A stretch of 64,000 bases of DNA from Burkholderiaceae bacterium 26. Its GTDB lineage: Bacteria > Pseudomonadota > Gammaproteobacteria > Burkholderiales > Burkholderiaceae. Location: positions 62,001-126,000 of the forward strand of contig JYOB01000003.1 in NCBI GenBank assembly GCA_000955795.1. The letters run 5' to 3'. The notes beneath the pieces were generated by a model. That model saw only the letters and a program-made list of their open reading frames with translations, was not told where the DNA came from and did no database searches. Made by a program: the position numbers and the translations under genes. This document shows positions 1 to 64,000 of the stretch, piece after piece (within the stretch, counting starts at the first letter, position 1; every line of letters begins with the position of its first letter).

Positions 1-334
1 GTTCGATCTGTCGTCCGCCGTGTCGTTGGCGCGGGCGGAGGCTGTCAAGCAGAACACCATCGTCACCGTATCGACCAGCAGCACTTGGGCGGCCGGATGG
101 ACGCTGATGGCGGGCACGCCCGCCACGGTGATCCGCACATTCGGCCCGTACAGCGGCGTGACCATCGCGGCGAGCAACGGCAATACGCTGTCGTTCGGCA
201 ACGATGGCCGACCGACTGCAGGCGGCGTCACGTTCCAGGTCACGCCGACGAGCGCGTCGCAATCGGTCTCGTCGAGTTGCGTACAGGTGGGCGGCACCGG
301 CCGCGTCGCCGTGGTTTCGGGGACGTGCTCATGA
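1..334 (+). CDS. fimT: FimT/GspH-type minor pseudopilin, 5' end outside the window
   Basis: The gene is open from the first base of the window, so the prepilin leader and hydrophobic helix are missing and only about 110 C-terminal residues are visible. The visible start has the FimT/GspH/FimU signature after the N-terminal helix, a run reading SLARAEAVKQN (the LARxEAxKxN motif), followed by beta-strand-rich sequence and a Cys-containing C-terminus. Proteins of this family are minor pilins that prime type IV pilus assembly at the inner membrane. The stop overlaps the start of the next gene (ATGA), which indicates translational coupling and one operon with pilVWX and pilY1. FimT versus FimU cannot be decided from the fragment. 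Confidence 0.8.
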   Translation, partial: FDLSSAVSLARAEAVKQNTIVTVSTSSTWAAGWTLMAGTPATVIRTFGPYSGVTIAASNGNTLSFGNDGRPTAGGVTFQVTPTSASQSVSSSCVQVGGTGRVAVVSGTCS

Positions 335-933
335 GCGCCATCGCACATTTGTCACATCGCCGGTTACGCAAGGCCGGGCAGCGTGGGTCGACCCTGATCG
401 AGATCCTGATTTCGGTCGTGATCCTGCTGGTGGCGCTGCTGGGCGCGGCCGGAATGATGGTCCGCTCGAACCAGTCCGAGATGGAGTCCTACCAGCGCGT
501 GCAGGCCCTGACGTTGTTGCAGGACATGGCTGCGCGGCTCAATGCCAACCGCCAGGTGGCCTCGTGCTACGCCGTGGCCGGTGCGATCACCACGGCCGGC
601 ACGGGCGGTGTCTCGGCACCCAGTTGCACGACTGGCACGGCCGCGCAGCAAGCCACTGTCACCACCGATCTCGCGGCTTGGAACAATGCGCTGCTCGGTA
701 ATACGGAGACTGCCGCCAGCGGCACCGTTGCCCTGGGCGCCATGATCGGCGCGCGCGGCTGTATCGAGGCCGTCGACACGGTCAACCAGATCTATCGCGT
801 GACCGTCGCATGGCAAGGCATGGTGCAGACCGTGGCGCCGGCGCTGCCTTGCGGCAGCGGCAGCGGTAATTACGGTAACGACGCCTATCGGCGTGCCATT
901 AGCGTGCAGGTGCGCATGGGGGTGCTGTCATGA
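331..933 (+). CDS. pilV: type IV pilus minor pilin PilV
   Basis: A 200-residue minor pilin. A basic leader of about 18 residues precedes the prepilin peptidase site, G followed by STLIE, with Glu at +5 of the mature protein. A long hydrophobic helix (ILISVVILLVALLGAAG) and a MxRSNQSEMESYQRVQAL stretch typical of PilV follow. PilV is incorporated in small amounts with PilW, PilX and FimT/U to prime pilus assembly. The ATG is fixed by the four-base overlap with the preceding stop, and the stop again overlaps pilW by four bases, so these genes are translated as a coupled series. Confidence 0.88.
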   Translation: MSAIAHLSHRRLRKAGQRGSTLIEILISVVILLVALLGAAGMMVRSNQSEMESYQRVQALTLLQDMAARLNANRQVASCYAVAGAITTAGTGGVSAPSCTTGTAAQQATVTTDLAAWNNALLGNTETAASGTVALGAMIGARGCIEAVDTVNQIYRVTVAWQGMVQTVAPALPCGSGSGNYGNDAYRRAISVQVRMGVLS

Positions 934-1967
934 CGCCGAACCGCACGTTGCGTCGTCTGCAGCGCGGGATGTCGCTGGTCGAACTGATGGTCGGCATGAC
1001 GCTGGGGCTGTTGCTGCTGACCGCGTTGGCAAGCCTGTATGCGTCCACCTCGCAATCGCGCGTGCAGCTGGGCAACAGCGCCACGCAGATCGAGAACGGC
1101 CGCTATGCGCTCGACATCATCAGCCAGGAAGTCGCGCTCGGAGGCTTCCTTGGCGATCTGAATCTGCTGGGAACCTCAGCGCTGGCCACGCCCGATGTGT
1201 GCGCAAGCGCCACCAACGCACTTGGCTTTACCAACAGCCCTGCGACGGTGCCCGTTGCCATCTACGGCTATGCCGCCAATACGAACCCGGCAACGTGTTT
1301 GCCGAACCTGTCGCCCAATTCGGAAATCCTCGTGGTGCGCCGCGTGTCAACCGCGGCCGTGTTGCCCAGCGCGATCGTTGCTGGTCAGACCTACCTGCAG
1401 GATTCGTTCTGCAGTACGGACACCGCCCCCTTTGTCTTCAGCAGCAACAGCGCGGACTTCGCGTTGAAAGACAAAACCTGTACAAATGCTGCCCCGGTGC
1501 GCCAAGTCAGCGTGCGAGCGTTCTACCTTGCCACGTGCGACCGCTGCGGCACCGGCGGCGACAGCATTCCCACGCTCAAGATGGTCGAGTTCTCCAATGG
1601 CGCGCTGCAGCCGCCCAACTCAATCGCCCAGGGCATCGACGACGTGCATTTCGCCTATGGCGTAGACATGGACGGCAACGGTTCACCCGATTGCTATGTC
1701 GCCAATCCGGGTATCGACAACAGCGCCGCGTGCACCAATGTGACCGGCTACAACTGGACCGCGTCCGCTGCGACGAACTGGAGCAACGTGACCGCCGTGC
1801 GCATCAACGTGCTTGCGCGCACGCTGGGCGTGTCGCCGGGCTGGACGGACACGCGGTCTTACGACATGGGTCGCGGCACGCTCACCGCCCCTTTCAACGA
1901 TGGCTATAAGCGACACGTCTATGCGGAACTCGCACGCGTCGCCAATGTAGCCGGCCCACGGGAGTAG
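930..1967 (+). CDS. pilW: type IV pilus minor pilin PilW
   Basis: A 345-residue minor pilin. The processing site is RG followed by MSLVE, about 13 residues in, then a hydrophobic helix (LMVGMTLGLLLLTALASLY). The large C-terminal domain carries several Cys residues and an EF-hand-like calcium loop at residues 246-254, with D246, D248, N250 and D254 in the DxDxNxxxD spacing. PilW is a priming pseudopilin at the inner membrane or pilus tip, expected to act with PilX and PilY1. It starts inside the pilV stop (ATGA) and ends two bases before pilX. The family assignment is secure; calcium binding is inferred from spacing alone. Confidence 0.88.
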   Translation: MTPNRTLRRLQRGMSLVELMVGMTLGLLLLTALASLYASTSQSRVQLGNSATQIENGRYALDIISQEVALGGFLGDLNLLGTSALATPDVCASATNALGFTNSPATVPVAIYGYAANTNPATCLPNLSPNSEILVVRRVSTAAVLPSAIVAGQTYLQDSFCSTDTAPFVFSSNSADFALKDKTCTNAAPVRQVSVRAFYLATCDRCGTGGDSIPTLKMVEFSNGALQPPNSIAQGIDDVHFAYGVDMDGNGSPDCYVANPGIDNSAACTNVTGYNWTASAATNWSNVTAVRINVLARTLGVSPGWTDTRSYDMGRGTLTAPFNDGYKRHVYAELARVANVAGPRE

Positions 1968-1969
1968 CC

Positions 1970-2539
1970 ATGCGGCGCTTATCGGTTCGCCAATCGGCAC
2001 GTCAGTCGGGTGTGACGCTTGTTGTCACGCTGATCTTCCTGGCGATCTTCATGGGCATCGTCGTGATGATGATGAACTCGGGCGTGATCAACACCAAGAT
2101 CGCCGCCAACCAGCAATACGGCCTGGAAGCGCGCAGCGCCGCGCAGCAGGGCATTGAGCAGGTCATCAGCGTGGATTTCACCTCCAACCCGGTCGCGACC
2201 AACGTGCCGGTGGACGTGAACGGCGATGGCAAGACGGACTACACCGCGCAGGTTGCCGCACCAACATGCCTGGCAACCAAACCGATCGCCAACACGCAAT
2301 TGACCACTGATACGACCAGCCCCAACTTTGCCGCCGACTCGTCCTGCTTCGGCGGCGTGAACAACAACTCCGACACCGGCATCCTGACCGCCGCCGGTAC
2401 ACCGGGTGGCATGTCGAATTGCAGTGCGACGCAATGGGATGTTGCCGCCACCGTCAACGATGCCAACGGCACGGCCGTGAACACCACGCTGCATCAGGGC
2501 GTTGCAGTTCGCGTGCTGACCGGCGCGGCGTGTCCGTAA
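1970..2539 (+). CDS. pilX: type IV pilus assembly protein PilX
   Basis: A 189-residue minor pilin starting just after pilW, with a GGGAG-like ribosome site before the ATG. The N-terminus has a short basic leader and G followed by VTLVVTLIFLAIFMG. The usual Glu at +5 of the mature pilin is absent (Val-Thr-Leu-Val-Val), which is common for PilX-like pseudopilins. The helix ends in the ARSAAQQGIEQ stretch typical of PilX. Residues 82-90 (D82, N84, D86, D90) form a canonical-looking DxNxDGxxD calcium loop. Its partners should be PilW and the tip protein PilY1 encoded on either side. Confidence 0.85.
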   Translation: MRRLSVRQSARQSGVTLVVTLIFLAIFMGIVVMMMNSGVINTKIAANQQYGLEARSAAQQGIEQVISVDFTSNPVATNVPVDVNGDGKTDYTAQVAAPTCLATKPIANTQLTTDTTSPNFAADSSCFGGVNNNSDTGILTAAGTPGGMSNCSATQWDVAATVNDANGTAVNTTLHQGVAVRVLTGAACP

Positions 2540-2568
2540 GCCAACGCGCAAAGCCAGGAAGAACCCAT

Positions 2569-5500
2569 ATGCGCTCATTTGCTCAACGATTTGCGTTTGT
2601 CGCCACGGCACTTGCGCTGTCAGGCGCTCAACCCGCTAGTGCTGAAGACATCGATTTGTATACGGGGTTGCAGCAGAACGCCGGCAAGCCCAATGTAGTG
2701 ATCATCTTTGACGATGGCGCCAACTCTGACGCCAACGCGTCGTTCACATGTTCTGCGACGGGGTTGACGGTGGCCAACCCGAGCAAAAGCTCGGGAGCCG
2801 AGCAGTGCGCTCTGTACGGTGCCGCACAGTCGATTGCCAACAATCCTTCGCTGCTGGGCAACGTCAATCTTGGTCTGATGATGTTTGACCCGAAAAGTCC
2901 GGGCGGCCTGTTCAGGTTTCCGACGGCGAACCCGAAGTCATCGCAGACACTGCAGTTGATGGACAGCACGGGCGTGAACAGCCTGCTGTCGTACCTGCAA
3001 AACCAGTTTCCCGGCGATCTGAACGGCAATAACGTCCAGACCTCCGGCGCAATGCAAGAGGCCTGGTCGTTCTATGCCGGCTACAAGAACACCGGTGTGA
3101 CGGGGTTGTCAGGCACGAAGTACACGTCGCCCATCACGAACCCCTGCCAGCGCAATTTCGTCATCTACATTGGCAACGCCACCAACAGCGGTCACCCGGC
3201 TGAAAGTGACACGCAGATGCTGGCGGCGCTTCAGGCGGCGGTGCCCACGCCCACGGCTGCACAGACGACGCAAATCGCCATCAACAGCAAGTACGCGTCC
3301 AACTGGGGGGACGAGTGGGCACGCTACATGTACCAGAGCGATCTGCAAGGAACGGCCAACACCGCCAACCCGCAGAACGTCATCACCTACGCCATCACGG
3401 TGACGGACGGCAAGAATCAGGACTACGTCACCTTCGACAACAGCATGGCCACCAACGGTGGCGGCAAAGCCTACACCGTGCAGCTTGGCGACGTGGCGGG
3501 CCTGCAGGATGCACTGCTGTCGATCCTCAATGAAATCCAGGCGGTCAATAGCGTGTTCGCGTCGGTCAGCTTGCCGGCGGCCGTCAACGCGCAGGGCCAG
3601 TTCCTGAATCAGGTGTATATCGGCATGTTCCGCCCTGACGCGACGGCGGCACCGCGCTGGATGGGCAATCTCAAGCAGTATCAGGTGGGCTACGACGCCA
3701 ACGGCAGCCTGCAGCTGCTGGATTCCGTTGGCAACGCGGCGCTTAGCAACGCGGGCACGGGTTTCATGTCCCCCAACGCGATCAGCTTCTGGACGGCCGA
3801 TCCGCCGCTGTCGTTCGGCTCAAGTGGCTATGGCAGCAGCCTGGCCAACTGGCCGAGCAAGGGCTTCTGGCAAAACAGCCCTTCCAGCAAGGGATGGGCA
3901 TTCGACTCTCCAGACGGGGAAGTTGTAGAGAAGGGAGGGGCCGGCGAAATGCTGCGCGCCCAGTTCCTCACGAGCCAGACTGGCCGTACGCTACTGACTT
4001 GCAATGGTGCAGGCACCTGCCCGACCAGCACGGCCATGCCGACATTCGATACGGCCAACACATGGCTGGCGGGCAACTCGGGGCTGAACGCCATCAATTC
4101 CTACAACGGTACGAACGGCGCCCCCACTATCACTTCGAGCGAGCAGACCAACTTCATCAACTGGGTACGCGGGCGCGATGTGTACGCGCTGGATAACTCC
4201 AAGGTTGCTGGACAAGAGGCGGAAACCGGCCCCGGCTCGCCGGTGACGATCCGCCCGTCGATCCATGGTGACGTGTTGCACTCCCGACCGGTGGTTATCA
4301 ACTACGGCGGTACCACCGGTATCGTGGTGTTTTACGGTGCCAACGATGGTGTCTTCCATGCGATCAATGGCAACCAGTCGACTGGTATCAACGGCGTGCG
4401 CCCTGGCGGCGAGCTCTGGGGTTTCATCCCACCGGAGTTCATTGGCAAGCTGAGCCGACTTTATGCCAATTCGCCGGAGGTGAAATTGTCCACCACGCCG
4501 AATGGCATCACGCCGACGCCAACGCCGCGCGATGACTTCTTCGATGGCAGCACCACCGTCATGCAGGACCAACGCAACGCGACCAGCCCGCGCACCATCA
4601 TCTATCTGACCGCGCGACGTGGCGGCAGCTTGATCTATGCGCTCGACGTGTCGGACCCGCTCAATCCGCGCTATCTCTGGTCGCGCAGTAACAGTGACAT
4701 TCCCGAACTTGGCCAGACGTGGTCCAAGCCGCGCCTGATGCGTGTGGCCGGTTACGCCAACCCTGTGCTGATCATGGGCGCCGGCTACGATGCATCTTCC
4801 GAAGATAGCGACCCCGCGCCCGGCACCGACACCATGGGGCGCGGCATCATCGTGCTTGATGCCTACAGCGGCGTGCCGGTGTGGAGCGCTTTGGCCAACT
4901 GCACCGGTGTGACCGGCGTGTGTGTGAAGAACACCAGCCTCACGCGTTCGATCGCCTCCGACGTCACGGCGGTCGATCGCACAGGCAGCGGCTACATCCA
5001 GATGGCCTACGTGGGCGATCTGGGCGGCAACATTTGGCGTGTGGATTTCCAGAGTGCATCTGGCAATACGCCCGCCAACTGGGCGCTGACGCAGTTTGCG
5101 TCACTGGGCGGCGCGGCCAACACCAACAACGCGCGCAAGTTCTTCTATGCGGCCGATGTGGTCCCCACTGCGGCGTTCAACGCCGTTTTGGCAGGCACGG
5201 GCGACCGTGAGCACCCGCTCTATTCGGCTTCTACAACGCCGGGCACTGCCTACAACGTGGTTAACCGCTTTTATATGCTGAAGGACCCGAATCTCGGCCC
5301 CGTGCCGGCGGGATGGGTGCCGTTGACGGAAGCCAACCTCGTTGATTCCACTTCGACGGCGTACAGCGGGACGGGCTCGGGCTTCTACATCACGCTGCCG
5401 AATCCAGGCGAGAAGGTCGTGAACGCCCCCCTCACGGTGGCAGGCTACACCACGTTCGGAACCAATACCCCGGCGGTTCCATCTGCCGGTGCGTGCTACC

Positions 5501-5793
5501 CGAACTTGGGCATCGCACGCACGTATTCAGTCAGCTTCCTGACGGGCACCGGCCAGAACCCGAATCGTTCGGTGGTGCTGGATGGCGGCGGCTTCCCGCC
5601 CTCGTCGGTCTATGGCGTGGTGCTGGTGAACAACGGCAATGGCGGTACGACGTCAGTGCCGGTGTGCTTCGGCTGCGGCAATCAGACGGGCACCGGTGGA
5701 GGCGGCTCCGCGCTGGCCCCCGTCCAAGTGACACCTAAGGGCCTCGGCAAACGCAAGCGCACATTCTGGTTCTCCGACACCGACAAGCATTGA
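2569..5793 (+). CDS. pilY1: PilY1-type pilus tip adhesin/assembly protein
   Basis: A 1,074-residue secreted protein. The ATG at 2569 is preferred over longer reading because AGGAAGAA lies just upstream and a clean signal peptide follows (cleavage likely after residue 25, ASA before ED). Residues 40-400 correspond to the N-terminal von Willebrand A-like region, but the metal-site motif DxSxS reads DDGAN at 48-52. The C-terminal half is the PilY1 beta-propeller, with HGDVLHSRPVV, YGANDGVFHAING and VGDLGGNIWRVDF segments. The calcium loop preceding VGDLGGN keeps D803 but has T, S and Q at the other ligand positions. PilY1 sits at the pilus tip and controls extension, retraction and adhesion. It is the last gene of the pilus operon. 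Confidence 0.9.
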   Translation: MRSFAQRFAFVATALALSGAQPASAEDIDLYTGLQQNAGKPNVVIIFDDGANSDANASFTCSATGLTVANPSKSSGAEQCALYGAAQSIANNPSLLGNVNLGLMMFDPKSPGGLFRFPTANPKSSQTLQLMDSTGVNSLLSYLQNQFPGDLNGNNVQTSGAMQEAWSFYAGYKNTGVTGLSGTKYTSPITNPCQRNFVIYIGNATNSGHPAESDTQMLAALQAAVPTPTAAQTTQIAINSKYASNWGDEWARYMYQSDLQGTANTANPQNVITYAITVTDGKNQDYVTFDNSMATNGGGKAYTVQLGDVAGLQDALLSILNEIQAVNSVFASVSLPAAVNAQGQFLNQVYIGMFRPDATAAPRWMGNLKQYQVGYDANGSLQLLDSVGNAALSNAGTGFMSPNAISFWTADPPLSFGSSGYGSSLANWPSKGFWQNSPSSKGWAFDSPDGEVVEKGGAGEMLRAQFLTSQTGRTLLTCNGAGTCPTSTAMPTFDTANTWLAGNSGLNAINSYNGTNGAPTITSSEQTNFINWVRGRDVYALDNSKVAGQEAETGPGSPVTIRPSIHGDVLHSRPVVINYGGTTGIVVFYGANDGVFHAINGNQSTGINGVRPGGELWGFIPPEFIGKLSRLYANSPEVKLSTTPNGITPTPTPRDDFFDGSTTVMQDQRNATSPRTIIYLTARRGGSLIYALDVSDPLNPRYLWSRSNSDIPELGQTWSKPRLMRVAGYANPVLIMGAGYDASSEDSDPAPGTDTMGRGIIVLDAYSGVPVWSALANCTGVTGVCVKNTSLTRSIASDVTAVDRTGSGYIQMAYVGDLGGNIWRVDFQSASGNTPANWALTQFASLGGAANTNNARKFFYAADVVPTAAFNAVLAGTGDREHPLYSASTTPGTAYNVVNRFYMLKDPNLGPVPAGWVPLTEANLVDSTSTAYSGTGSGFYITLPNPGEKVVNAPLTVAGYTTFGTNTPAVPSAGACYPNLGIARTYSVSFLTGTGQNPNRSVVLDGGGFPPSSVYGVVLVNNGNGGTTSVPVCFGCGNQTGTGGGGSALAPVQVTPKGLGKRKRTFWFSDTDKH

Positions 5794-5810
5794 CCCGCAT
5801 CGCCCCTCAA

Positions 5811-5833
5811 CGGCCCGCCCAGCGCGGGCCGTT
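5811..5833 (+). terminator. terminator after the pilus operon
   Basis: Perfect 8-bp stem CGGCCCGC (5811-5818) with GCGGGCCG (5824-5831), 5-base loop, then only a short TT. It lies 18 bases after the pilY1 stop, so it is a plausible but T-poor terminator. Confidence 0.55.
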
Positions 5834-5889
5834 ACAATTCCGGACAGATGCCGGAGCACCCCGTTCCCGCAACCATCCGGAGAGTAGCC

Positions 5890-6387
5890 ATGAGTGACGT
5901 CTACGCATTCGAGGCCGATTCGTTGACCGGCCAGCGCGTGCCGCTGTCGCAGTACAAAGGCAAGGTCCTGCTGATCGTGAATACGGCGAGCAAGTGCGGA
6001 TTCACGCCGCAATACGCCGGTCTGGAGGCGGTGTACAAGCGGCTGCATGAGAAAGGTCTCGAAGTGCTCGGCTTTCCGTGCAACCAGTTCGGCAAGCAGG
6101 AGCCGGGCGGCGAAGACGAAATCGGCGCGTTCTGCGAGAAAAACTACGGCGTCTCGTTTCCGATGTTCGGCAAGATCGACGTGAATGGCTCGAACGCGCA
6201 TCCGCTCTACAAGTGGCTGACCTCGGAAAAGCCCGGCGTGCTCGGTATCGGAGCGGTCAAATGGAACTTCACCAAGTTTCTGCTGCGCCGTGACGGCACG
6301 GTCTACAAGCGCTACGCGCCCCTGACCAAGCCGGAAGAGATCGCCGACGATATTGAGCGGCTGCTGGCGGAGCCGGATCCCGCCTGA
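5890..6387 (+). CDS. glutathione peroxidase family protein (Cys type)
   Basis: A 165-residue thiol peroxidase of the glutathione peroxidase family, which reduces hydrogen peroxide and organic hydroperoxides, in bacteria usually with thioredoxin or glutathione as donor. The catalytic residue is Cys36 in NTASKCGFT, not selenocysteine. The partner residues are visible as Q66 (FPCNQFG) and W125-N126 (KWNFTKF). Length matches the small monomeric bacterial family. An upstream in-frame ATG exists, but the ATG at 5890 follows a GGAGAG site (5879-5884) and gives the usual N-terminus. The gene converges with the regulator at 6395. Confidence 0.9.
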   Translation: MSDVYAFEADSLTGQRVPLSQYKGKVLLIVNTASKCGFTPQYAGLEAVYKRLHEKGLEVLGFPCNQFGKQEPGGEDEIGAFCEKNYGVSFPMFGKIDVNGSNAHPLYKWLTSEKPGVLGIGAVKWNFTKFLLRRDGTVYKRYAPLTKPEEIADDIERLLAEPDPA

Positions 6388-6394
6388 GGTTGCG

Positions 6395-7093
6395 TCAGTC
6401 CGACGACCCCCGGACCTTGCGCATGAAATCCGCCAGCGAGCGCTCGGCGGACTCGGCAAAGTGGCGCTCCAGAATGTCGACCTTGACGCAGCGGTCGAGG
6501 CGGAAGGTGCGGTAGTCCTGACGGTGCTCGCACCAGGCGGCCACCAGCCAGACTTGTCCCCAGAAGAACAGGCCGAGCGGCTGGATGCAGCGCTCGGTCA
6601 ACTGGCCTTGCGCGTCCCGGTAGGAGAGTCGCGCAACGGCGTGGCGGCCAAGCGCCGCATGCAGCGTGTCAAAGACCTGCTTGACCTCGCTGCCCATGCC
6701 GTAACCGGGCGCAAAGATGCGTGTGGTCTCGGCTTCGTTGCGGCGCTCCGCGGGCAGGGCGCCCATCAGTTTTTCCAGTGCCGCTTCCACCGAGTCGGCC
6801 ATGGTGCCGCCGCCCCATGCCTTGATCATCCGCGCGCCGGCCACCAAGGCTTCGACTTCATCGGCGGTGAACATGAGCGGCGCGAGGTCGAAGCCGGCGC
6901 GCATGCGGTAGCCGATACCGGCTTCGCCTTCGATCGGCACGCCCGAGACAGACAGGTCGCGGATGTCGCGGTACACCGTGCGCTCGGACACGCCGAGGCG
7001 CTCGGCCAGCATGGCCGCCGTGGTCAAACGGCGGCCTCGCAGGATCTGGGCAATCTGGAACAGGCGGTCAGCGCGGCGGGTCATGCGCGGCAT
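6395..7093 (-). CDS. HTH/WYL-domain transcriptional regulator (YafY family)
   Basis: A 232-residue DNA-binding regulator. An N-terminal winged helix of the DeoR/HTH_11 type (ADRLFQIAQILRG ... LGVSERTVYRDIRDL) is followed by a WYL domain with the characteristic PLGLFFWGQVWLVAAWCE segment and a C-terminal extension. The start at 7093 is chosen because an AGAAGG site lies just upstream; another ATG is three codons in. It is co-directional with the cupin and VOC genes behind it, and regulators of this type commonly sit beside VOC-family genes and control them. A perfect palindrome at 8152-8177 is a candidate target. The ligand sensed by the WYL domain is unknown. Confidence 0.8.
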   Translation of the reverse strand: MPRMTRRADRLFQIAQILRGRRLTTAAMLAERLGVSERTVYRDIRDLSVSGVPIEGEAGIGYRMRAGFDLAPLMFTADEVEALVAGARMIKAWGGGTMADSVEAALEKLMGALPAERRNEAETTRIFAPGYGMGSEVKQVFDTLHAALGRHAVARLSYRDAQGQLTERCIQPLGLFFWGQVWLVAAWCEHRQDYRTFRLDRCVKVDILERHFAESAERSLADFMRKVRGSSD

Positions 7094-7145
7094 TGTAGTG
7101 GCCTTCTGCCCGGGTGCAATGCGCATAGGATGACAAGCCCTATCC

Positions 7146-7625
7146 CTACGCGCCGAAGGGCGTCAGCTCACGTTGCGGGTGGATGTCCACCACGTCGACT
7201 TGCTCGCCACGGCGCAGCATGCGCTTGCCCAGCCGAGGGAAATCGGCAATCTCGATGTTCAGGTGTTCGCCGCCGCACAGATAGACGAGGTCTTCCTTGC
7301 CGCAGTTGCGCAGGTGGTGCGCGATGCCCGTGGGGAACGCCATGAAATCACCGGCGCGCACGGTGAACATGCTGTCGGCGATTTCAGCCTGCGCTTCGCC
7401 CGAGAGGATGTAGATCCATTCCTCTTCACGCTGGTGCGAGTGATAGACGAATGACTCCTTGCCCGGCGGCACGCGCGCGAAATTCACGCCAGTGCGCTTG
7501 AGGCCGAGCAGCCGGCCCATCATGGTGCCGTGGATTTCCGACAGGCTGTTCCAGGGGTGAGAAAACGACTGCGTGCGCGCGGTGATATCCGCGGCACGCA
7601 TGAGATACGGGGATTGGCTCGGCAT
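7146..7625 (-). CDS. cupin-domain protein
   Basis: A 159-residue single-domain cupin. The metal-binding motif 1 appears as HSHQREEEWIYILSG and motif 2 as AGDFMAFPTGIAHHLRN, giving His/Glu ligands for a divalent metal. This resembles small cupins related to sugar-phosphate or auxin-binding-type folds, but no substrate can be assigned. AGAGAAG precedes the ATG by 6-7 bases. The gene lies between the VOC gene and the WYL regulator on the same strand; a hairpin at 7652-7673 separates it from the VOC gene and may attenuate read-through. Confidence 0.7.
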   Translation of the reverse strand: MPSQSPYLMRAADITARTQSFSHPWNSLSEIHGTMMGRLLGLKRTGVNFARVPPGKESFVYHSHQREEEWIYILSGEAQAEIADSMFTVRAGDFMAFPTGIAHHLRNCGKEDLVYLCGGEHLNIEIADFPRLGKRMLRRGEQVDVVDIHPQRELTPFGA

Positions 7626-7651
7626 GGTGTTCTTCTCTGTCTCGTAGTAAA

Positions 7652-7673
7652 GGCCGGCGCCCGCGCACCGGCC
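7652..7673 (-). terminator. hairpin after the VOC gene
   Basis: Stem GGCCGG (7652-7657) with CCGGCC (7668-7673), extended by further GC pairing toward the loop, followed on the minus strand by TTTA. It lies 10 bases past the VOC stop and 27 bases before the cupin start, so it may be a partial terminator inside the unit. Confidence 0.45.
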
Positions 7674-7682
7674 TCGGGGGCG

Positions 7683-8078
7683 TTACTGCTGTAGCAGGTA
7701 CGCCTGTGTCTTGGCGTCCGGTTCGTGCAGGCCGACGCGGTTGCCTTCGGTATCGACAATGTGGGCGATGCGGCCCATGTGGTCCGGCAGCGTCATCGGG
7801 CCGAATACGCATTGGCCGCCGCTGCCGTTCACGCGTTCGAGCACGGCATCGAGGTTGGGTGCGTTCAGGTAGACCACGCTGCCCTTATCGGACGGCGCAA
7901 AGCCTTCGCCCTTGACCAGTGCACCGTGGATGGTTGTCTCACCGGCCGGAAAGACGCCCATGGTCAGATCGCCCATGTCTTCCTGCTTGAGCTGCGTGTC
8001 GAAGACGTTCTCGTAAAACTTCACCGCGCGCGGGAAATCGTTGGCGGGGATTTCAAACCAGTTGATCACGCTTGCCAT
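7683..8078 (-). CDS. VOC-superfamily (glyoxalase/bleomycin-resistance-like) protein
   Basis: A 131-residue single VOC module with paired beta-alpha-beta-beta-beta motifs (INWFEIPANDFPRAVKFYENVF at the start, GRIAHIVDTEGNRVGLHEP at the end). The segment WFEIPANDFPRA is typical of the small VKFYxxVF group often annotated as glyoxalase-like enzymes. The family covers metal-dependent lyases, dioxygenases and antibiotic-binding proteins, so no reaction is assigned. A GGAGCGAC ribosome site precedes the ATG. A 10-bp-arm palindrome about 75-100 bases upstream is a candidate operator for the co-directional WYL regulator. Confidence 0.75.
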   Translation of the reverse strand: MASVINWFEIPANDFPRAVKFYENVFDTQLKQEDMGDLTMGVFPAGETTIHGALVKGEGFAPSDKGSVVYLNAPNLDAVLERVNGSGGQCVFGPMTLPDHMGRIAHIVDTEGNRVGLHEPDAKTQAYLLQQ

Positions 8079-8151
8079 GTTGTCGCTCCGGTTGATGAGG
8101 CAGGCGGTTGGGGGAACCTGTCTCGTTAAGGTGGAGCGATTCTGGCGGGGG

Positions 8152-8177
8152 GCTCCTGACAGCGTTCTGTCAGGAGC
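8152..8177. promoter_or_regulatory. perfect inverted repeat, candidate operator of the WYL regulator
   Basis: GCTCCTGACA (8152-8161) and TGTCAGGAGC (8168-8177) form perfect 10-base arms around a 6-base spacer. It lies upstream of the VOC gene and downstream of lrgB. There is no T-run after either arm, so a terminator is less likely than an operator. The TGACA-spacer-TGTCA core is the kind of site expected for a dimeric HTH/WYL repressor; the match to this regulator is inferred from position only. Confidence 0.5.
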
Positions 8178-8246
8178 ATTCAGGAGGATTGCGGAGTGTG
8201 TTGCAAATTGCCCAGGCAGTGAAGGCCGGGCGGAGGGGGAAACAGT

Positions 8247-8978
8247 TCAGTGCGGAATCCAGCCCGCCAGCAGCGGCACCAGCACCGCTGTCAGCACGCC
8301 ATTCAGGCCCATGCCCAGCGCGGAGAACGCACCCGCCTCTGGATTGACCTGAAACGCGCGCGCCGTACCGATACCATGCGCCGCAATGCCGGTAGCAAAG
8401 CCACGCACGCTGTACTCGCGCACGCGCAGCAGGTTCAGCAGCCGCGTCGTGGTGGTCGCACCGACAATGCCGGTAATGAGCACCAGCACCGCCGTAATGG
8501 TCGGTGCGCCGCCAATCTTCTCCGAGATGCCCATGGCGATCGGGATCGTCACCGATTTCGGCGCCATGGAGCGTAGCGTTTCGGGCGATGCGCCCAGCAG
8601 CCATGCAATGCCCACTGCTGACACCACCGCCACGATGGACCCCGCCAGCAGCCCACCCATCAGCGGCAGCGCGTGGCGGCGCAGCTTCGCCCATTGCTGG
8701 AACAGCGGCACAGCCAGCGCGACGGTGGCCGGGCCCAGCAGGAAGTGCACGAACTGCGCGCCGTCGAAGTACGTCTTGTACGGCGTGCCCGTCAGCGTGA
8801 GGAGTGTGCCCAGGATGACGACCGCAATCAGCAGTGGATTGACCATCGGGTTGAAGCGGCTGCGTTCGTGCAGGCGCACGCCGATCAGGTAAGCGATGAG
8901 CGTGGCGGTCAGGCCCAGCAGCGGGCTCGCGGCCAGGTAGACCCAGAGTTGGTGCAGGTTGGGAGCCATCGCGTTCAT
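8247..8978 (-). CDS. lrgB: LrgB/CidB-family membrane protein
   Basis: A 243-residue polytopic inner-membrane protein with about 7 hydrophobic segments. It contains the LrgB hallmarks PKSVTIPIAMGISEKIGG and ATGIAAHGIGTARAFQ. LrgAB/CidAB proteins were named for murein hydrolase control, but members are now known as carriers of small organic acids: pyruvate for Bacillus PftAB, and glycolate/glycerate for the plant chloroplast homologue PLGG1. Here it overlaps lrgA by four bases and both lie downstream of glcDEF on the same strand, which favours a substrate such as glycolate or lactate. That substrate is inference from context. Confidence 0.85.
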   Translation of the reverse strand: MNAMAPNLHQLWVYLAASPLLGLTATLIAYLIGVRLHERSRFNPMVNPLLIAVVILGTLLTLTGTPYKTYFDGAQFVHFLLGPATVALAVPLFQQWAKLRRHALPLMGGLLAGSIVAVVSAVGIAWLLGASPETLRSMAPKSVTIPIAMGISEKIGGAPTITAVLVLITGIVGATTTTRLLNLLRVREYSVRGFATGIAAHGIGTARAFQVNPEAGAFSALGMGLNGVLTAVLVPLLAGWIPH

Positions 8979-9364
8979 GGGGCCAGCTCCTCGTGGCCTT
9001 CGCCGCCGCCGTGGTCAATGCGGCCCATGCGGCGCATCAGCGCGCGGGTGACGAGTGCACCGGCGGCGATCGATAGCCACGTCGACACGACGGTCGCCAC
9101 CACGATCGGCAGCCATTCCTGGCCGATGCGGTTCAGTTGCGTCATGACGCCCACGCCGGCCGGCACGAACAGGATGGTCAGGTGCCGCAGCAACTCACTG
9201 ACGGTGCCCTGCATGACTTCAAGCACGCGGCCTTTGTCTACCAGCAGGTAGATGACCAGCAGCACCATGCCGATCACCGGGCCGGGCACCGGCAGGTGCA
9301 GCGAATACGTCAACAGCTCTCCCACCGACTGGAACGTCAACAGGATCGCGAAGGTTTGCAGCAT
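8975..9364 (-). CDS. lrgA: LrgA/CidA-family membrane protein
   Basis: A 129-residue protein with four hydrophobic segments and the LrgA core LPVPGPVIGMVLL and FVPAGVGVM. It is the usual partner of LrgB and the stop overlaps lrgB (ATGA), so the two are translationally coupled. The start at 9364 (MLQTFAILL) is chosen over an upstream alternative because GGAGG lies 4-8 bases before it and it gives the family's normal length. It begins 52 bases after the glcF stop, with no terminator between. Confidence 0.83.
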   Translation of the reverse strand: MLQTFAILLTFQSVGELLTYSLHLPVPGPVIGMVLLVIYLLVDKGRVLEVMQGTVSELLRHLTILFVPAGVGVMTQLNRIGQEWLPIVVATVVSTWLSIAAGALVTRALMRRMGRIDHGGGEGHEELAP

Positions 9365-9416
9365 GGGGCCTCCGGGTAAAACGAAGCGCCAAGTATAGAA
9401 CCCGGCTGCGTTCGTT

Positions 9417-10661
9417 TCAGGCCAGCATGCGGTCGACCAGCTCGATCCAGTGTTCAACCGGCGTGTCCGTGCCGCTTTGCAGATGCGTCACGCAGCCGAT
9501 GTTGGCGGTGACGATGCGCTCGGGCTGCGTCGCTTGCAGCTTGGCGAGCTTGTCGTCGCGCAGGCGGTAGGCGAGCTCCGGTTGCAGCACCGAATACGTG
9601 CCCGCCGAGCCGCAGCACAGATGGCTGTCGGCGCAGAGCTTGACGTCTACGCCCAGCGATGCGAGCAGCGTTTCGACCGCACCGCGAATCTGCTGACCGT
9701 GCTGCAGCGTGCAGGGTGGGTGCCACGCCACGCGCGGCCGTTGCGCCTCAGGTTTGGCCTTCTGCAGAAGCTGCTGCGAGAACGCCGGCAGCACCTCGCA
9801 CAGGTCGCGCGTCATGGCGGACACGCGTGCTGCGCGCTCGGCATAGGCCGGGTCATCGCGCAGCAGGTGGCCGTATTCCTTGACCATCGCGCCACAGCCC
9901 GAGGCGGTCATGACGATGGCCTCAGCGCCGGCTTCGATATGCGGCCACCACGCATCGATGTTGGCGCGCATGTTGCCGAGGCCGCCCGCGTGGTCGTTCA
10001 TGTGATAGCGGATGGCGCCGCAGCAGCCCGCGCGGTCTGCGCTGATGAGCTGCACGCCAAGCTTGTCGAACACGCGCGCCGTGGCCGCATTGATGTTGGG
10101 CGACATGGCCGGTTGCACGCAGCCTTCGAGCAGCAGCATCTTGCGTGCGTGCGCGGTGCTTGGCCGCATGCCGGCGTGAGGTTGCTTGGCCGGAACCTTG
10201 TTGCGCAACACTTGCGGCAACATCGGCCGCACGGCCTGCCCGAGCTTGAGCGCGGAGCCGAACAGCGCCGGCCGTGTCAGCCCCTCGCGCAGTGCCCAGC
10301 GCACGGCGCGCTCGCCCAACGGGCGTGATTCACCTTTCGCGTCGAGCTGGTCATCGACAATCTTGCGGCCGATCTCGACCAGGCGCCCGTAGGTCACGCC
10401 GGATGGGCAGGTCGATTCGCAGTTGCGGCAGGTCAGGCAGCGGTCCAGGTGCAGACGCGTGGCCTCGCCGGCAGGTTGGCCTTCCAGCACCTGCTTCATC
10501 AGGTAGATGCGTCCGCGCGGGCCGTCCAGTTCGTCGCCGAGCAGTTGGTAGGTCGGGCAGGTTGCCGTGCAGAAACCGCAGTGCACGCACTTCTGCACGA
10601 TGCTTTGGGCTTCTTCGCCCTGAGGGGTGTTGCGCAGGAACGCCGCGAGCGTGATTTGCAT
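9417..10661 (-). CDS. glcF: glycolate oxidase iron-sulfur subunit GlcF
   Basis: A 414-residue protein with two ferredoxin-type 4Fe-4S motifs near the N-terminus (CVHCGFCTATCP around residues 25-36 and CLTCRNCESTCPSG around 74-87). Two CCG-type cysteine-rich modules follow (AGCCGAIRYH and HLCCGSAGTYS). This is the classical GlcF architecture. With GlcD and GlcE it oxidises glycolate to glyoxylate and passes electrons to the respiratory chain at the membrane. It lies 13 bases after glcE. D-lactate is an alternative substrate in some bacteria. Confidence 0.93.
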   Translation of the reverse strand: MQITLAAFLRNTPQGEEAQSIVQKCVHCGFCTATCPTYQLLGDELDGPRGRIYLMKQVLEGQPAGEATRLHLDRCLTCRNCESTCPSGVTYGRLVEIGRKIVDDQLDAKGESRPLGERAVRWALREGLTRPALFGSALKLGQAVRPMLPQVLRNKVPAKQPHAGMRPSTAHARKMLLLEGCVQPAMSPNINAATARVFDKLGVQLISADRAGCCGAIRYHMNDHAGGLGNMRANIDAWWPHIEAGAEAIVMTASGCGAMVKEYGHLLRDDPAYAERAARVSAMTRDLCEVLPAFSQQLLQKAKPEAQRPRVAWHPPCTLQHGQQIRGAVETLLASLGVDVKLCADSHLCCGSAGTYSVLQPELAYRLRDDKLAKLQATQPERIVTANIGCVTHLQSGTDTPVEHWIELVDRMLA

Positions 10662-10674
10662 GATGGGGCTTGCG

Positions 10675-11808
10675 TTAGAAGTCGGCGTACAGACGGCCCG
10701 GGTTGAAGATGCCGTGCGGATCGAAGCTGTCCTTCAGGCGCTTGTGCACGGCCATCAACGGCGCGGCGACGGGCGTGAAGATGTCGCTGGCGCGGTCGCC
10801 GTTGCGGAACAGCGTGGCGTGGCCACCGGCTTTGCGCGCAGCATCGCGAATGACGTCAGCCGATGTGTTGGCGGTGTCGATCCACCAGCGCTGGCCGCCG
10901 CCCCATTCAACGAGTTGCTCGTCGGCCGAGGCATGACCGAGCGCCAGCGGCGGCGTGGCCGGGGGCAGGGCGATGCGCCACAGCGGCAGGCTGCCTTGCA
11001 CGGCGCGCGCAAAAAATGCATGCGATTGCTCGCGCAGGTCGCGCCAGAACGCGGCGCCTTCTGCGTCGTCAACGCGCTCGCCGCCAAGCTTGGTAATGGC
11101 CGCGCGCACAGCCGCATCGGCGCCGCTCAGGCGTACCCACAGCGCACCGTCGATCCACGCAGACGCCGCGATCGGCAACGGCTGGCCGCCCCAGCGGTTC
11201 AGGGTATCGATGGCCTCGCCTTGTGCCATGGCAAAGCGCAGCGTCGCATCGCAGAACGGCATCGGCAGCACCTTGAGCGACACCTGCACGATCAAGCCCA
11301 GCGTGCCGAGCGCGCCGGCCATCAGGCGCGAGACGTCGTAGCCGGCCACGTTCTTCATCACCTGGCCGCCGAAGTTGAGCATGTCGCCGCGGCCATCCAT
11401 GACGACGGCGCCGAGCACGAAATCGCGCAGCGCGCCCACCGACTGCCGGCGCGGCCCGGACAGGCCGGATGAAAACGCACCGCCCACCGTTGCCTGTCGG
11501 CCATTCGCTGCAAAGTGCGGGGGTTCGAACGCCAGCATTTGCCGGTGCTCGGCCAGCGCGGCTTCGATCTCGACAAGCGGCGTGCCGCTGCGCGCCGTGA
11601 TGACGAGTTCGGCGCAGTCGTAGTCGACGATGCCGGACCATTCGCGTGTGTCGAGCACCGTGCTGTGGGGTGCCGGTTCGCGGCCGTAGAAATCCTTGGT
11701 GCCGCCGCCACGCAGCGTGAGCGGCGTGCGGCTGTCGACGGCGTTGGCGATGGCGTCACGAAAGCGCGAGAGCGCGGGCGAAAGGGCGGTGTCTGGGGTG
11801 ATTGGCAT
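10675..11808 (-). CDS. glcE: glycolate oxidase FAD-binding subunit GlcE
   Basis: A 377-residue, short FAD_binding_4 protein lacking the C-terminal substrate-domain motifs found in GlcD, which is the GlcE pattern. The flavin site begins TLRGGGTKDFYG and continues through ANGRQATVGGAFSSGLSGPRR and MKNVAGYDVSRLMAGALGTLGL. GlcE is the second flavin subunit of the glycolate oxidase complex. It is immediately upstream of glcF, but a channel gene at 11831-12760 separates it from glcD on the same strand. Confidence 0.92.
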   Translation of the reverse strand: MPITPDTALSPALSRFRDAIANAVDSRTPLTLRGGGTKDFYGREPAPHSTVLDTREWSGIVDYDCAELVITARSGTPLVEIEAALAEHRQMLAFEPPHFAANGRQATVGGAFSSGLSGPRRQSVGALRDFVLGAVVMDGRGDMLNFGGQVMKNVAGYDVSRLMAGALGTLGLIVQVSLKVLPMPFCDATLRFAMAQGEAIDTLNRWGGQPLPIAASAWIDGALWVRLSGADAAVRAAITKLGGERVDDAEGAAFWRDLREQSHAFFARAVQGSLPLWRIALPPATPPLALGHASADEQLVEWGGGQRWWIDTANTSADVIRDAARKAGGHATLFRNGDRASDIFTPVAAPLMAVHKRLKDSFDPHGIFNPGRLYADF

Positions 11809-11830
11809 GTCGAACTTTCTGGCGGGCAGC

Positions 11831-12760
11831 TTACTGGCTGCCAGCTGTCTCCGTTGGAAGCAGTGGGAGCCGGGTGCCGCAGCGCTTGCAGAATGCGGCG
11901 TCTGTGTCGTGACGGTCGAGCGTGCAGCCGCTGCACGCGCGGGTCTGCGGTGGGGCGGCGGAGGCAGATCCTTCGCGCATGGTGTTCACCAGTTCCGCGC
12001 CGATGATCCCGGTCGGGAACGCGATGATGCTGTAGCCGAGGAGGATGGTGAGCGAGGTAATGAACTGGCCCAGCGGCGTGCGGGGCACGAGGTCGCCGAA
12101 GCCCGTGGTGGTGAGCGTGACGACCGCCCAATACATGCTGACCGGAATGCTGGTGAAGCCATGCTGCGGCCCCTCCACCACGTACATCACCGTGCCGAGG
12201 ATGATGGTGATGATGAAGACGGTACCTAGGAACACGAAGATCTTGTGCCGCGCGTTCAACAGCGCACGCAGGAGGATCTGCGCCTCTTCAAAGTAGACCG
12301 TGATCTTCAGTATCCGGAAGATGCGCAGCAGACGCAGCAGCCGTACATCGAGCAGGTAGGCCAGCTCGGGCACAAAGATCGCCAGCCACGTCGGCAGGAT
12401 CGAGATGAAATCGATGACGCCGTAAAAGCTGAGCACGTAACGCCAGGGTCTGCGCACCACGAGGATGCGCATGACGTATTCCGCTGTGAACAGCAGCGTG
12501 AAGAGCCACTCGAGCACCGTGAACAGGGTGCCCGCGCGGCCGCTGACGCTCGGCAGGCTGTCGAGCATCACCACCAGCACGCTGGCGAGGATGGCGCCAA
12601 GCAGGGTCAGGTCGAACAGCCTGCCGGATCGTGTTTCGGCTTCAAAGATGATGGTGTACCAACGCGCGCGCCAGCCGCTCTCGGGTTTGCCGAGATACTC
12701 GCCAAGGCGCGCATTGTGGGCGTGCCATCGGTTGCGGCTGGTGCGGGGCGGACTCCTCAT
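11831..12760 (-). CDS. six-TM voltage-gated-type potassium channel with C-terminal zinc ribbon
   Basis: A 309-residue inner-membrane ion channel. Six transmembrane segments lie between residues 50 and 260. S4 carries Arg at every third position (R140, R143, R146, R149 in RLLRLLRIFRILK), the voltage-sensor pattern. The pore helix and selectivity filter read TLTTTGFGD at 215-223; the filter is TTGFGD rather than the more usual TVGYGD, which is still a recognised K+ filter. After the last helix a short tail holds CSGC (276-279) and CKRC (291-294), a probable zinc ribbon. It lies 14 bases before glcD's stop side and 22 bases from glcE, inside the glc unit. Confidence 0.85.
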   Translation of the reverse strand: MRSPPRTSRNRWHAHNARLGEYLGKPESGWRARWYTIIFEAETRSGRLFDLTLLGAILASVLVVMLDSLPSVSGRAGTLFTVLEWLFTLLFTAEYVMRILVVRRPWRYVLSFYGVIDFISILPTWLAIFVPELAYLLDVRLLRLLRIFRILKITVYFEEAQILLRALLNARHKIFVFLGTVFIITIILGTVMYVVEGPQHGFTSIPVSMYWAVVTLTTTGFGDLVPRTPLGQFITSLTILLGYSIIAFPTGIIGAELVNTMREGSASAAPPQTRACSGCTLDRHDTDAAFCKRCGTRLPLLPTETAGSQ

Positions 12761-12773
12761 GGCCGTCGCGTGC

Positions 12774-14273
12774 TCAGAAGCGGGGCAGGTCCGGATGCGG
12801 CAGCAGGCCGTTGCGCACGTGGAGCTTGCCGTATTCGGCGCAGCGCGCGAGCGTGGGGATGGCCTTGTCCGGGTTCAGCAGGCGCACCGGGTCGAAAGCC
12901 GCTTTCACGCACAAAAAGGCGTCACGTTCTTCCGCCGAGAACTGCACGCACATCGAGCTGAGCTTTTCCACACCCACGCCGTGTTCGCCCGTCACGGTGC
13001 CACCGAGTTCGACGCAGGTCTCGAGGATATCGGAGCCGAACAGTTCGGCGCGGTGCCACTCGTCCTGGTCTTCGCCGTTGAAGAGGATGAGCGGGTGCAT
13101 GTTGCCGTCGCCCGCGTGGAACACGTTGATGCATCGCAGGGCGTACTTCTGCTCCATCTGCTGGATGCGCCGCAGCAGCGTGCCGATATGCTTGCGCGGG
13201 ATGGTGCCGTCCATGCAGTAATAGTCCGGCGAGATGCGGCCTGCTGCCGGGAAGGCATTCTTGCGGCCGCTCCAGAACTTCAGGCGCTCGGCTTCGCTTT
13301 GCGACACCTGGATGCGCGTGGCGCCCGAGGCGCGTAGCACTTCGCTCATGCGGGCGATTTCTTCGGCCACCTCTTCGGGCGTGCCGTCGGATTCGCACAG
13401 CAGGATGGCCGCCGCATCGAGGTCGTAGCCAGCGCAGACGAATTCCTCAACAGCGGCGGTGGCGGGCTTGTCCATCATTTCCAGCCCGGCCGGGATGATG
13501 CCCGCGGCAATCACGTCGGCCACGGCGTTGCCGCCGGACTCCACGTTGTCGAAGCTCGCCATGATCACCTGCGCCAACTGCGGCTTGGGGATCAGGCGCA
13601 CGGTCACTTCCGTCACCACGGCCAGCATGCCTTCGGAGCCGATCACCGTTGCCAGCAGGTCGAGGCCCGGTGCGTCGGGCGCTTCGCTGCCGAACTCGAC
13701 GACCTCGCCATCCATCATCACCGCGCGCACGCGCAGTACGTTGTGCACGGTCAGGCCGTATTTCAGGCAATGCACGCCGCCCGAGTTTTCATTGACGTTG
13801 CCGCCGATGGTGCAGGCGATTTGCGAGGACGGATCGGGCGCGTAATACAGCCCGTGCGGGTTGGCGGCTTCCGAGATGGCGAGGTTGCGTACGCCCGGCT
13901 GCACGACCGCCGTACGGGTATAAGGATCGACCTTGACGATGCGTTTGAACTTGGCCAGCGACAGCACCAGCCCGCCCGGCGTCGGCATCGCGCCGCCCGA
14001 GAGGCTCGTCCCGGCGCCGCGTGGCACCACGGGCACGCCCATGCGGTGGCACACGCGCAGGATTTCGACGACCTGCGCCTCGGTATCCGGCAGCACCACG
14101 GCCAGCGGCACCTGCCGGTAAGCGGCGAGGCCATCGCATTCATACGGAGTGGTGTCTTCGCGCTCCCAGAGCAGTGCGTCGTCGGACACGATCTGGGACA
14201 GTGCAGCGGTCAACTCGGCCTGCAGGGCAGTCAGATCGCGGGCGGCGGCGGACAACGACGATGGCGCATTCAT
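12774..14273 (-). CDS. glcD: glycolate oxidase FAD-linked subunit GlcD
   Basis: A 499-residue FAD-linked oxidase. The FAD_binding_4 domain shows PVVPRGAGTSLSGGAMP and IGGNVNENSGGVHCLKYG. The C-terminal FAD-oxidase domain has the metal and substrate motifs FHAGDGNMHP and GGTVTGEHGVGVEK, which GlcE lacks. It catalyses the flavin step of glycolate (or D-lactate) oxidation with GlcE and GlcF. The start at 14273 (MNAPSSLS) is used because a GAGAGA site lies upstream and it removes a 17-residue Pro-rich non-conserved lead. It is first in a minus-strand series continuing to the channel, glcE, glcF and lrgAB. Confidence 0.93.
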   Translation of the reverse strand: MNAPSSLSAAARDLTALQAELTAALSQIVSDDALLWEREDTTPYECDGLAAYRQVPLAVVLPDTEAQVVEILRVCHRMGVPVVPRGAGTSLSGGAMPTPGGLVLSLAKFKRIVKVDPYTRTAVVQPGVRNLAISEAANPHGLYYAPDPSSQIACTIGGNVNENSGGVHCLKYGLTVHNVLRVRAVMMDGEVVEFGSEAPDAPGLDLLATVIGSEGMLAVVTEVTVRLIPKPQLAQVIMASFDNVESGGNAVADVIAAGIIPAGLEMMDKPATAAVEEFVCAGYDLDAAAILLCESDGTPEEVAEEIARMSEVLRASGATRIQVSQSEAERLKFWSGRKNAFPAAGRISPDYYCMDGTIPRKHIGTLLRRIQQMEQKYALRCINVFHAGDGNMHPLILFNGEDQDEWHRAELFGSDILETCVELGGTVTGEHGVGVEKLSSMCVQFSAEERDAFLCVKAAFDPVRLLNPDKAIPTLARCAEYGKLHVRNGLLPHPDLPRF

Positions 14274-14766
14274 GGGGTGTCTCTCATGGTTCTGCCCGCC
14301 AGCGGTGGCCGGGGTGGGAGGCACTATAGCCCGGCCGCCGCGCCGCGCGGCGTGTTAAGGACTTTTGCTGCGATGAATTTGGCTCGCCGGGGTGGCCAAT
14401 GTGGTTCATCGCGATGCAGCAAGGGTTCACTGTTCGTTCGCGGAGGTCCGACCTGCACGATCGAGCCTTCGACCATCGACGGTGGTGCTCAAACCGTCGA
14501 GCTTCACACTAAAAGTTTCGAATCTGAGGTTCCTCTACCTCACGCGTGAGGCAAATAGAGTCGGCGTTGATGAAAAAAGCAGCAACGTCGGAGCAAAAAG
14601 GGCGGTGGGTCCGACCTCTGAGCTGCGATGTCGGACCTCCGAGGTCCGACGTTGCTGCTTTTTTCATCAACGCTGAGGCTTCAGAGCCTCAACGTCGATA
14701 CTAAAAGTTTCGAATCCGGTGGTTTGAGGTGTAGCCGCGAGGCTCGACTGCCCACAACTGAACGGC
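14274..14766. other. 493-bp intergenic region holding the glcD leader and a palindromic element
   Basis: No convincing gene. Positions 14274-14440 form the upstream region of glcD; I see no clear promoter there. The rest is a mosaic of direct and inverted repeats described separately. Base composition is less GC-rich than the flanking genes. Confidence 0.7.
14443..14716. repeat. mosaic palindromic intergenic element
   Basis: A perfect 29-bp inverted repeat (14564-14592 with 14645-14673) encloses a 52-base loop. The octamer GGTCCGAC occurs at 14445, 14608 and 14643 and inverted at 14630. A 17-bp direct repeat starting ACTAAAAGTTTCG lies at 14508-14524 and 14700-14716, flanking the inverted repeat. 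Smaller perfect palindromes include CCTCACGCGTGAGG (14538-14551) and GAGGCT-TCAG-AGCCTC (14675-14690). The A6/T6 run inside the long arms means either strand could also terminate transcription, including the LysR gene's. It resembles a REP/MITE-like non-coding element; its family is not recognised. Confidence 0.75.
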
Positions 14767-15657
14767 TTACCAATCCAGCCCAAGCAACCAATCCACAAAC
14801 TGCCGCGCCTCGGGCTTCATCGGCGCCTGTTCGCGCTGCACGATGTAATAAGCATGCGGCGACGTCGATTCGATGTCCAGTAGCCGTACGATCTGCCCCG
14901 AGCCCAGCCAGTTGCGCGCCATCGCCTGCCGCACCAGCGCAACGCCTTGGTTGGAGGCCACCGCCTCGAGCATCAGGCCGATGTCGTTGAACAGCGAGCC
15001 GGTGGCGGGCTCGGGTGCGTCCAGCCCCGCCGCCTCAAACCACGGGCGCCACGGCTCCAGCGGGCTGCGCAGCAGCGTGAGGTTCAGCAGCTGCGACGCT
15101 TCGGTGATGGTGTTGCCGCTGATCTGCTCGAAGTATCCGCGCCCACATGCCGGGAAGACCCGCTCGTTGAGCAGCAGCGTCGTCTTCAGGTCCGGATAGC
15201 GGCCGGTGCCGTAGCGGATCTCGACATCGGTGTCCTCGGCTTTCACGTCGAGGAACGGGATGGAGAGATGCAGTTCCAGATCAATGTGCGGGTACAGCCC
15301 GTTGAACTCGGGCAGACGCGGCACGAGGTGCTGGCGGCCGAACGTGGGCGGAATCGCCACGCGCAGGCGCGCGCGCTGCTTGCTGAATTCCGGCCGCGCC
15401 AGTTCGTGCAGCGTGTCGAGCGCGACTTGCACGCTGCGCAGGTAGCGCGTGCCGGCGGCGGTGAGCCGCAGCGCTGTGCCGGTGCGCACGAACAGGTCTT
15501 CGCCCCATAGTTCTTCGAGGTTCTTGATGCGGTGCGATACCGCGCTGGGCGTGACGGACAGTTCTTCGGCCGCACGCGCGAAGCTTGCGTGGCGCGCCCC
15601 CGCCTCAAAGGCAATCAACAGATGCAGCGGAGGAACGCGCTTGAAGACGGAGGACAT
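14767..15657 (-). CDS. LysR-family regulator (GcvA-like)
   Basis: A 296-residue LysR-type regulator. The N-terminal winged helix (ASFARAAEELSVTPSAVSHRIKNLEE) is the GcvA/AmpR subgroup form. A periplasmic-binding-protein-like effector domain spans residues 95-290. It is transcribed just after dld (27 bases gap) and before glcD, all on the same strand. A role in controlling dld and the glycolate genes is plausible but is not shown by any site I can see. The effector is unknown. Confidence 0.85.
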   Translation of the reverse strand: MSSVFKRVPPLHLLIAFEAGARHASFARAAEELSVTPSAVSHRIKNLEELWGEDLFVRTGTALRLTAAGTRYLRSVQVALDTLHELARPEFSKQRARLRVAIPPTFGRQHLVPRLPEFNGLYPHIDLELHLSIPFLDVKAEDTDVEIRYGTGRYPDLKTTLLLNERVFPACGRGYFEQISGNTITEASQLLNLTLLRSPLEPWRPWFEAAGLDAPEPATGSLFNDIGLMLEAVASNQGVALVRQAMARNWLGSGQIVRLLDIESTSPHAYYIVQREQAPMKPEARQFVDWLLGLDW

Positions 15658-15684
15658 GCGGGCAGTCGCTGGTGGGTGAGTCGG

Positions 15685-17103
15685 TTACAGGTGGAAGATC
15701 TTGCCCGGGTTCAGGATGTGCTTCGGGTCCAGCGCCTGCTTGATGCTGCGCATCAGGTCGATCGCATCGTTGCCGTGTTCGGCGATGAGGAAGTCCATCT
15801 TGTGCAGGCCCACGCCATGCTCACCCGTGCAAGTGCCGTCCATGGCGATCGCACGCGCGACGATGCGCTGGTTGATGCGCTCGGCTTCTTCCAGTTCTTC
15901 CGGCTTGTTCGGATCGATGAGCAGCGCGACGTGGAAGTTGCCGTCGCCCACGTGGCCGACGATGGGGGCGGGCAGTTGCAGCGCGCTGGCGAGCAGGTCC
16001 TTCTCGGTTTCCACCACGCAGTCGGCCAGGCGCGAGATCGGCACGCATACATCGGTGGTGACGGCGCGGCAGCCGGGCTTGAGTTGCAGGAACGCAAAGT
16101 AGGCGTTGTGCCGGGCGTTCCACAGGCGGCTGCGGTCTTCGGGGCGCGTTGCCCATTCGAAGCCTTGGCCTTTGTGTTCAGCGGCGATCTGCTGGACGGT
16201 CTCGGCCTGCTCCTGCACGCCGTGCTCCGAGCCATGAAACTCGAAGAACAGCGTTGGCATTTCGGGCAGCGTGAGCTTGTCGTATTGGTTGATCGCGCGG
16301 ATGGCGAGCGCGTCGACAAACTCCACGCGCGCAATGGGCACGCCCATCTGGATGGTGTCGATCACGGCGGACACCGCATCGCCCATGCTCGGGAAGGCGC
16401 ACACGGCCGCGGACACGGCTTCGGGCTGCGGATACAGCTTCAGCGTGATCTCGGTGATGATGCCAAGCGTGCCTTCGCTGCCGATGAAGAGGCGCGTCAG
16501 GTCGTAGCCCGCCGACGATTTGCGTGCACGGTTGGCTGTCTTGATGATGCGGCCGTCAGCGGTGACCACTGTCAGGTTCAGCACGTTCTCGCGCATCGTG
16601 CCGTAACGCACGGCGTTGGTGCCGGACGCGCGCGTCGCGCACATGCCGCCGATGGACGCATCCGCCCCCGGATCGATCGGGAAGAACAAACCAGTATCGC
16701 GAATCTCGGTATTGAGCTGTTTTCGTGTGACCCCCGGCTCGACCGTCACCGTCAGGTCTTGCGGGTGCACCGACAGCACGTGGTTCATCTGCGACAGGTC
16801 GAGGCTCACGCCGCCGGCCACGGCCAGGAGATGACCTTCGAGCGACGATCCGGCGCCATACGGGATCAGCGGAATTTCGTGTTCAAAGCAGAGTTTGGCG
16901 ACGGCTGCGACTTCCTCGGTGGTCTGCGCGAAGACGACGGCGTCGGGCAGCATCGGGTCGTAAGCGGATTCATCGCGGCCGTGGTGGGCGCGTACTGCTT
17001 CGGTGGTGGAGATGCGGTCGGCGAAGCGGGTGCGCAGCGCGTCGAGCATCGCAGGCGGAATCGGCTTGCGGATGCACTGGGAGGGAGGGGCTGGATGGTT
17101 CAT
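15685..17103 (-). CDS. dld: FAD-linked D-lactate dehydrogenase-type oxidase
   Basis: A 472-residue FAD_binding_4/FAD-oxidase_C protein, paralogous to GlcD. The flavin motifs are LIPYGAGSSLEGH and IGGMCATRASGTNAVRYG; the C-terminal motifs are VGHVGDGNFHV and TCTGEHGVGLHKMDF. The EGH form after the first glycines is typical of cytochrome-linked D-lactate dehydrogenase rather than GlcD. It would oxidise D-lactate to pyruvate with electrons to the respiratory chain. A LysR gene follows directly. A role on another 2-hydroxy acid cannot be excluded. Confidence 0.82.
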   Translation of the reverse strand: MNHPAPPSQCIRKPIPPAMLDALRTRFADRISTTEAVRAHHGRDESAYDPMLPDAVVFAQTTEEVAAVAKLCFEHEIPLIPYGAGSSLEGHLLAVAGGVSLDLSQMNHVLSVHPQDLTVTVEPGVTRKQLNTEIRDTGLFFPIDPGADASIGGMCATRASGTNAVRYGTMRENVLNLTVVTADGRIIKTANRARKSSAGYDLTRLFIGSEGTLGIITEITLKLYPQPEAVSAAVCAFPSMGDAVSAVIDTIQMGVPIARVEFVDALAIRAINQYDKLTLPEMPTLFFEFHGSEHGVQEQAETVQQIAAEHKGQGFEWATRPEDRSRLWNARHNAYFAFLQLKPGCRAVTTDVCVPISRLADCVVETEKDLLASALQLPAPIVGHVGDGNFHVALLIDPNKPEELEEAERINQRIVARAIAMDGTCTGEHGVGLHKMDFLIAEHGNDAIDLMRSIKQALDPKHILNPGKIFHL

Positions 17104-17221
17104 GGCGTCTCGCGTGGGGCGGCGGTCTGAAGCCGGCTCGGGCTGTCATTCTAACGCCGGGGTCATGCCGCCCTTGCGATAATGGCGCCACCAATATTGA
17201 CGCTATACAGGGAGACGCACC

Positions 17222-17779
17222 GTGGGCAACCGCCTATCCAAAATCGCTACCCGCACCGGCGACGACGGCACCACCGGCCTCGGCGACGGCAGCCGCACGG
17301 CCAAGGACAGCCTGCGTATCGCCGCCATCGGCGACGTCGACGAGCTGAACTCGCACATCGGCGTGCTGCTCACGCAAACGCTGCCCGACGGCGTGCGCGC
17401 CGCGCTCACGGCCATCCAGCACGACCTGTTCGATCTGGGTGGCGAATTGTGCATTCCCGGCTACACGATGGTGACGACCGCGCACGTGCTGCGGCTCGAC
17501 CAATGGCTGGCCGATTACAACGCCGATCTTCCCCGGCTGGCCGAATTCATCCTGCCAGGCGGCAGCCACGCCGCGGCACAGGCGCATGTCTGCCGCACCG
17601 TCGCGCGCCGTGCCGAGCGCAGCATCGTCGCGCTGGGCCGCGCAGAGACCATCGGCGAGGCGCCGCGCCAATACGTCAATCGCCTGTCGGACCTGCTGTT
17701 CGTGCTGGCGCGCGTGCTCAATCGCGCAGATGGCGGCACGGACGTCCTGTGGAAGCGAGACGAGCACAAGCCGACCTGA
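17222..17779 (+). CDS. PduO-type cob(I)alamin adenosyltransferase
   Basis: A 185-residue PduO/MMAB-type ATP:corrinoid adenosyltransferase, which makes adenosylcobalamin from cob(I)alamin and ATP. The ATP-binding N-terminus TRTGDDGTTGLGDGSR and the later motifs RRAERS and YVNRLSDLLFVLARVLN are the family signatures. It starts with GTG, supported by GGGAGACG 5-11 bases upstream. Divergent from dld, and its 3' end converges with mscS on a shared terminator. No other cobalamin gene lies in the window. Confidence 0.92.
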   Translation: MGNRLSKIATRTGDDGTTGLGDGSRTAKDSLRIAAIGDVDELNSHIGVLLTQTLPDGVRAALTAIQHDLFDLGGELCIPGYTMVTTAHVLRLDQWLADYNADLPRLAEFILPGGSHAAAQAHVCRTVARRAERSIVALGRAETIGEAPRQYVNRLSDLLFVLARVLNRADGGTDVLWKRDEHKPT

Positions 17780-17799
17780 TCGCAGCCGGCGCACCAAAC

Positions 17800-17830
17800 A
17801 AAACGGCCCGGTACGCAACCGGGCCGTTTT
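17800..17830. terminator. bidirectional terminator between the adenosyltransferase gene and mscS
   Basis: A 13-bp perfect stem (17800-17812 with 17818-17830) with loop ACGCA. The arms start with AAAA and end with TTTT, so both strands see a GC-rich hairpin and a T-run. It lies between two convergent genes. Confidence 0.9.
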
Positions 17831-17847
17831 GCTTTGCAGCGCGTGGA

Positions 17848-18750
17848 TCAGTTCACGCTGGTCGGCGTGGTCGTGCTTTGTGCCACGGCAGCCAAGCCTG
17901 CCAACTGCCCTGGCGTCGTGATGGTCAGCACTTGCGATGGCGTCGGCGCCGGGAAGCCAGCCTCGGTCAGCGCTTCCTTGATCGTGCGGTTGGTGTCGAA
18001 ATAGACCTGCCAGTAGCTGTCATTGTGCGTGTACGGGCGCACGGCCAGCACGGGCCCCACCAGGTTGAACTCCAGAATCTCCACATCGACGGCCGGATCG
18101 GTCAGCACGTTTGGAATGGCGGCAACCTTCTCCTTGAGCAGCGCGATGGCGGCGCGGTGGTCGGCGCTTCCGGCCAACTGCGCTTTCAACTCGACGCGGC
18201 GGTAGGGGTTCAAGGTGTAGTTCTGGATCGTGTCTGCGAAGATCTTGCCGTTGCCGACCATCGTGACCACGTTGTCCGGCGTGTTGATCGTCGTGGCAAA
18301 CAGGCCGATCTCCTTGATCGTGCCCGTTACGCCACCGGCCGTCACGAAGTCCCCTACCTTGAACGGCCGCAGCACGATCAGGAACGCGCCCGCCGCAAAG
18401 TTCGACAGCAGGCCCGACCACGCCATGCCGATGGCCACACCGGCTGCGGCAATCAGCGCCGCGAACGTCGTCGTCTGGATGCCGAAATAGCCAAGGATGC
18501 CGATCACCAGCAGCACGTTCAGCGTGACGGTGATGATGGAGCCGACATAGCGCAGCACGGTCGGATCGACCTTCTGTCGGCTCAACGAGCCTTCGACCAT
18601 GCGCACCGCCAGATTGATCAGCCAGCGGCCGACGACCCAGAAGACGATGGCCGCGAGAATCTTCATACCGACGTCGGTGGCGTATTGCGCCACGATCGCC
18701 TGGTACTTGTTTGCGGTGTTGACGGCGGTGTCCGCCAGGGTGTCTGCCAT
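17848..18750 (-). CDS. mscS: small-conductance mechanosensitive channel MscS
   Basis: A 300-residue MscS-type channel that releases solutes on hypo-osmotic shock. Two or three N-terminal transmembrane segments lead to the pore helix AALIAAAGVAIGMAWSGLLSN, whose Ala/Gly packing pattern is the MscS TM3 signature. The conserved LRPFKVGDFV and the cytoplasmic beta and alpha/beta vestibule follow. The C-terminal tail is slightly longer than in E. coli MscS (286 residues) and rich in Thr/Ala. GGAGG precedes the ATG. It is monocistronic by position. Confidence 0.92.
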   Translation of the reverse strand: MADTLADTAVNTANKYQAIVAQYATDVGMKILAAIVFWVVGRWLINLAVRMVEGSLSRQKVDPTVLRYVGSIITVTLNVLLVIGILGYFGIQTTTFAALIAAAGVAIGMAWSGLLSNFAAGAFLIVLRPFKVGDFVTAGGVTGTIKEIGLFATTINTPDNVVTMVGNGKIFADTIQNYTLNPYRRVELKAQLAGSADHRAAIALLKEKVAAIPNVLTDPAVDVEILEFNLVGPVLAVRPYTHNDSYWQVYFDTNRTIKEALTEAGFPAPTPSQVLTITTPGQLAGLAAVAQSTTTPTSVN

Positions 18751-18874
18751 GGATGCCTCCGGGAGAGCAGGGGGGGATCCACCTACGATATGTCAAAGGC
18801 AACGCACTTGTGTGACTTTGATACTTCCTGTTCACATTTGTTGTAGATCCGGGCTTGCGCGGCACACAAAGAAA

Positions 18875-18896
18875 AAGGACGCCCGCAGGCGTCCTT
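18875..18896 (-). terminator. terminator of aroG
   Basis: Stem AAGGACGCC (18875-18883) with GGCGTCCTT (18888-18896), loop of four, followed on the minus strand by a T-rich tail. It lies 22 bases past the aroG stop. Confidence 0.85.
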
Positions 18897-18918
18897 CCCA
18901 ACTCATGCGGATGGCGTC

Positions 18919-19998
18919 TTAGTTGCCGCTGCCCGGCACCAGACGGCGCTTGCGCACGGCGTCGGCCAGCGTTTCCAGCACCTTCACCGAATCGTCCCAG
19001 CCGATGCACGCATCGGTCACGCTCTGGCCGTAGGCTAGGTCCGACACCGGCGTGCCCTGCACGTGGTCCTGGCGCCCCGCATTGATGTGCGATTCAACCA
19101 TCACCCCGACGATGCGGTTGTCGCCGGCAGCCATCTGGCGGCCGATGTCTTCGCACACCGGGATCTGGTTCTCGTGCTTCTTGCTGCTGTTGGCGTGCGA
19201 AGCGTCGATCATCAGGCGCGCGGCCAGGCCCGACTTGGAGATGGCGTCGCAGGCTTCCTGCACGCTGGCGGCGTCATAGTTGGGCGCTTTGCCGCCGCGC
19301 AGGATGATGTGGCAATCCTCGTTGCCGGCCGTCGACACGATGGCCGAGTGCCCGCCCTTGGTGACCGACAGGAAGTGGTGCGGCTGCGATGCGGCCTTGA
19401 TGGCGTCCACGGCGATCTTCACGTTGCCGTCGGTGCCGTTCTTGAAGCCGACCGGGCACGACAGGCCGGAAGCCAGCTCGCGGTGCACCTGGCTTTCGGT
19501 CGTGCGCGCACCAATCGCGCCCCAGCTCACGAGATCGGCGATGTACTGCGGGCTGATCACGTCGAGGTATTCTGTGCCGGCGGGCAGGCCCAGCTCGTTG
19601 ATGTTCATCAGCAGCTCGCGCGCGGTGCGCAGGCCGTCGTTGATCTTGAAGCTGCCGTCCATGTGCGGGTCGTTGATCAGACCCTTCCAGCCGACCGTGG
19701 TGCGCGGCTTCTCGAAGTACACGCGCATCACGATTTCCAGCTCGTTCTTGAAGCGCTCGCGCTGCTCGACCAGGCGGCGGGCGTAGTCCATCGCCGCCTT
19801 GGTGTCGTGAATCGAGCACGGGCCGATGATGACGATCAGGCGATCATCCATGCCGTGCAGGATGCGGTGCATCGCGTTCCGGCTCTGGTAGATCAGGTCG
19901 GACACGGTGTCGCTGCACGGGAATTCGCGGATCAGATGCGACGGTGGCGTCAGCTCTTTCAGTTCGCGAATGCGCAAATCATCGGTGTTCTTCGGCAT
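18919..19998 (-). CDS. aroG: 3-deoxy-7-phosphoheptulonate synthase (DAHP synthase, class I)
   Basis: A 359-residue enzyme for the first step of the shikimate pathway, joining phosphoenolpyruvate and erythrose 4-phosphate. The sequence is colinear with E. coli AroG/AroF/AroH: LIVIIGPCSIHD, RVYFEKPRTTVGWKG, GARTTESQVHRE, GFKNGTDG and DASHANSSK. The metal site is represented by the Cys in GPCSIHD and His in DASHAN. Which aromatic amino acid inhibits it cannot be told safely, though AroG-type (Phe) is the usual call. GGAG lies 8 bases before the ATG. A strong hairpin follows. Confidence 0.92.
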   Translation of the reverse strand: MPKNTDDLRIRELKELTPPSHLIREFPCSDTVSDLIYQSRNAMHRILHGMDDRLIVIIGPCSIHDTKAAMDYARRLVEQRERFKNELEIVMRVYFEKPRTTVGWKGLINDPHMDGSFKINDGLRTARELLMNINELGLPAGTEYLDVISPQYIADLVSWGAIGARTTESQVHRELASGLSCPVGFKNGTDGNVKIAVDAIKAASQPHHFLSVTKGGHSAIVSTAGNEDCHIILRGGKAPNYDAASVQEACDAISKSGLAARLMIDASHANSSKKHENQIPVCEDIGRQMAAGDNRIVGVMVESHINAGRQDHVQGTPVSDLAYGQSVTDACIGWDDSVKVLETLADAVRKRRLVPGSGN

Positions 19999-20386
19999 GG
20001 AATGCTCCGGGGATGTGTCTTGAGTTCTATTGGAAACGTCTACTGTGTTCGGATCATGTTTCGCGTCGGTGCCGGGGTGGGGCAGGTGACTGGGCGAAAA
20101 AAAACCGCCAGGGTCGCTGGCGGTTTTCGGTATCTGCTGGGTGCTTTATTTTTGCTGCAAGCGCCCCTCTCCTTCCGCCAGCGGTGCGAGATGCCAAAAG
20201 TAAAAGTAAAAAAACTTGGCGAAGGACATGAGAGGAAAACGCGTCGATGCAGGAAAAATTGTGGCGCAGAGGTGACTTGAAACTACTGCGCCGCACCAAT
20301 CGAACCGTCTTTATAAACCCTTTTTCTGGGGGCCGCAAGCGCGGAATTTCCGGGCCTGCGGTGCCAAAACGACGGTTTCAGGGCAA
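19999..20386. other. 388-bp intergenic region between aroG and tldD
   Basis: Holds the aroG leader (19999 to about 20095), a strong minus-strand hairpin at 20101-20127, and about 260 bases of tldD 3' region with no convincing gene. A short plus-strand reading frame at 20190-20280 begins MPKVKVKK and is basic, but it has no ribosome site and no family match. Confidence 0.6.
20101..20127 (-). terminator. terminator downstream of tldD
   Basis: An 11-bp perfect stem (AAAACCGCCAG with CTGGCGGTTTT), loop of five, followed on the minus strand by TTTTTTTT in total. It lies about 260 bases past the tldD stop and just upstream of aroG. Confidence 0.85.
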
Positions 20387-21850
<1,464 letters not shown>

Positions 21851-21880
21851 GATCGGTTCTCGCAAAAAAATTCGATTGGC

Positions 21881-22750
21881 TTACATCACGCGGTGCTTGA
21901 GCGCCGGCAGATCCCGGCGCACTTGTGCGATGCGGGCGGGGTCCATGTCGCCGATGGCAACGCCTTCGCCCTCAGGCACGGAGGCGATGATTTCACCCCA
22001 CGGGTCGACGAGCATTGAATGGCCCCACGTGCGGCGGCCGTTTTCATGGCGCCCGCCCTGCGCGGCGGCGAGCACGTAACACTGGTTCTCGATGGCGCGG
22101 GCACGCAGCAGGATTTCCCAGTGCGCGGCTCCCGTCACGTAGGTGAAGGCCGCCGGCATCAGAATCAAGTTCAGGTTGCCTTGCGACGCCAGCGCCCGGT
22201 ACAGCTCCGGAAAACGCAGGTCGTAGCACACCGACATGCCCACGCGGCCGCACGGGGCATCGAAGGCGACGGGCGTGGCACCGGGCTCGATGGTCCGGGC
22301 CTCGTCGTAGCGCTCTTCACCGCGCACGAAGTTGAACAGGTGGATCTTGTCGTAGCGCGCGACACGCAACCCGGTCGGGTTGAAGGCGAGGGACGTATTG
22401 CGCACGCGCTGTTCGTCTTCGCACCACATCGGCAACGTGCCGCCGACGAGCCACAGCTTGTGACGGCGCGCGGCATCGGCGAGGAAGGTCTGGATCGGGC
22501 CGTCTTCGTCGCCCTCGCGGATGGCGACCTTGTCGCTGTCCTTGCGGCCCATCATGCAGAAGTATTCAGGCAGCAACGCGAGTTGCGCGCCCTGGGCGGC
22601 CGCCTCGGCAAGCAGCGCATCTGCGCGCGCCAGGTTGGCGTCCACGTCGATGGCCGTCACGGTCTGGATGGCGGCGACGCGAAAAGGTGCATCGAAAGGC
22701 GCATCCATGCCGGATGCGACGGGGGCCGGAGCAACGGTGGTCGAAGTCAT
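21881..22750 (-). CDS. nitrilase-superfamily amidase (deaminated glutathione amidase-like)
   Basis: A 289-residue carbon-nitrogen hydrolase. The catalytic Glu-Lys-Cys triad is visible as E62 (LLPEYF), K135 (YDKIHLF) and C175 (VCYDLRFPE). The sequence around the triad, with FVRGEERYDE and RAIENQCYVLAAAQGG, matches the Nit1/YbeM branch, which repairs deaminated glutathione by hydrolysing it to alpha-ketoglutarate and Cys-Gly. An N-terminal extension of about 20 residues is unusual and could mean a start at Met15. The ATG lies five bases after the yhdP stop and the gene leads into tldD, giving a yhdP-nit-tldD unit. Confidence 0.85.
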   Translation of the reverse strand: MTSTTVAPAPVASGMDAPFDAPFRVAAIQTVTAIDVDANLARADALLAEAAAQGAQLALLPEYFCMMGRKDSDKVAIREGDEDGPIQTFLADAARRHKLWLVGGTLPMWCEDEQRVRNTSLAFNPTGLRVARYDKIHLFNFVRGEERYDEARTIEPGATPVAFDAPCGRVGMSVCYDLRFPELYRALASQGNLNLILMPAAFTYVTGAAHWEILLRARAIENQCYVLAAAQGGRHENGRRTWGHSMLVDPWGEIIASVPEGEGVAIGDMDPARIAQVRRDLPALKHRVM

Positions 22751-22755
22751 GGCGC

Positions 22756-25700
22756 CTATTTTGCCGAGGTTTGCGATTGGCTGCCCGAATTACCGTTGGA
22801 CGCGACTTTCTCGATCTTCGGATCCGCCCAGCTACCGGTCACGTGGTATTGCGTGACGAATGCCTTCGACAGCTGATCGCCCAGGACCAATTGCGCGGCC
22901 AGCGTGCCCAGCCCGAGGGCCGGATTGATGAACGCCGCCGCCAGCGAGGCCGACGTGGCGTCCACCTTGGGCGTGACCTTCACGCGTAGGTCCTGCGTTT
23001 CATCGAGGATGTTGGCCGAGCCCTGCATGGCCACCTGGAACTGCGGGCCCTTGACGGCGAAATCTTCGGTGTGGGCCACGCCGCTGGCGATGGTGCCGGT
23101 GGCCGCCACGCTCTCGAACGGCGTGCCGCGGCCTGTGGCGCTGCGCAAGTCGGTCGCGAAATGCAGCAGCCCCTGCAGGCTCAGCACGCCGGCCAGCTTG
23201 GCCAGGCCCGGATCGACCGGCAGGAACTGGCCGCGCTCCAGGTTCAGCGCCATGCGGCCATTGAGCGTGGGATAGTCGATCGACATGGGTGAGCCGCGCC
23301 AGACCACGCAGCCTTCGAGCTTGCCCTTGGCACCGTCGATCACCTTGGCGAAGCCCATCTTCTGCAGCAGGTCGCCGGTGTCGCGCAGGTCGAGGTTGAA
23401 GTCGAGCAGCGTCCGGCGCTCGGGATCATCGCCACCGCCGCGCAGGCGTCGCGGGATGCGCCACGTGCCATGCGCCGTCAGCGTGGCGGCGGGCTGCTCG
23501 ATCTTCAGCGTCTCAAGCGTCCAGACGGGCGCGCCGTCGGTGATCTGATTGCGCGCCTTGATCTCCAGCTTGCCGAGCGCCTTGCCACGCAGGTCGAATT
23601 TGTCGGCAACGAGGTCGACCGATGGAATTTCCTGCGAGCTGCTGGCCAGCGATTCGGTGAGCGCAGTCTCTTCCTTCGCATCCGGGATGCTCATGCGCGA
23701 CAGGCGCATCGTCAGCTCGCCGAAGGGCACGGCAGCACTCTCGGCGTGCCAGCGCGCGCTGCCCGCAATTTCGCGCGAATCAATGGTCGATTGCCAGTTG
23801 GGGCCGTCGCGCGTGGCGTCAATGCGCACGGCGTTGAAGTCGCGGCCCAGGATGCGCAGCGTTTGCGCGCGCGCGCTCAGGTGGCTGGGCAGATATGCGC
23901 TATGGCTGTCGGAGGCGTTGGTGGCGTTGGTGGCGTTGGCCACGTGTTCGGCGGCAATCTGGCTGGCGCTCTTGTCTGCGGCGGGCGCGGCAAATACCTG
24001 GCGCCAGGCGTCGATGTCCAGCTGATCCAGCGCCAGGTTGGCCTGCACGCCTTCCTGCGGTTGCGGCACGGGCTGCCGTACGCCGATGCCGCCTCGCAGC
24101 ACCTCGACGCCGTTGCCCGTGTTGCGTTGTTCGTAGCGGGCGCTGACGATATTACCGACCTGCAAAACGATTTCGTCGATGGCGTTGTTGGACGCCAGCG
24201 GCTGCATCTCGAAACGCACCGGCAGCGGCTGCCCGGCGGCCTTGTTGAGCGGTGCCGGCAGGCGCACCGTCATCGGCGTGAGGTCGGACTGCACCTGGAT
24301 GAGCGGGCGATGCTGCTTGACGCTGATGGTCGCGCTGTATGGCGCGCTGCCCTCCAGCGAGCGGGCGACGGCGGCCACCGGGCTGTTCTCCGGCGTCGTC
24401 TCCCGCAGCCCTTGCGCCGATGCGGTGCCCGCCACCTGGATGCGGATCGTGCCATCGGGCGCGGTGCCCCCCGTGGGGCGGATTTCGCCGCCGGCAAAGC
24501 GCGCGCGCAGATTGTCGAAACCGATGCCTTTTTGCGTAAAGGTCAGCGCGCCGTTCACATCGGTGAGCGGTGGCGCCTGCGGAACAAGCGTGACGTCATT
24601 GCGTACGAACGTGACGCTGCCCTGGGCGCGCGTCGAATGCATCTCGTGTAGCGGCAGGTCCAGCTTGAGCGCCAGCGTGGCGTTGCCCTGGGCGCGCGCG
24701 TCCTTCGTGAAATGCCCGATCCACTGGCCGATGGGACTGGCCTCGACGTATTGCAGGAAGTTTTGCGTGGCGCCGTCGCCGCGACCATCGATGGTGAGCA
24801 GCGGGCTGTGGTCGCCCATGTCGGGCAGGCTGCCATTCACGTCCTGCAGATTCACGCCCATTACCTTGGCGCGCGCCACCTTGAACGCCAGGGATGCCCG
24901 ATCGAAGATCACCGTGCCGTCGATGTTGGTGAACGCCGGCCAGTCGCCCGGGTGCGTGGGCACGCGGCCCGGCGGGTTGTGCGCGGCTTCAGGCGGCGCA
25001 GACTGGTACGTCACGTCCTGGATCGGCACTTCCACGCGGAAGACGCCCTTGTGCGGCGGCCGGAACGGGAAGTCGTGCAGATCGCCCGCCAGCGCGAAAT
25101 CGACGTTGCTGGCCGTACCCGCTTGCAGCGCACCGCCCAGGTAGTCACGCAGATGCTGGCCGATCGACAGCGGCAGGTAGCGCGGCACCCGTGGAACGTT
25201 GGCGCGGTCCAGCGTGCCCTTCAGGTCGATGGTCCCGAGATGGCTGGTGTCTGGCGCGTGACGATAGCTGCCTGTGATGCGCGCCGACAGGTCGTCGTTG
25301 GAGAACGCAAGGTTGTCGCTGGTGACGACCAGTTCCTGCTTGCGATACGTCCAGTTGAACGTGCCTTGCAGCCGGTCCAGCGGCACGCGGGCGTCGGCAA
25401 AGGTGCCGGGCAGCAGCAGGGCGGTGTCGTTGGACTCAATGCGCAGCGTGCCTTTGTCGTTGGAGAAGACCGCGTTGCCGGAGATGTTTTCCACGCCGGG
25501 CACGGCTGGCTCGGGATGCTGGCCCGGCGGCACCGCGGGCAGCGCGCCGGGGCCGAACGACACCTGACGCATCGTGGCGCGGCCCGTGAAGTGCACGGGC
25601 GCCGGCGCATTTGGCCGCCAGCGGGAGACATCGCGCTGCCAGTTGATGTCGAGATCGTCGATGCGGCCGGACGGTTGCTTGGTACGCAGCGGTTCGAGCA

Positions 25701-27045
25701 CGCGGGCGGGCAGCGGCAGCGCGGTGGCGATGTTGCGCAGGTCGGCCAAATCCAGTGTCGTGGCTTTGACTTGCAGGCTGCGCAGGGCATCGCGCGAGTC
25801 GAGCGCCCACCCCACGTTGACGTTGCGCAAGCCGCGCGGCGTGCCGGCCGGGTTGGTGGGCGCCTGGATGCCGGGGCCGGCCAGTTCGGGCGCCGACGGA
25901 GGTTGGGCGGGTGGGTTCAGCGGCTGCCAGAGCAATGTGTCGACGCGCAAGGTGTGCTCGCCGCGCGCGTTGCGCTGATGCGTGGCCAGCGCCTGGAGGC
26001 TGCGCAGCTGCAGCGGGTCCAGATCCTTGCGGACCTGCAGATCGAGCTGCTGCCCCGTCAGCCGAGCCTGGCTGCGCGTGAACACGCCGTCGGCAAACTC
26101 CACCGAGCCGTCGGACGTGAGCGTGCCGCTTTTGGCGGCGGCCAGCACGGGAACATAGTGCTGCACGGAAGCCAACTGCAGCGTATCGACCTGCCAGGAA
26201 GCCTGGCCGTGCCAGTGGCGCCAATCGCCGGGGCGGGCCAGCAGGTCGTGACGGAAATCGGCGTGCAGTTTGATGGGGCCGTTGAACAGCGTGGGCGAGG
26301 TGCCGCTGGCCTCCAGCCGGTGGCGCGTCGGGCCGCTGCGTAGCTGCACCCGCACATTGCCCAGCGCCACTTCGGGCAGCTTTTGCTGCTCGTCGAGCCA
26401 GCGGACGGCGCCTTGCTGGAAATCGATGTCGCCTTGGGAGAGGAGCTGGTCGAGGAAATCGCTGTCGCCGCCGGTGTTTGGGCCGAGCGGCATGCCCGCA
26501 ACGAGCAAGGCGCCCTGCGCATTGCGCCGTACCAGCACGTCGGCCTGGCTGGCGTGCAGGGAGGCAAAGGTGATCTGCATGCGCAGCAACGAGCGCCAGG
26601 ACAGCCGCGCCTGCACGTCCTGTACCGCGAAGGTGCGACGGCCTGCGGTGTCGTGCGCGTCGATGCGCTGGGCGCGGAAGGCCGGGTGCCAGCCCTCCCA
26701 GTAGGTTTCAAGCGAGCCGATGCCGACGGTGGCGTGCAGTGCGCTGGACGCCTCGCGCTCCATCCAGTCGCGCGCCAGGCTTGCGCGCGGCCACAGGATG
26801 AAGCGCACCGCCAGCATGCCCACGATGGCCAGGATGGCCAGCGCCGCCGCCGTCTTCCAGAGCACGCGCCACAGCTTGCGCCAGATCGGGGCGCGGAAAA
26901 CAGTCCCAATGCCCGTGCCGATCCGGCTGACGAATCGCACCAGCCACGCCCAGGCCGTGGGCCGGCCCACCCCGCGTGTGGACAGGGTGCTGGCGTGTCC
27001 ACCATCGGACTTCGGCGATTCTGGGGGCTGGGACGGGCGAGGCAT
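22756..27045 (-). CDS. yhdP: YhdP-family AsmA-like envelope lipid-transport protein
   Basis: A 1,429-residue protein, the usual size of YhdP (TIGR02099/DUF3971). One N-terminal transmembrane segment (TAAALAILAIVGMLAVRFILWPR) anchors it in the inner membrane. The rest is a very long beta-rich periplasmic bridge ending in the AsmA-like module (LSLQGLLHFATDLRS ... NPALGLGTLAAQLVLGDQL). YhdP and its relatives TamB and YdbH are thought to carry phospholipid to the outer membrane. The start at 27045 is a choice; the frame stays open to 27204. A small tandem repeat encoding Asn-Ala-Thr lies near 23914-23940. It is divergent from glnE. Confidence 0.88.
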   Translation of the reverse strand: MPRPSQPPESPKSDGGHASTLSTRGVGRPTAWAWLVRFVSRIGTGIGTVFRAPIWRKLWRVLWKTAAALAILAIVGMLAVRFILWPRASLARDWMEREASSALHATVGIGSLETYWEGWHPAFRAQRIDAHDTAGRRTFAVQDVQARLSWRSLLRMQITFASLHASQADVLVRRNAQGALLVAGMPLGPNTGGDSDFLDQLLSQGDIDFQQGAVRWLDEQQKLPEVALGNVRVQLRSGPTRHRLEASGTSPTLFNGPIKLHADFRHDLLARPGDWRHWHGQASWQVDTLQLASVQHYVPVLAAAKSGTLTSDGSVEFADGVFTRSQARLTGQQLDLQVRKDLDPLQLRSLQALATHQRNARGEHTLRVDTLLWQPLNPPAQPPSAPELAGPGIQAPTNPAGTPRGLRNVNVGWALDSRDALRSLQVKATTLDLADLRNIATALPLPARVLEPLRTKQPSGRIDDLDINWQRDVSRWRPNAPAPVHFTGRATMRQVSFGPGALPAVPPGQHPEPAVPGVENISGNAVFSNDKGTLRIESNDTALLLPGTFADARVPLDRLQGTFNWTYRKQELVVTSDNLAFSNDDLSARITGSYRHAPDTSHLGTIDLKGTLDRANVPRVPRYLPLSIGQHLRDYLGGALQAGTASNVDFALAGDLHDFPFRPPHKGVFRVEVPIQDVTYQSAPPEAAHNPPGRVPTHPGDWPAFTNIDGTVIFDRASLAFKVARAKVMGVNLQDVNGSLPDMGDHSPLLTIDGRGDGATQNFLQYVEASPIGQWIGHFTKDARAQGNATLALKLDLPLHEMHSTRAQGSVTFVRNDVTLVPQAPPLTDVNGALTFTQKGIGFDNLRARFAGGEIRPTGGTAPDGTIRIQVAGTASAQGLRETTPENSPVAAVARSLEGSAPYSATISVKQHRPLIQVQSDLTPMTVRLPAPLNKAAGQPLPVRFEMQPLASNNAIDEIVLQVGNIVSARYEQRNTGNGVEVLRGGIGVRQPVPQPQEGVQANLALDQLDIDAWRQVFAAPAADKSASQIAAEHVANATNATNASDSHSAYLPSHLSARAQTLRILGRDFNAVRIDATRDGPNWQSTIDSREIAGSARWHAESAAVPFGELTMRLSRMSIPDAKEETALTESLASSSQEIPSVDLVADKFDLRGKALGKLEIKARNQITDGAPVWTLETLKIEQPAATLTAHGTWRIPRRLRGGGDDPERRTLLDFNLDLRDTGDLLQKMGFAKVIDGAKGKLEGCVVWRGSPMSIDYPTLNGRMALNLERGQFLPVDPGLAKLAGVLSLQGLLHFATDLRSATGRGTPFESVAATGTIASGVAHTEDFAVKGPQFQVAMQGSANILDETQDLRVKVTPKVDATSASLAAAFINPALGLGTLAAQLVLGDQLSKAFVTQYHVTGSWADPKIEKVASNGNSGSQSQTSAK

Positions 27046-27187
27046 GATGCGGATTATCCGATATTCAGGAGGCGGCGCCATATTTGGAGTGAGGCGTCGC
27101 GCCTGCCTAGCGGCAAGCACGCCCAATGCCCGTGAACGTTGGTGATCACGGATTGCCCTGCGTATACCGGCACGCATTTCAGCGAGA

Positions 27188-30064
27188 ATGGATGCTTCCG
27201 CCAATGCTCAATGCGTCCGCATGACTGATTCCGCCTTGTCCGCCCAGCCGTTTTTGCAAGCTCCGGCCCGCGCGCCGGAGGCTCCCGCTGCTGCACTGCC
27301 TTTTGCACTTGCGTATTCGCGCTATCTCCAGCGCCAAGCGCAAGCGCGCGAGGGCTGGGCCGAGCGCGTGCAGGCCGGCGCAGGGCAGCCGATTGACGTG
27401 GCGTGGCTGTCGGCGCGCTTTACCGAGCTGTTCGACACCAAGGCCGTGGAGGTCGAGACTGCGCTCAAGCGCGCCTTGCGCCTGCTGCGCAATGAAGTCT
27501 TCGGCACACTGGTTGAGCGTGATTTGTCCGGCGCCGCGACGCTCGATGAGGTCACGGGCACGATGACCGACCTGGCCGAGTTTGCGGTGCGCACGGCCAT
27601 TTCCGTGATCGGCCAGGAACTGAGCGCGCTGCACGGCCAGCCGATCGGGCAATCCTCCGGCGAGGTGCAGGAGCTGGTGGTGGTCGGCATGGGCAAGCTG
27701 GGCGGGCGCGAGCTGAACGTCTCGTCCGACATCGACCTGATCTTTCTCTACGACGATGATGGCGACACGCAGGGCGGCCCGCGCCCGCTCTCCAATCACG
27801 AATATTTCACGAAGCTTGGCCGGCGGCTGATCAACGCGCTGGCCGATGTGACGGAGGACGGCTACGTCTTCCGCGTCGACATGCGCCTGCGCCCGAACGG
27901 CGATGCGGGGCCGCTTGCGTGCAGTCTGGGCATGCTCGAGGAGTACTTCGTCGTGCAGGGCCGCGAGTGGGAGCGCTACGCCTGGATCAAGGGCCGCGTG
28001 ATCACCGACCCGACCAGCCCGCATGCGGCCCGGGTCATTCAACAGTTGGAGCGCGTGACGGGCCCGTTCGTCTTCCGGCGCTATCTCGATTACGGCGTGA
28101 TCTCCGCCATTCGCGCGCTGCATGCGCAGATCCGCAACGAGGCCGCCAAGCGCAGCAATGGCGCCAACCAGCAGCGCGATAATGCGGGCCACCTGCAGGC
28201 TCGTTCGCCCAACATCAAGCTCGGGCGCGGCGGCATTCGCGAGATTGAATTCGTCGCGCAGGTGTTTCAGCTCATTCGCGGCGGGCAAGACTTCGGGCTG
28301 CGCGTGCGGCCCACGCTGGAGGTGCTGCGGGCGGCGTCGGAACGCGGCCTGATCGACGTCGAAGCCGTGGCGCGCCTGACTGAGGCCTATCGCTTCCTGC
28401 GCCAGCTTGAACACCGCCTGCAGTACATCGAGGACGCGCAAACGCACAACCTGCCTGGCTCGCCGGAAGACCAGTTGTGCGTGGCGCGCATGATGGGTTT
28501 TGACGACTATGTGGCGCTGGTCGCCAAGCTTGAGGCGTACCAGGACGAAGTCGCCCAGCATTTCGATCAGACCTTTTCCGACAAGCAGGACAGCCAGCCG
28601 CCGTGCGCCGCCGTCTGGCATGCGGACCTGCTCGACGATGAGCACACGGAGACCGCCCGCGCACAGCTCGCCGAACTCGGCTACGCAAATCCTGACAGCG
28701 TGCTGGAGCGGCTGCGCGCGACGCGCAATTCGCCGCGTTATCGCGCGTTGTCCGAAGTCAGCCGCCAACGTTTTGACTTGCTGATCAACCGCGCGCTTGA
28801 CCAGGCATCGCGGCAGACAGATGCCGATGTCACCATCGCACGCTTTCTCGATTTCTTTGACGCGATCAGCCGGCGCTCGTCGTACCTCTCGCTGCTGAGC
28901 GAATATCCGCAGGCCATGGAGCGCGTGGCCCACACGCTGCATGCGTCGCGCTGGGCGGCGGACTATCTCACGCGCCATCCGCAACTGCTTGATGAGCTGC
29001 TCGACGTGGAAGCGCTGTCGGCCGAGCCCGATTGGCCCGCGTTCCGGGCGCGCGTGCGAGACCGTTTGCAGGCAGCGTCCGACCATGTCGAGATGCAGAT
29101 GGACATCCTGCGCCAGGAGCACCATGCGGAAACCTTCCGGGTGTTGCTGCAGGACCTGCAAGGCATGCTGAGTGTCGAGCACATCAGCGACCGGCTTTCC
29201 GATCTGGCAGATGCCGTGCTGGACCTTACGCTTGAAACTGTCTGGCAGCAGGTTTCGACACGTCACCGCGAGGTGCCGCGCTTTGCCGTGGTTGCCTACG
29301 GGCGGCTCGGCGGCAAGGAACTCGGCTATGCGTCGGACCTCGACGTCATCTTCCTCTACGACGACGATGACGAACGCGCGCCCGATGTCTACGCGTCATT
29401 CGCGCGCAAGCTCATCACGTGGCTGACGAGCCATACCGCCGCAGGCATGCTGTTCGACGTCGATACGCGCTTGCGCCCGAACGGTGCCGCGGGTTTGATG
29501 GTCACGCACTTCGAAGCCTTCCGCCGTTATCAGATGCGCGAGGGCGACAACGCCGCGTGGGTGTGGGAGCACCAGGCGCTCACGCGTGCACGCTTCTGCG
29601 CGGGCGATGCGGAAATCGGCGAGCGCTTCGAGGCGCTGCGCACCGCCGTGTTGCGCCAGCAGCGCGAACCTGGCCCGCTGCGCGACGAGATCGTGGCGAT
29701 GCGCGAGCGCGTGGCGGAAGGTCATGCGAATCCCACGGGGCTGTTTGATCTCAAGCACGATCGCGGAGGCATGGTCGATATCGAATTCACCGTGCAATTC
29801 CTGGTGCTTCTGCATAGCGCGGCGCATGCCGAGCTGACCCTTAACAAGGGAAACATCGCGCTACTGCGCATGGCTGGCGAACTCGGGTTGATTGACGCGA
29901 CAGCAGCCGCGCAAGTGGCCGATGCCTATCGGGACTTCCGCGCGCGTCAGCACAAGTTGCGACTCGACGGGCAATCCGTTGCCCGCGTACCGGTCGACAC
30001 CTGCGCGCACGAGGCCGCTCGCGTACGTGCGTTGTGGGAGCAGGTGTTCGGGCCCGCGCAATGA
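27188..30064 (+). CDS. glnE: glutamine synthetase adenylyltransferase/deadenylylase GlnE
   Basis: A 958-residue bifunctional enzyme that adds and removes AMP on glutamine synthetase in response to PII. Two nucleotidyltransferase domains are visible: the N-terminal deadenylylase motif GMGKLGGRELNVSSDIDLIF and the C-terminal adenylylase motif YGRLGGKELGYASDLDVIF, joined by a helical regulatory linker. The first ATG (27188) has only a weak GCGAGA upstream; an alternative ATG at 27221 has none, so the start is uncertain by 11 codons. The stop overlaps the rhombosortase start (ATGA), coupling two unrelated functions. Confidence 0.94.
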   Translation: MDASANAQCVRMTDSALSAQPFLQAPARAPEAPAAALPFALAYSRYLQRQAQAREGWAERVQAGAGQPIDVAWLSARFTELFDTKAVEVETALKRALRLLRNEVFGTLVERDLSGAATLDEVTGTMTDLAEFAVRTAISVIGQELSALHGQPIGQSSGEVQELVVVGMGKLGGRELNVSSDIDLIFLYDDDGDTQGGPRPLSNHEYFTKLGRRLINALADVTEDGYVFRVDMRLRPNGDAGPLACSLGMLEEYFVVQGREWERYAWIKGRVITDPTSPHAARVIQQLERVTGPFVFRRYLDYGVISAIRALHAQIRNEAAKRSNGANQQRDNAGHLQARSPNIKLGRGGIREIEFVAQVFQLIRGGQDFGLRVRPTLEVLRAASERGLIDVEAVARLTEAYRFLRQLEHRLQYIEDAQTHNLPGSPEDQLCVARMMGFDDYVALVAKLEAYQDEVAQHFDQTFSDKQDSQPPCAAVWHADLLDDEHTETARAQLAELGYANPDSVLERLRATRNSPRYRALSEVSRQRFDLLINRALDQASRQTDADVTIARFLDFFDAISRRSSYLSLLSEYPQAMERVAHTLHASRWAADYLTRHPQLLDELLDVEALSAEPDWPAFRARVRDRLQAASDHVEMQMDILRQEHHAETFRVLLQDLQGMLSVEHISDRLSDLADAVLDLTLETVWQQVSTRHREVPRFAVVAYGRLGGKELGYASDLDVIFLYDDDDERAPDVYASFARKLITWLTSHTAAGMLFDVDTRLRPNGAAGLMVTHFEAFRRYQMREGDNAAWVWEHQALTRARFCAGDAEIGERFEALRTAVLRQQREPGPLRDEIVAMRERVAEGHANPTGLFDLKHDRGGMVDIEFTVQFLVLLHSAAHAELTLNKGNIALLRMAGELGLIDATAAAQVADAYRDFRARQHKLRLDGQSVARVPVDTCAHEAARVRALWEQVFGPAQ

Positions 30065-30678
30065 GGGTGCATCGGCAAACGCTGCACACGTGGGGCGCAT
30101 GCGCCGGTGTGGCCGCGCTGTCGGCGGCGTTCTCGTTCGTGCCGTGGCTGTATGCGGTCGGGCTGTATCAACGCGAGGCCGTGCGCGGGGGGCAGTGGTG
30201 GCGCATCGTGACCGCCATGTGGGTGCATCTGGACCAGTGGCATTGGTTGGCGGATGCGATGGCGGCCGTAGGGCTCATCCTGCTGCTGGCGCGTGTGTTG
30301 CGGCCGCAGGTCATCGTTGGAGCGCTGGTGGCGTGCGGGGTGCTTGTGCAGATCGCACTGCTCAATCAGCCGACGGTGCAGTGGTACGGCGGGCTCTCCG
30401 GCGCGCTGCATGGCCTTGCGGCATGGGGCGGGCTACGGCTGCTGAAGCCATCCACGGACGGGGCAGAGGATCGTTTCTCACGCTGGATTGGCGTGGCGCT
30501 GTGCGCGGGCGTGCTGGTGAAGGTGTGGCTCGAACAGTCGTGGCTGTCGCCCATCGCCTATGACCCGCACTGGGGGTTTGGCGTGGTGCGTATCGCGCAT
30601 GCCTTTGGCGCGGCCAGCGGGTTGCTGGTTTGGGTGTTGGGGGAGTGGCGCCTTCGCGACAATCGGCTGCGTAGGTAA
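30061..30678 (+). CDS. rrtA: rhombosortase (rhomboid-family GlyGly-CTERM sorting protease)
   Basis: A 205-residue inner-membrane protein with about six transmembrane helices. Rhomboid features are GQWWRIVTAMWVHLDQWH (residues 44-61), the catalytic serine in GLSG (S113 within 111-114), and the catalytic His in AHAFGAASG (H180). Small size and this layout fit the rhombosortase family (TIGR03902), which cleaves and transfers proteins carrying a GlyGly-CTERM tail. Two proteins with exactly that tail are encoded at 30762-32723 and 33360-34994. The ATG overlaps the glnE stop, so its translation depends on glnE. An ordinary rhomboid protease is the alternative; the neighbours argue against it. Confidence 0.85.
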   Translation: MRVHRQTLHTWGACAGVAALSAAFSFVPWLYAVGLYQREAVRGGQWWRIVTAMWVHLDQWHWLADAMAAVGLILLLARVLRPQVIVGALVACGVLVQIALLNQPTVQWYGGLSGALHGLAAWGGLRLLKPSTDGAEDRFSRWIGVALCAGVLVKVWLEQSWLSPIAYDPHWGFGVVRIAHAFGAASGLLVWVLGEWRLRDNRLRR

Positions 30679-30718
30679 GCAGCGGAAAGCCCGACGGGAC
30701 AAAGCGGGAGTGGGAAAA

Positions 30719-30745
30719 GGCCCGCGCCCAATCAAGGCGCGGGCC
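30719..30745 (-). terminator. terminator of the first S8 protease gene
   Basis: Stem GGCCCGCGCC (30719-30728) with GGCGCGGGCC (30736-30745), 7-base loop, followed on the minus strand by TTTT. It lies 16 bases beyond the protease stop; the plus-strand side has no T-run, so it serves the minus strand. Confidence 0.85.
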
Positions 30746-30761
30746 GAAAGTACCGATAGGC

Positions 30762-32723
30762 TTACTTCACGCGACGCCGACGGCCGGCCAAGCCGGCGGC
30801 CAGCAGCAATGCTGCGCCGCCCAGGCCAATAGCGCCGCCACCGCCGCCACCGCTGGACGTGGTCGTCGCAGGCGGGGTGGTGGTGCCGGTGCTCGCTGCT
30901 GCTGCAGTGACTGTCACGTTGGCGGTATCGGTGGCACTCGCGCCGGTGTTGCTCGTCAGCGTTACCTTGAAGGCGTAGGTGCCCTCGGCCGATGGCGTGA
31001 AGGTAGCGGTGTAATTGCCGTTGCTATCGGGGCCGGCAGTGGTGAGGCTGACGGACGGCCCAGAAGTTTGCGCCCACTGCACGCTCGTAATGGTATTGAC
31101 GAGGCCTGCATTGCCGGTTGCTGTGAGCGTGACCGCGTTGTTTGCGACCACTGTGCTTGCCGACGTCGATGCGTGCACAGTCGGATTGCCCTTCGCCAGC
31201 GCAACGGCGGCACCCGCATCCAGCATGCCGGCGCCGCAGACGCCCGTATGCGTTGCGCAGTATGTGCCGGCCGGGAATGGGCGAGCCGACTGCTGGAGGA
31301 CGGTGGCAATCTGATCTGGTGTCAGCGAGCTGTTGACCGACAGCATCAGCGCGGCGACGCCTGCCACGTGTGGCGTGGCCATCGAGGTGCCGCCTTCGGC
31401 GGTGTAACCGTCTGTGGTGGCCGTGGTCGTGCCCATGTTCGTCACCGACGCAACCAGCGCTCCCAGGCCCGGGACTACCGAACCGTTACCACCGCCAGGC
31501 GCACTGAGCGTCGTGCCAGTGCCGACGTTCGCGTAACTGGCTCTGTCGCCTTCGAAGGTATGCGCCGTAACGGCGATGGTTCCTACGCAGTTGGCGGGCG
31601 TACCAATGGTCGTCGTGTTGCCTTCATTGCCAGTTGCCACCACGATGGCAGCGCCGCGGGCACGTGCGGCCGAGATGGCGTTTTGCGTGGGGGTATCGCA
31701 ACTGCCGACGCCGCCCAGGCTCATGTTGACGACCTTGGCGGGGGCCGTATTGACCGTGCTGACGCCGGTAACGGTGCCGCCAGTTGCCCACGTCAGTGCA
31801 TCGATGATGTCAGAGCTTGAACCGCCGCATTTGCCGAGCACGCGTGCCATCAACAGGCTGACGCCCGGGGCGATGCCGGCGACGCCTATGCTGTTATGTT
31901 GCGCGACGAGTTGGCCGGTGACGAAGGTGCCGTGCCAGGAACTGTTGGAGGGCGACAGACCACCGCAGAGCGTCGGGTTGCTGGTGATATCCGTGCTGGT
32001 GACCCAGTCGCCCGGATCGGTCGGGTCGCTGCCACGTCCGGCGCCACCTTGATTATTGACAAAGGGGTTCGTGATGAAGTCGTAACCCTGGTTGATGTGC
32101 GCCCCCGACAAGTCGGCGTGGCCTGCAAGAATGCCGGTATCGAGCACGGCGACGCTGACGTTGCTCGAACCTTTGGTCGTGTCCCAAGCGGTGGTCACGT
32201 TAGCGCCACCCACCGTTGTCGCACCATTGGCGGGCACAATGCTACCGACCGTGACGACGTTGTTGACGGTGCCGGTCGTAGGGAGCAGGTTCCATTGGTA
32301 TTGGAACAACGGATCGGACGGCGTGGAAGCCGCATGCCAGATCCGGTCTGGAGACACATATTCAAATTGGCCGCTGGCTTCCATGCGCTGGGCCACGGCC
32401 TGTGCGTCTGCTACCGACATGGTTTGCGGCAACGTGACCACATGAGCCCCGCCCGACATTGCGCGCTTGTACGTCATCGGCAACTGTGCAGCGGCCGACC
32501 AGCGTTGCACTGCCGCAACGTTCACGCGCGTTGCCGTCTCCGCGGATTGCAACTGGGATGTGCCGCCGCCGCTCTTTTCCTTGACGATCAACTGCGACAC
32601 CCATTGCGTCTGGGCGCCAACGTTTGCGACCGGGCCGACGGCCAGTGCCGGGACAGCGTGATACGACACCAGTCCGAGCGCTGCCAGCGCACGAACCAAC
32701 CCCCCTGAGATACTTCTTGTCAT
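30762..32723 (-). CDS. secreted subtilisin-like (S8) protease with GlyGly-CTERM tail
   Basis: A 653-residue secreted serine protease. Layout: signal peptide (1-28), prodomain (about 40-130, ending YVSPDRIWH), S8 catalytic domain with D195 (VLDTG), H264 (SWHGT), oxyanion N366 (ATGNEG) and S447 (GGTSMATPH). An Ig/PKD-like domain spans about 514-606. A Thr/Pro/Ser linker then leads to the GlyGly-CTERM signal: G625-G630, a hydrophobic helix 631-647 and RRRR at 648-651. The start at 32723 is set by GAAGGGG upstream; another ATG at 32750 has no ribosome site. The paired Cys near 489-496 is shared with the neighbouring protease, so the two are paralogues. Expected at the cell surface after type II secretion and rhombosortase processing. 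Confidence 0.9.
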   Translation of the reverse strand: MTRSISGGLVRALAALGLVSYHAVPALAVGPVANVGAQTQWVSQLIVKEKSGGGTSQLQSAETATRVNVAAVQRWSAAAQLPMTYKRAMSGGAHVVTLPQTMSVADAQAVAQRMEASGQFEYVSPDRIWHAASTPSDPLFQYQWNLLPTTGTVNNVVTVGSIVPANGATTVGGANVTTAWDTTKGSSNVSVAVLDTGILAGHADLSGAHINQGYDFITNPFVNNQGGAGRGSDPTDPGDWVTSTDITSNPTLCGGLSPSNSSWHGTFVTGQLVAQHNSIGVAGIAPGVSLLMARVLGKCGGSSSDIIDALTWATGGTVTGVSTVNTAPAKVVNMSLGGVGSCDTPTQNAISAARARGAAIVVATGNEGNTTTIGTPANCVGTIAVTAHTFEGDRASYANVGTGTTLSAPGGGNGSVVPGLGALVASVTNMGTTTATTDGYTAEGGTSMATPHVAGVAALMLSVNSSLTPDQIATVLQQSARPFPAGTYCATHTGVCGAGMLDAGAAVALAKGNPTVHASTSASTVVANNAVTLTATGNAGLVNTITSVQWAQTSGPSVSLTTAGPDSNGNYTATFTPSAEGTYAFKVTLTSNTGASATDTANVTVTAAAASTGTTTPPATTTSSGGGGGGAIGLGGAALLLAAGLAGRRRRVK

Positions 32724-32809
32724 TCGAATTACCCCTTCTTTTATGGACATATTGCGAAATTCGCGGCGGTATTTTCGCTGATGAGTGTGAAAGGAGCGTT
32801 TTATTTGTT

Positions 32810-32828
32810 ATTAGGGGAAAACCCTAAT
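32810..32828. promoter_or_regulatory. interrupted palindrome upstream of the first S8 protease
   Basis: ATTAGGG (32810-32816) and CCCTAAT (32822-32828) are perfect 7-base arms around GAAAA, 87 bases upstream of the chosen ATG. The position suits an operator for a dimeric regulator, or a hairpin in the leader. No regulator is identified. Confidence 0.4.
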
Positions 32829-33324
32829 ACCCTTGAGCGGGGCAGATATCACATCACATTAGGTCTGACGCTGGAAGAAAAACGCGCGCTACCCGATGCT
32901 GGGTTTTCAGTGAGCGAAGGTGTTGAATGCGCTACTTCGCATTTGCGCGGACCGACCGCCTAACGCGAGCGGTAGTAATGCGCCCGCCTCAATCTTGGTC
33001 TAGCGAGGAAGCCTCCATGCCGGCCGTGGTGTCGGTTTCTGGCTCGCGGCTGTTCCTTTTCCGGATCACGCCGACGGTATCGGTGCGGCTGAATGCCGTA
33101 CGAGACCGATTACCATCAGCGCATGAGCAAAGCCCGGGGTGGCAGATTTCTCCGGGGTAAATAACATTTATTGTTAATAATTGCTACTTGATTGTTGAGA
33201 TAAATCAACACTGCGCCGAGTAAATGATTCGGGCACAAACGTATTAATCGTAGGCCGCGTACGCGATGACTTGCGAGCCCGAGAATGGAGCTCAGAGAGG
33301 AACAGCAGAGGAAGAAAGTCAGAC

Positions 33325-33346
33325 GCCCACACCAAGCGATGCGGGC
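33325..33346 (-). terminator. possible terminator of the second S8 protease gene
   Basis: A 9-bp stem with two G-T wobbles on the minus strand (GCCCGCATC with GGTGTGGGC), loop of four, followed by a pyrimidine-rich tail. It lies 13 bases past the protease stop. It is weaker than the other terminators in the window. Confidence 0.4.
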
Positions 33347-33359
33347 GGGGTAGGTAGTG

Positions 33360-34994
33360 TCAGTTGTGGTCTCGACGCCGGCATGCGAGCCCCAGCGCCA
33401 TCAGCAGCGCTGCGCCCGCCAGCGGGATGGCCCCGCCGCCTCCGCCACCACCGCCGCTCGTACCCCCGGTCGATCCGCCCGACCCCGTGCCACTGCCCGC
33501 GCCTGCAGGGGCTGTGTTCTGGGCATAACTGACGGCACCGGCGGTATCCAGCAGGCCAGCGCCGCAGATGCCGGTGTTCACAGCGCAGAACGTGCCGCTC
33601 GGGTGCGGCCGCGCGGTCTGCTTCAGGCCAGCCAATACTTGCGCATTCGACAACTGTGGCTGCATGCTCAGCATGAGCGCGATGGTGGCGGCTGTTTCAG
33701 GTGTCGAAAAGCTCGTACCCGCCACCGATTTGACCGTCGGGTTGCCGACAGTCTGTGCACCATCGTTGGAGTCGGCCTGGATAACGGACACGGGCTCCGC
33801 ACAAGTCGCCGGAGTCGTACTCGTCACGACCTTCGAGTTGCCGCAGCCCCCCCCTGGCGCGGACAACGCCACCTGCGGCCCCACGTTTGCGTAGCTGGCG
33901 TTCTCGCCGCTGTCGACGTGCGCGGTGACGGCGATGGCGCCAGCGCAATTGGCCGGTGCATCAACGGTCTGTGCGGCTTCATTGCCGGCGGCGGCCACTA
34001 CGATGGCGCCACGTGCGGCCAACTGGTTGACGGCGTCTTGTTCTGCCGCAGAGCACTGCGTGGTGCTGCCCAGGCTCACGTTCACCACCCGTGCCGGGTT
34101 GGCGTTGGTCGGCACGCCAGATACGTTGATGCCGCCCGCCCACAACATGCCGTCTACCGTGTCGGACAGCAGCGCGCCGCATTTGCCCGACACGCGTACC
34201 GGCACGATCGGCGTGTTCCAGCCGACCCCTGCGATATCGACGGTGTTGTTTGTCTGGGCGGCGAGCACGCTGCTGACCTCGGTACCGTGCCAGCTGCTAT
34301 TGGCGATATCGCTGCTGGTGCAGCCCGAAATGTTTGCGACATCCGTGCTCGTTACGCCATCGCCTAGGTCATGCGCGTCCGTTCCGCGGCCGAAGGTGTT
34401 ACCGGCGCGCGCCGGGTCGGAAATGAAGTTGTAGCCCGGCAGGATCTTGGCTGACAGGTCGGGGTGATCGGTATAGCCGGTATCGACCACCGCCACCACG
34501 ATGCCAGTGGAGCCCTGCGTGATGCTCCACGCCGCGGCCGCGTTGATGCCGCCCGGCACCAGCGCCGGTGCGGCCAGGTTGTTCTGCGTGGCGAACAGCG
34601 GATCGTTCGGAATGGTGTTAGGCCGCAGGATGCGATCAGGCACCACATAGGCCACGCGGGCATCCTGCGCGATCTTGTGGACGGTGGCCTGGATGCTGGC
34701 GGCATCGGTCAGCCCTGTGCGCATGAGCTGCGCGTTGGTGCCCAGCGTGCGCTTGACCTGCAGCGTGCTGCCCGCCGCTTGCGCTACCGACAGCAACCGG
34801 TTGTCCGCCTCGCTGGCGGAGAGCGTCTTGCGCGTGCCGCTCGTGTCGTCGCGCCATTTGATGATCAGGTCACCAGTGTATTGCGGCAGCGGCGCGGCAG
34901 CTGTAGCGACCTGGCTGCCCATCACCCAGGCAAGACAGGCAAGGCCGGCGCCCGCGCGGAGCCAAGACTTCAACCGGAAGAGGGAGGGGGTCAT
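33360..34994 (-). CDS. second secreted S8 protease with GlyGly-CTERM tail
   Basis: A 544-residue paralogue of the preceding protease without the Ig/PKD-like domain. Signal peptide 1-33, prodomain about 40-124 (from GDLIIKW to VVPDRILRP), then catalytic D171 (VVDTG), H236 (SWHGT), N338 (AAGNEA) and S428 (AGTSFSTPE). The catalytic Ser is kept but the usual MATPHVAG context has become FSTPETAA. The C-terminus has a Gly/Ser/Thr linker, G515-G521, a hydrophobic helix 522-537, then CRRR: a GlyGly-CTERM signal with a Cys before the basic cluster. GGAG lies nine bases before the ATG. Expected substrate of the rhombosortase at 30061. Confidence 0.9.
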   Translation of the reverse strand: MTPSLFRLKSWLRAGAGLACLAWVMGSQVATAAAPLPQYTGDLIIKWRDDTSGTRKTLSASEADNRLLSVAQAAGSTLQVKRTLGTNAQLMRTGLTDAASIQATVHKIAQDARVAYVVPDRILRPNTIPNDPLFATQNNLAAPALVPGGINAAAAWSITQGSTGIVVAVVDTGYTDHPDLSAKILPGYNFISDPARAGNTFGRGTDAHDLGDGVTSTDVANISGCTSSDIANSSWHGTEVSSVLAAQTNNTVDIAGVGWNTPIVPVRVSGKCGALLSDTVDGMLWAGGINVSGVPTNANPARVVNVSLGSTTQCSAAEQDAVNQLAARGAIVVAAAGNEAAQTVDAPANCAGAIAVTAHVDSGENASYANVGPQVALSAPGGGCGNSKVVTSTTPATCAEPVSVIQADSNDGAQTVGNPTVKSVAGTSFSTPETAATIALMLSMQPQLSNAQVLAGLKQTARPHPSGTFCAVNTGICGAGLLDTAGAVSYAQNTAPAGAGSGTGSGGSTGGTSGGGGGGGGAIPLAGAALLMALGLACRRRDHN

Positions 34995-35257
34995 CAGCGG
35001 GTGCTCCGTGGGGTCTCGTTGTAATGAGAAACGTCGTCAGGATGTGATCGTTGACATACCGTTACACAAAACCAAAGGTAGCACGCGACTTGTCCGCTTG
35101 GTGTGGCGGCGACGGCCGATCACGTTTGCGAGGGGAAAAAGGCCGGTTGTGAGTTGCTGCTGAAGCAGAATGCGGGCCCGGCGACGGAACGTGGAGCAGG
35201 AAACCGGACGCCACGCGGCGCCCGATCTTTCACAGTGTGGAGCGGTGTCGCGGTGGT

Positions 35258-35722
35258 TCAGCGTTGGATTTTCATGATGCGATCCGGGTCGGCCGAGGCG
35301 ATGCCGGGCGTGCCGCGCAACGCTGTCACTGCGCCATCCAGCGTGGCCGATGCATCGCCCGAGCTAGCGCGCACCACCCAGAACCCGCCCGACATCGGAC
35401 GTACCACCGCAAAGGCCAGGCGCGGCGTCGCGCGTGCACCGGCAGCATCCAGCACGCCTTGCACGGTGGCGGACGACGTGGTCGGCGTGCTTAGGCCAAT
35501 GATGACGTCGCCCAGATTGTGTGCAGCCGACACGGAAGCTGGAGGCTGGGTGTTGGCCGAGGTCGGGTCCATGGCAGGCGGTTTTCCTGGGTCAATGGCC
35601 GGAACGGATTTGCACGCGGTCAGCAGGCACAGGCCGAGCGCTATCGCCAGCGCAGGCTTGGCGGACGACAGCAGGGATCGAGGGCGGGCAGCCGGTTGGA
35701 TCGTGCGGGCCATGCGGGCCAT
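35258..35722 (-). CDS. lipoprotein resembling a free-standing S8 protease prodomain
   Basis: A 154-residue predicted lipoprotein. The lipobox is LLTAC with Cys37; Lys and Ser at +2 and +3 give no inner-membrane retention signal, so outer-membrane placement is expected. A Pro/Ala/Ser linker runs to about residue 68. Residues 70-154 match the prodomains of the two neighbouring proteases: GDVIIGL (cf. GDLIIKW), RPMSGGFWVV (cf. RAMSGGAHVV) and the end DPDRIM (cf. SPDRIW, VPDRIL). The protein stops where the proteases' catalytic domains would begin. I infer an inhibitor or folding chaperone for these proteases. AAGGAG precedes the ATG at 35722. I do not know a named family for it. Confidence 0.78.
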   Translation of the reverse strand: MARMARTIQPAARPRSLLSSAKPALAIALGLCLLTACKSVPAIDPGKPPAMDPTSANTQPPASVSAAHNLGDVIIGLSTPTTSSATVQGVLDAAGARATPRLAFAVVRPMSGGFWVVRASSGDASATLDGAVTALRGTPGIASADPDRIMKIQR

Positions 35723-35815
35723 GAAGTTCTCCTTGGATTCGGTAGAGGATGTTTGTCGCGTGTGCAGCCGGAACCTTCGTGCCAACCCTGGCAGCAATGG
35801 TTCCGGTATAGGCGA

Positions 35816-37522
35816 TCACTGTGCCGCGCGGCGGGATTTCCGCGCCGCGGATTCCGGTGCCGATTGCGCACGGCCCGCGGCGAGCATCTCGTCTGCGTGG
35901 CGCCGCGTGGTGTCAGTGAGCGACGCGCCGCCCAGCATGCGAGCGATCTCGTCCACGCGGGCGGTGGCGTCCAGCACCACGAGGTCGGACCGCGTGCTGC
36001 CAGCCACCGTCTGCTTGGCGACCTGAATGTGGTGATTGGCGAGCGCGGCCACTTGCGGCAGGTGAGTGACGCACAGCACTTGGCGGCGTATGCCCAGTTC
36101 GCGCAGGCGCCGGCCCACGACTTCCGCAACCGCACCGCCAATGCCGGAGTCCACTTCGTCGAAGATGAGCGTGGGCGTCGGGCTGGCCTCGCTTGCAATC
36201 ACCGAGATGGCCAGGCTGATCCGCGCCAACTCGCCACCCGAGGCGACTTTCGCCAAAGGCCGCGGCGAAACGCCCGCATGCCCGGCGACGAGGAATTCGA
36301 CCTGCTCCAGCCCCGCCGCGCCGCCGTGTTCCAGCGCGTGCAGCGCGATGTCGAAGCGTCCACCGGCCATCGAGAGGCCTTGCATGGCGCCGGTCACCGC
36401 GTCGGCCAGCTCGCGCGCGGCCTTGGCGCGGTCGCGCGACAGCGATTGCGCGACCGTCATATACGCGGCGTGGGTTTGCGCTTCCTGGGCCTGCAGGGCA
36501 TCAAGATCGGATGCAGCTTGCAGCGCGGCGAGTTGCGCCTGGCGTTCAGCCAGTTCAGCCGGCAGCGTTTCGGGGGCGACGCGGTATTTGCGCGCCATGG
36601 TGTGCAGCGCTTGCATGCGCGCGTCGACTTCGGCCAGTCGGTCCGGGTCCAGCTCCGCGCGATCAGCATAGCGAGCCAGCGTGTGCACGGCTTCCTGGAT
36701 CTGCACCTCGGCCGGTTCCAGCGCGGCCAGCACGTCGGCAAGCGCCGGGTCGATCTCGGCCAGTTCACGCAGCGTATGGAGCGTCGCGCCCAGTTGCGTG
36801 AGCACCGCGCCTTCCGATTCGGACAAACCATCCAGCGCCGCGCGCGTGCCTTCGATCAGGCTGGCTGCGTGCGACAGGCGGTGGTGCTCGGCCTGCACGT
36901 CTTCCCACTCGCCCGGTTGGGGGCCAAGCTTCTGCAATTCGTTGACCTGCCATTCGATGCGCTCGCGCTCGAGCTGGACTTCGCGCGACTGCTGCTCGGC
37001 AGCTTCACGTGCGCGCACCACGGCGTGCCATTCCCGGTAGCGTTCGCCGACCACGCGCACGGCACCTTCCAGGCCCGCGTGGGCGTCGAGCAGGCTGCGC
37101 TGCGCATCCGCCTTGAGCAGCAGTTGATGCGCGTGCTGGCCGTGGATGTCGACCAGTTGCTCACCCACTTCGCGCAGCTGCGCCAGCGTGACGGCCGCGC
37201 CGTTGATGAAGGCTTTGCTGCGACCTGCGGCATCGACCGTGCGGCGGAGCAGAATCACGCCCTCGTCGTCGTGCAGTTCATGCGCCTCGAGCCATGCGGC
37301 CACATGCGGATGCACGTCGAACTCGGCGGTGATGTCGGCACGCGGCGCGCCTTCGCGCACGACGGCGGCATCGGCGCGCTCGCCCAGCGTGAGTGCAAGC
37401 GCATCGATCAGGATGGATTTGCCCGCGCCGGTCTCGCCCGTAAACACGGTAAAACCGTCGGCCAGATCGAGATCCAGCGCGTGAACGATGACGAAATCGC
37501 GGATGGTGAGGCTGCGCAGCAT
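35816..37522 (-). CDS. recN: DNA repair protein RecN
   Basis: A 568-residue SMC-like ATPase that acts in double-strand-break repair. Walker A is GETGAGKS at 29-36, a long coiled-coil region occupies about 150-370, and the C-terminal half has the SVASGGELARISLA signature and IFDEVDSGIGG Walker B. Length matches RecN (E. coli 553). The ATG lies 10 bases after the nadK stop, with a weak ribosome site, so it is probably coupled to nadK. No LexA box was recognised upstream. Confidence 0.94.
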   Translation of the reverse strand: MLRSLTIRDFVIVHALDLDLADGFTVFTGETGAGKSILIDALALTLGERADAAVVREGAPRADITAEFDVHPHVAAWLEAHELHDDEGVILLRRTVDAAGRSKAFINGAAVTLAQLREVGEQLVDIHGQHAHQLLLKADAQRSLLDAHAGLEGAVRVVGERYREWHAVVRAREAAEQQSREVQLERERIEWQVNELQKLGPQPGEWEDVQAEHHRLSHAASLIEGTRAALDGLSESEGAVLTQLGATLHTLRELAEIDPALADVLAALEPAEVQIQEAVHTLARYADRAELDPDRLAEVDARMQALHTMARKYRVAPETLPAELAERQAQLAALQAASDLDALQAQEAQTHAAYMTVAQSLSRDRAKAARELADAVTGAMQGLSMAGGRFDIALHALEHGGAAGLEQVEFLVAGHAGVSPRPLAKVASGGELARISLAISVIASEASPTPTLIFDEVDSGIGGAVAEVVGRRLRELGIRRQVLCVTHLPQVAALANHHIQVAKQTVAGSTRSDLVVLDATARVDEIARMLGGASLTDTTRRHADEMLAAGRAQSAPESAARKSRRAAQ

Positions 37523-37532
37523 GGAAGAGGTG

Positions 37533-38477
37533 TTAGAGCCGGTTGTCTTCGGTCGGGTACTCGTGCCAGTGCAACTTCTTACGCAGCGTGGCGTAGTAGT
37601 TGTACCCGATCGGGTGCAGCAGCCGCACCGTGCGCTCCGAGCGGCGCACCACGATGCGGTCACCGGGTAGCAAGGACGTGAGCGACTGCATGTCGAAGTT
37701 GACGCTGGCATCGCGCCCGCTGGTGACCTGGATGACCACCTCCGCGTCTTGCGGAATGACGATCGGCCGGTTCGACAGCGAGTGCGGTGCGATAGGCACC
37801 AGCACCAGACCCGAGAGCGCCGGATGCAGGATCGGCCCGCCTGCGGACAGTGCATACGCCGTCGAGCCCGTGGGCGTGGAAACGATCAAGCCGTCCGAAC
37901 GCTGGTTGTACATGAAGAAGCCGTCGACCGACACCGCCAGCTCCACCATGCCCGAGGTGCCCGAGCGGTTGACCACCACGTCATTGAAGGCGAGGGCGGA
38001 GAAGATGACCTCGTCGTCGCGCACGACCTGGGCCTGCAGCAGCGTGCGGGTTTCGGCCTCGTAGCGGCCCGATAACATGTCGGGCAGCACGGTGTGCACG
38101 TCGTCGAACGGGATGTCGGTCATAAAACCGAGCCGCCCGTGGTTGACGCCGATCACGGGGACGCTGGCACCGGCCAGGTGGCGCCCGATGCCGAGCAGCG
38201 TGCCGTCGCCGCCGAGCACGACGGCCACGTCGGCGTGGCGCGCCATCTCTTCGGGCGGCAGGGCAGGGTAATCCTGGACGCCGATGTTGAGCGCCGTGTC
38301 TCGCTCGAACACAATGTCATGCCCGCGCGCGGCAATGCACGACGCCAGTTCCATGAGCGGGCCGGCAATGTTGGCGGCCGAATACCGGCCGACCAGCGCG
38401 ACGGTCTTGAAAGGCGAAACAGGCGAAGACGAGGCGGCGGGAGCTTGCGGGGCCACGGCGGACGGGGGAATCGACAT
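37533..38477 (-). CDS. nadK: NAD kinase
   Basis: A 314-residue ATP-NAD kinase, the sole route from NAD to NADP. The phosphate site is GGDGT at 89-93 ([14 protein letters not shown]), followed by [12 protein letters not shown], the substrate motif [14 protein letters not shown] and the C-terminal [12 protein letters not shown]. An N-terminal Pro/Ala/Ser tail of about 22 residues is longer than in E. coli. The start at 38477 is chosen since it begins after a palindrome (38490-38503) and lies within normal length. Divergent from hrcA and followed by recN. Confidence 0.93.
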
Positions 38478-38489
38478 GCGCGCATTACA

Positions 38490-38503
38490 CCATATCGATA
38501 TGG
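38490..38503. promoter_or_regulatory. 14-bp perfect palindrome in the nadK leader
   Basis: CCATATCGATATGG is a perfect palindrome ending 12 bases upstream of the nadK ATG, in the nadK-hrcA divergent region. It could be an operator; no regulator is known to me for it and chance occurrence is possible. Confidence 0.3.
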
Positions 38504-38588
38504 CCGTCGCCACGTCGGCGCGTGTTTAGTGGAGAAACGCCGACATCACCCGTAGACGGGCGCCGATTTTGCGTAAAATTGAAAAATC

Positions 38589-39647
38589 ATGGACAAGCGC
38601 GCCACCATCCTCCTCAAGACCCTGATCGAACGGTATATCGCCGAGGGCCAGCCCGTGGGCTCGCGCACCTTGTCGAAGTATTCTGGGCTCGACCTGTCGC
38701 CGGCCACCATCCGCAATGTGATGTCCGACCTGGAGGAGATGGGCTTCATCGCCAGTCCGCACACCTCGGCCGGGCGCGTGCCAACGCCGCGCGGCTACCG
38801 CCTCTTTGTCGATACGATGCTGACGGCCAGCCCGCTGGATGTGCTGAGCACGCACGACCGCATGGCGCAGCAGATGGTCGGCGCGATTGCAGAGCAGGTG
38901 CGCACGCAACTGGCGTCGCATGGCTCGGAATCGTCGCAGCGGGTGATTGCGGCGGCGGCGCAAACCTTGTCCAACCTCTCGCAGTTTGCCGGCATCGTGA
39001 TGACGCCGCGACGCACGCATGCGTTCCGGCAGATCGAATTCCTGAGGCTGTCGGAGTCCCGCATCCTGCTGATCGTCGTCACGCCCGAAGGTGACGTGCA
39101 GAACCGCATCATCCATACCGATACGCCCTACACCCCGTCGCAATTGGTCGAAGCCGCCAATTACATCAACGCGCATTACGGCGGCCAGACGTTCGATGCG
39201 GTGCGCGAAAGCCTGCGCGGCGAGCTGTCTGCGCTGCAGGCCGACATGACCGCGCTGATGCAGGCGGCCGTGGAGGCGGGCAGCAGCGCGGCGTCGGAGG
39301 AAGAGCCGGTCGTCATCTCGGGCGAGCGCAAGCTGCTGGAGGTGGAAGACCTGTCTTCGTCCATGGACAAGCTGCGCCGGCTCTTTGCGGTGTTTGAGCA
39401 GAAGACTGGCCTGCTGCAACTGCTGGACGTATCGAGCCGTGCCGAGGGCGTGCAGATCTTCATCGGCGGCGAAAGCAGCCTTGTGCCGCACGAAGACATG
39501 GCCGTCATCACCGCGCCGTACGAGGTGGACGGCAAGATCGTCGGCACGCTGGGCGTGATCGGGCCGATGCGCATGGCGTATGAGCGCGTGATCCCGATCG
39601 TGGATATCACAGCCAAGCTGCTATCCAGCACACTCAGCCAGTACTGA
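38589..39647 (+). CDS. hrcA: heat-inducible transcription repressor HrcA
   Basis: A 352-residue HrcA, which represses groESL-type heat-shock genes by binding CIRCE elements and is kept active by GroEL. The N-terminal winged helix ([19 protein letters not shown] and [18 protein letters not shown]) is followed by [20 protein letters not shown], and the HrcA domain ends with [15 protein letters not shown]. No CIRCE element (TTAGCACTC-N9-GAGTGCTAA) was seen in this window, so its targets lie elsewhere; grpE and dnaK here carry sigma-32-like promoters instead. Confidence 0.94.
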
Positions 39648-39662
39648 AACAACGCCGCCTGT

Positions 39663-39682
39663 GGCGGGCGGAGTTGCCCGCC
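39663..39682. terminator. hairpin between convergent hrcA and the AhpD-like gene
   Basis: GGCGGGC (39663-39669) with GCCCGCC (39676-39682), 6-base loop, 15 bases past the hrcA stop. Neither side has a T-run, so function as a terminator is uncertain. Confidence 0.35.
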
Positions 39683-39688
39683 AATGTC

Positions 39689-40036
39689 TCAGGCTGAAAA
39701 CTGCTCGAACGCCGCCAGCGCATGCGTGGCGTACATCATCGAAGGGCCGCCTCCCATATAGACGGCTGTTCCCAACACCTCTTCGAGTTCGGCGCGGGTT
39801 GTGCCAAGTTTGACCAACGCTTGGACATGGAAGCCGATGCAGTCGTCGCAGCGGCTGGCGATGGCGATTCCTAGCGCCACCAGCTCTCGGGTCTTTTTGC
39901 TCAGTGCGCCATCTTTTGTGCCGGCTGCCGCCAGTTGGCTGAATGCCGTCATCAACTCCGGCTGCGATTCGCGCAAGCTGCGCATGTGCGCAGACACATC
40001 TTTGACCACGCTTTTGAATTCGGGCATGCCGCTCAT
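39689..40036 (-). CDS. AhpD-like carboxymuconolactone-decarboxylase-family protein
   Basis: A 115-residue single CMD domain. The peroxidase-type active site is CDDCIGFH (C63, C66, H70) preceded by the conserved Glu in TRELVALGIA. The reading frame extends upstream, but the start at 40036 follows AGGAGA by 8 bases and yields the standard small size. Members are thiol peroxidases or peroxidase partners. It lies downstream of hutC on the same strand; hutC's stop side overlaps only the discarded upstream extension. Its substrate is unknown. Confidence 0.85.
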   Translation of the reverse strand: MSGMPEFKSVVKDVSAHMRSLRESQPELMTAFSQLAAAGTKDGALSKKTRELVALGIAIASRCDDCIGFHVQALVKLGTTRAELEEVLGTAVYMGGGPSMMYATHALAAFEQFSA

Positions 40037-40167
40037 GACAGTGCTCTCCTGGGACGGGTGTGGAGTGAGGTAGCGGGCTGGGCATATCGCATAAGCCGCC
40101 GCGCATCCTTTTCGAGCATTCTCGTCCGCGCCCCGGAACGAGGTCATGATGTAGCGCAACGAGGCGC

Positions 40168-40881
40168 TCAGAAACTGCCTGTGAACTGATACCGCCCGCC
40201 CGGGTGCCACATGGTTGCCACCGAGGCGACCTGGCCCTGGGATAGCGTCTTGCGCCGCAGCATCAGGCAGGGTTCGCGCACATCCATGTGCAGCATTTCG
40301 GCGATCTCGCGCGGAGGCAGGCGGGCCTCGATGCCGTAATCCACACCCTGCAATGGGGCGGCACGCATCAGGTAGGCGTTCGGCGTGGTCTGTGTGAAGT
40401 CTTGCTCCATGTATTCAGGCGCCAACGCTGCGTTCACCCAACGGTCTTCCACCTGGATCGGCAGGTCATTTTCGAAATGCACGATCAGTGAATGGAAGAG
40501 CACGCGGCCCGCCGGCACGCCAAACGAAGCGGCCATCGCTTCGTTGGCACGGGCACGCTCCAACTTGTGCAGTTCGGCGCGGTGCCTGTGGCCGCGCGTT
40601 GCGATTTCCTCGGCAATGTTGCGGATTGCCACCAGCGTTGCCTGGAACTTCTGCTGCGCGACGAACGTTCCCAACCCCTGTACGCGCGTGAGGATCTGCT
40701 CGGCGGTCAACTCGCGCAGGGCGCGATTGACCGTCATGCGTGACACGCCAAACGTCTGCGCGAGCGTGGTCTCCCCCGGGATCATTTCGCCTTCTTGCCA
40801 CTCGCCGCTGCGGATGCGCATGAGGATGTCTTCCTTGATGCGCTGGAAGGCCGGGGTGCTGGCGGACGGGTCGTGTGACAT
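40168..40881 (-). CDS. hutC: histidine-utilisation repressor HutC
   Basis: A 237-residue GntR-family repressor of the HutC subgroup. The N-terminal winged helix (RIKEDILMRIRSGEWQEGEMIPGETTLAQTFGVSRMTVNRAL) is followed by a UTRA ligand domain with YGIEARLPPREIAEML and CLMLRRKT. In Pseudomonas HutC releases its operator on binding urocanate. It is divergent from hutUHGI and shares the 154-base region containing a TGTATATACA-type palindrome, consistent with control of hutU and of itself. Confidence 0.93.
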   Translation of the reverse strand: MSHDPSASTPAFQRIKEDILMRIRSGEWQEGEMIPGETTLAQTFGVSRMTVNRALRELTAEQILTRVQGLGTFVAQQKFQATLVAIRNIAEEIATRGHRHRAELHKLERARANEAMAASFGVPAGRVLFHSLIVHFENDLPIQVEDRWVNAALAPEYMEQDFTQTTPNAYLMRAAPLQGVDYGIEARLPPREIAEMLHMDVREPCLMLRRKTLSQGQVASVATMWHPGGRYQFTGSF

Positions 40882-40970
40882 GGACGTGGCTTGCGGTGCG
40901 GTTTGGGCGGCCGATGTGATGTGCGGATGGCGGTCATCATCAGGGTTTGCTCTTAGCTTGTAAAGTTTTC

Positions 40971-40999
40971 TTGCCTAAGTTGTATATACAACATAAGAT
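40971..40999 (+). promoter_or_regulatory. hutU promoter with HutC-type operator in the spacer
   Basis: A -35 TTGCCT (40971-40976), 17-base spacer and -10 TAAGAT (40994-40999) precede hutU. The perfect palindrome GTTGTATATACAAC (40979-40992) fills the spacer, so a bound repressor would block RNA polymerase. The TGTATATACA core matches what is known for HutC sites in Pseudomonas. hutC itself points the other way from here. Confidence 0.8.
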
Positions 41000-41035
41000 G
41001 CGCTCCATGACAAAGGAGTTCGCAGGAGACCTCAT

Positions 41036-42754
41036 ATGAACGCCCCGACCAATGCTGCCCACCTGACCAACGACCCGCGCTACGACGCCTCGCGTGAAAT
41101 CCGCGCCCCGCGCGGCACCGAGCTGCACTGCAAGAGCTGGCTGACCGAAGCGGCTTACCGCATGCTTCAGAACAACCTCGACCCCGACGTGGCCGAAAAC
41201 CCCAAGCACCTCGTCGTGTACGGCGGGATTGGCCGTGCCGCACGCGACTGGGCCTGCTTCGACAAGATCCTGGAAACGCTGCGCGAGCTGAACGACGACG
41301 AATCGCTGCTCGTGCAATCGGGCAAGCCGGTGGGTGTGTTCAAGACCCATCCGGATGCGCCGCGCGTCTTGATCGCCAACTCCAACCTCGTGCCGAAGTG
41401 GGCGAACTGGGAGCACTTCAACGAGCTGGATCGCAAGGGCCTGTTCATGTACGGCCAGATGACCGCTGGTAGCTGGATCTACATCGGCAGCCAAGGCATC
41501 GTGCAAGGCACGTACGAGACGTTTGCCGAAGCCGGCCGCCAGCATTACGACGGCAAGCTGGCTGGCCGCTGGATCCTGACCGCCGGCCTGGGCGGCATGG
41601 GCGGCGCACAGCCGCTGGCCGCCACGCTGGCCGGTGCCGTGTCGTTGAACATCGAATGCCAGCAATCGAGCATCGATTTCCGTCTGCGTACGCGCTACCT
41701 GGACAAACAAGCCAAGGACATCGACGACGCATTCAATCTGATTCGCCACCATTGCGAGCGCGGCGAGGCCGTGTCCATCGGCTTGCTCGGCAATGCGGCG
41801 GAAATCCTGCCGGAGCTGGTCAAGCGTGCCCGCGCCGGCGGCCTGAAGCCGGATCTGGTGACCGACCAGACCTCGGCACATGATCTGGTCAACGGCTACC
41901 TGCCGGTTGGCTGGACGGTCGAGCAATGGCGTGCTGCGCAACGCGATCCGTCGCAGCACGCCCGCCTGACCGACGAGGCCGCGAAGTCGTGCGCCGTGCA
42001 CGTGCAGGCCATGCTCGACTTCCAGGCCATGGGCATCCCGACCGTCGACTACGGCAACAACATCCGCCAGGTCGCGTTCGACCAGGGCGTGAAGAACGCC
42101 TTCGACTTCCCGGGTTTCGTGCCGGCCTACATCCGTCCGCTGTTCTGCGAGGGTAAGGGCCCGTTCCGCTGGGTGGCGCTGTCCGGCGACCCAGAAGACA
42201 TCTACAAGACCGACGCGAAGATCAAGGAACTCTTCCCGCACAACGCGCACGTGCATCGCTGGCTCGATATGGCGCGCGACCGCATCGCCTTCCAGGGCCT
42301 GCCCGCACGCATCTGCTGGCTCGGCCTGGGTGAGCGCCATCTGGCTGGTCTGGCCTTCAACGAGATGGTCAAGAATGGCGAGCTGAAGGCGCCGATCGTG
42401 ATCGGCCGCGATCACCTCGACACCGGCTCCGTGGCGAGCCCCAACCGCGAAACCGAAGCCATGCGCGACGGCACCGACGCCGTGTCGGACTGGCCGCTGC
42501 TCAACGCGCTGCTGAACACAGCCGGCGGTGCGACGTGGGTGTCGCTGCACCACGGCGGCGGTGTCGGCATGGGCTATTCGCAGCATTCGGGCGTGGTGAT
42601 CGTCGCCGACGGGACGGACGCTGCGGCAAAGCGTCTGGGCCGTGTGCTCGTCAACGATTCGGGCTCCGGCGTCATGCGCCATGCCGATGCCGGCTACGAA
42701 ACCGCCATTGCCTGCGCCAAGCGCAACGGTTTGAATCTGCCGATGATCGGCTAA
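41036..42754 (+). CDS. hutU: urocanate hydratase
   Basis: A 572-residue urocanase (second step of histidine breakdown: urocanate to imidazolone propionate, with tightly bound NAD). Conserved blocks are [38 protein letters not shown], the NAD-binding [13 protein letters not shown] and the C-terminal [16 protein letters not shown]. The full length equals the family's (E. coli-type 550-570). AGGAGA lies six to seven bases before the ATG. First gene of the hutUHGI operon under the promoter at 40971. Confidence 0.96.
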
Positions 42755-42780
42755 GTTAAAGACATCCCGCTCGTATTGCT

Positions 42781-44337
42781 ATGAACACCATGACCACGCC
42801 CCCCATCCTCACACTGCAACCGGGCGAAATGTCCTTTGCAGATCTGCGTCGCGTATGGCTCGCCCCCACGCCTGTCGCCCTGTCCGGCGACTGCGCGGCC
42901 GCGATCGAGGCGTCGGCCGCCACCGTGCAGGCCATCGTCGCCAAGGGCGCGCCTGCCTATGGCATCAACACCGGATTCGGCCTGCTGGCCAAAACGCAGA
43001 TCGCTACGCACGAACTGGAGCGCCTGCAACGCAATCTGATCCTGTCGCACGCCGTGGGCACGGGTCAAGACCTGAGCGATAACGTGGCGCGCCTCGTGCT
43101 GCTGATGAAGGCGGCCAGCCTCGCACGTGGCTATTCGGGCGTGCGCCGGGTCGTGATCGACACGCTGCTGGCGCTGCTGAACGCAGGCATCGTGCCGTGC
43201 ATTCCGTCCAAGGGTTCGGTGGGCGCGTCGGGCGATCTGGCACCGTTGGCGCACATGACGCTGGCGCTGCTGGGCGAAGGCGACGTCCGCGTGAATGGCG
43301 TACGCACGCCGGCACGTGCGGCACTGGCTGCCGCCGGCATCGAGCCGATTGCGCTGGCCGCAAAGGAAGGCTTGGCGCTCATCAACGGCACGCAAGTGTC
43401 GACCGCGCTGGCACTCAACGGCCTGTTCCTGGCTGAGCGTCTGCTGCAAGCCGCCACCGTGTCGGGTGCGTTGTCGGTGGATGCCGCCAAGGGCAGCGAT
43501 GCGCCGTTCGACCCGCGCGTGCACGCCGTGCGCGGCCAGCCTGGCCAGATCGCCACGGCCGCGGTGTACCGCAACCTGCTGGCCGGCAGTGCCATCCGCC
43601 AGTCGCACCTCGTGGGCGATAAGCGCGTGCAAGATCCGTATAGCCTGCGCTGCCAGCCGCAAGTCATGGGCGCGTGTTTCGACCTGATCCGTCAGGCCGG
43701 CGCCACGCTGCTCACCGAAGCCAACGCGGTGACTGACAACCCGCTGGTTTACGCCGACGCCGGTGAAGTGATTTCGGGCGGCAACTTCCATGCGGAACCG
43801 GTCGCGTTTGCGGCTGACATGCTCGCGCTGGCAATTGCCGAGATCGGTGCGCTATCCGAGCGCCGCATCGCGTTGCTGATCGACTCCACGCTGTCGGGCC
43901 TGCCGCCGTTCCTGGTCGAGCAGCCGGGTCTGAACTCGGGCTTCATGATCGCGCACGTCACTGCGGCCGCGCTGGCCTCGGAGAACAAGACGTTCGCCCA
44001 CCCGGCCAGCGTCGACAGCCTGCCGACCTCGGCCAACCAGGAAGACCACGTCAGCATGGCCACCTTCGCCGGCCGCCGTCTGCAGGACATGGCAGAGAAC
44101 ACTGCCACCATCGTCGGCATCGAAGCGCTGGCGGCAGCGCAGGGCATCGACTTCCACAAGCCGCTGGCGACGTCCGACACGCTGCAGAAGGCGCATGGCT
44201 GCATCCGCGCGCGCGTGGCGTACTACGGTGAAGATCGCCTGTTCGCCCCCGACATTGAAGGCGCCCGCCGCCTCGTGCTCGACGGCGATCTGGGCGACTC
44301 GTGCCGCACGCATATCAGCGAACTTTCTCTCCGTTGA
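42781..44337 (+). CDS. hutH: histidine ammonia-lyase
   Basis: A 518-residue enzyme (first step: histidine to urocanate and ammonia). The autocatalytic MIO cofactor forms from A149-S150-G151 in [11 protein letters not shown]. Also present are [10 protein letters not shown] near the N-terminus and the QDxYSLRC-type block [14 protein letters not shown]. It lies 26 bases after hutU. The ATG at 42781 has no clear ribosome site and a second ATG follows three codons later, so the exact start is uncertain. Confidence 0.95.
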
Positions 44338-44339
44338 CC

Positions 44340-45317
44340 ATGCTTGCCCAAGCTGAATCGAACGTCTGGCAAGGCCGCGTCGACGCGGAAGAGGGCCCGC
44401 TGGGTTTGCGTTGGCACCAGACCGTGCGCCGCATCGATGCATCGACGCCGCTGGCCAACTCCGTCGCTCTGGCGGGGTTCGCTTGCGACGCGGGTGTCGC
44501 GCGCAACCACGGGCGGATCGGTGCACAAGCCGGCCCGGCTGCCATCCGCAAGATGCTCGCGAACTTGCCCGCGCGTGCCGGCCGTGTGGTCGTCGATGCG
44601 GGCGATGTGACCTGCCAAGGCGACGCGCTGGAAGATGCGCAGAGCGAGTTGTCCGGTGTGCTTCACGATCTGCTCGACCGCGGCGCGTTTCCGATCGCGC
44701 TCGGCGGCGGGCATGAGATTGCATGGGCATCGTTTGGCGGCTTGGCGCGGCATCTGGCGGCGAAATCCGACCAGCCTCCGCGTATCGGCATTCTCAACCT
44801 CGATGCGCATTTCGATCTGCGTGCGGGTGAGCGCGGCAGCTCGGGCACGCCCTTTCGCCAGATCGCCGAAGACTGCGCGCGGCGCGGCTGGCCGTTCCAC
44901 TACGCCTGCCTGGGCGTGAGCACCTACGCCAACACCGAAGCGCTGTTCGCGCGTGCGCGCCAGCTTGGCGTGCGCTGGATGCACGACGACGAGATGGATG
45001 TCATGCAACTCGCCCACGTGCTGAAGGTGGTCGAGGTGTTCCTGAGCCAGGTCGACCACGTTTACTTGACGATGTGCCTGGACGTGCTGCCGGCCGCTGT
45101 CGCCCCCGGCGTGAGCGCGCCATCCGCACGCGGTGTGGGAATGGACGTGATCGAGCCCATCGTCGATCGCGTGGTCAGCTCCGGCAAGCTACGGCTGGCG
45201 GATGTGGCGGAGCTGAACCCGTCGCTCGACATTGACAATCACACGGCACGTGTCGCTGCCCGCCTGGTTGCGCGGGTAGCGGACGGCATTGGCCTGCAAG
45301 GAACCGCTCATGGCTGA
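44340..45317 (+). CDS. hutG: formimidoylglutamase HutG (arginase family)
   Basis: A 325-residue ureohydrolase-fold enzyme that splits N-formimidoyl-glutamate into glutamate and formamide. Metal-ligand motifs are [17 protein letters not shown] and the C-terminal [15 protein letters not shown]; the Asp-x-Asp of arginases reads CLD here (TMCLDVL), leaving one of two Asp. I believe this is usual in proteobacterial HutG, but I cannot check. The ATG (44340) lies two bases after the hutH stop; the gene overlaps hutI by eight bases. HutG means the five-enzyme HutF route is not used. Confidence 0.9.
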
Positions 45318-46545
45318 TCTGGCCAACCCGCACTGGGATGCGCTCTGGACCAACGTCCACCTCGCCACGCTCGCCGCCGATGCTGACGGCTACGGCGAGG
45401 TCCGCGATGGTGCCATCGCCGTCAAGGATGGCCGCATTGCGTGGCTTGGCTACCGGGCCGATCTGCCCGTCAACGCCCGCGCGACACGCGAGCACGATGG
45501 CGGCGGCGCGTGGCTCACCCCGGGCCTGATCGATTGCCACACGCATCTGGTCTATGCCGGCAATCGCAGCAATGAATTCGAAGCGCGCCTGAACGGCGTC
45601 CCGTACGAAGAGATCGCGCGGTCGGGCGGGGGCATCCTGTCCACCGTCCGTGCCACGCGTGCGGCCAGCGAAGACGCATTGGCCGCAGCCAGCCTGCCGC
45701 GCCTGAACGCACTGCGCGCCGAAGGCGTTACCGCCGTCGAAATCAAATCCGGCTACGGCTTGGACCTGGACACCGAGCGTCGCATGCTGCGTGTTGCCCG
45801 CCGCTTCGGCCAGTCGTTGCCGGTGCGCGTGCGCACGACGTTCCTCGGCGCGCACGCGGTGCCGCCCGAATTTGCTGGCCGTGCGGATGACTACATCGAC
45901 CACCTCTGCGCCGATGTGCTGCCCGCGCTCGCAGCAGAAGGTCTGGTCGATGCCGTCGACGCCTTCTGCGAAACCATTGGCTTCACGCCTGCGCAAACGG
46001 CGCGCATGTTCGATGCCGCGCAGCGCCTGGGCCTGCCGGTCAAGCTGCACGCCGAGCAGCTCTCCGATCAGGGCGGCGCGGCATTGGTCGCACGCTACGG
46101 CGGCCTTTCCGCGGATCACCTCGAATGTCTGACCGACGCCGGCATCGCAGCCATGGCACGGGCCGGCACGGTGGCCGTGCTGCTGCCCGGCGCGTTTTAC
46201 TGTCTGCGCGAAACGCGCCTGCCGCCGATGGCAGCGTTGCGTGCCGCTGGTGTGCCAATGGCCGTGTCGACCGACTGCAACCCCGGTACGTCGCCGCTGT
46301 CGTCGCTGCTGCTGACGATGAACATGGCATGCACGCTGTTCCGCCTGACGCCTCTGGAAGCACTGACCGGCGCCACGCGTCACGCCGCCGCAGCGCTGGG
46401 TCTGTCCGGCACGTGCGGGGTGCTTGCCCCGGGCTGCGCGGCAGATTTCGCGCTCTGGCGCATCGACCGGCCCGCTGATCTGGCCTATGCGATGGGGCTC
46501 AACCCGTGTGCCAGTGTGGTCAAGGATGGCGTGGTAGTGGCGTAA
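45310..46545 (+). CDS. hutI: imidazolonepropionase HutI
   Basis: A 411-residue amidohydrolase catalysing the third step, imidazolone propionate to formimidoylglutamate. Metal and substrate motifs are [36 protein letters not shown] and STDCNPGT. It starts at 45310 inside the hutG stop region (8-base overlap), the last gene of the operon. With hutU, hutH and hutG the route to glutamate is complete; no histidine or urocanate transporter is included. Confidence 0.95.
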
Positions 46546-46568
46546 GGCACACCCGATGACTCGGCTCG

Positions 46569-46574
46569 TATAAT
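46569..46574 (+). promoter_or_regulatory. -10 element upstream of hemH
   Basis: A perfect TATAAT 28 bases before the hemH ATG. No good -35 is visible 16-18 bases upstream (GGCACA at best), so this is a partial promoter assignment. Confidence 0.45.
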
Positions 46575-46601
46575 CGGCCGGTCTATCGCGAACCCGCGCC
46601 C

Positions 46602-47717
46602 ATGCCTTTCTTGCCCGAACCCCTGTTCCAGCACGGTCAGCCCGATCGTACGGCGATCCTGCTCGTCAACCTCGGCACGCCCGACGGCACGTCGCCGCGC
46701 GAGGTGGGCCGCTACCTGCGTGAGTTCCTGTCCGACCCACGCGTGGTGGAGATTCCGCGCGCCGCGTGGTGGTTCATCCTCAACTTGCTGATCGTGCCGC
46801 TGCGTTCGCGGGCGTCGGCGCACAAGTACGAGAGCATCTGGCTGCGTGAGGCCAACAAGACGGGTTCGCCGCTGCTCGTCTATAGCGAGCGCCAGGCGCA
46901 TGCGCTGCAGCAGTTGCTGAACGCCCAGGGCCACGATGTGGTGGTCGCCTGCGCGATGCGTTATGGCAATCCCTCGATCCCGTCGGTCATGCAGGCGCTG
47001 CGCAAGCAGGGTGTCGAGCGCATCCTCGTGTTGCCGATGTATCCGCAGTATTCCGGCACCACCACTGCGACGGCCTTCGACGAGGTCTTCCGCGTGCTGG
47101 GTGAAATGCGCAATCAGCCCGAGTTGCGACTGGTCAAGCATTTCCACGATGACCCCGCTTACGTCAATGCGCTGCACCAGCAGGTGGGCGCGTATTGGGC
47201 GCAGCATGGCGCGCCTGACTTTGCGCATGGCGACAAACTGGTGCTGTCGTTCCATGGCGTGCCGCGACGAACGCTGGAGTTGGGTGACCCTTACCACTGC
47301 GAATGCCTGAAGACCGGCCGCTTGTTGGGCGAAGCGCTCGGCCTGCAGCCGGGTCAGTACCTGGTCACGTTCCAGTCACGCTTTGGCCGGGCGGAATGGC
47401 TACAGCCATACACCGCGCCCACTCTGGAAGAGCTCGGCCGCGTTGGCACCAACCGCGTCGATGTGTTCTGCCCGGGCTTCCCAGCCGATTGCCTGGAGAC
47501 GCTGGAAGAGATCGCCATGGAAGGGCAGTCCACCTTCCGTGTCGCCGGTGGCAAGGAATTCCATTACATCCCTTGCCTGAATGACAGCGAAGCGTGGATT
47601 GCCGGCATTGCCGACATTGCGCTGGCGCATCTTCAGGGCTGGCCGCTCACGCTTACGCATCCGCATGTGCTGGAAGCCAGCCGCACACGTGCACAGAGCA
47701 AGGGGGCGGCCGCATGA
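46602..47717 (+). CDS. hemH: ferrochelatase
   Basis: A 371-residue enzyme inserting ferrous iron into protoporphyrin IX, the last step of haem synthesis. The catalytic His is in [17 protein letters not shown]; also visible are [10 protein letters not shown] at the start, [22 protein letters not shown] and [15 protein letters not shown]. It appears to follow hutI with a -10 element between, and overlaps hslR (ATGA). The soluble beta-proteobacterial type carries no C-terminal membrane helix. Confidence 0.95.
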
Positions 47718-48112
47718 AAGTGAGCACCGACGTGGCCGGTCGCGTGCGCATCGACAAGTGGCTATGGGCGGCGCGCTTCTTCAAGACACGGTCGCAGGCG
47801 ACCGATGCGGTGGAGCGCGGTCGCGTGCAGATCAACGATCAGCCGGTTCGCCCCGCCAAGGATGTCAAAATTGGTGACCGCGTGCGAGTGCACGCGCATG
47901 AACAACAGTGGGAAGTAGAGGTGCTGGCGCTGGCCGAAGTACGCGGCCCAGCTTCCGTTGCACAAACGCTCTATGCCGAGACGGACATCAGTCGCTTAAA
48001 ACGCGAAGAGAACGCCGACAAACGCCGGCTGTATCGGGAACCCGCCACACAAATTGCTGGCCGACCGACCAAGCGAGACCGGCGGCGAATCGACAAACTC
48101 GGCGGAGAGTGA
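47714..48112 (+). CDS. hslR: heat-shock RNA-binding protein Hsp15 (S4 domain)
   Basis: A 132-residue S4-domain protein. The S4 motif [31 protein letters not shown] is the Hsp15 form ([14 protein letters not shown]). Hsp15 binds stalled 50S subunits carrying nascent peptide-tRNA and recycles them after heat shock. The basic C-terminal tail ([13 protein letters not shown]) is typical. The ATG overlaps the hemH stop, coupling it to hemH. The location next to grpE-dnaK agrees with a heat-shock role. Confidence 0.92.
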
Positions 48113-48133
48113 GGTATACCGAGCGAGTGTGTG

Positions 48134-48328
48134 CTAACTTAATACGCTCAAGCCGCGCGGCATCTGCTGCATCTGCGCCGGCTTGATGATGTAGTGCTTG
48201 AAGAATGCCTTGCCGCTACCGTACTCCGTATAACGCGGCGTGACGGCCCCAGACAGGCAAATGAACGTTGTGGCTGCGGTCAGGGTCAACAGCAGGAGCA
48301 CGGTCAGAACGGGCAGCTTGTTATGCAT
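48134..48328 (-). CDS. small membrane or secreted protein, unknown function
   Basis: A 64-residue protein with one N-terminal hydrophobic segment (LPVLTVLLLLTLTAATTFICLSG), either a membrane anchor or an uncleaved signal peptide, followed by a basic tail with Phe/Tyr/Lys (KAFFKHYIIKPAQ). GAGGG lies 8 bases before the ATG, the main evidence that it is translated. It is convergent with hslR and divergent from grpE. No family is recognised. Confidence 0.5.
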   Translation of the reverse strand: MHNKLPVLTVLLLLTLTAATTFICLSGAVTPRYTEYGSGKAFFKHYIIKPAQMQQMPRGLSVLS

Positions 48329-48484
48329 GGTACGAACCCTCAAAGAAGCTCGCGCCCCCCAGTTTTTTCTTGCATCATAGGCGGCCAATAAAGGCGTCGC
48401 AATTGCCGTGCCGTTGCAAGCTGATGAAAGTTGTAACCCCATATTTCGTGATGCACGGCGCACAGTTGCTGCGCATCCGGCGCC

Positions 48485-48512
48485 CTTGAAAAGCGCGCCA
48501 AATGCCCCATAA
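48485..48512 (+). promoter_or_regulatory. sigma-32-type promoter of grpE
   Basis: CTTGAAA (48485-48491), 13-base spacer, CCCCATAA (48505-48512). This closely matches the heat-shock consensus CTTGAAA-N13-15-CCCCATnT and lies about 78 bases before the grpE ATG. Confidence 0.85.
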
Positions 48513-48590
48513 CGGGGACAAATCGTTTGTAAAAATCCAGCGGATCGTCTTCGGGCACATGCCGTGCGTCGATCCTCTTTATCCAGCACT

Positions 48591-49238
48591 ATGAAACACA
48601 CTCCGGACACCCCCTCGAACTCGGACATGCCAACGGACACCCAAGCCACCCAGCCGAACCAGTCGGCGACGGGCCAGGCGGCCCACGCTTATTCGAGCCA
48701 GGCTCAGCGCGCGAGCGCCGACGCCCAGGCTGTCGCCGGTGACGAAGCCGCCGTGGCAGAAGCCGTGGCCGACATGGACGTCGCTGAACTGCGCCGTCAG
48801 CTGGAAGCCGCTGAAGAAAAGGCGCGCCAGAATTATGAAAACTGGGCGCGCGCCACGGCCGAAGGCGAGAACATCCGCCGCCGTGGTCAGGACGACGTGG
48901 CGAAGGCCCACAAGTTCGCCATCGAAGGTTTTGCGGAATACCTGCTGCCGGTAATGGACAGCCTTCAGGCCGCTTTGGCCGACACGTCGGGCGATGCCAC
49001 CAAGCTGCGTGAGGGCGTTGAACTTACGCTCAAGCAGCTTTACGCCGCGTTCGAAAAGGGGCGTGTGACCGAACTGAACCCCGTGGGTGAAAAGTTCGAT
49101 CCGCATCGCCATCAAGCCATCTCGATGGTGCCGGCCGATCAGGAGGCCAATACCGTGGTCGCTGTTCTACAGCGCGGCTACACGCTGGCCGACCGCGTGC
49201 TGCGCCCGGCCCTCGTGACGGTGGCGGCGCCCAAGTAA
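48591..49238 (+). CDS. grpE: nucleotide exchange factor GrpE
   Basis: A 215-residue GrpE, the ADP/ATP exchange factor of DnaK. A Gln/Ala/Thr-rich disordered N-terminus (1-60) is followed by a long coiled coil ([23 protein letters not shown]) and the C-terminal beta domain with [17 protein letters not shown] and [17 protein letters not shown]. The start [11 protein letters not shown] at 48591 fits family N-termini. It has its own heat-shock promoter. Confidence 0.93.
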
Positions 49239-49249
49239 GCCGACGCCCC

Positions 49250-49675
49250 GTGATCCAGAACACAACCACTTCGCAATACGCCAACGGCGCGATCCCGGTC
49301 GACAAGACCGCGTTCGCGGCGTTTGGCATGCGCGAGGTGAACACCGAGACCTTCGACGCGGCCATTGCGGCGGCGGGCGATGCGCTCGTCTGCGTGTTCT
49401 TCTGGGGCGTCGATTGCTTCAACTGCGAGATGGCCAAGAAAGCCATGCTCGCGCAACCGACCGCCGTGCGTGAGCTTGGGCTGAACTGGCTGCACGCCAA
49501 CGTCTATGCACACCCTCAGCTGGGCCAGCGCTTTGGCCTGCACGGTATTCCGGTGTTCATGTTTTTCCATCGTGGCAAGAAGCTCGGCCGGGCGACCGGC
49601 TGGCATGGCCACGCGCAGTTTGCCGCTGCCGTTGCCAATGCGCGCAATAAGCTGGCCGGCAAGCCTCTTGTCTGA
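49250..49675 (+). CDS. thioredoxin-like protein with CFNC active site
   Basis: A 141-residue thioredoxin-fold protein without a signal peptide. The active site is WGVDCFNC (C56-F-N-C59) instead of WCGPC, and the cis-Pro region reads GLHGIPVFMFF. It begins with GTG 11 bases after grpE, so it is probably co-transcribed with grpE from the heat-shock promoter. A redox chaperone or reductase role during stress is plausible; substrate unknown. Proteins of this kind next to grpE-dnaK seem to be a beta-proteobacterial arrangement, but I cannot verify how widespread. Confidence 0.8.
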   Translation: MIQNTTTSQYANGAIPVDKTAFAAFGMREVNTETFDAAIAAAGDALVCVFFWGVDCFNCEMAKKAMLAQPTAVRELGLNWLHANVYAHPQLGQRFGLHGIPVFMFFHRGKKLGRATGWHGHAQFAAAVANARNKLAGKPLV

Positions 49676-49688
49676 GGCGGCGACCATC

Positions 49689-49829
49689 ATGACGTCGATG
49701 CCGGTGGCTGCGGCCTTTCTTCTCTCTTCGTCTTTCCGTGCTGTGCGCCCCAAGCGCGTGGCGCGCACTTCGCCGCGCGCCGCCCAGGCGATGAACGCGG
49801 CCATTGCCGCCGCCCGGCGGTTGTTCTAG
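49689..49829 (+). CDS. possible small basic protein, 46 residues
   Basis: A 46-residue frame starting 13 bases after the thioredoxin-like gene, with GAGG nine bases before the ATG. The product is basic (many Arg, Lys) with an Ala-rich C-terminus (AAQAMNAAIAAARRLF) that could form an amphipathic helix. No family recognised; GC-rich chance frames of this length are common, so it is only a candidate. Confidence 0.25.
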   Translation: MTSMPVAAAFLLSSSFRAVRPKRVARTSPRAAQAMNAAIAAARRLF

Positions 49830-50006
49830 TGCCCTTGCGGCACGTTGCCGCCGGGCTCTCTCTACTCCCCCCAGAAGTTTCAGCTTCGTATCACCGCCGG
49901 CCGGCCTATGCGCCCGCTGGTTTTCTTGCCGCTGCGTTGCATTGGCCCGGAAGGCCATCGGCAGCGGCTTTGCCTAGTGTTGAACATAGACCTGTAGGAG
50001 ATCGTC
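49830..50006. other. intergenic region before rnk-like gene, with nested hairpin
   Basis: Apart from a TAGGAG ribosome site (49997-50002) the region holds an outer stem GCCGCTGC/GCAGCGGC (49928-49935 with 49961-49968) whose loop contains a second stem TGGCC/GGCCA. A short TTTG follows. It could terminate the grpE transcript or act as an attenuator. Confidence 0.4.
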
Positions 50007-50414
50007 ATGTCCAAAGCAGCCACCATCTACCTGACCGAGTTGGACCTCACCCGCCTGGAAAATGCCGCCACCCGCGCGGGCAGCAACTCGCCGCTGGCCG
50101 ATCTGGTCGACGACCTGATTACCCGTGCCAACGTGGTGCCCGGCAACAAGATTCCCGCCGATGTGGTGACCATGAATTCGGTCGTGTGCGTGGTGGACGA
50201 CGCCGGCGCCGAACAAGAGTGGACGCTCGTCTACCCGGAAGAGGCCAACGTGACGTCGGCCAAGCTGTCGGTGCTCTCGCCGATGGGCGCTGCGCTGCTG
50301 GGTGCGCGTGCGGGCAAGTCGGTCAAATACTCGGCGCCCAATGGTGCCGAGCGCTCCTTGCGCATCGACCGCGTCGCGTTCCAGCCCGAGTCCAGCGGCC
50401 AGCACACGCTCTAA
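50007..50414 (+). CDS. Rnk/GreA-GreB C-terminal-domain protein
   Basis: A 135-residue protein with the Rnk layout: a short N-terminal helical segment (IYLTELDLTRLENAA, like Rnk's coiled coil remnant) and the GreA/GreB C-terminal FKBP-like domain (VVTMNSVVCVVDD ... WTLVYPEEANVTSAKLSVLSPMGAALLGARAG). Rnk binds RNA polymerase near the secondary channel without cleaving RNA. The residues after the second block (SLRIDRVAFQPE) match. TAGGAG precedes the ATG. It is convergent with pldA. Confidence 0.85.
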   Translation: MSKAATIYLTELDLTRLENAATRAGSNSPLADLVDDLITRANVVPGNKIPADVVTMNSVVCVVDDAGAEQEWTLVYPEEANVTSAKLSVLSPMGAALLGARAGKSVKYSAPNGAERSLRIDRVAFQPESSGQHTL

Positions 50415-50426
50415 GCCGGCTGCGTC

Positions 50427-51728
50427 CTATCGCGAGAGGCTGTACCCGACACGCAATTGCGAGCCCAGCTTGTGGTTGTAGTCGAGCAGGCTCTCGCCGT
50501 AGCCGGTGAAATACTGAATGAATAGGTAGCCGGCCGTGCCGGTGAAGATGCGGCTCATCGGATACGTCAATTGCGCGTCGACGCTGCCATAGGCCTTGCG
50601 GGTGCCCTTGCGCAGCGTGGCGGCCAATTCCCAGCCGTTGGGGGCGCCGTAGGACACGCGGAAATCCCCAAAACCACGGTAGTGCGCGATGTCGGTGTTG
50701 CCGGTGCGTGTGAGGTACGCGTACAGCTTCGGCTCGAACTTCCAGTGGTAATCGTTCAGGTCGCCAAAGTGGAACGTGGGGCGTACAAACACGGTGTTGA
50801 TGGCGCGCGAGGCATCGCCGTCGCGGCCGTTCGATTCGTGCTCGATGCCGCCCGCGAACGATAGCCGCGTGAGGGCGCCGCCACGGATGCCCGTATCGGG
50901 CCGGTAATAGAACACGCTCGGCCTGTAGTTCGTATCGCGGAACGGCGCAGATTCCTTGCCCACATCCCACAACGAGAACTGCGTATAACCGAAGTACACG
51001 TTATCCAGTAGCGCTGCCGATGCCGGGTTCTCAGGCTGAAAAATCCGAAATTTGAAGCTCAATTGGAACTTGGCGTTCAGGCCCCCGTGCGCGCCCACTG
51101 CGGCGAACATGGGTTCGTGGAAGGTCAGGCGCGCGGTGTCTTCGGGCGGGCGCGATGCCTCGCCACTGCCAGCAACTGCCACGGGAGCGGGCGGGGTAGC
51201 CGTAGCAGTTGCACTGGCAGCGGGGGCGCTTGGGTTGGTGCCCAGCGCACCCCCGGGGCGGGTCGCTTCGGCGGCGGCGTTGCGGGCGGCGCCGGTGGGG
51301 GCGCCATCGGCGGCAATCTGCGGGGCGTCTGCGCCGCGCACGAGCGTCACCAGAACGGGCGCCGCATCGAGATCCGGCACATCGATCCGAACCGTACCGC
51401 GCAGCACCTCGGGCAGCGTGCCGGTGTAGGCGACGGTGCGGACTTGGCCCGGACGCAGGTGCAGGGTTTCGGCGCCGGCATTGTGTCGATCAAGAATCAC
51501 TTCCACCGGACCCTGCAGGTCGGCGCTGGCCGTTACGCGTAACTTGGCCGGCACGGCATAGCTGCGCTGGGCGGCATCGCCCGAAATAACCAGGGTCAGG
51601 GTGAAGGGCTGGTTGGCGTTGACGCGGCGGGAGGGCTGGAGCAGGGCAACGGCGGCATCGGCAGAGGGCACGGCGCATGCGGCAAGCAGGGCAGCGCCAA
51701 GAATGGATCGGAGAGGATGCAAAGGCAT
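50427..51728 (-). CDS. pldA: outer-membrane phospholipase A1 (OmpPLA) with N-terminal extension
   Basis: A 433-residue secreted protein: signal peptide (1-25), a beta-rich domain of about 100 residues, an Ala/Pro/Thr linker to about 195, then the phospholipase barrel. The catalytic residues are H297 and S299 in EHESNGR and N311 in RAIN, equal to His142, Ser144 and Asn156 of E. coli PldA. It hydrolyses phospholipids misplaced in the outer leaflet of the outer membrane. E. coli PldA is 289 residues, so the extra N-terminal part is notable. It is antisense in orientation to the neighbouring heat-shock genes. No clear ribosome site precedes 51728. Confidence 0.88.
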   Translation of the reverse strand: MPLHPLRSILGAALLAACAVPSADAAVALLQPSRRVNANQPFTLTLVISGDAAQRSYAVPAKLRVTASADLQGPVEVILDRHNAGAETLHLRPGQVRTVAYTGTLPEVLRGTVRIDVPDLDAAPVLVTLVRGADAPQIAADGAPTGAARNAAAEATRPGGALGTNPSAPAASATATATPPAPVAVAGSGEASRPPEDTARLTFHEPMFAAVGAHGGLNAKFQLSFKFRIFQPENPASAALLDNVYFGYTQFSLWDVGKESAPFRDTNYRPSVFYYRPDTGIRGGALTRLSFAGGIEHESNGRDGDASRAINTVFVRPTFHFGDLNDYHWKFEPKLYAYLTRTGNTDIAHYRGFGDFRVSYGAPNGWELAATLRKGTRKAYGSVDAQLTYPMSRIFTGTAGYLFIQYFTGYGESLLDYNHKLGSQLRVGYSLSR

Positions 51729-51909
51729 GGGCGCAAAAGCCGGGTTGGCGTCCGGCGAGTGGCAATGCGCGCAAGGGTACCACCCACGCCTTTTGTGCCC
51801 GGTTTGCGGCTCTGGGCGTTCAAAACACGCGTTTCTGCCTGGGAGCGCACGTTTTCGGGTGCTTTCCCAAGAAAAACCGGCCAAAATGCTCAACTTTTCA
51901 AAATTCGGC

Positions 51910-51938
51910 CTTGAAAAGCCGGACGGCACTCCCACATC
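51910..51938 (+). promoter_or_regulatory. sigma-32-type promoter of dnaK
   Basis: CTTGAAA (51910-51916), 14-base spacer, CCCACATC (51931-51938), about 55 bases before the dnaK ATG. The -35 is a perfect match, the -10 an imperfect one to CCCCATnT. Confidence 0.7.
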
Positions 51939-51992
51939 CGATCCAAGTTTGTATTCAGTGCAGTCCTGACACCAGATTCGAGGAGCAAGAAC

Positions 51993-53948
51993 ATGGGCAA
52001 AATCATCGGTATCGACCTTGGTACCACCAACAGCTGCGTCTCCATCATGGAGGGCAACACCCCCAAGGTGATCGAGAACGCAGAAGGCGCTCGCACCACC
52101 CCGTCGATCATCGCCTACATGGAAGATGGCGAGATCCTGGTCGGTGCCCCGGCCAAGCGCCAGGCGGTGACCAACCCGAAGAACACGCTGTACGCCGTCA
52201 AGCGCCTGATCGGCCGCAAGTTTGAAGAGAAGGAAGTCCAGAAGGACATCGGCCTGATGCCGTACACCATCACCAAGGCCGACAACGGCGACGCCTGGGT
52301 GGAAGTGCGCGGCCAGAAGCTGGCACCGCCGCAAATTTCGGCTGAAACCCTGCGCAAGATGAAGAAGACCGCCGAGGACTACCTGGGCGAAGAAGTGACC
52401 GAAGCCGTGATCACGGTGCCGGCCTACTTCAACGATTCGCAGCGCCAAGCCACCAAGGATGCCGGCCGCATCGCCGGTCTGGACGTCAAGCGCATCATCA
52501 ACGAGCCGACCGCGGCTGCGCTGGCATTCGGCCTGGACAAGAACGAGAAGGGCGACCGCAAGATCGCCGTGTATGACCTCGGCGGCGGTACGTTCGACAT
52601 CTCGATCATCGAGATTGCCGACGTGGACGGCGAGAAGCAGTTCGAAGTGCTGTCGACCAACGGCGATACGTTCCTGGGCGGCGAAGACTTCGACCAGCGC
52701 ATCATCGATTACATCATCGGCGAGTTCAAGAAGGAGCAGGGTGTCGACCTGTCGAAGGACGTGCTCGCGCTGCAACGCCTGAAGGAAGCCGCTGAAAAGG
52801 CCAAGATCGAGCTGTCGAGCACGCAACAGACCGAAATCAACCTGCCGTACATCACGGCCGATGCTTCGGGCCCGAAGCACTTGAACCTGAAGATCACGCG
52901 CGCCAAGCTCGAAGCGCTGGTCGAAGACCTGATCGCCCGTACGATCGATCCGTGCCGCACCGCCATCAAGGATGCTGGCGTGAAGGTGTCGGACATCCAT
53001 GACGTGATCCTGGTCGGCGGCATGACGCGTATGCCGAAGGTGCAGGAAAAGGTGAAGGAGTTCTTCGGCAAGGAAGCCCGCAAGGACGTGAACCCGGACG
53101 AGGCTGTTGCCGTGGGCGCCGCCATCCAGGGTCAGGTGCTGGGCGGTGACCGTACCGACGTGCTGCTGCTGGACGTGACGCCGCTGTCGCTGGGCATCGA
53201 AACGCTGGGTGGCGTGATGACCAAGATGATCGGCAAGAATACGACCATCCCGACCAAGTTCTCGCAGACGTTCTCGACCGCCGACGACAACCAGCCGGCC
53301 GTGACGATCAAGGTCTACCAGGGCGAGCGTGAGATGGCCTCCGGCAACAAGATGCTGGGCGAATTCAACCTTGAGGGCATTCCGCCGGCACCGCGCGGCA
53401 CGCCGCAGATTGAAGTGTCGTTCGACATCGACGCCAACGGCATTTTGCACGTGGGCGCCAAGGACAAGGCGACCGGCAAGGAAAACAAGATCACGATCAA
53501 GGCAAGCTCCGGCCTGTCGGAAGCCGAGATCGAGCGCATGGTGAAGGACGCCGAGGCCAACGCCGAGGAAGACAAGAAGCTGCGCGAACTGGTCGACTCC
53601 CGCAACCAGGGTGAAGCGCTGGTGCACTCGACCAAGAAGGCACTGGGCGAGTACGGCGACAAGCTGGAAGCTGGCGAGAAGGACAAGATCGAAGCCGCGA
53701 TCAAGGAACTTGAAGAGACCCTGAAGGGGACCGACAAGGCCGCGATTGACGCCAAGACCGAAGCGCTGGCAACCGCCTCGCAGAAGCTCGGCGAGAAGGT
53801 CTACGCCGACATGCAAGCCAAGGGCGAAGCCGGCGGTGCTGAACAAGCCGCTGCCGGCGCCCAAGCTGGCGCGCAAGCCGGACAAGGCGCACCGCACGAC
53901 GATAACGTCGTCGACGCCGAGTTCAAGGAAGTGAACGACAAGAAGTAA
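51993..53948 (+). CDS. dnaK: molecular chaperone DnaK
   Basis: A 651-residue Hsp70. The ATPase domain shows [44 protein letters not shown] and [11 protein letters not shown]; the substrate domain starts after [14 protein letters not shown]; the C-terminal lid ends in a Gly/Ala/Gln-rich stretch and [13 protein letters not shown]. It folds and refolds proteins with DnaJ and GrpE, both in this window. Under a sigma-32-like promoter. Its antisense strand keeps a long open frame with no support as a gene. Confidence 0.97.
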
Positions 53949-54082
53949 GCCAACTCGTCCGCCAGGCGGACGTTGCGGTACGCCGGGCAGTGATCATCGG
54001 GTTGTGCGGGACGCACCTGATGTCACGCTCGGCTTTTTTGCTATTCGACACGCAGTAAAAACAGGCGACGACTGAAGCCACC

Positions 54083-55231
54083 ATGGCAAAACGTGATTAC
54101 TACGAAGTGCTCGGGGTGGGTAAGAACGCGAGCGACGACGAGATCAAGAAGGCTTATCGCAAGCTCGCGATGAAGTACCACCCGGACCGCAATCCGGACA
54201 GCAAGGAAGCGGAAGACAAGTTCAAGGAGGCCAAAGAGGCCTACGAGATGCTCTCCGACGCTGAGAAGAAGGCTGCTTACGACCAGTACGGCCACGCGGG
54301 TGTCGACCCGAACATGGCCGGCGGCTTTGGCGCGGGCGGCGCAGGTTTTGGCGGCGGTTTTGCCGAGGCCTTTGGCGACATCTTTGGCGATATCTTTGGT
54401 CAGGCCCAGGGCCAGGGCGGACGCCGCGGTAGTGGCCCGCAGATGTATCGCGGCGCAGACCTGCGCTACAGCATGGAGATCACGCTGGAGCAGGCCGCGC
54501 ATGGCTATGACACGCAGATCCGCGTGCCGCATTGGGACGAGTGCGACCACTGCCACGGCAAGGGCGCCGAGCCCGGCTCAAGCGTGGAGACCTGCCCAAC
54601 GTGCCACGGCGCCGGTCAGGTGCGTGTGTCGCAGGGTTTCTTCACGATGCAGCAGACGTGCCCGAAGTGCCACGGCAGCGGCAAGTACATCCCCAAGCCG
54701 TGTACCAAGTGCCACGGCCAGGGCAAGCTGAAGAGCCAGAAGACGCTGGAAGTGAAGATTCCTGCCGGCATCGACGAAGGCATGCGCATCCGTTCGTCGG
54801 GCAACGGCGAGCCGGGTATCAACGGCGGCCCCCCGGGCGACCTGTATGTGGAAATCCACATCAAGCAGCACTCGGTGTTCGAGCGCGACGGCGATGATCT
54901 GCACTGTCAGATGCCGATCTCGTTTGCAACGGCAGCCATTGGCGGCGACATCGAAGTGCCGACGCTGGGCGGTCGCGCCTCGTTCACGGTGCCTGAAGGC
55001 ACGCAGGCCGGCAAGACATTCCGCCTGCGCGGCAAGGGCATCAAGGGCGTGCGTTCGGGCTATGCGGGCGATCTTTATGTACACATCAACATCGAGACGC
55101 CGGTCAAGCTGACGGAGCACCAGAAGGATCTGCTCAAACAGTTCGACAAGTCCGTGCATGAAGGCGGCTCGCGGCACAGCCCGCAAGAGCAGTCGTGGAT
55201 GGACAAGGTGAAGAACTTCTTCTCCTCGTAA
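54083..55231 (+). CDS. dnaJ: co-chaperone DnaJ
   Basis: A 382-residue type I DnaJ: J domain with the HPD motif (KYHPDRNPD), Gly/Phe-rich linker ([26 protein letters not shown]), four zinc-binding CxxCxGxG repeats ([32 protein letters not shown]) and the C-terminal client domains. It delivers substrate to DnaK and stimulates its ATPase. It follows dnaK by 134 bases, where a CGTCCG/CGGACG hairpin (53956-53972) could partly attenuate read-through. Confidence 0.97.
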
Positions 55232-55259
55232 GAAACCTCGCAAAGCTACTGCGCGGCCC

Positions 55260-55340
55260 GATCTTGGCACTGTGATGCTCGCCGTACCGATGTACGGCCG
55301 CGCTTCTCGCGCCAACCTCGGGTCGCTCGCTACGCTTTTC
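55260..55340. repeat. intergenic palindrome-containing sequence after dnaJ
   Basis: Between dnaJ and pabB-pabC, GCCGTAC (55281-55287) and GTACGGC (55292-55298) form a perfect 7-bp hairpin, followed by a GCGCTTCTCGCGCC stretch. The segment looks like a short interspersed palindromic sequence of the kind common in beta-proteobacterial spacers, but no second copy was seen in this window. Confidence 0.35.
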
Positions 55341-55381
55341 TAGGCTTCTTAAACACCACCTTTTCAATCAGGGACATCGTC

Positions 55382-57271
55382 ATGCAGTTGCCGGAAGTCG
55401 GCGCGCCGTTTGCGCTGCTGGACGATGCCACCTCGGGCGGCGCGCCGTGCTCGCGCTGGTACACCGGTTACGCCGGCGAGTTCTTCCGGCCGGCCGGCAT
55501 GCTGGATGGGCTGGATGACGATCTTCGTGCCGCCTGGCGCCAGGGTTTGCATGCTCTGATCGTTGCGCCGTATGAGTTTGGTGGGCCGCTGGTCGGCCTG
55601 CCGGCTTCCACCGAAATCTCGTCCTCATTGCCTGGCCACGATGGCCGCCTGCGCGTGCTGCTGTTTCGCGCAATGCAGGTGCTGTCGCCGGCACAAGTCG
55701 ATACGCTGTTCGACGCGTGGCCCGAAGCAACGGGCGCAGCGGGCCTGTTTGACTGTGCTGCCAGCGTCGATCACGCCACCTACACCGACGCCATCGCGCG
55801 CATCCACGACTGGATTGCGGCGGGCGATACCTACGAAGTCAACTACACGTACCGCCTGCGCATGACTGCGTTTGGCGCGCCGGCGGCGCTGTATCGGCGC
55901 CTGCGAGCGCGCCAGCCCGTGCCCTACGGCGCATTCATCGCGCTGCCGGAGGGCGGTGCGATTCTGTCGTGCTCGCCGGAGCTGTTCTTTTCGCATCACG
56001 CGGGCCAGCTTGTCGCGCGGCCGATGAAAGGCACCGCGCCTGCCACAGGCGACGTTGAAGTCGACAAAGCCCGTGCCATCACGCTGGCCGCCGACGAGAA
56101 GAACCGCGCCGAGAACCTGATGATCGTTGATCTGTTGCGCAACGACCTGGGCCGCCTCGCGCGTGCCGGTTCGGTGCGCGTGCCGACGCTGTTCGAGGTG
56201 ACGCCGTTCGGCAGCGTGCTCCAGATGACGTCGACCGTGGAGGCAGAGATACCGCCCGCTACTGGCTTCGCGGATTGCCTGCGTGCGCTGTTCCCGTGCG
56301 GCTCCATCACGGGCGCGCCCAAGCGGCGGACGATGGAGATCATCGAAATGCTGGAGCCAGAGCCGCGTGGCCTCTACACCGGCGCCATCGGCTGGATCGA
56401 TGCGCCTGCCGACGATCGGGCGATGGGCGACGCATGCTTCTCGGTGGCGATCCGCACGCTGGTGCTCGGGCCGCCCGGCGCTGATGGCCTGCGCAGCGGC
56501 GAACTCGGCATCGGCTCCGGCATCGTGCACGACAGCATCGCCGATGAGGAGTACGCGGAGTGCCAACTGAAGGCACGTTTCGTGACTGCGCTCGATCCAG
56601 GGCTGTCGTTGTTCGAGACAATGCGCGCGACGCGCGATGGTGTAGCGCTCCTGGATTGGCATCTGGCGCGGCTGGAGCGCTCTGCGGCCGCCTTCGGCTT
56701 CCCGTTCGATCGAACTGCGCTGGCGGATGATGTGGCGCGCATGTGCGCATCGCTGGAAGGGGAGGGCGCTTATCGCATGCGCCTGTTGCTGACGCCCGAC
56801 GGCGCGGCAAACGTATCGGCCGTGCCCCTGGCGCCGCTGCATGCAAGCTGGGATGCGCCGGTACGTCTGCTCGTTGCCGCGCAACCGCGCGAGGTCACGC
56901 ACAGTCTGCCGACGCACAAGACCACGTTGCGGGCGGGCTACGACGCTGCCTGGCAGGCGGCTGAGCGCAAAGGGGCATTCGATGCCGTGTTCTTCAACGC
57001 CGATGGCACGTTGGCCGAAGGCGGGCGCAGCACGTTGCTGGTCAAGCTCGATGGTGCGTGGTGGACGCCGCCGCTGTCCGCGGGCGTCTTGCCGGGAGTG
57101 ATGCGTGCCGTGCTGTTGAAAGACGCTTCACCGTGGCTTGATGGGCCGCTGCGGGAACGTTCGCTCACGCGCGCCGATGTTGCCCGCGCCGAGGCCATCG
57201 CGGTATGCAACGCCCTACGCGGCGTGGTGCCCGCGCATTTCGAGCCGCCCCTGACCGTCGACGTGCTCTAG
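55382..57271 (+). CDS. fused aminodeoxychorismate synthase component I and aminodeoxychorismate lyase (PabB-PabC)
   Basis: A 629-residue fusion making p-aminobenzoate for folate. Residues 1-390 are the chorismate-binding PabB part, with RPMKGTAPATGD (the nucleophilic-Lys PIKGT motif reads PMKGT), EKNRAENLMIVDLLRNDLGR and GSITGAPKRRTMEIIEMLEP. Residues 395-629 are a PLP fold-type IV lyase with the cofactor Lys in LPTHKTTLRAGYD and FNADGTLAEGGRSTLLV. The amidotransferase PabA is not in the window. Its last 57 bases overlap the end of the convergent ABC gene. Confidence 0.93.
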   Translation: MQLPEVGAPFALLDDATSGGAPCSRWYTGYAGEFFRPAGMLDGLDDDLRAAWRQGLHALIVAPYEFGGPLVGLPASTEISSSLPGHDGRLRVLLFRAMQVLSPAQVDTLFDAWPEATGAAGLFDCAASVDHATYTDAIARIHDWIAAGDTYEVNYTYRLRMTAFGAPAALYRRLRARQPVPYGAFIALPEGGAILSCSPELFFSHHAGQLVARPMKGTAPATGDVEVDKARAITLAADEKNRAENLMIVDLLRNDLGRLARAGSVRVPTLFEVTPFGSVLQMTSTVEAEIPPATGFADCLRALFPCGSITGAPKRRTMEIIEMLEPEPRGLYTGAIGWIDAPADDRAMGDACFSVAIRTLVLGPPGADGLRSGELGIGSGIVHDSIADEEYAECQLKARFVTALDPGLSLFETMRATRDGVALLDWHLARLERSAAAFGFPFDRTALADDVARMCASLEGEGAYRMRLLLTPDGAANVSAVPLAPLHASWDAPVRLLVAAQPREVTHSLPTHKTTLRAGYDAAWQAAERKGAFDAVFFNADGTLAEGGRSTLLVKLDGAWWTPPLSAGVLPGVMRAVLLKDASPWLDGPLRERSLTRADVARAEAIAVCNALRGVVPAHFEPPLTVDVL

Positions 57272-57913
57272 CTTCCAGCGGGCCACGCCGGGCAGGTTGA
57301 TCAGTTCGCGGTCGTGACAGACCATCAGCAGCGTGCGGCCTTCTGCTGCCAGCTCTCCCACAAGTGCAATGACTTGCTCGCGCGCGGCGCCGTCCAGATT
57401 CGAAGTCGGTTCGTCGAGCAGCAGCACGTCCGTGCGCAGCGCACGAGCCCGCGCCAGTGCGAGGCGTTGCGTCTCGCCACCGGACAATCGTTCGGGCGGT
57501 ACATCGACCACGTGCTGCAGGCCCGCCCAGCGGAGCCCATCGTCAACACGGTCGGCCAACTCCGCATGCGCCACGCGATGTGCGCCCGTGGTGAGCCCAT
57601 AGGCAAGATTCGCGCGTACCGAGGTGCGGAACAGATAGGGATGTTGGTGCACGTAGGTCAACCGCGCACGCAGCTCGGCCGGGTAGGGCGACAGCGCCTG
57701 CCGCCCTTGGCCCATATCGACGGTCGCGCCATTGGCGGGTGCAAGCCCGGCCAGCATGCGAAGCAGGGTCGTCTTGCCGACGCCGTTTGCGCCCGTGATG
57801 ACGATCGCGTGTCCTGCCGACAGCGCAAGGCGCGGGATCTCGAACAGCACGCGCGCGCCGTGCTGGCAGCGCAAGCCTTCAAACACCATCGTCAGTTGCG
57901 ACGTTGTATTCAT
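57215..57913 (-). CDS. tupC: ABC transporter ATPase, tungstate type
   Basis: A 232-residue ABC ATPase. Walker A is GANGVGKTT at 41-49, the signature LSGGETQR, Walker B VLLLDEPTSNLD and the switch His in CHDRE. Paired with the permease at 57965, it forms a Tup-type importer for tungstate (for molybdoenzyme-like cofactors). Its 3' end overlaps the convergent pabB-pabC gene by 57 bases. Molybdate specificity cannot be ruled out. Confidence 0.8.
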   Translation of the reverse strand: MNTTSQLTMVFEGLRCQHGARVLFEIPRLALSAGHAIVITGANGVGKTTLLRMLAGLAPANGATVDMGQGRQALSPYPAELRARLTYVHQHPYLFRTSVRANLAYGLTTGAHRVAHAELADRVDDGLRWAGLQHVVDVPPERLSGGETQRLALARARALRTDVLLLDEPTSNLDGAAREQVIALVGELAAEGRTLLMVCHDRELINLPGVARWKLEHVDGQGRLEMRGHHAA

Positions 57914-57964
57914 GCGGCCACCTCCCGATCCGTCTTGAACGTCCGGTCTGGGTGGTGTCTGTGC

Positions 57965-58678
57965 TTACTGCGCATGCCGGCCCCCGCGATAGTTGCCGGC
58001 GCCCTGCAGCCAAGCCAACCCAAGGTTGACGAGCAGCGCCAGCACGATCAGCACGATGCCCAGCGCGATGCCCTGTGCGAACTCGCCCTTGCTGGTTTCC
58101 AGCGCAATCGCCGTGGTCATGGTGCGCGTGACGCCTTCGATGTTGCCACCGACCATCAGCGCCGAGCCCACCTCCGCGATCACGCGCCCGAAACCGGCTA
58201 CCACGGCCGCCATCAAACCGAAGCGCAGTTCACGAAAGACGGTCAGCAGCAACCGGACGCGTCCGGCGCCAAGCACACGCGCTGTCTCGGCGAGACGCGG
58301 GTCAGCGCGTTCAAGCGTCGTCAGTGCAAACGCGACGATCACCGGCAGGCCGAGCACTGCTTGCCCGAGGATCATCCCACCCTGCGTGAACAGCAGCCCG
58401 AAGCCGCCCAGCGGTCCCTGCCGCGAAAGCAGCAGATACAGCAGCAGCCCGATCAGCACGGTCGGAAACGACAGCGACGCCTGCGCCAGCACCACCAGCG
58501 CACGGCGCCCGATAAAACTGTGCATGGCGATGAGGTACGCGATGAGCAGCCCCGGCGGCGCCGCCAGCAGCAGCCCCGCGATGGCCACCTTCAACGACAC
58601 CCAGACGATCAGCCACAACGCCGCATCGCCGCTGGCAAGCAGGGCGAAGGCGTCGACGGTGGCCGACCAGATTTCCAT
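57965..58678 (-). CDS. tupB: ABC transporter permease, tungstate type
   Basis: A 237-residue membrane permease with five or six transmembrane helices and the coupling-helix region FGRVIAEVGSALMVGGNIEGVTRTMTTAIALETSKGEFAQ, very close to TupB proteins. The start falls 11 bases after the panB stop side on the same strand. The binding protein TupA is not next to it, as would be expected for a complete importer, so it must lie elsewhere or be missing. 51 bases separate it from the ATPase gene. Confidence 0.82.
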   Translation of the reverse strand: MEIWSATVDAFALLASGDAALWLIVWVSLKVAIAGLLLAAPPGLLIAYLIAMHSFIGRRALVVLAQASLSFPTVLIGLLLYLLLSRQGPLGGFGLLFTQGGMILGQAVLGLPVIVAFALTTLERADPRLAETARVLGAGRVRLLLTVFRELRFGLMAAVVAGFGRVIAEVGSALMVGGNIEGVTRTMTTAIALETSKGEFAQGIALGIVLIVLALLVNLGLAWLQGAGNYRGGRHAQ

Positions 58679-58689
58679 GCGAGTGCCGC

Positions 58690-59508
58690 TCAGGCGAAAG
58701 TGTGTTCCGGGCCGGGGAATGTGCCGTCCTTGACGGCTGCCACATAGGCCGCGACGGCGCCATCGATGGTGGTCTGCCCTTCCATGAAGTTACGTACGAA
58801 CTTGGGGCGATGGCCGGGGAACACGCCCAGCATGTCGTGCATCACGAGCACTTGGCCCGAGCACTCCAACCCGGCACCGATGCCGATGGTGGGAATGGCC
58901 AGCAGGCGCGTGACTTCACCGGCCAGCTCGGCCGGGATGGCTTCCATGACGACGAGCTGCGCGCCGGCATCCTGCACGGCCAGCGCATCGGCCTTCAGTT
59001 GCGCAGCCGCTTCATCGCCGCGCCCCTGCACTTTGAAGCCGCCAAACGCATGCACGGATTGCGGCGTCAGGCCGATGTGCGCACACACCGGAATGCTGCG
59101 TTCAACGAGGAACTTGATCGTAGGCGCGAGCCACACGCCGCCTTCGAGCTTGACCATCTGCGCGCCGGCCTGCATCACGCGCACGGCGCTGTGGAAGGCC
59201 TGTTCTGGCGTGCCATACGTGCCAAACGGCAGGTCCGACACGAGCAGCGCCTTGTCGATGCCGCGCGACACGCATTCGGTGTGATAGACGATGTGATCGA
59301 GCGTGACCGGCAGCGTGGTCTTCTGGCCCTGCATCACGTTGCCGAGCGAATCGCCGACGAGCAGCACGTCGGTGCCGTTGCGATCCATCAGGGCGGCGAA
59401 GCTGGAGTCGTAGGCCGTCAACATGGCGATGCGCTCGCCAGCGGCACGCATGGCCTGCAACGAAGTCACCGTGACGGCCTTGCGGTTCGATTCCTGGAGA
59501 TAGCTCAT
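58690..59508 (-). CDS. panB: 3-methyl-2-oxobutanoate hydroxymethyltransferase
   Basis: A 272-residue enzyme of pantothenate synthesis that transfers a hydroxymethyl group from methylenetetrahydrofolate to ketoisovalerate. Conserved blocks are [44 protein letters not shown] and [20 protein letters not shown]. panC is not next to it. It is the last gene of a series pcnB-folK-dNK-panB, spanning folate and pantothenate steps. Confidence 0.95.
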
Positions 59509-59564
59509 GGGCTGAGACTCATTGGGGCATCGCCAGAGCCCACGCAGACCATGCGGTGCGTCGA

Positions 59565-60209
59565 CTAGCGCGTTGCCAGCTTGATGAATTCCTTGGGCCC
59601 GCGCATCGCGTCGATGCGGGCAAGCAAGGTGCGGAAATCGTCGTCGTTGCCTGCGGGGTCGAAGGCAGCGGTGTCGACGATCATCGTCGGTGCGGCATCG
59701 TAATACAGAAACAGCTCGCCGTATGCGGCGCAGATGCGTCCGAGGTACTCGGCATCGATGCCCGTTTCGTAAGGGACGGCGCGACGGGCGACGCGCGGCA
59801 GCAGGTCTTCTGCGCGTGCTTGCAGGCAGATGACGAGATCGATGCGCTGTTGCGGCAGGGCCAGCGCATTGGCCATCGCGTCGTACAGCGCGAGTTCATC
59901 GGCCGGTAGCGTGAGCTGGGCGAACAGGCGGTCGCGCGGCAGGAAGCTGTCGGCGACGATGCGCTCACCGGCGAGCGTCGCCTTATGCCATGCCTTGAGG
60001 CGCTCGGCGCGTTGCAGCAGGAAACGCAGCTGCACCGGCAGCGCATAGCGCGCGGGGTCTTCGTAGAAGCGGGCGATGAAGGCGTTTTCGGCGGGCGTTT
60101 CGAACAACGTCGACGCCCGCAGATGATCGGCCAGACGCTGGGCCAGCGCGGTCTTGCCCACGCCAATGGGCCCTTCGACAACGATACGGCGCAGGTGATC
60201 CAGTGCCAT
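59565..60209 (-). CDS. deoxynucleoside kinase family protein
   Basis: A 214-residue P-loop kinase with GPIGVGKT at 13-20, the DRS-like [11 protein letters not shown] motif and the lid region RRAVPYETG. It matches the deoxynucleoside kinase fold used for dNTP salvage (deoxyadenosine/deoxyguanosine kinase type). The start at 60209 is chosen over an upstream frame that overlaps folK; its ribosome site is weak. It lies between folK and panB, where a member of this family is often found in beta-proteobacteria. Confidence 0.8.
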
Positions 60210-60238
60210 CGGCGGGTGGTTGTGCGTGGTGCGGATGA

Positions 60239-60754
60239 TCAGGCGGCCGGCTGCTTGGCGCGCATGCACTGGCACATCGTGGTCTTTTCGATGCGCTGGT
60301 CGGCCACGCCGGGTATCAGTGCAGCCACGGCGCCAATGCCCGGAATCACGAGATCGGGCGCCAGTTCATGCAAGGGCAGCAGGGTAAATGCGCGTTGGCC
60401 AACGCGCGGGTGCGGCACCGTCAGCTCGGGTGAGGTGAGGACGTGGTCGCCGTAGAGCAGCAAGTCCAGGTCGAGCGTGCGCGGCGCATTGTGAAACGGG
60501 CGCTCGCGGCCGAACTGGTCTTCAATGTGGTGACAGATGCGGAGCAGTTGGTCGGCAGTGAAATGCGTATCGATGCGCACCACGGCATTGATGTAGTCAT
60601 CGCCACTGGATTCCACGGGCGCGCTGCGATACAGGCTCGATTTGCCGGTGACGGTGATGCCGACCTGCTGTGCGAGGCAGACCACGGCGTCTTTCACTGC
60701 CTGGCGTGCGTCGCCCAGGTTGGCGCCGATGCCGATGTACGCCACTGTCTTCAC
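60239..60754 (-). CDS. folK: 6-hydroxymethyl-7,8-dihydropterin pyrophosphokinase
   Basis: A 171-residue HPPK, pyrophosphorylating hydroxymethyldihydropterin for folate synthesis. The signature block is RPFHNAPRTLDLDLLLYGD, preceded by YIGIGANLGDA at the N-terminus and followed by VPHPRVGQRAFTLLPLHELAP. Its ATG overlaps the pcnB stop by four bases, so translation is coupled. Confidence 0.95.
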   Translation of the reverse strand: MKTVAYIGIGANLGDARQAVKDAVVCLAQQVGITVTGKSSLYRSAPVESSGDDYINAVVRIDTHFTADQLLRICHHIEDQFGRERPFHNAPRTLDLDLLLYGDHVLTSPELTVPHPRVGQRAFTLLPLHELAPDLVIPGIGAVAALIPGVADQRIEKTTMCQCMRAKQPAA

Positions 60755-62313
60755 GTTTCCTCCGAACTTCCCGGATTGACGTCAACGACTGTATCCGATT
60801 TTGCCGGACCACGTCGGCGGCGACGCCGCTTGCCCGGGCTGGCTGAGCCGGTATTTGCGGAGGGGCTCGGGGCGTGCTTGGCTTGTGCCATGAGGGCTTC
60901 GCGGGCCTCGCCGTCACCGTTCTGGAAGTCAGTCCACCAGTCGGCGAGTTCCTGCGGCAATTCGCCCGACGCACAGCGCAGTGCGAGGAAGTCGTAACCG
61001 GCGCGGAAGCGCGGCAACTCCAGCAGCCGATACGGCATGCGGCCGGAGCGCTTTTCAAAGCGCGGCTGCATGCTCCAGATTTCCTTCATGTCGGAGGTGA
61101 AGCGGCGCTGGATGGCGAGTTGCTCGGTCTGGCGATCGAGCACTTCATCCATGGCGGTGTGTAGCGCGGGGATCAGCGGCTCGCCGGCAGAGCGGCGGCG
61201 ATTCCAGTGCTCGACCACGTGATGCCACAGCAGTGAGGCAAACAGGAAGCCGGGCGAGACCGGCTTGCCAGCCTTGACGCGATCGTCGGTGTTGTCGAGG
61301 GCGAGCTGCACGAAGCGCTGGCCCATCGGCTGCTCCAGCGCGACGTCCAGCAGCGGCAGCAGGCCGCTGTGCAGGCCCGCCTTGCGCAGTTCCTGCAGCG
61401 ATGCCCAGGCATGGCCCGACATCAGCAGCTTCAACATCTCGTCGAACAGGCGGGCGGCCGGCACGTTATGGATCAGCGGGCCCAGCTCTGCGATGGGCGC
61501 GCGCGTGTCGGCGTCGATGTCAAAGCCGGTCTTGGCCGCGAAGCGCACCACGCGCAGCATGCGTACCGGATCTTCGCGGTAGCGGGTGTGCGGATCGCCG
61601 ATCATGCGCAGCGTGCGTGCGCGCATGTCTTCCATGCCGTGATGGTAGTCATGCACGGTTTCGTGGGCGGGGTCGTAGTACATCGCGTTGACGGTGAAGT
61701 CGCGGCGGGTGGCGTCTTCGGCCTGGGTGCCCCAGACGTTGTCGCGCAGCACACGGCCGCTGGCGTCGATCGCATGCGTGTGGTGGTCCAGCTCGGTGCG
61801 CTTGACGCGCTTGCCGGCGGGCACCTGCTCGGCATCGACCGCGTCGACAAGCGCGCGGAAGGTTGAGACTTCGATGATTTCCTGATCGCGTCCGCCATAG
61901 AACGTGACGTGCACGATCTGGAAACGGCGTCCGATGATGCGCGAGCGGCGGAAGAGCGCCTGTACCTGCTCGGGCGTGGCGTTGGTCGCCACATCAAAAT
62001 CCTTCGGCTTGATGCCCAGCAGCAGGTCGCGCACGGCGCCGCCGACGATGAAGGCGCTATAGCCGGCTTCCTGCAGCGTGGATGTGACCTTGACCGCGTT
62101 GCGCGAGAGCAGCTTCGGATCGATACCGTGCTCGTCCACGCTCCACACACGCGCCTGACGCGGCACGCCACCGGCGGACTTGGTGCGCGCCTTGGCCGTT
62201 TTGGGTGCCTTGGGTGTACGGACTTTCCTGGCGGCGGGCGCTCCCGGTTCAGCCGGAGCGTGGGGCTCTGCGGAGGTCTTGCCCAGCAGGCGATTGATGA
62301 GTTTCTTGATCAC
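60751..62313 (-). CDS. pcnB: poly(A) polymerase PcnB
   Basis: A 520-residue nucleotidyltransferase-fold enzyme that adds poly(A) tails to RNA 3' ends, marking them for decay. The catalytic region is FIVGGAVRDLLLGIKPKDFDVATNA, then RRSRIIGRRFQIVHV and RRDFTVNAMYYDP. The RNA-binding part follows with FEKRSGRMPYRLLELPRFRAGYDFL. Both ends are basic: an Ala/Lys/Pro-rich N-terminus (25-50) and an RRRRRR cluster near the C-terminus. It is larger than E. coli PcnB (465) owing to these tails. Overlaps folK. Confidence 0.94.
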   Translation of the reverse strand: MIKKLINRLLGKTSAEPHAPAEPGAPAARKVRTPKAPKTAKARTKSAGGVPRQARVWSVDEHGIDPKLLSRNAVKVTSTLQEAGYSAFIVGGAVRDLLLGIKPKDFDVATNATPEQVQALFRRSRIIGRRFQIVHVTFYGGRDQEIIEVSTFRALVDAVDAEQVPAGKRVKRTELDHHTHAIDASGRVLRDNVWGTQAEDATRRDFTVNAMYYDPAHETVHDYHHGMEDMRARTLRMIGDPHTRYREDPVRMLRVVRFAAKTGFDIDADTRAPIAELGPLIHNVPAARLFDEMLKLLMSGHAWASLQELRKAGLHSGLLPLLDVALEQPMGQRFVQLALDNTDDRVKAGKPVSPGFLFASLLWHHVVEHWNRRRSAGEPLIPALHTAMDEVLDRQTEQLAIQRRFTSDMKEIWSMQPRFEKRSGRMPYRLLELPRFRAGYDFLALRCASGELPQELADWWTDFQNGDGEAREALMAQAKHAPSPSANTGSASPGKRRRRRRGPAKSDTVVDVNPGSSEET

Positions 62314-62325
62314 GCCGCGCCTTGC

Positions 62326-63000
62326 TTAGAAGAGATCCATGATGCGCCAGTTGCGCGCGGCTGCCAGATTGCGCAGCGTATCGTCCGGGTTGGTCGCGAC
62401 GGGGTCGGTCACTTCCTCCAGCAGCGGCACGTCGTTGGCCGAATCGCTGTAGAAGGTGCTGTGCTCGAAATCGCTCCAGCCGCGGCCCATGTTGGCCAGC
62501 CACTCGTGCACGCGCGCGACCTTGCCCTCGCGAAAGCTCGGTGTGCCGGCCACGTCGCCGGTGAAGGCGCTGTCCGGCTTGCCGTCGGCGGTGGCCGGTT
62601 CGGTGGCGATGAGGTGGTCGATGCCAAAGGCCTCGGCAATCGGGCGGGTCACGAAGCTGTTGGTGGCGGTGACCACGCAACACAGGTCGCCAGCGTCCAG
62701 GTGCTTGTAGACCAACGCTTGCGCCTGCGGTGTGATCTTCGGACGGATCACGTCGTGCATGAACTCGGCGTGCCACTGGGCGAGCGTGTCGCGCGGGTGG
62801 GCAGCCAGCGGTGCCAGGGCAAAGCGCAGAAACGCATGGATATCCAGCGTGCCGGCTTTGTAGTCGGCATAGAACTGATCGTTCTTGCGCTGGTATTCGG
62901 CTTCATCCACCACGCCGCGGCGGATGAGGAAACGTCCCCACTCGTGATCGCTGTCGGTGGGGAGGAGGGTGTGATCGAGGTCGAAGAGGGCCAGATTCAT
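62326..63000 (-). CDS. HAD-superfamily subfamily IB phosphatase
   Basis: A 224-residue HAD hydrolase. Motif I is FDLDHTLLPTDSD with D7 and D9, motif II lies at VVTATNSF, and motif III/IV at YSDSANDVPLLEEV. This is the SerB-like IB type, common before pcnB and hda in beta-proteobacteria. The substrate (phosphoserine, histidinol phosphate or another) cannot be told. It starts 52 bases after hda and ends 12 bases before pcnB. Confidence 0.85.
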   Translation of the reverse strand: MNLALFDLDHTLLPTDSDHEWGRFLIRRGVVDEAEYQRKNDQFYADYKAGTLDIHAFLRFALAPLAAHPRDTLAQWHAEFMHDVIRPKITPQAQALVYKHLDAGDLCCVVTATNSFVTRPIAEAFGIDHLIATEPATADGKPDSAFTGDVAGTPSFREGKVARVHEWLANMGRGWSDFEHSTFYSDSANDVPLLEEVTDPVATNPDDTLRNLAAARNWRIMDLF

Positions 63001-63052
63001 GGGGCGCGATTTTACCCGAACGTTACATCACCGGCCGCGCGAGCCCCGGGAT

Positions 63053-63754
63053 TCACTTCATCAGCGCGAGCATGTCGCGCACGAGCGGCAGTGTGACGGC
63101 GCGCTTGCGGGCCAGCGAATAGGTGTCGAGAGCGTCCAGCAGCGCCATCAGGCTCGGCATGTCGCGGTAGGAGTGCGTCACGAGCCACTGCGGCACATCA
63201 GCCGAAAGCTGCATGCCGCGTTCGCGGGCGGCTTGGCGCAGGGCTTCCACTTTGTCGGCGTCGGACAGTGGGCGCAGCCAGTAGACCAAGCCCCAGCCCA
63301 GGCGGGTGCGCAGGTCTTCACGCAGCGGCATCGCCATCGGCGCGGCGGCCCCGGAGATGGCGATGGCGGCATGCGGATGCGCGCGCACTTCATTGACGAG
63401 GTTGAACACGGCGATTTGCGCCCACTCATCCAGCCGCTCGGCGTCGTCGATGGTCCAGACGGTGATCGTCGGGTCGAATTCGAAGGCTTCGGGCGGGGCG
63501 TCGGGTTCCAGCGTGCGGACTTCGTAGCCGCCAGCCTCGGTCTGGGCGCAGATGGCTTGCAGCAGGTGGCTGCGGCCGCTGCCTTCTTCGCCCCAGAGGT
63601 AGACCAGGCGGTCTGTGGCGGTACCGTCCACCACCTGCGGAATCAGGGCGCGCAGGCGCAGCACCGCCTCTTCGTTGCCGGTGGCGACGAAGTTGTCGAA
63701 GGTCGGGGCGGGTGTCGCACCGAGTTCGAGCGGGAGCTGTTCGGGTGTGGCCAT
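63053..63754 (-). CDS. hda: DnaA regulatory inactivator Hda
   Basis: A 233-residue AAA+ protein homologous to the DnaA ATPase. The sliding-clamp-binding motif QLPLEL is at residues 6-11 and the altered Walker A is GEEGSGRSH, as in Hda; Hda has no DNA-binding domain IV, and this protein ends where that would begin. Bound to the beta clamp it stimulates ATP hydrolysis by DnaA and prevents extra rounds of replication. Co-directional with the HAD and pcnB genes. Confidence 0.9.
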   Translation of the reverse strand: MATPEQLPLELGATPAPTFDNFVATGNEEAVLRLRALIPQVVDGTATDRLVYLWGEEGSGRSHLLQAICAQTEAGGYEVRTLEPDAPPEAFEFDPTITVWTIDDAERLDEWAQIAVFNLVNEVRAHPHAAIAISGAAAPMAMPLREDLRTRLGWGLVYWLRPLSDADKVEALRQAARERGMQLSADVPQWLVTHSYRDMPSLMALLDALDTYSLARKRAVTLPLVRDMLALMK

Positions 63755-63802
63755 GAAACGTGAAGTGGAGTCGCCGTACTTTTCAGTTGCCTTCAGTGGC
63801 TT

Positions 63803-64000
63803 TCAGTCCTGGTAGAGCCGGCTGCCCAAGTAAAGCTGCCGAATTTGCCGCAAACCGACCAGCAGCACAGCACTCATCGGTAGGGCGAGGAGGATACCGA
63901 AAAAACCGAACAATTGGCCAAAAGCCAGCAAGGCGAGGATGACCGCCAGCGGGTGCAGGCCGATGCGTTCGCCCACCAGACGCGGCGTCAGATAAAAGCT
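63803..64000 (-). CDS. AI-2E/PerM-family membrane protein, cut by the window edge
   Basis: The 65 visible C-terminal residues start SFYLTPRLVGERIGLHPLAVILALL and continue GQLFGFFGILLALPMSAVLLV, the characteristic end of the AI-2E/PerM family. The N-terminal part lies beyond the right edge. The gene precedes hda by 48 bases, as often seen in beta-proteobacteria, and may share transcription with it. Confidence 0.85.
   Translation of the reverse strand, partial: SFYLTPRLVGERIGLHPLAVILALLAFGQLFGFFGILLALPMSAVLLVGLRQIRQLYLGSRLYQD

Follow-up and report, generated by a model that had tools for sequence, protein, structure and literature searches.

A predicted lipoprotein with a detached subtilase prodomain is encoded beside an S8 protease in Ralstonia and related bacteria

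Gram-negative bacteria secrete subtilases, and the protection of the cells against these enzymes is generally attributed to the prodomain that each protease carries in cis. Stand-alone propeptide inhibitors (MEROPS I9) are also known, and those named in PMC6993865 include POIA1, the yeast peptidase B inhibitor and Arabidopsis SPI-1, with TgMIC5 and Plasmodium SUB1-ProM as related cases; SUB1-ProM is described there as an adjacent stand-alone propeptide inhibitor. The potempins of Tannerella forsythia are introduced in PMC7296668, as data to be published, as specific inhibitors of the co-expressed enzyme, and the six potempin ORFs are reported to have no significant sequence similarity among themselves (PMC4404884). 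ORF2 of Aeromonas sobria is described as binding around the catalytic site with its C-terminal region, and as both inhibiting and supporting folding (PMC5638518).

Here we compare these systems with a locus from Burkholderiaceae bacterium 26. The window, that is, the whole stretch of DNA that was analysed, spans 64,000 nucleotides of contig JYOB01000003.1 and encodes a predicted lipoprotein of 154 residues, P0001.

The lipoprotein gene, its neighbours and its homology to S8 prodomains

On the minus strand of the window, recN is followed by the lipoprotein gene and by two subtilase genes, S8a and S8b, after which comes a convergent rhomboid-family gene. The features of the locus are as follows.

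35258..35722, minus strand: gene for a predicted lipoprotein with a stand-alone S8 prodomain (P0001, 154 aa; from the translation)
35612..35722, minus strand: signal peptide and lipobox with Cys37 (LTAC; from the sequence)
35522..35611, minus strand: Pro/Ala-rich linker, residues 38-67 (low pLDDT, strong conservation in Ralstonia)
35261..35521, minus strand: prodomain-like domain, residues 68-154 (hhalign probability 98.3% to the S8a prodomain; PDB profile search)
35261..35284, minus strand: C-terminal tail, D147-R154, counterpart of the tail by which a prodomain reaches into the active site of the protease
33360..34994, minus strand: S8a, secreted subtilase and presumed target, with its own prodomain (residues 38-126), a catalytic domain and a GlyGly-CTERM tail
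30762..32750, minus strand: S8b, second subtilase and possible second target, with its own prodomain and a PKD-like domain
30034..30678, plus strand: rhombosortase, which processes GlyGly-CTERM proteins (TIGR03902)

The lipobox of P0001, L34-T-A-C37, satisfies the strict bacterial lipoprotein pattern, as the initial annotation had proposed for Cys37. The residue at +2 is Lys and not Asp, and a lipobox without Asp at +2 points to the outer membrane. Lipidation at Cys37 and sorting to the outer membrane are thus predicted from the sequence. P0001 had zero Pfam matches, even at E 10. In NCBIfam, its residues 31-51 weakly matched the lipoprotein BcpO (12.1 bits, cut-off 80), an identity that we rejected because the match is confined to the lipobox region. 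An Rfam scan of positions 30000-38000 gave zero matches, and promoter and terminator scans gave no signal above chance.

S8a matches the subtilase family (PF00082, 132.7 bits), and its sequence contains the catalytic residues Asp171, His236 and Ser428 in DTG, HGT and GTSFSTP motifs. Its GlyGly-CTERM tail scores 23.5 bits with TIGR03867, above the curated cut-off of 19.7. S8b (PF00082, 162.5 bits) has a tail that falls just under the same cut-off, at 17.6. The rhombosortase scores 142.9 bits with TIGR03902, for which the cut-off is 84. In the account given in PMC6219818, Vibrio cholerae VesB is cut by rhombosortase, receives a glycerophosphoethanolamine-containing group and is then taken to the cell surface by the type II system. 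Considering this precedent, together with the GlyGly-CTERM tail and the rhombosortase in the cluster, S8a is probably a surface protease. This agrees with the proposed location of the lipoprotein gene beside surface proteases.

The initial annotation had further suggested that the domain matches the neighbouring propeptides block by block and represents a detached S8 prodomain. Pairwise BLASTP of P0001 against either neighbouring protease was not significant (best E 0.23), so the block match is unconvincing on its own, and its MSGG block matches S8b and its GDxII block S8a. It is the profiles that decide. In hhalign, 32 lipoprotein domains matched the S8a prodomain with a probability of 98.3% over 90 columns and the S8b prodomain with 92.6% over 46 columns, with prodomain profiles from which 7 of 33 S8a-type and 1 of 14 S8b-type stretches had been lost to the cutting pattern. 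The Ralstonia lipoproteins alone gave 96.2% and 62.2%, respectively. Reversed profiles scored 0.3-0.4%, and the best of 100 column-shuffled profiles reached 2.6% (S8a) and 3.8% (S8b). The shuffles rule out a chance similarity.

When all PDB sequences were searched with a profile built from 19 detached domains, 12 matches were obtained at E 10 or below. The top six were all S8 chains (8c4z, proteinase K 8rse, the subtilisin BPN' prosegment 1spb, 8c4x, 3bgo and subtilisin E 1scj) at E 0.003 to 0.042, covering only about the last third of the prodomain, and the next was a ribosomal protein at E 0.081. At E up to 1, PF22148 matched eight of the 19 detached members (best E 0.0002) and Inhibitor_I9 matched two (best E 0.15). 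Among five further detached relatives, only L215 exceeded the PF22148 cut-off (22.3 versus 21 bits). P0001 stays below the curated Pfam cut-offs for both families, and the window's S8a prodomain, which is one by position, likewise matches neither. P0001 is kin by profile to the S8 prodomain superfamily (MEROPS I9-like), and these comparisons confirm the predicted identity of residues 68-154 as a stand-alone S8 (subtilase) prodomain.

The predicted fold of P0001 is a prodomain fold, and the structure prediction that had been proposed as a check thus did not yield a differing one. In the best AlphaFold model, made from a 12-sequence alignment, block-mean pLDDT was 89-94 for residues 71-140 and 71-75 for residues 141-154, and residues before about 65 were disordered. 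Two of the five models were good (mean pLDDT 69.5 and 66.8), the other three lying at 45 and below. In an AlphaFold model of S8a, the prodomain had the same order of elements; the model is weak (mean pLDDT 52) and usable only for that order. Foldseek with the P0001 model found nothing at E 0.001; other folds ranked first, and the PCSK9 prodomain appeared at rank 8 among ferredoxin-like folds.

Linkage to S8a, recurrence and descent

Lipoprotein orthologues were present in all 16 genomes of the genus, the window's included, at 76-100% identity. The 11 named relatives found are from Ralstonia or a Burkholderiaceae MAG, the best being 97% identical, in R. pickettii. Across the 66 pairs formed by 12 sequences, median dN/dS was 0.109 for the lipoprotein domain and 0.484 for its signal peptide; the S8a prodomain and catalytic domain had medians of 0.107 and 0.136. 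The lipoprotein domain is under purifying selection as strong as that on the S8a prodomain. The linker after Cys37 (KSVPAIDPGKPPAMDP..., window 35522-35611) has a median dN/dS of 0.045 (residues 37-67), below that of the folded domain, and this higher conservation in Ralstonia hints at a separate role for the disordered linker.

A Ralstonia-profile search of 299 genomes of the family found the lipoprotein in 56, namely 16 Ralstonia, 39 of genus g3, which we take to be probably Cupriavidus, and one of genus g5. An S8a orthologue, defined by at least 329 bits or, in G165, by a contig-end fragment, occurs in the same 56 of 299 genomes, and none has the S8a orthologue without the lipoprotein. In all 56, as read by eye from the match coordinates, the lipoprotein gene lies directly upstream of S8a on the same strand, which is the potempin-style position relative to a secreted protease. 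A second S8a-like gene in G275 (405 bits), on another contig (C4:2501822-2503393) and away from the recN locus, had no lipoprotein match beside it in the profile search, and G165 has a second S8a fragment at a contig end, its neighbour lying beyond that end. Distant S8 proteases in g10, g12 and g25 (at most 287 bits) had no lipoprotein match, and a wider profile found no lipoprotein at five S8 loci of the g10/g12/g25 type.

Of 31 fetched loci, 28 have the order recN, lipoprotein, S8a, rhombosortase; the other three (L077, L081 and L084) are cut by a contig end inside the cluster. Where the fetched stretch extends that far, glnE comes next. In L069 (7295-9565; G295), recN and the lipoprotein prodomain share one stop-free frame of 757 codons, explained either by read-through at the end of recN or by an error in the sequence. 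An S8b type was present in 10 of 11 Ralstonia loci and in none of the 20 g3/g5 loci. Therefore, S8a is the likely partner and S8b is not obligatory. The S8b-type genes form a tandem pair in L031, L038 and L039 and are single in seven other Ralstonia loci; none was detected in L041.

Three g3 genomes (G135, G254 and G265) have an S8a that looks interrupted, with split frames or an in-frame stop, downstream of an intact lipoprotein gene. The S8a copies concerned are as follows.

L082, 8606-10342: S8a copy that looks interrupted, upstream lipoprotein intact
L103, 5814-7579: S8a copy that looks interrupted, upstream lipoprotein intact
L104, 5358-7210: S8a copy that looks interrupted, upstream lipoprotein intact

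The reverse case, an intact S8a with a lost lipoprotein, occurred in none of the 299 genomes. An interrupted S8a beside an intact lipoprotein matches what is predicted of an inhibitor; three cases, perhaps assembly errors, prove little.

Outside the family, the Ralstonia/g3/g5 profile found matches in five genomes among 399 of the order. At three of these five loci (L098, L099 and L101) a small lipoprotein is encoded directly upstream of an S8 protease, and the other two have S8 prodomains only. We also surveyed 80 stretches around S8 matches, made up of 75 chosen matches and the five distant loci, with at most three candidates scored per genome, the five weakest matches left out and several stretches cut by contig ends. 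A lipoprotein partner was seen in eight of the 80 stretches and in none of the other 72; L098, L099 and L101, having been found via the lipoprotein profile, fall outside this count. The partner lies upstream in L107 and L146 and downstream in L161, L162, L164, L165, L168 and L170. Seven of the eight reach E 2e-4 or better, and L146 is weak, with E 0.02 and Lys at the Asp position.

Among 274 genomes of the class, the profile matched 33, one of them the genome from which the window comes. Twenty of the 32 others were examined, of which six had detached loci, 11 had in-place S8 prodomains only and three had neither. L215-L220, from four families of other orders, have a separate small ORF adjoining an S8 protease. 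A separate prodomain beside a prodomain-bearing S8 protease thus recurs within the order, in six additional families (one weak), and in four families of other orders. Small-ORF matches in L100 (10561), L118 (5944), L153 (2124), L222, L234 and L218 (886) were judged to be due to chance and dropped. L221 (3602-4006) contains a frame of 135 aa that has a prodomain-like match (E 2e-6) and whose signal peptide looks ordinary; it was left aside, as the contig ends about 320 bases on and the remaining stretch has no S8 gene.

Many of the 49 detached sequences are close relatives; 35 of them have a strict and 48 a loose lipobox, the exception to the latter being L215, which reads LLPAC. None of the 48 has Asp at +2. 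As a control, a strict lipobox precedes the prodomain in six of 141 S8 ORFs (from a set of 153). Some partner proteases have no GlyGly-CTERM tail and several end in other domains, so it is the S8 protease, and not the rhombosortase, that is constant as a partner.

A domain tree was built from 88 short domains over 88 columns, and many of its forks are unresolved. Its rows comprise 58 attached domains and 30 of the 49 detached ones, including 13 of the 32 from the Ralstonia/g3/g5 group. A single clade (100/97) unites the lipoprotein domains of Ralstonia, g3 and g5, and the S8a prodomains from these loci fall in another (100/98). L161/L162, L216/L219 and four loci of L164-L170 grouped among the detached and, separately, among the attached domains, as did the pair L107/L146 (91/90 and 98/92). 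The detached domains of L101 and L218 pair up (99/92), unlike the prodomains of their proteases. The detached/attached label changes four times on the tree, compared to a mean of 25 when shuffled. Detached and attached domains form largely separate, parallel clades, and detachment may have had a single origin. At least for Ralstonia, g3 and g5, the separate clades place detachment before the split of the three genera, with parallel descent of the two genes. A recent copy of the neighbouring prodomain is ruled out by the separate clade and by the lack of a long DNA match.

Chain end and cap residues

Subtilisin BPN' is cut at D71+6 (Tyr77). Eight of the 11 solved S8a homologues listed (7w2a, 5yl7, 9goi and others) have chains that start at S8a T127; the alignment of the remaining three begins only at residue 149. 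Based on these chain starts, which may reflect constructs, S8a would mature between N126 and T127, which is D120+6. When D147 of P0001 is aligned with S8a D120, R154 comes to lie opposite T127, and the stop is at D147+7 where cleavage is expected at D+6. The suggestion that P0001 ends at the propeptide/catalytic-domain border is therefore right within about one residue. Each of the 12 sequences aligned from the genus has its stop codon at D+7, and this own stop, in the same place, rules out that the domain is part of the protease gene. With its own start and stop, P0001 is a separate product ending near the propeptide cleavage point, as I9-type inhibitors are. The tail of the Ralstonia lipoproteins, R-I-M-K-I-Q-R, resembles the S8a tail R-I-L-R-P-N before T127.

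The chain stops at D+5 to D+7 in nine other detached loci, two of which (L146 and L217) have another residue in place of the Asp, their offset being read from the alignment. Longer tails were found in four f5 loci (+9), L107 (+10), L101 (+12), L098 (+13), L099 (+17), g3 (+18, one +24) and g5 (+19). Since many tails pass the cleavage point, product-like binding would not be universal unless the tails are trimmed. In the g3 lipoproteins (L069-L087), the tail beyond the expected cleavage point is conserved and ends in RDMPxx or close to it.

According to PMC6993865, E69 and D71 of subtilisin BPN' cap helices of the catalytic domain. The first cap position is Glu or Asp in 44 of the 49 detached domains and the second is Asp in 47 of 49; among attached prodomains, a rough count gave an acidic first position in 58 of 138. 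Retained cap residues are to be expected if the domain has been kept to dock on a subtilase.

A tethered inhibitor, its alternatives and known systems

The initial annotation had read P0001 as a local brake or intermolecular chaperone for surface proteases, and this is supported in part, namely for the detached prodomain, the lipobox, the neighbouring proteases and the predicted fold. We propose that P0001 probably acts in trans as a lipid-tethered prodomain that inhibits the neighbouring S8a and perhaps S8b. P0001 would be exported by Sec, lipidated at Cys37 and sorted to the outer membrane, where the flexible linker would present the prodomain. The prodomain would dock on the mature catalytic domain at the site vacated by the protease's own prodomain. 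There, the acidic D145 and D147 would cap the helices at the active site, and the tail IMKIQR at the C-terminus would occupy the non-prime subsites as an uncut product. It may keep prematurely matured protease inactive in the periplasm, or restrain the protease at the cell surface. Inhibition would last until the inhibitor has been degraded or the protease has left.

Lif foldases assist lipases, and P0001 shares the fold of chaperoning prodomains. The main rival reading, which we regard as unlikely, is a membrane-tethered foldase that would help S8a (or S8b) to fold or to remain secretion-competent in the periplasm, its inhibition being incidental. ORF2 provides a parallel as an adjacent external chaperone that also inhibits, with an IC50 of 84.3 nM (PMC5638518), but its partner is propeptide-deficient, going by a title cited there, whereas the partners examined here have retained theirs. 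Outside the Ralstonia/g3/g5 group, each of the 17 partner loci yields an own S8 prodomain, so no foldase is missing at these loci, and most related S8 loci show no such lipoprotein. The retained prodomains of the partner proteases make inhibition a better fit than obligatory chaperoning, although prodomains usually do both and the two roles are not cleanly separable.

It is improbable that P0001 is an immunity or self-protection lipoprotein, a potempin-like surface guard against mature external subtilases from sister cells, competitors or other loci. The lipobox without Asp at +2 suggests the outer membrane, and potempins are described as adjacent lipoproteins that inhibit the co-expressed protease (PMC7296668). 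However, the strict pairing with S8a points to the neighbour. A surface receptor or retention anchor that holds S8a at the outer membrane without inhibiting it is very improbable, as S8a is already anchored by its GlyGly-CTERM tail and the rhombosortase. Such a role would agree with the retained cap residues and with an S8a that looks surface-associated, and would be useful for the partners elsewhere that lack the tail and end in other domains. A functionless relic of a duplicated, truncated S8 gene would also stop at the prodomain border, but has next to no chance given the median dN/dS of 0.109, the retention in all 56 S8a genomes, the clade separate from the neighbours' prodomains and the 263-bp gap between the lipoprotein gene and S8a, where we found no catalytic-domain remnant (best E 0.77).

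Returning to the tethered inhibitor, we give even chances to a broader reading in which these loci represent an unnamed, widespread Gram-negative module. Its long-detached, lipid-anchored prodomains would be product-like trans inhibitors that co-descend with secreted S8 proteases, and the protease would be free only beyond the reach of the cap-bearing membrane. If inhibition in trans is correct, an anchored second prodomain would be a spatial safety device that is directly testable by genetics, and a function would be suggested for small unannotated lipoproteins adjoining S8 genes. It would also provide natural inhibitors for an industrially used group of proteases, and the route from propeptide to inhibitor, known from eukaryotes, would exist in bacteria as well.

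Like the I9-type inhibitors, P0001 is a small stand-alone product with a propeptide fold. The I9-type examples in PMC6993865 are all eukaryotic and are not called lipoproteins there, whereas P0001 is bacterial and has a lipobox and linker. P0001 resembles the potempins in that its gene, for a small lipoprotein, immediately precedes that of a secreted protease (PMC7296668, PMC4404884). Potempins are described as pairing with KLIKK metallo- and serine proteases (PMC4404884, PMC7296668); the partner of P0001 is not a KLIKK protease of Tannerella but an S8 protease ending in GlyGly-CTERM. The potempin descriptions in these two papers mention no prodomain kinship, and P0001 is set apart in this respect by description only; the two may overlap in structure. 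ORF2 is likewise a separate protein encoded beside an S8 protease, but in PMC5638518 its partner appears as propeptide-deficient and it is not called a lipoprotein; S8a and S8b both have prodomains. The cis S8 prodomains (PF22148 Fervidolysin_NPro-like and PF05922 Inhibitor_I9) are homologous to P0001 by profile. Unlike them, P0001 is detached and has a lipoprotein signal and its own stop codon near the maturation border.

In a search of the open-access literature, we found no report that joins a stand-alone propeptide inhibitor with a lipoprotein inhibitor. The initial annotation had suggested that the arrangement would be distinct. The arrangement is less isolated than was implied, since SUB1-ProM (PMC6993865) and the potempins (PMC7296668) have been described and since it recurs in the class. 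P0001 lies between the I9-type stand-alone propeptides and the potempin-like lipoprotein inhibitors.
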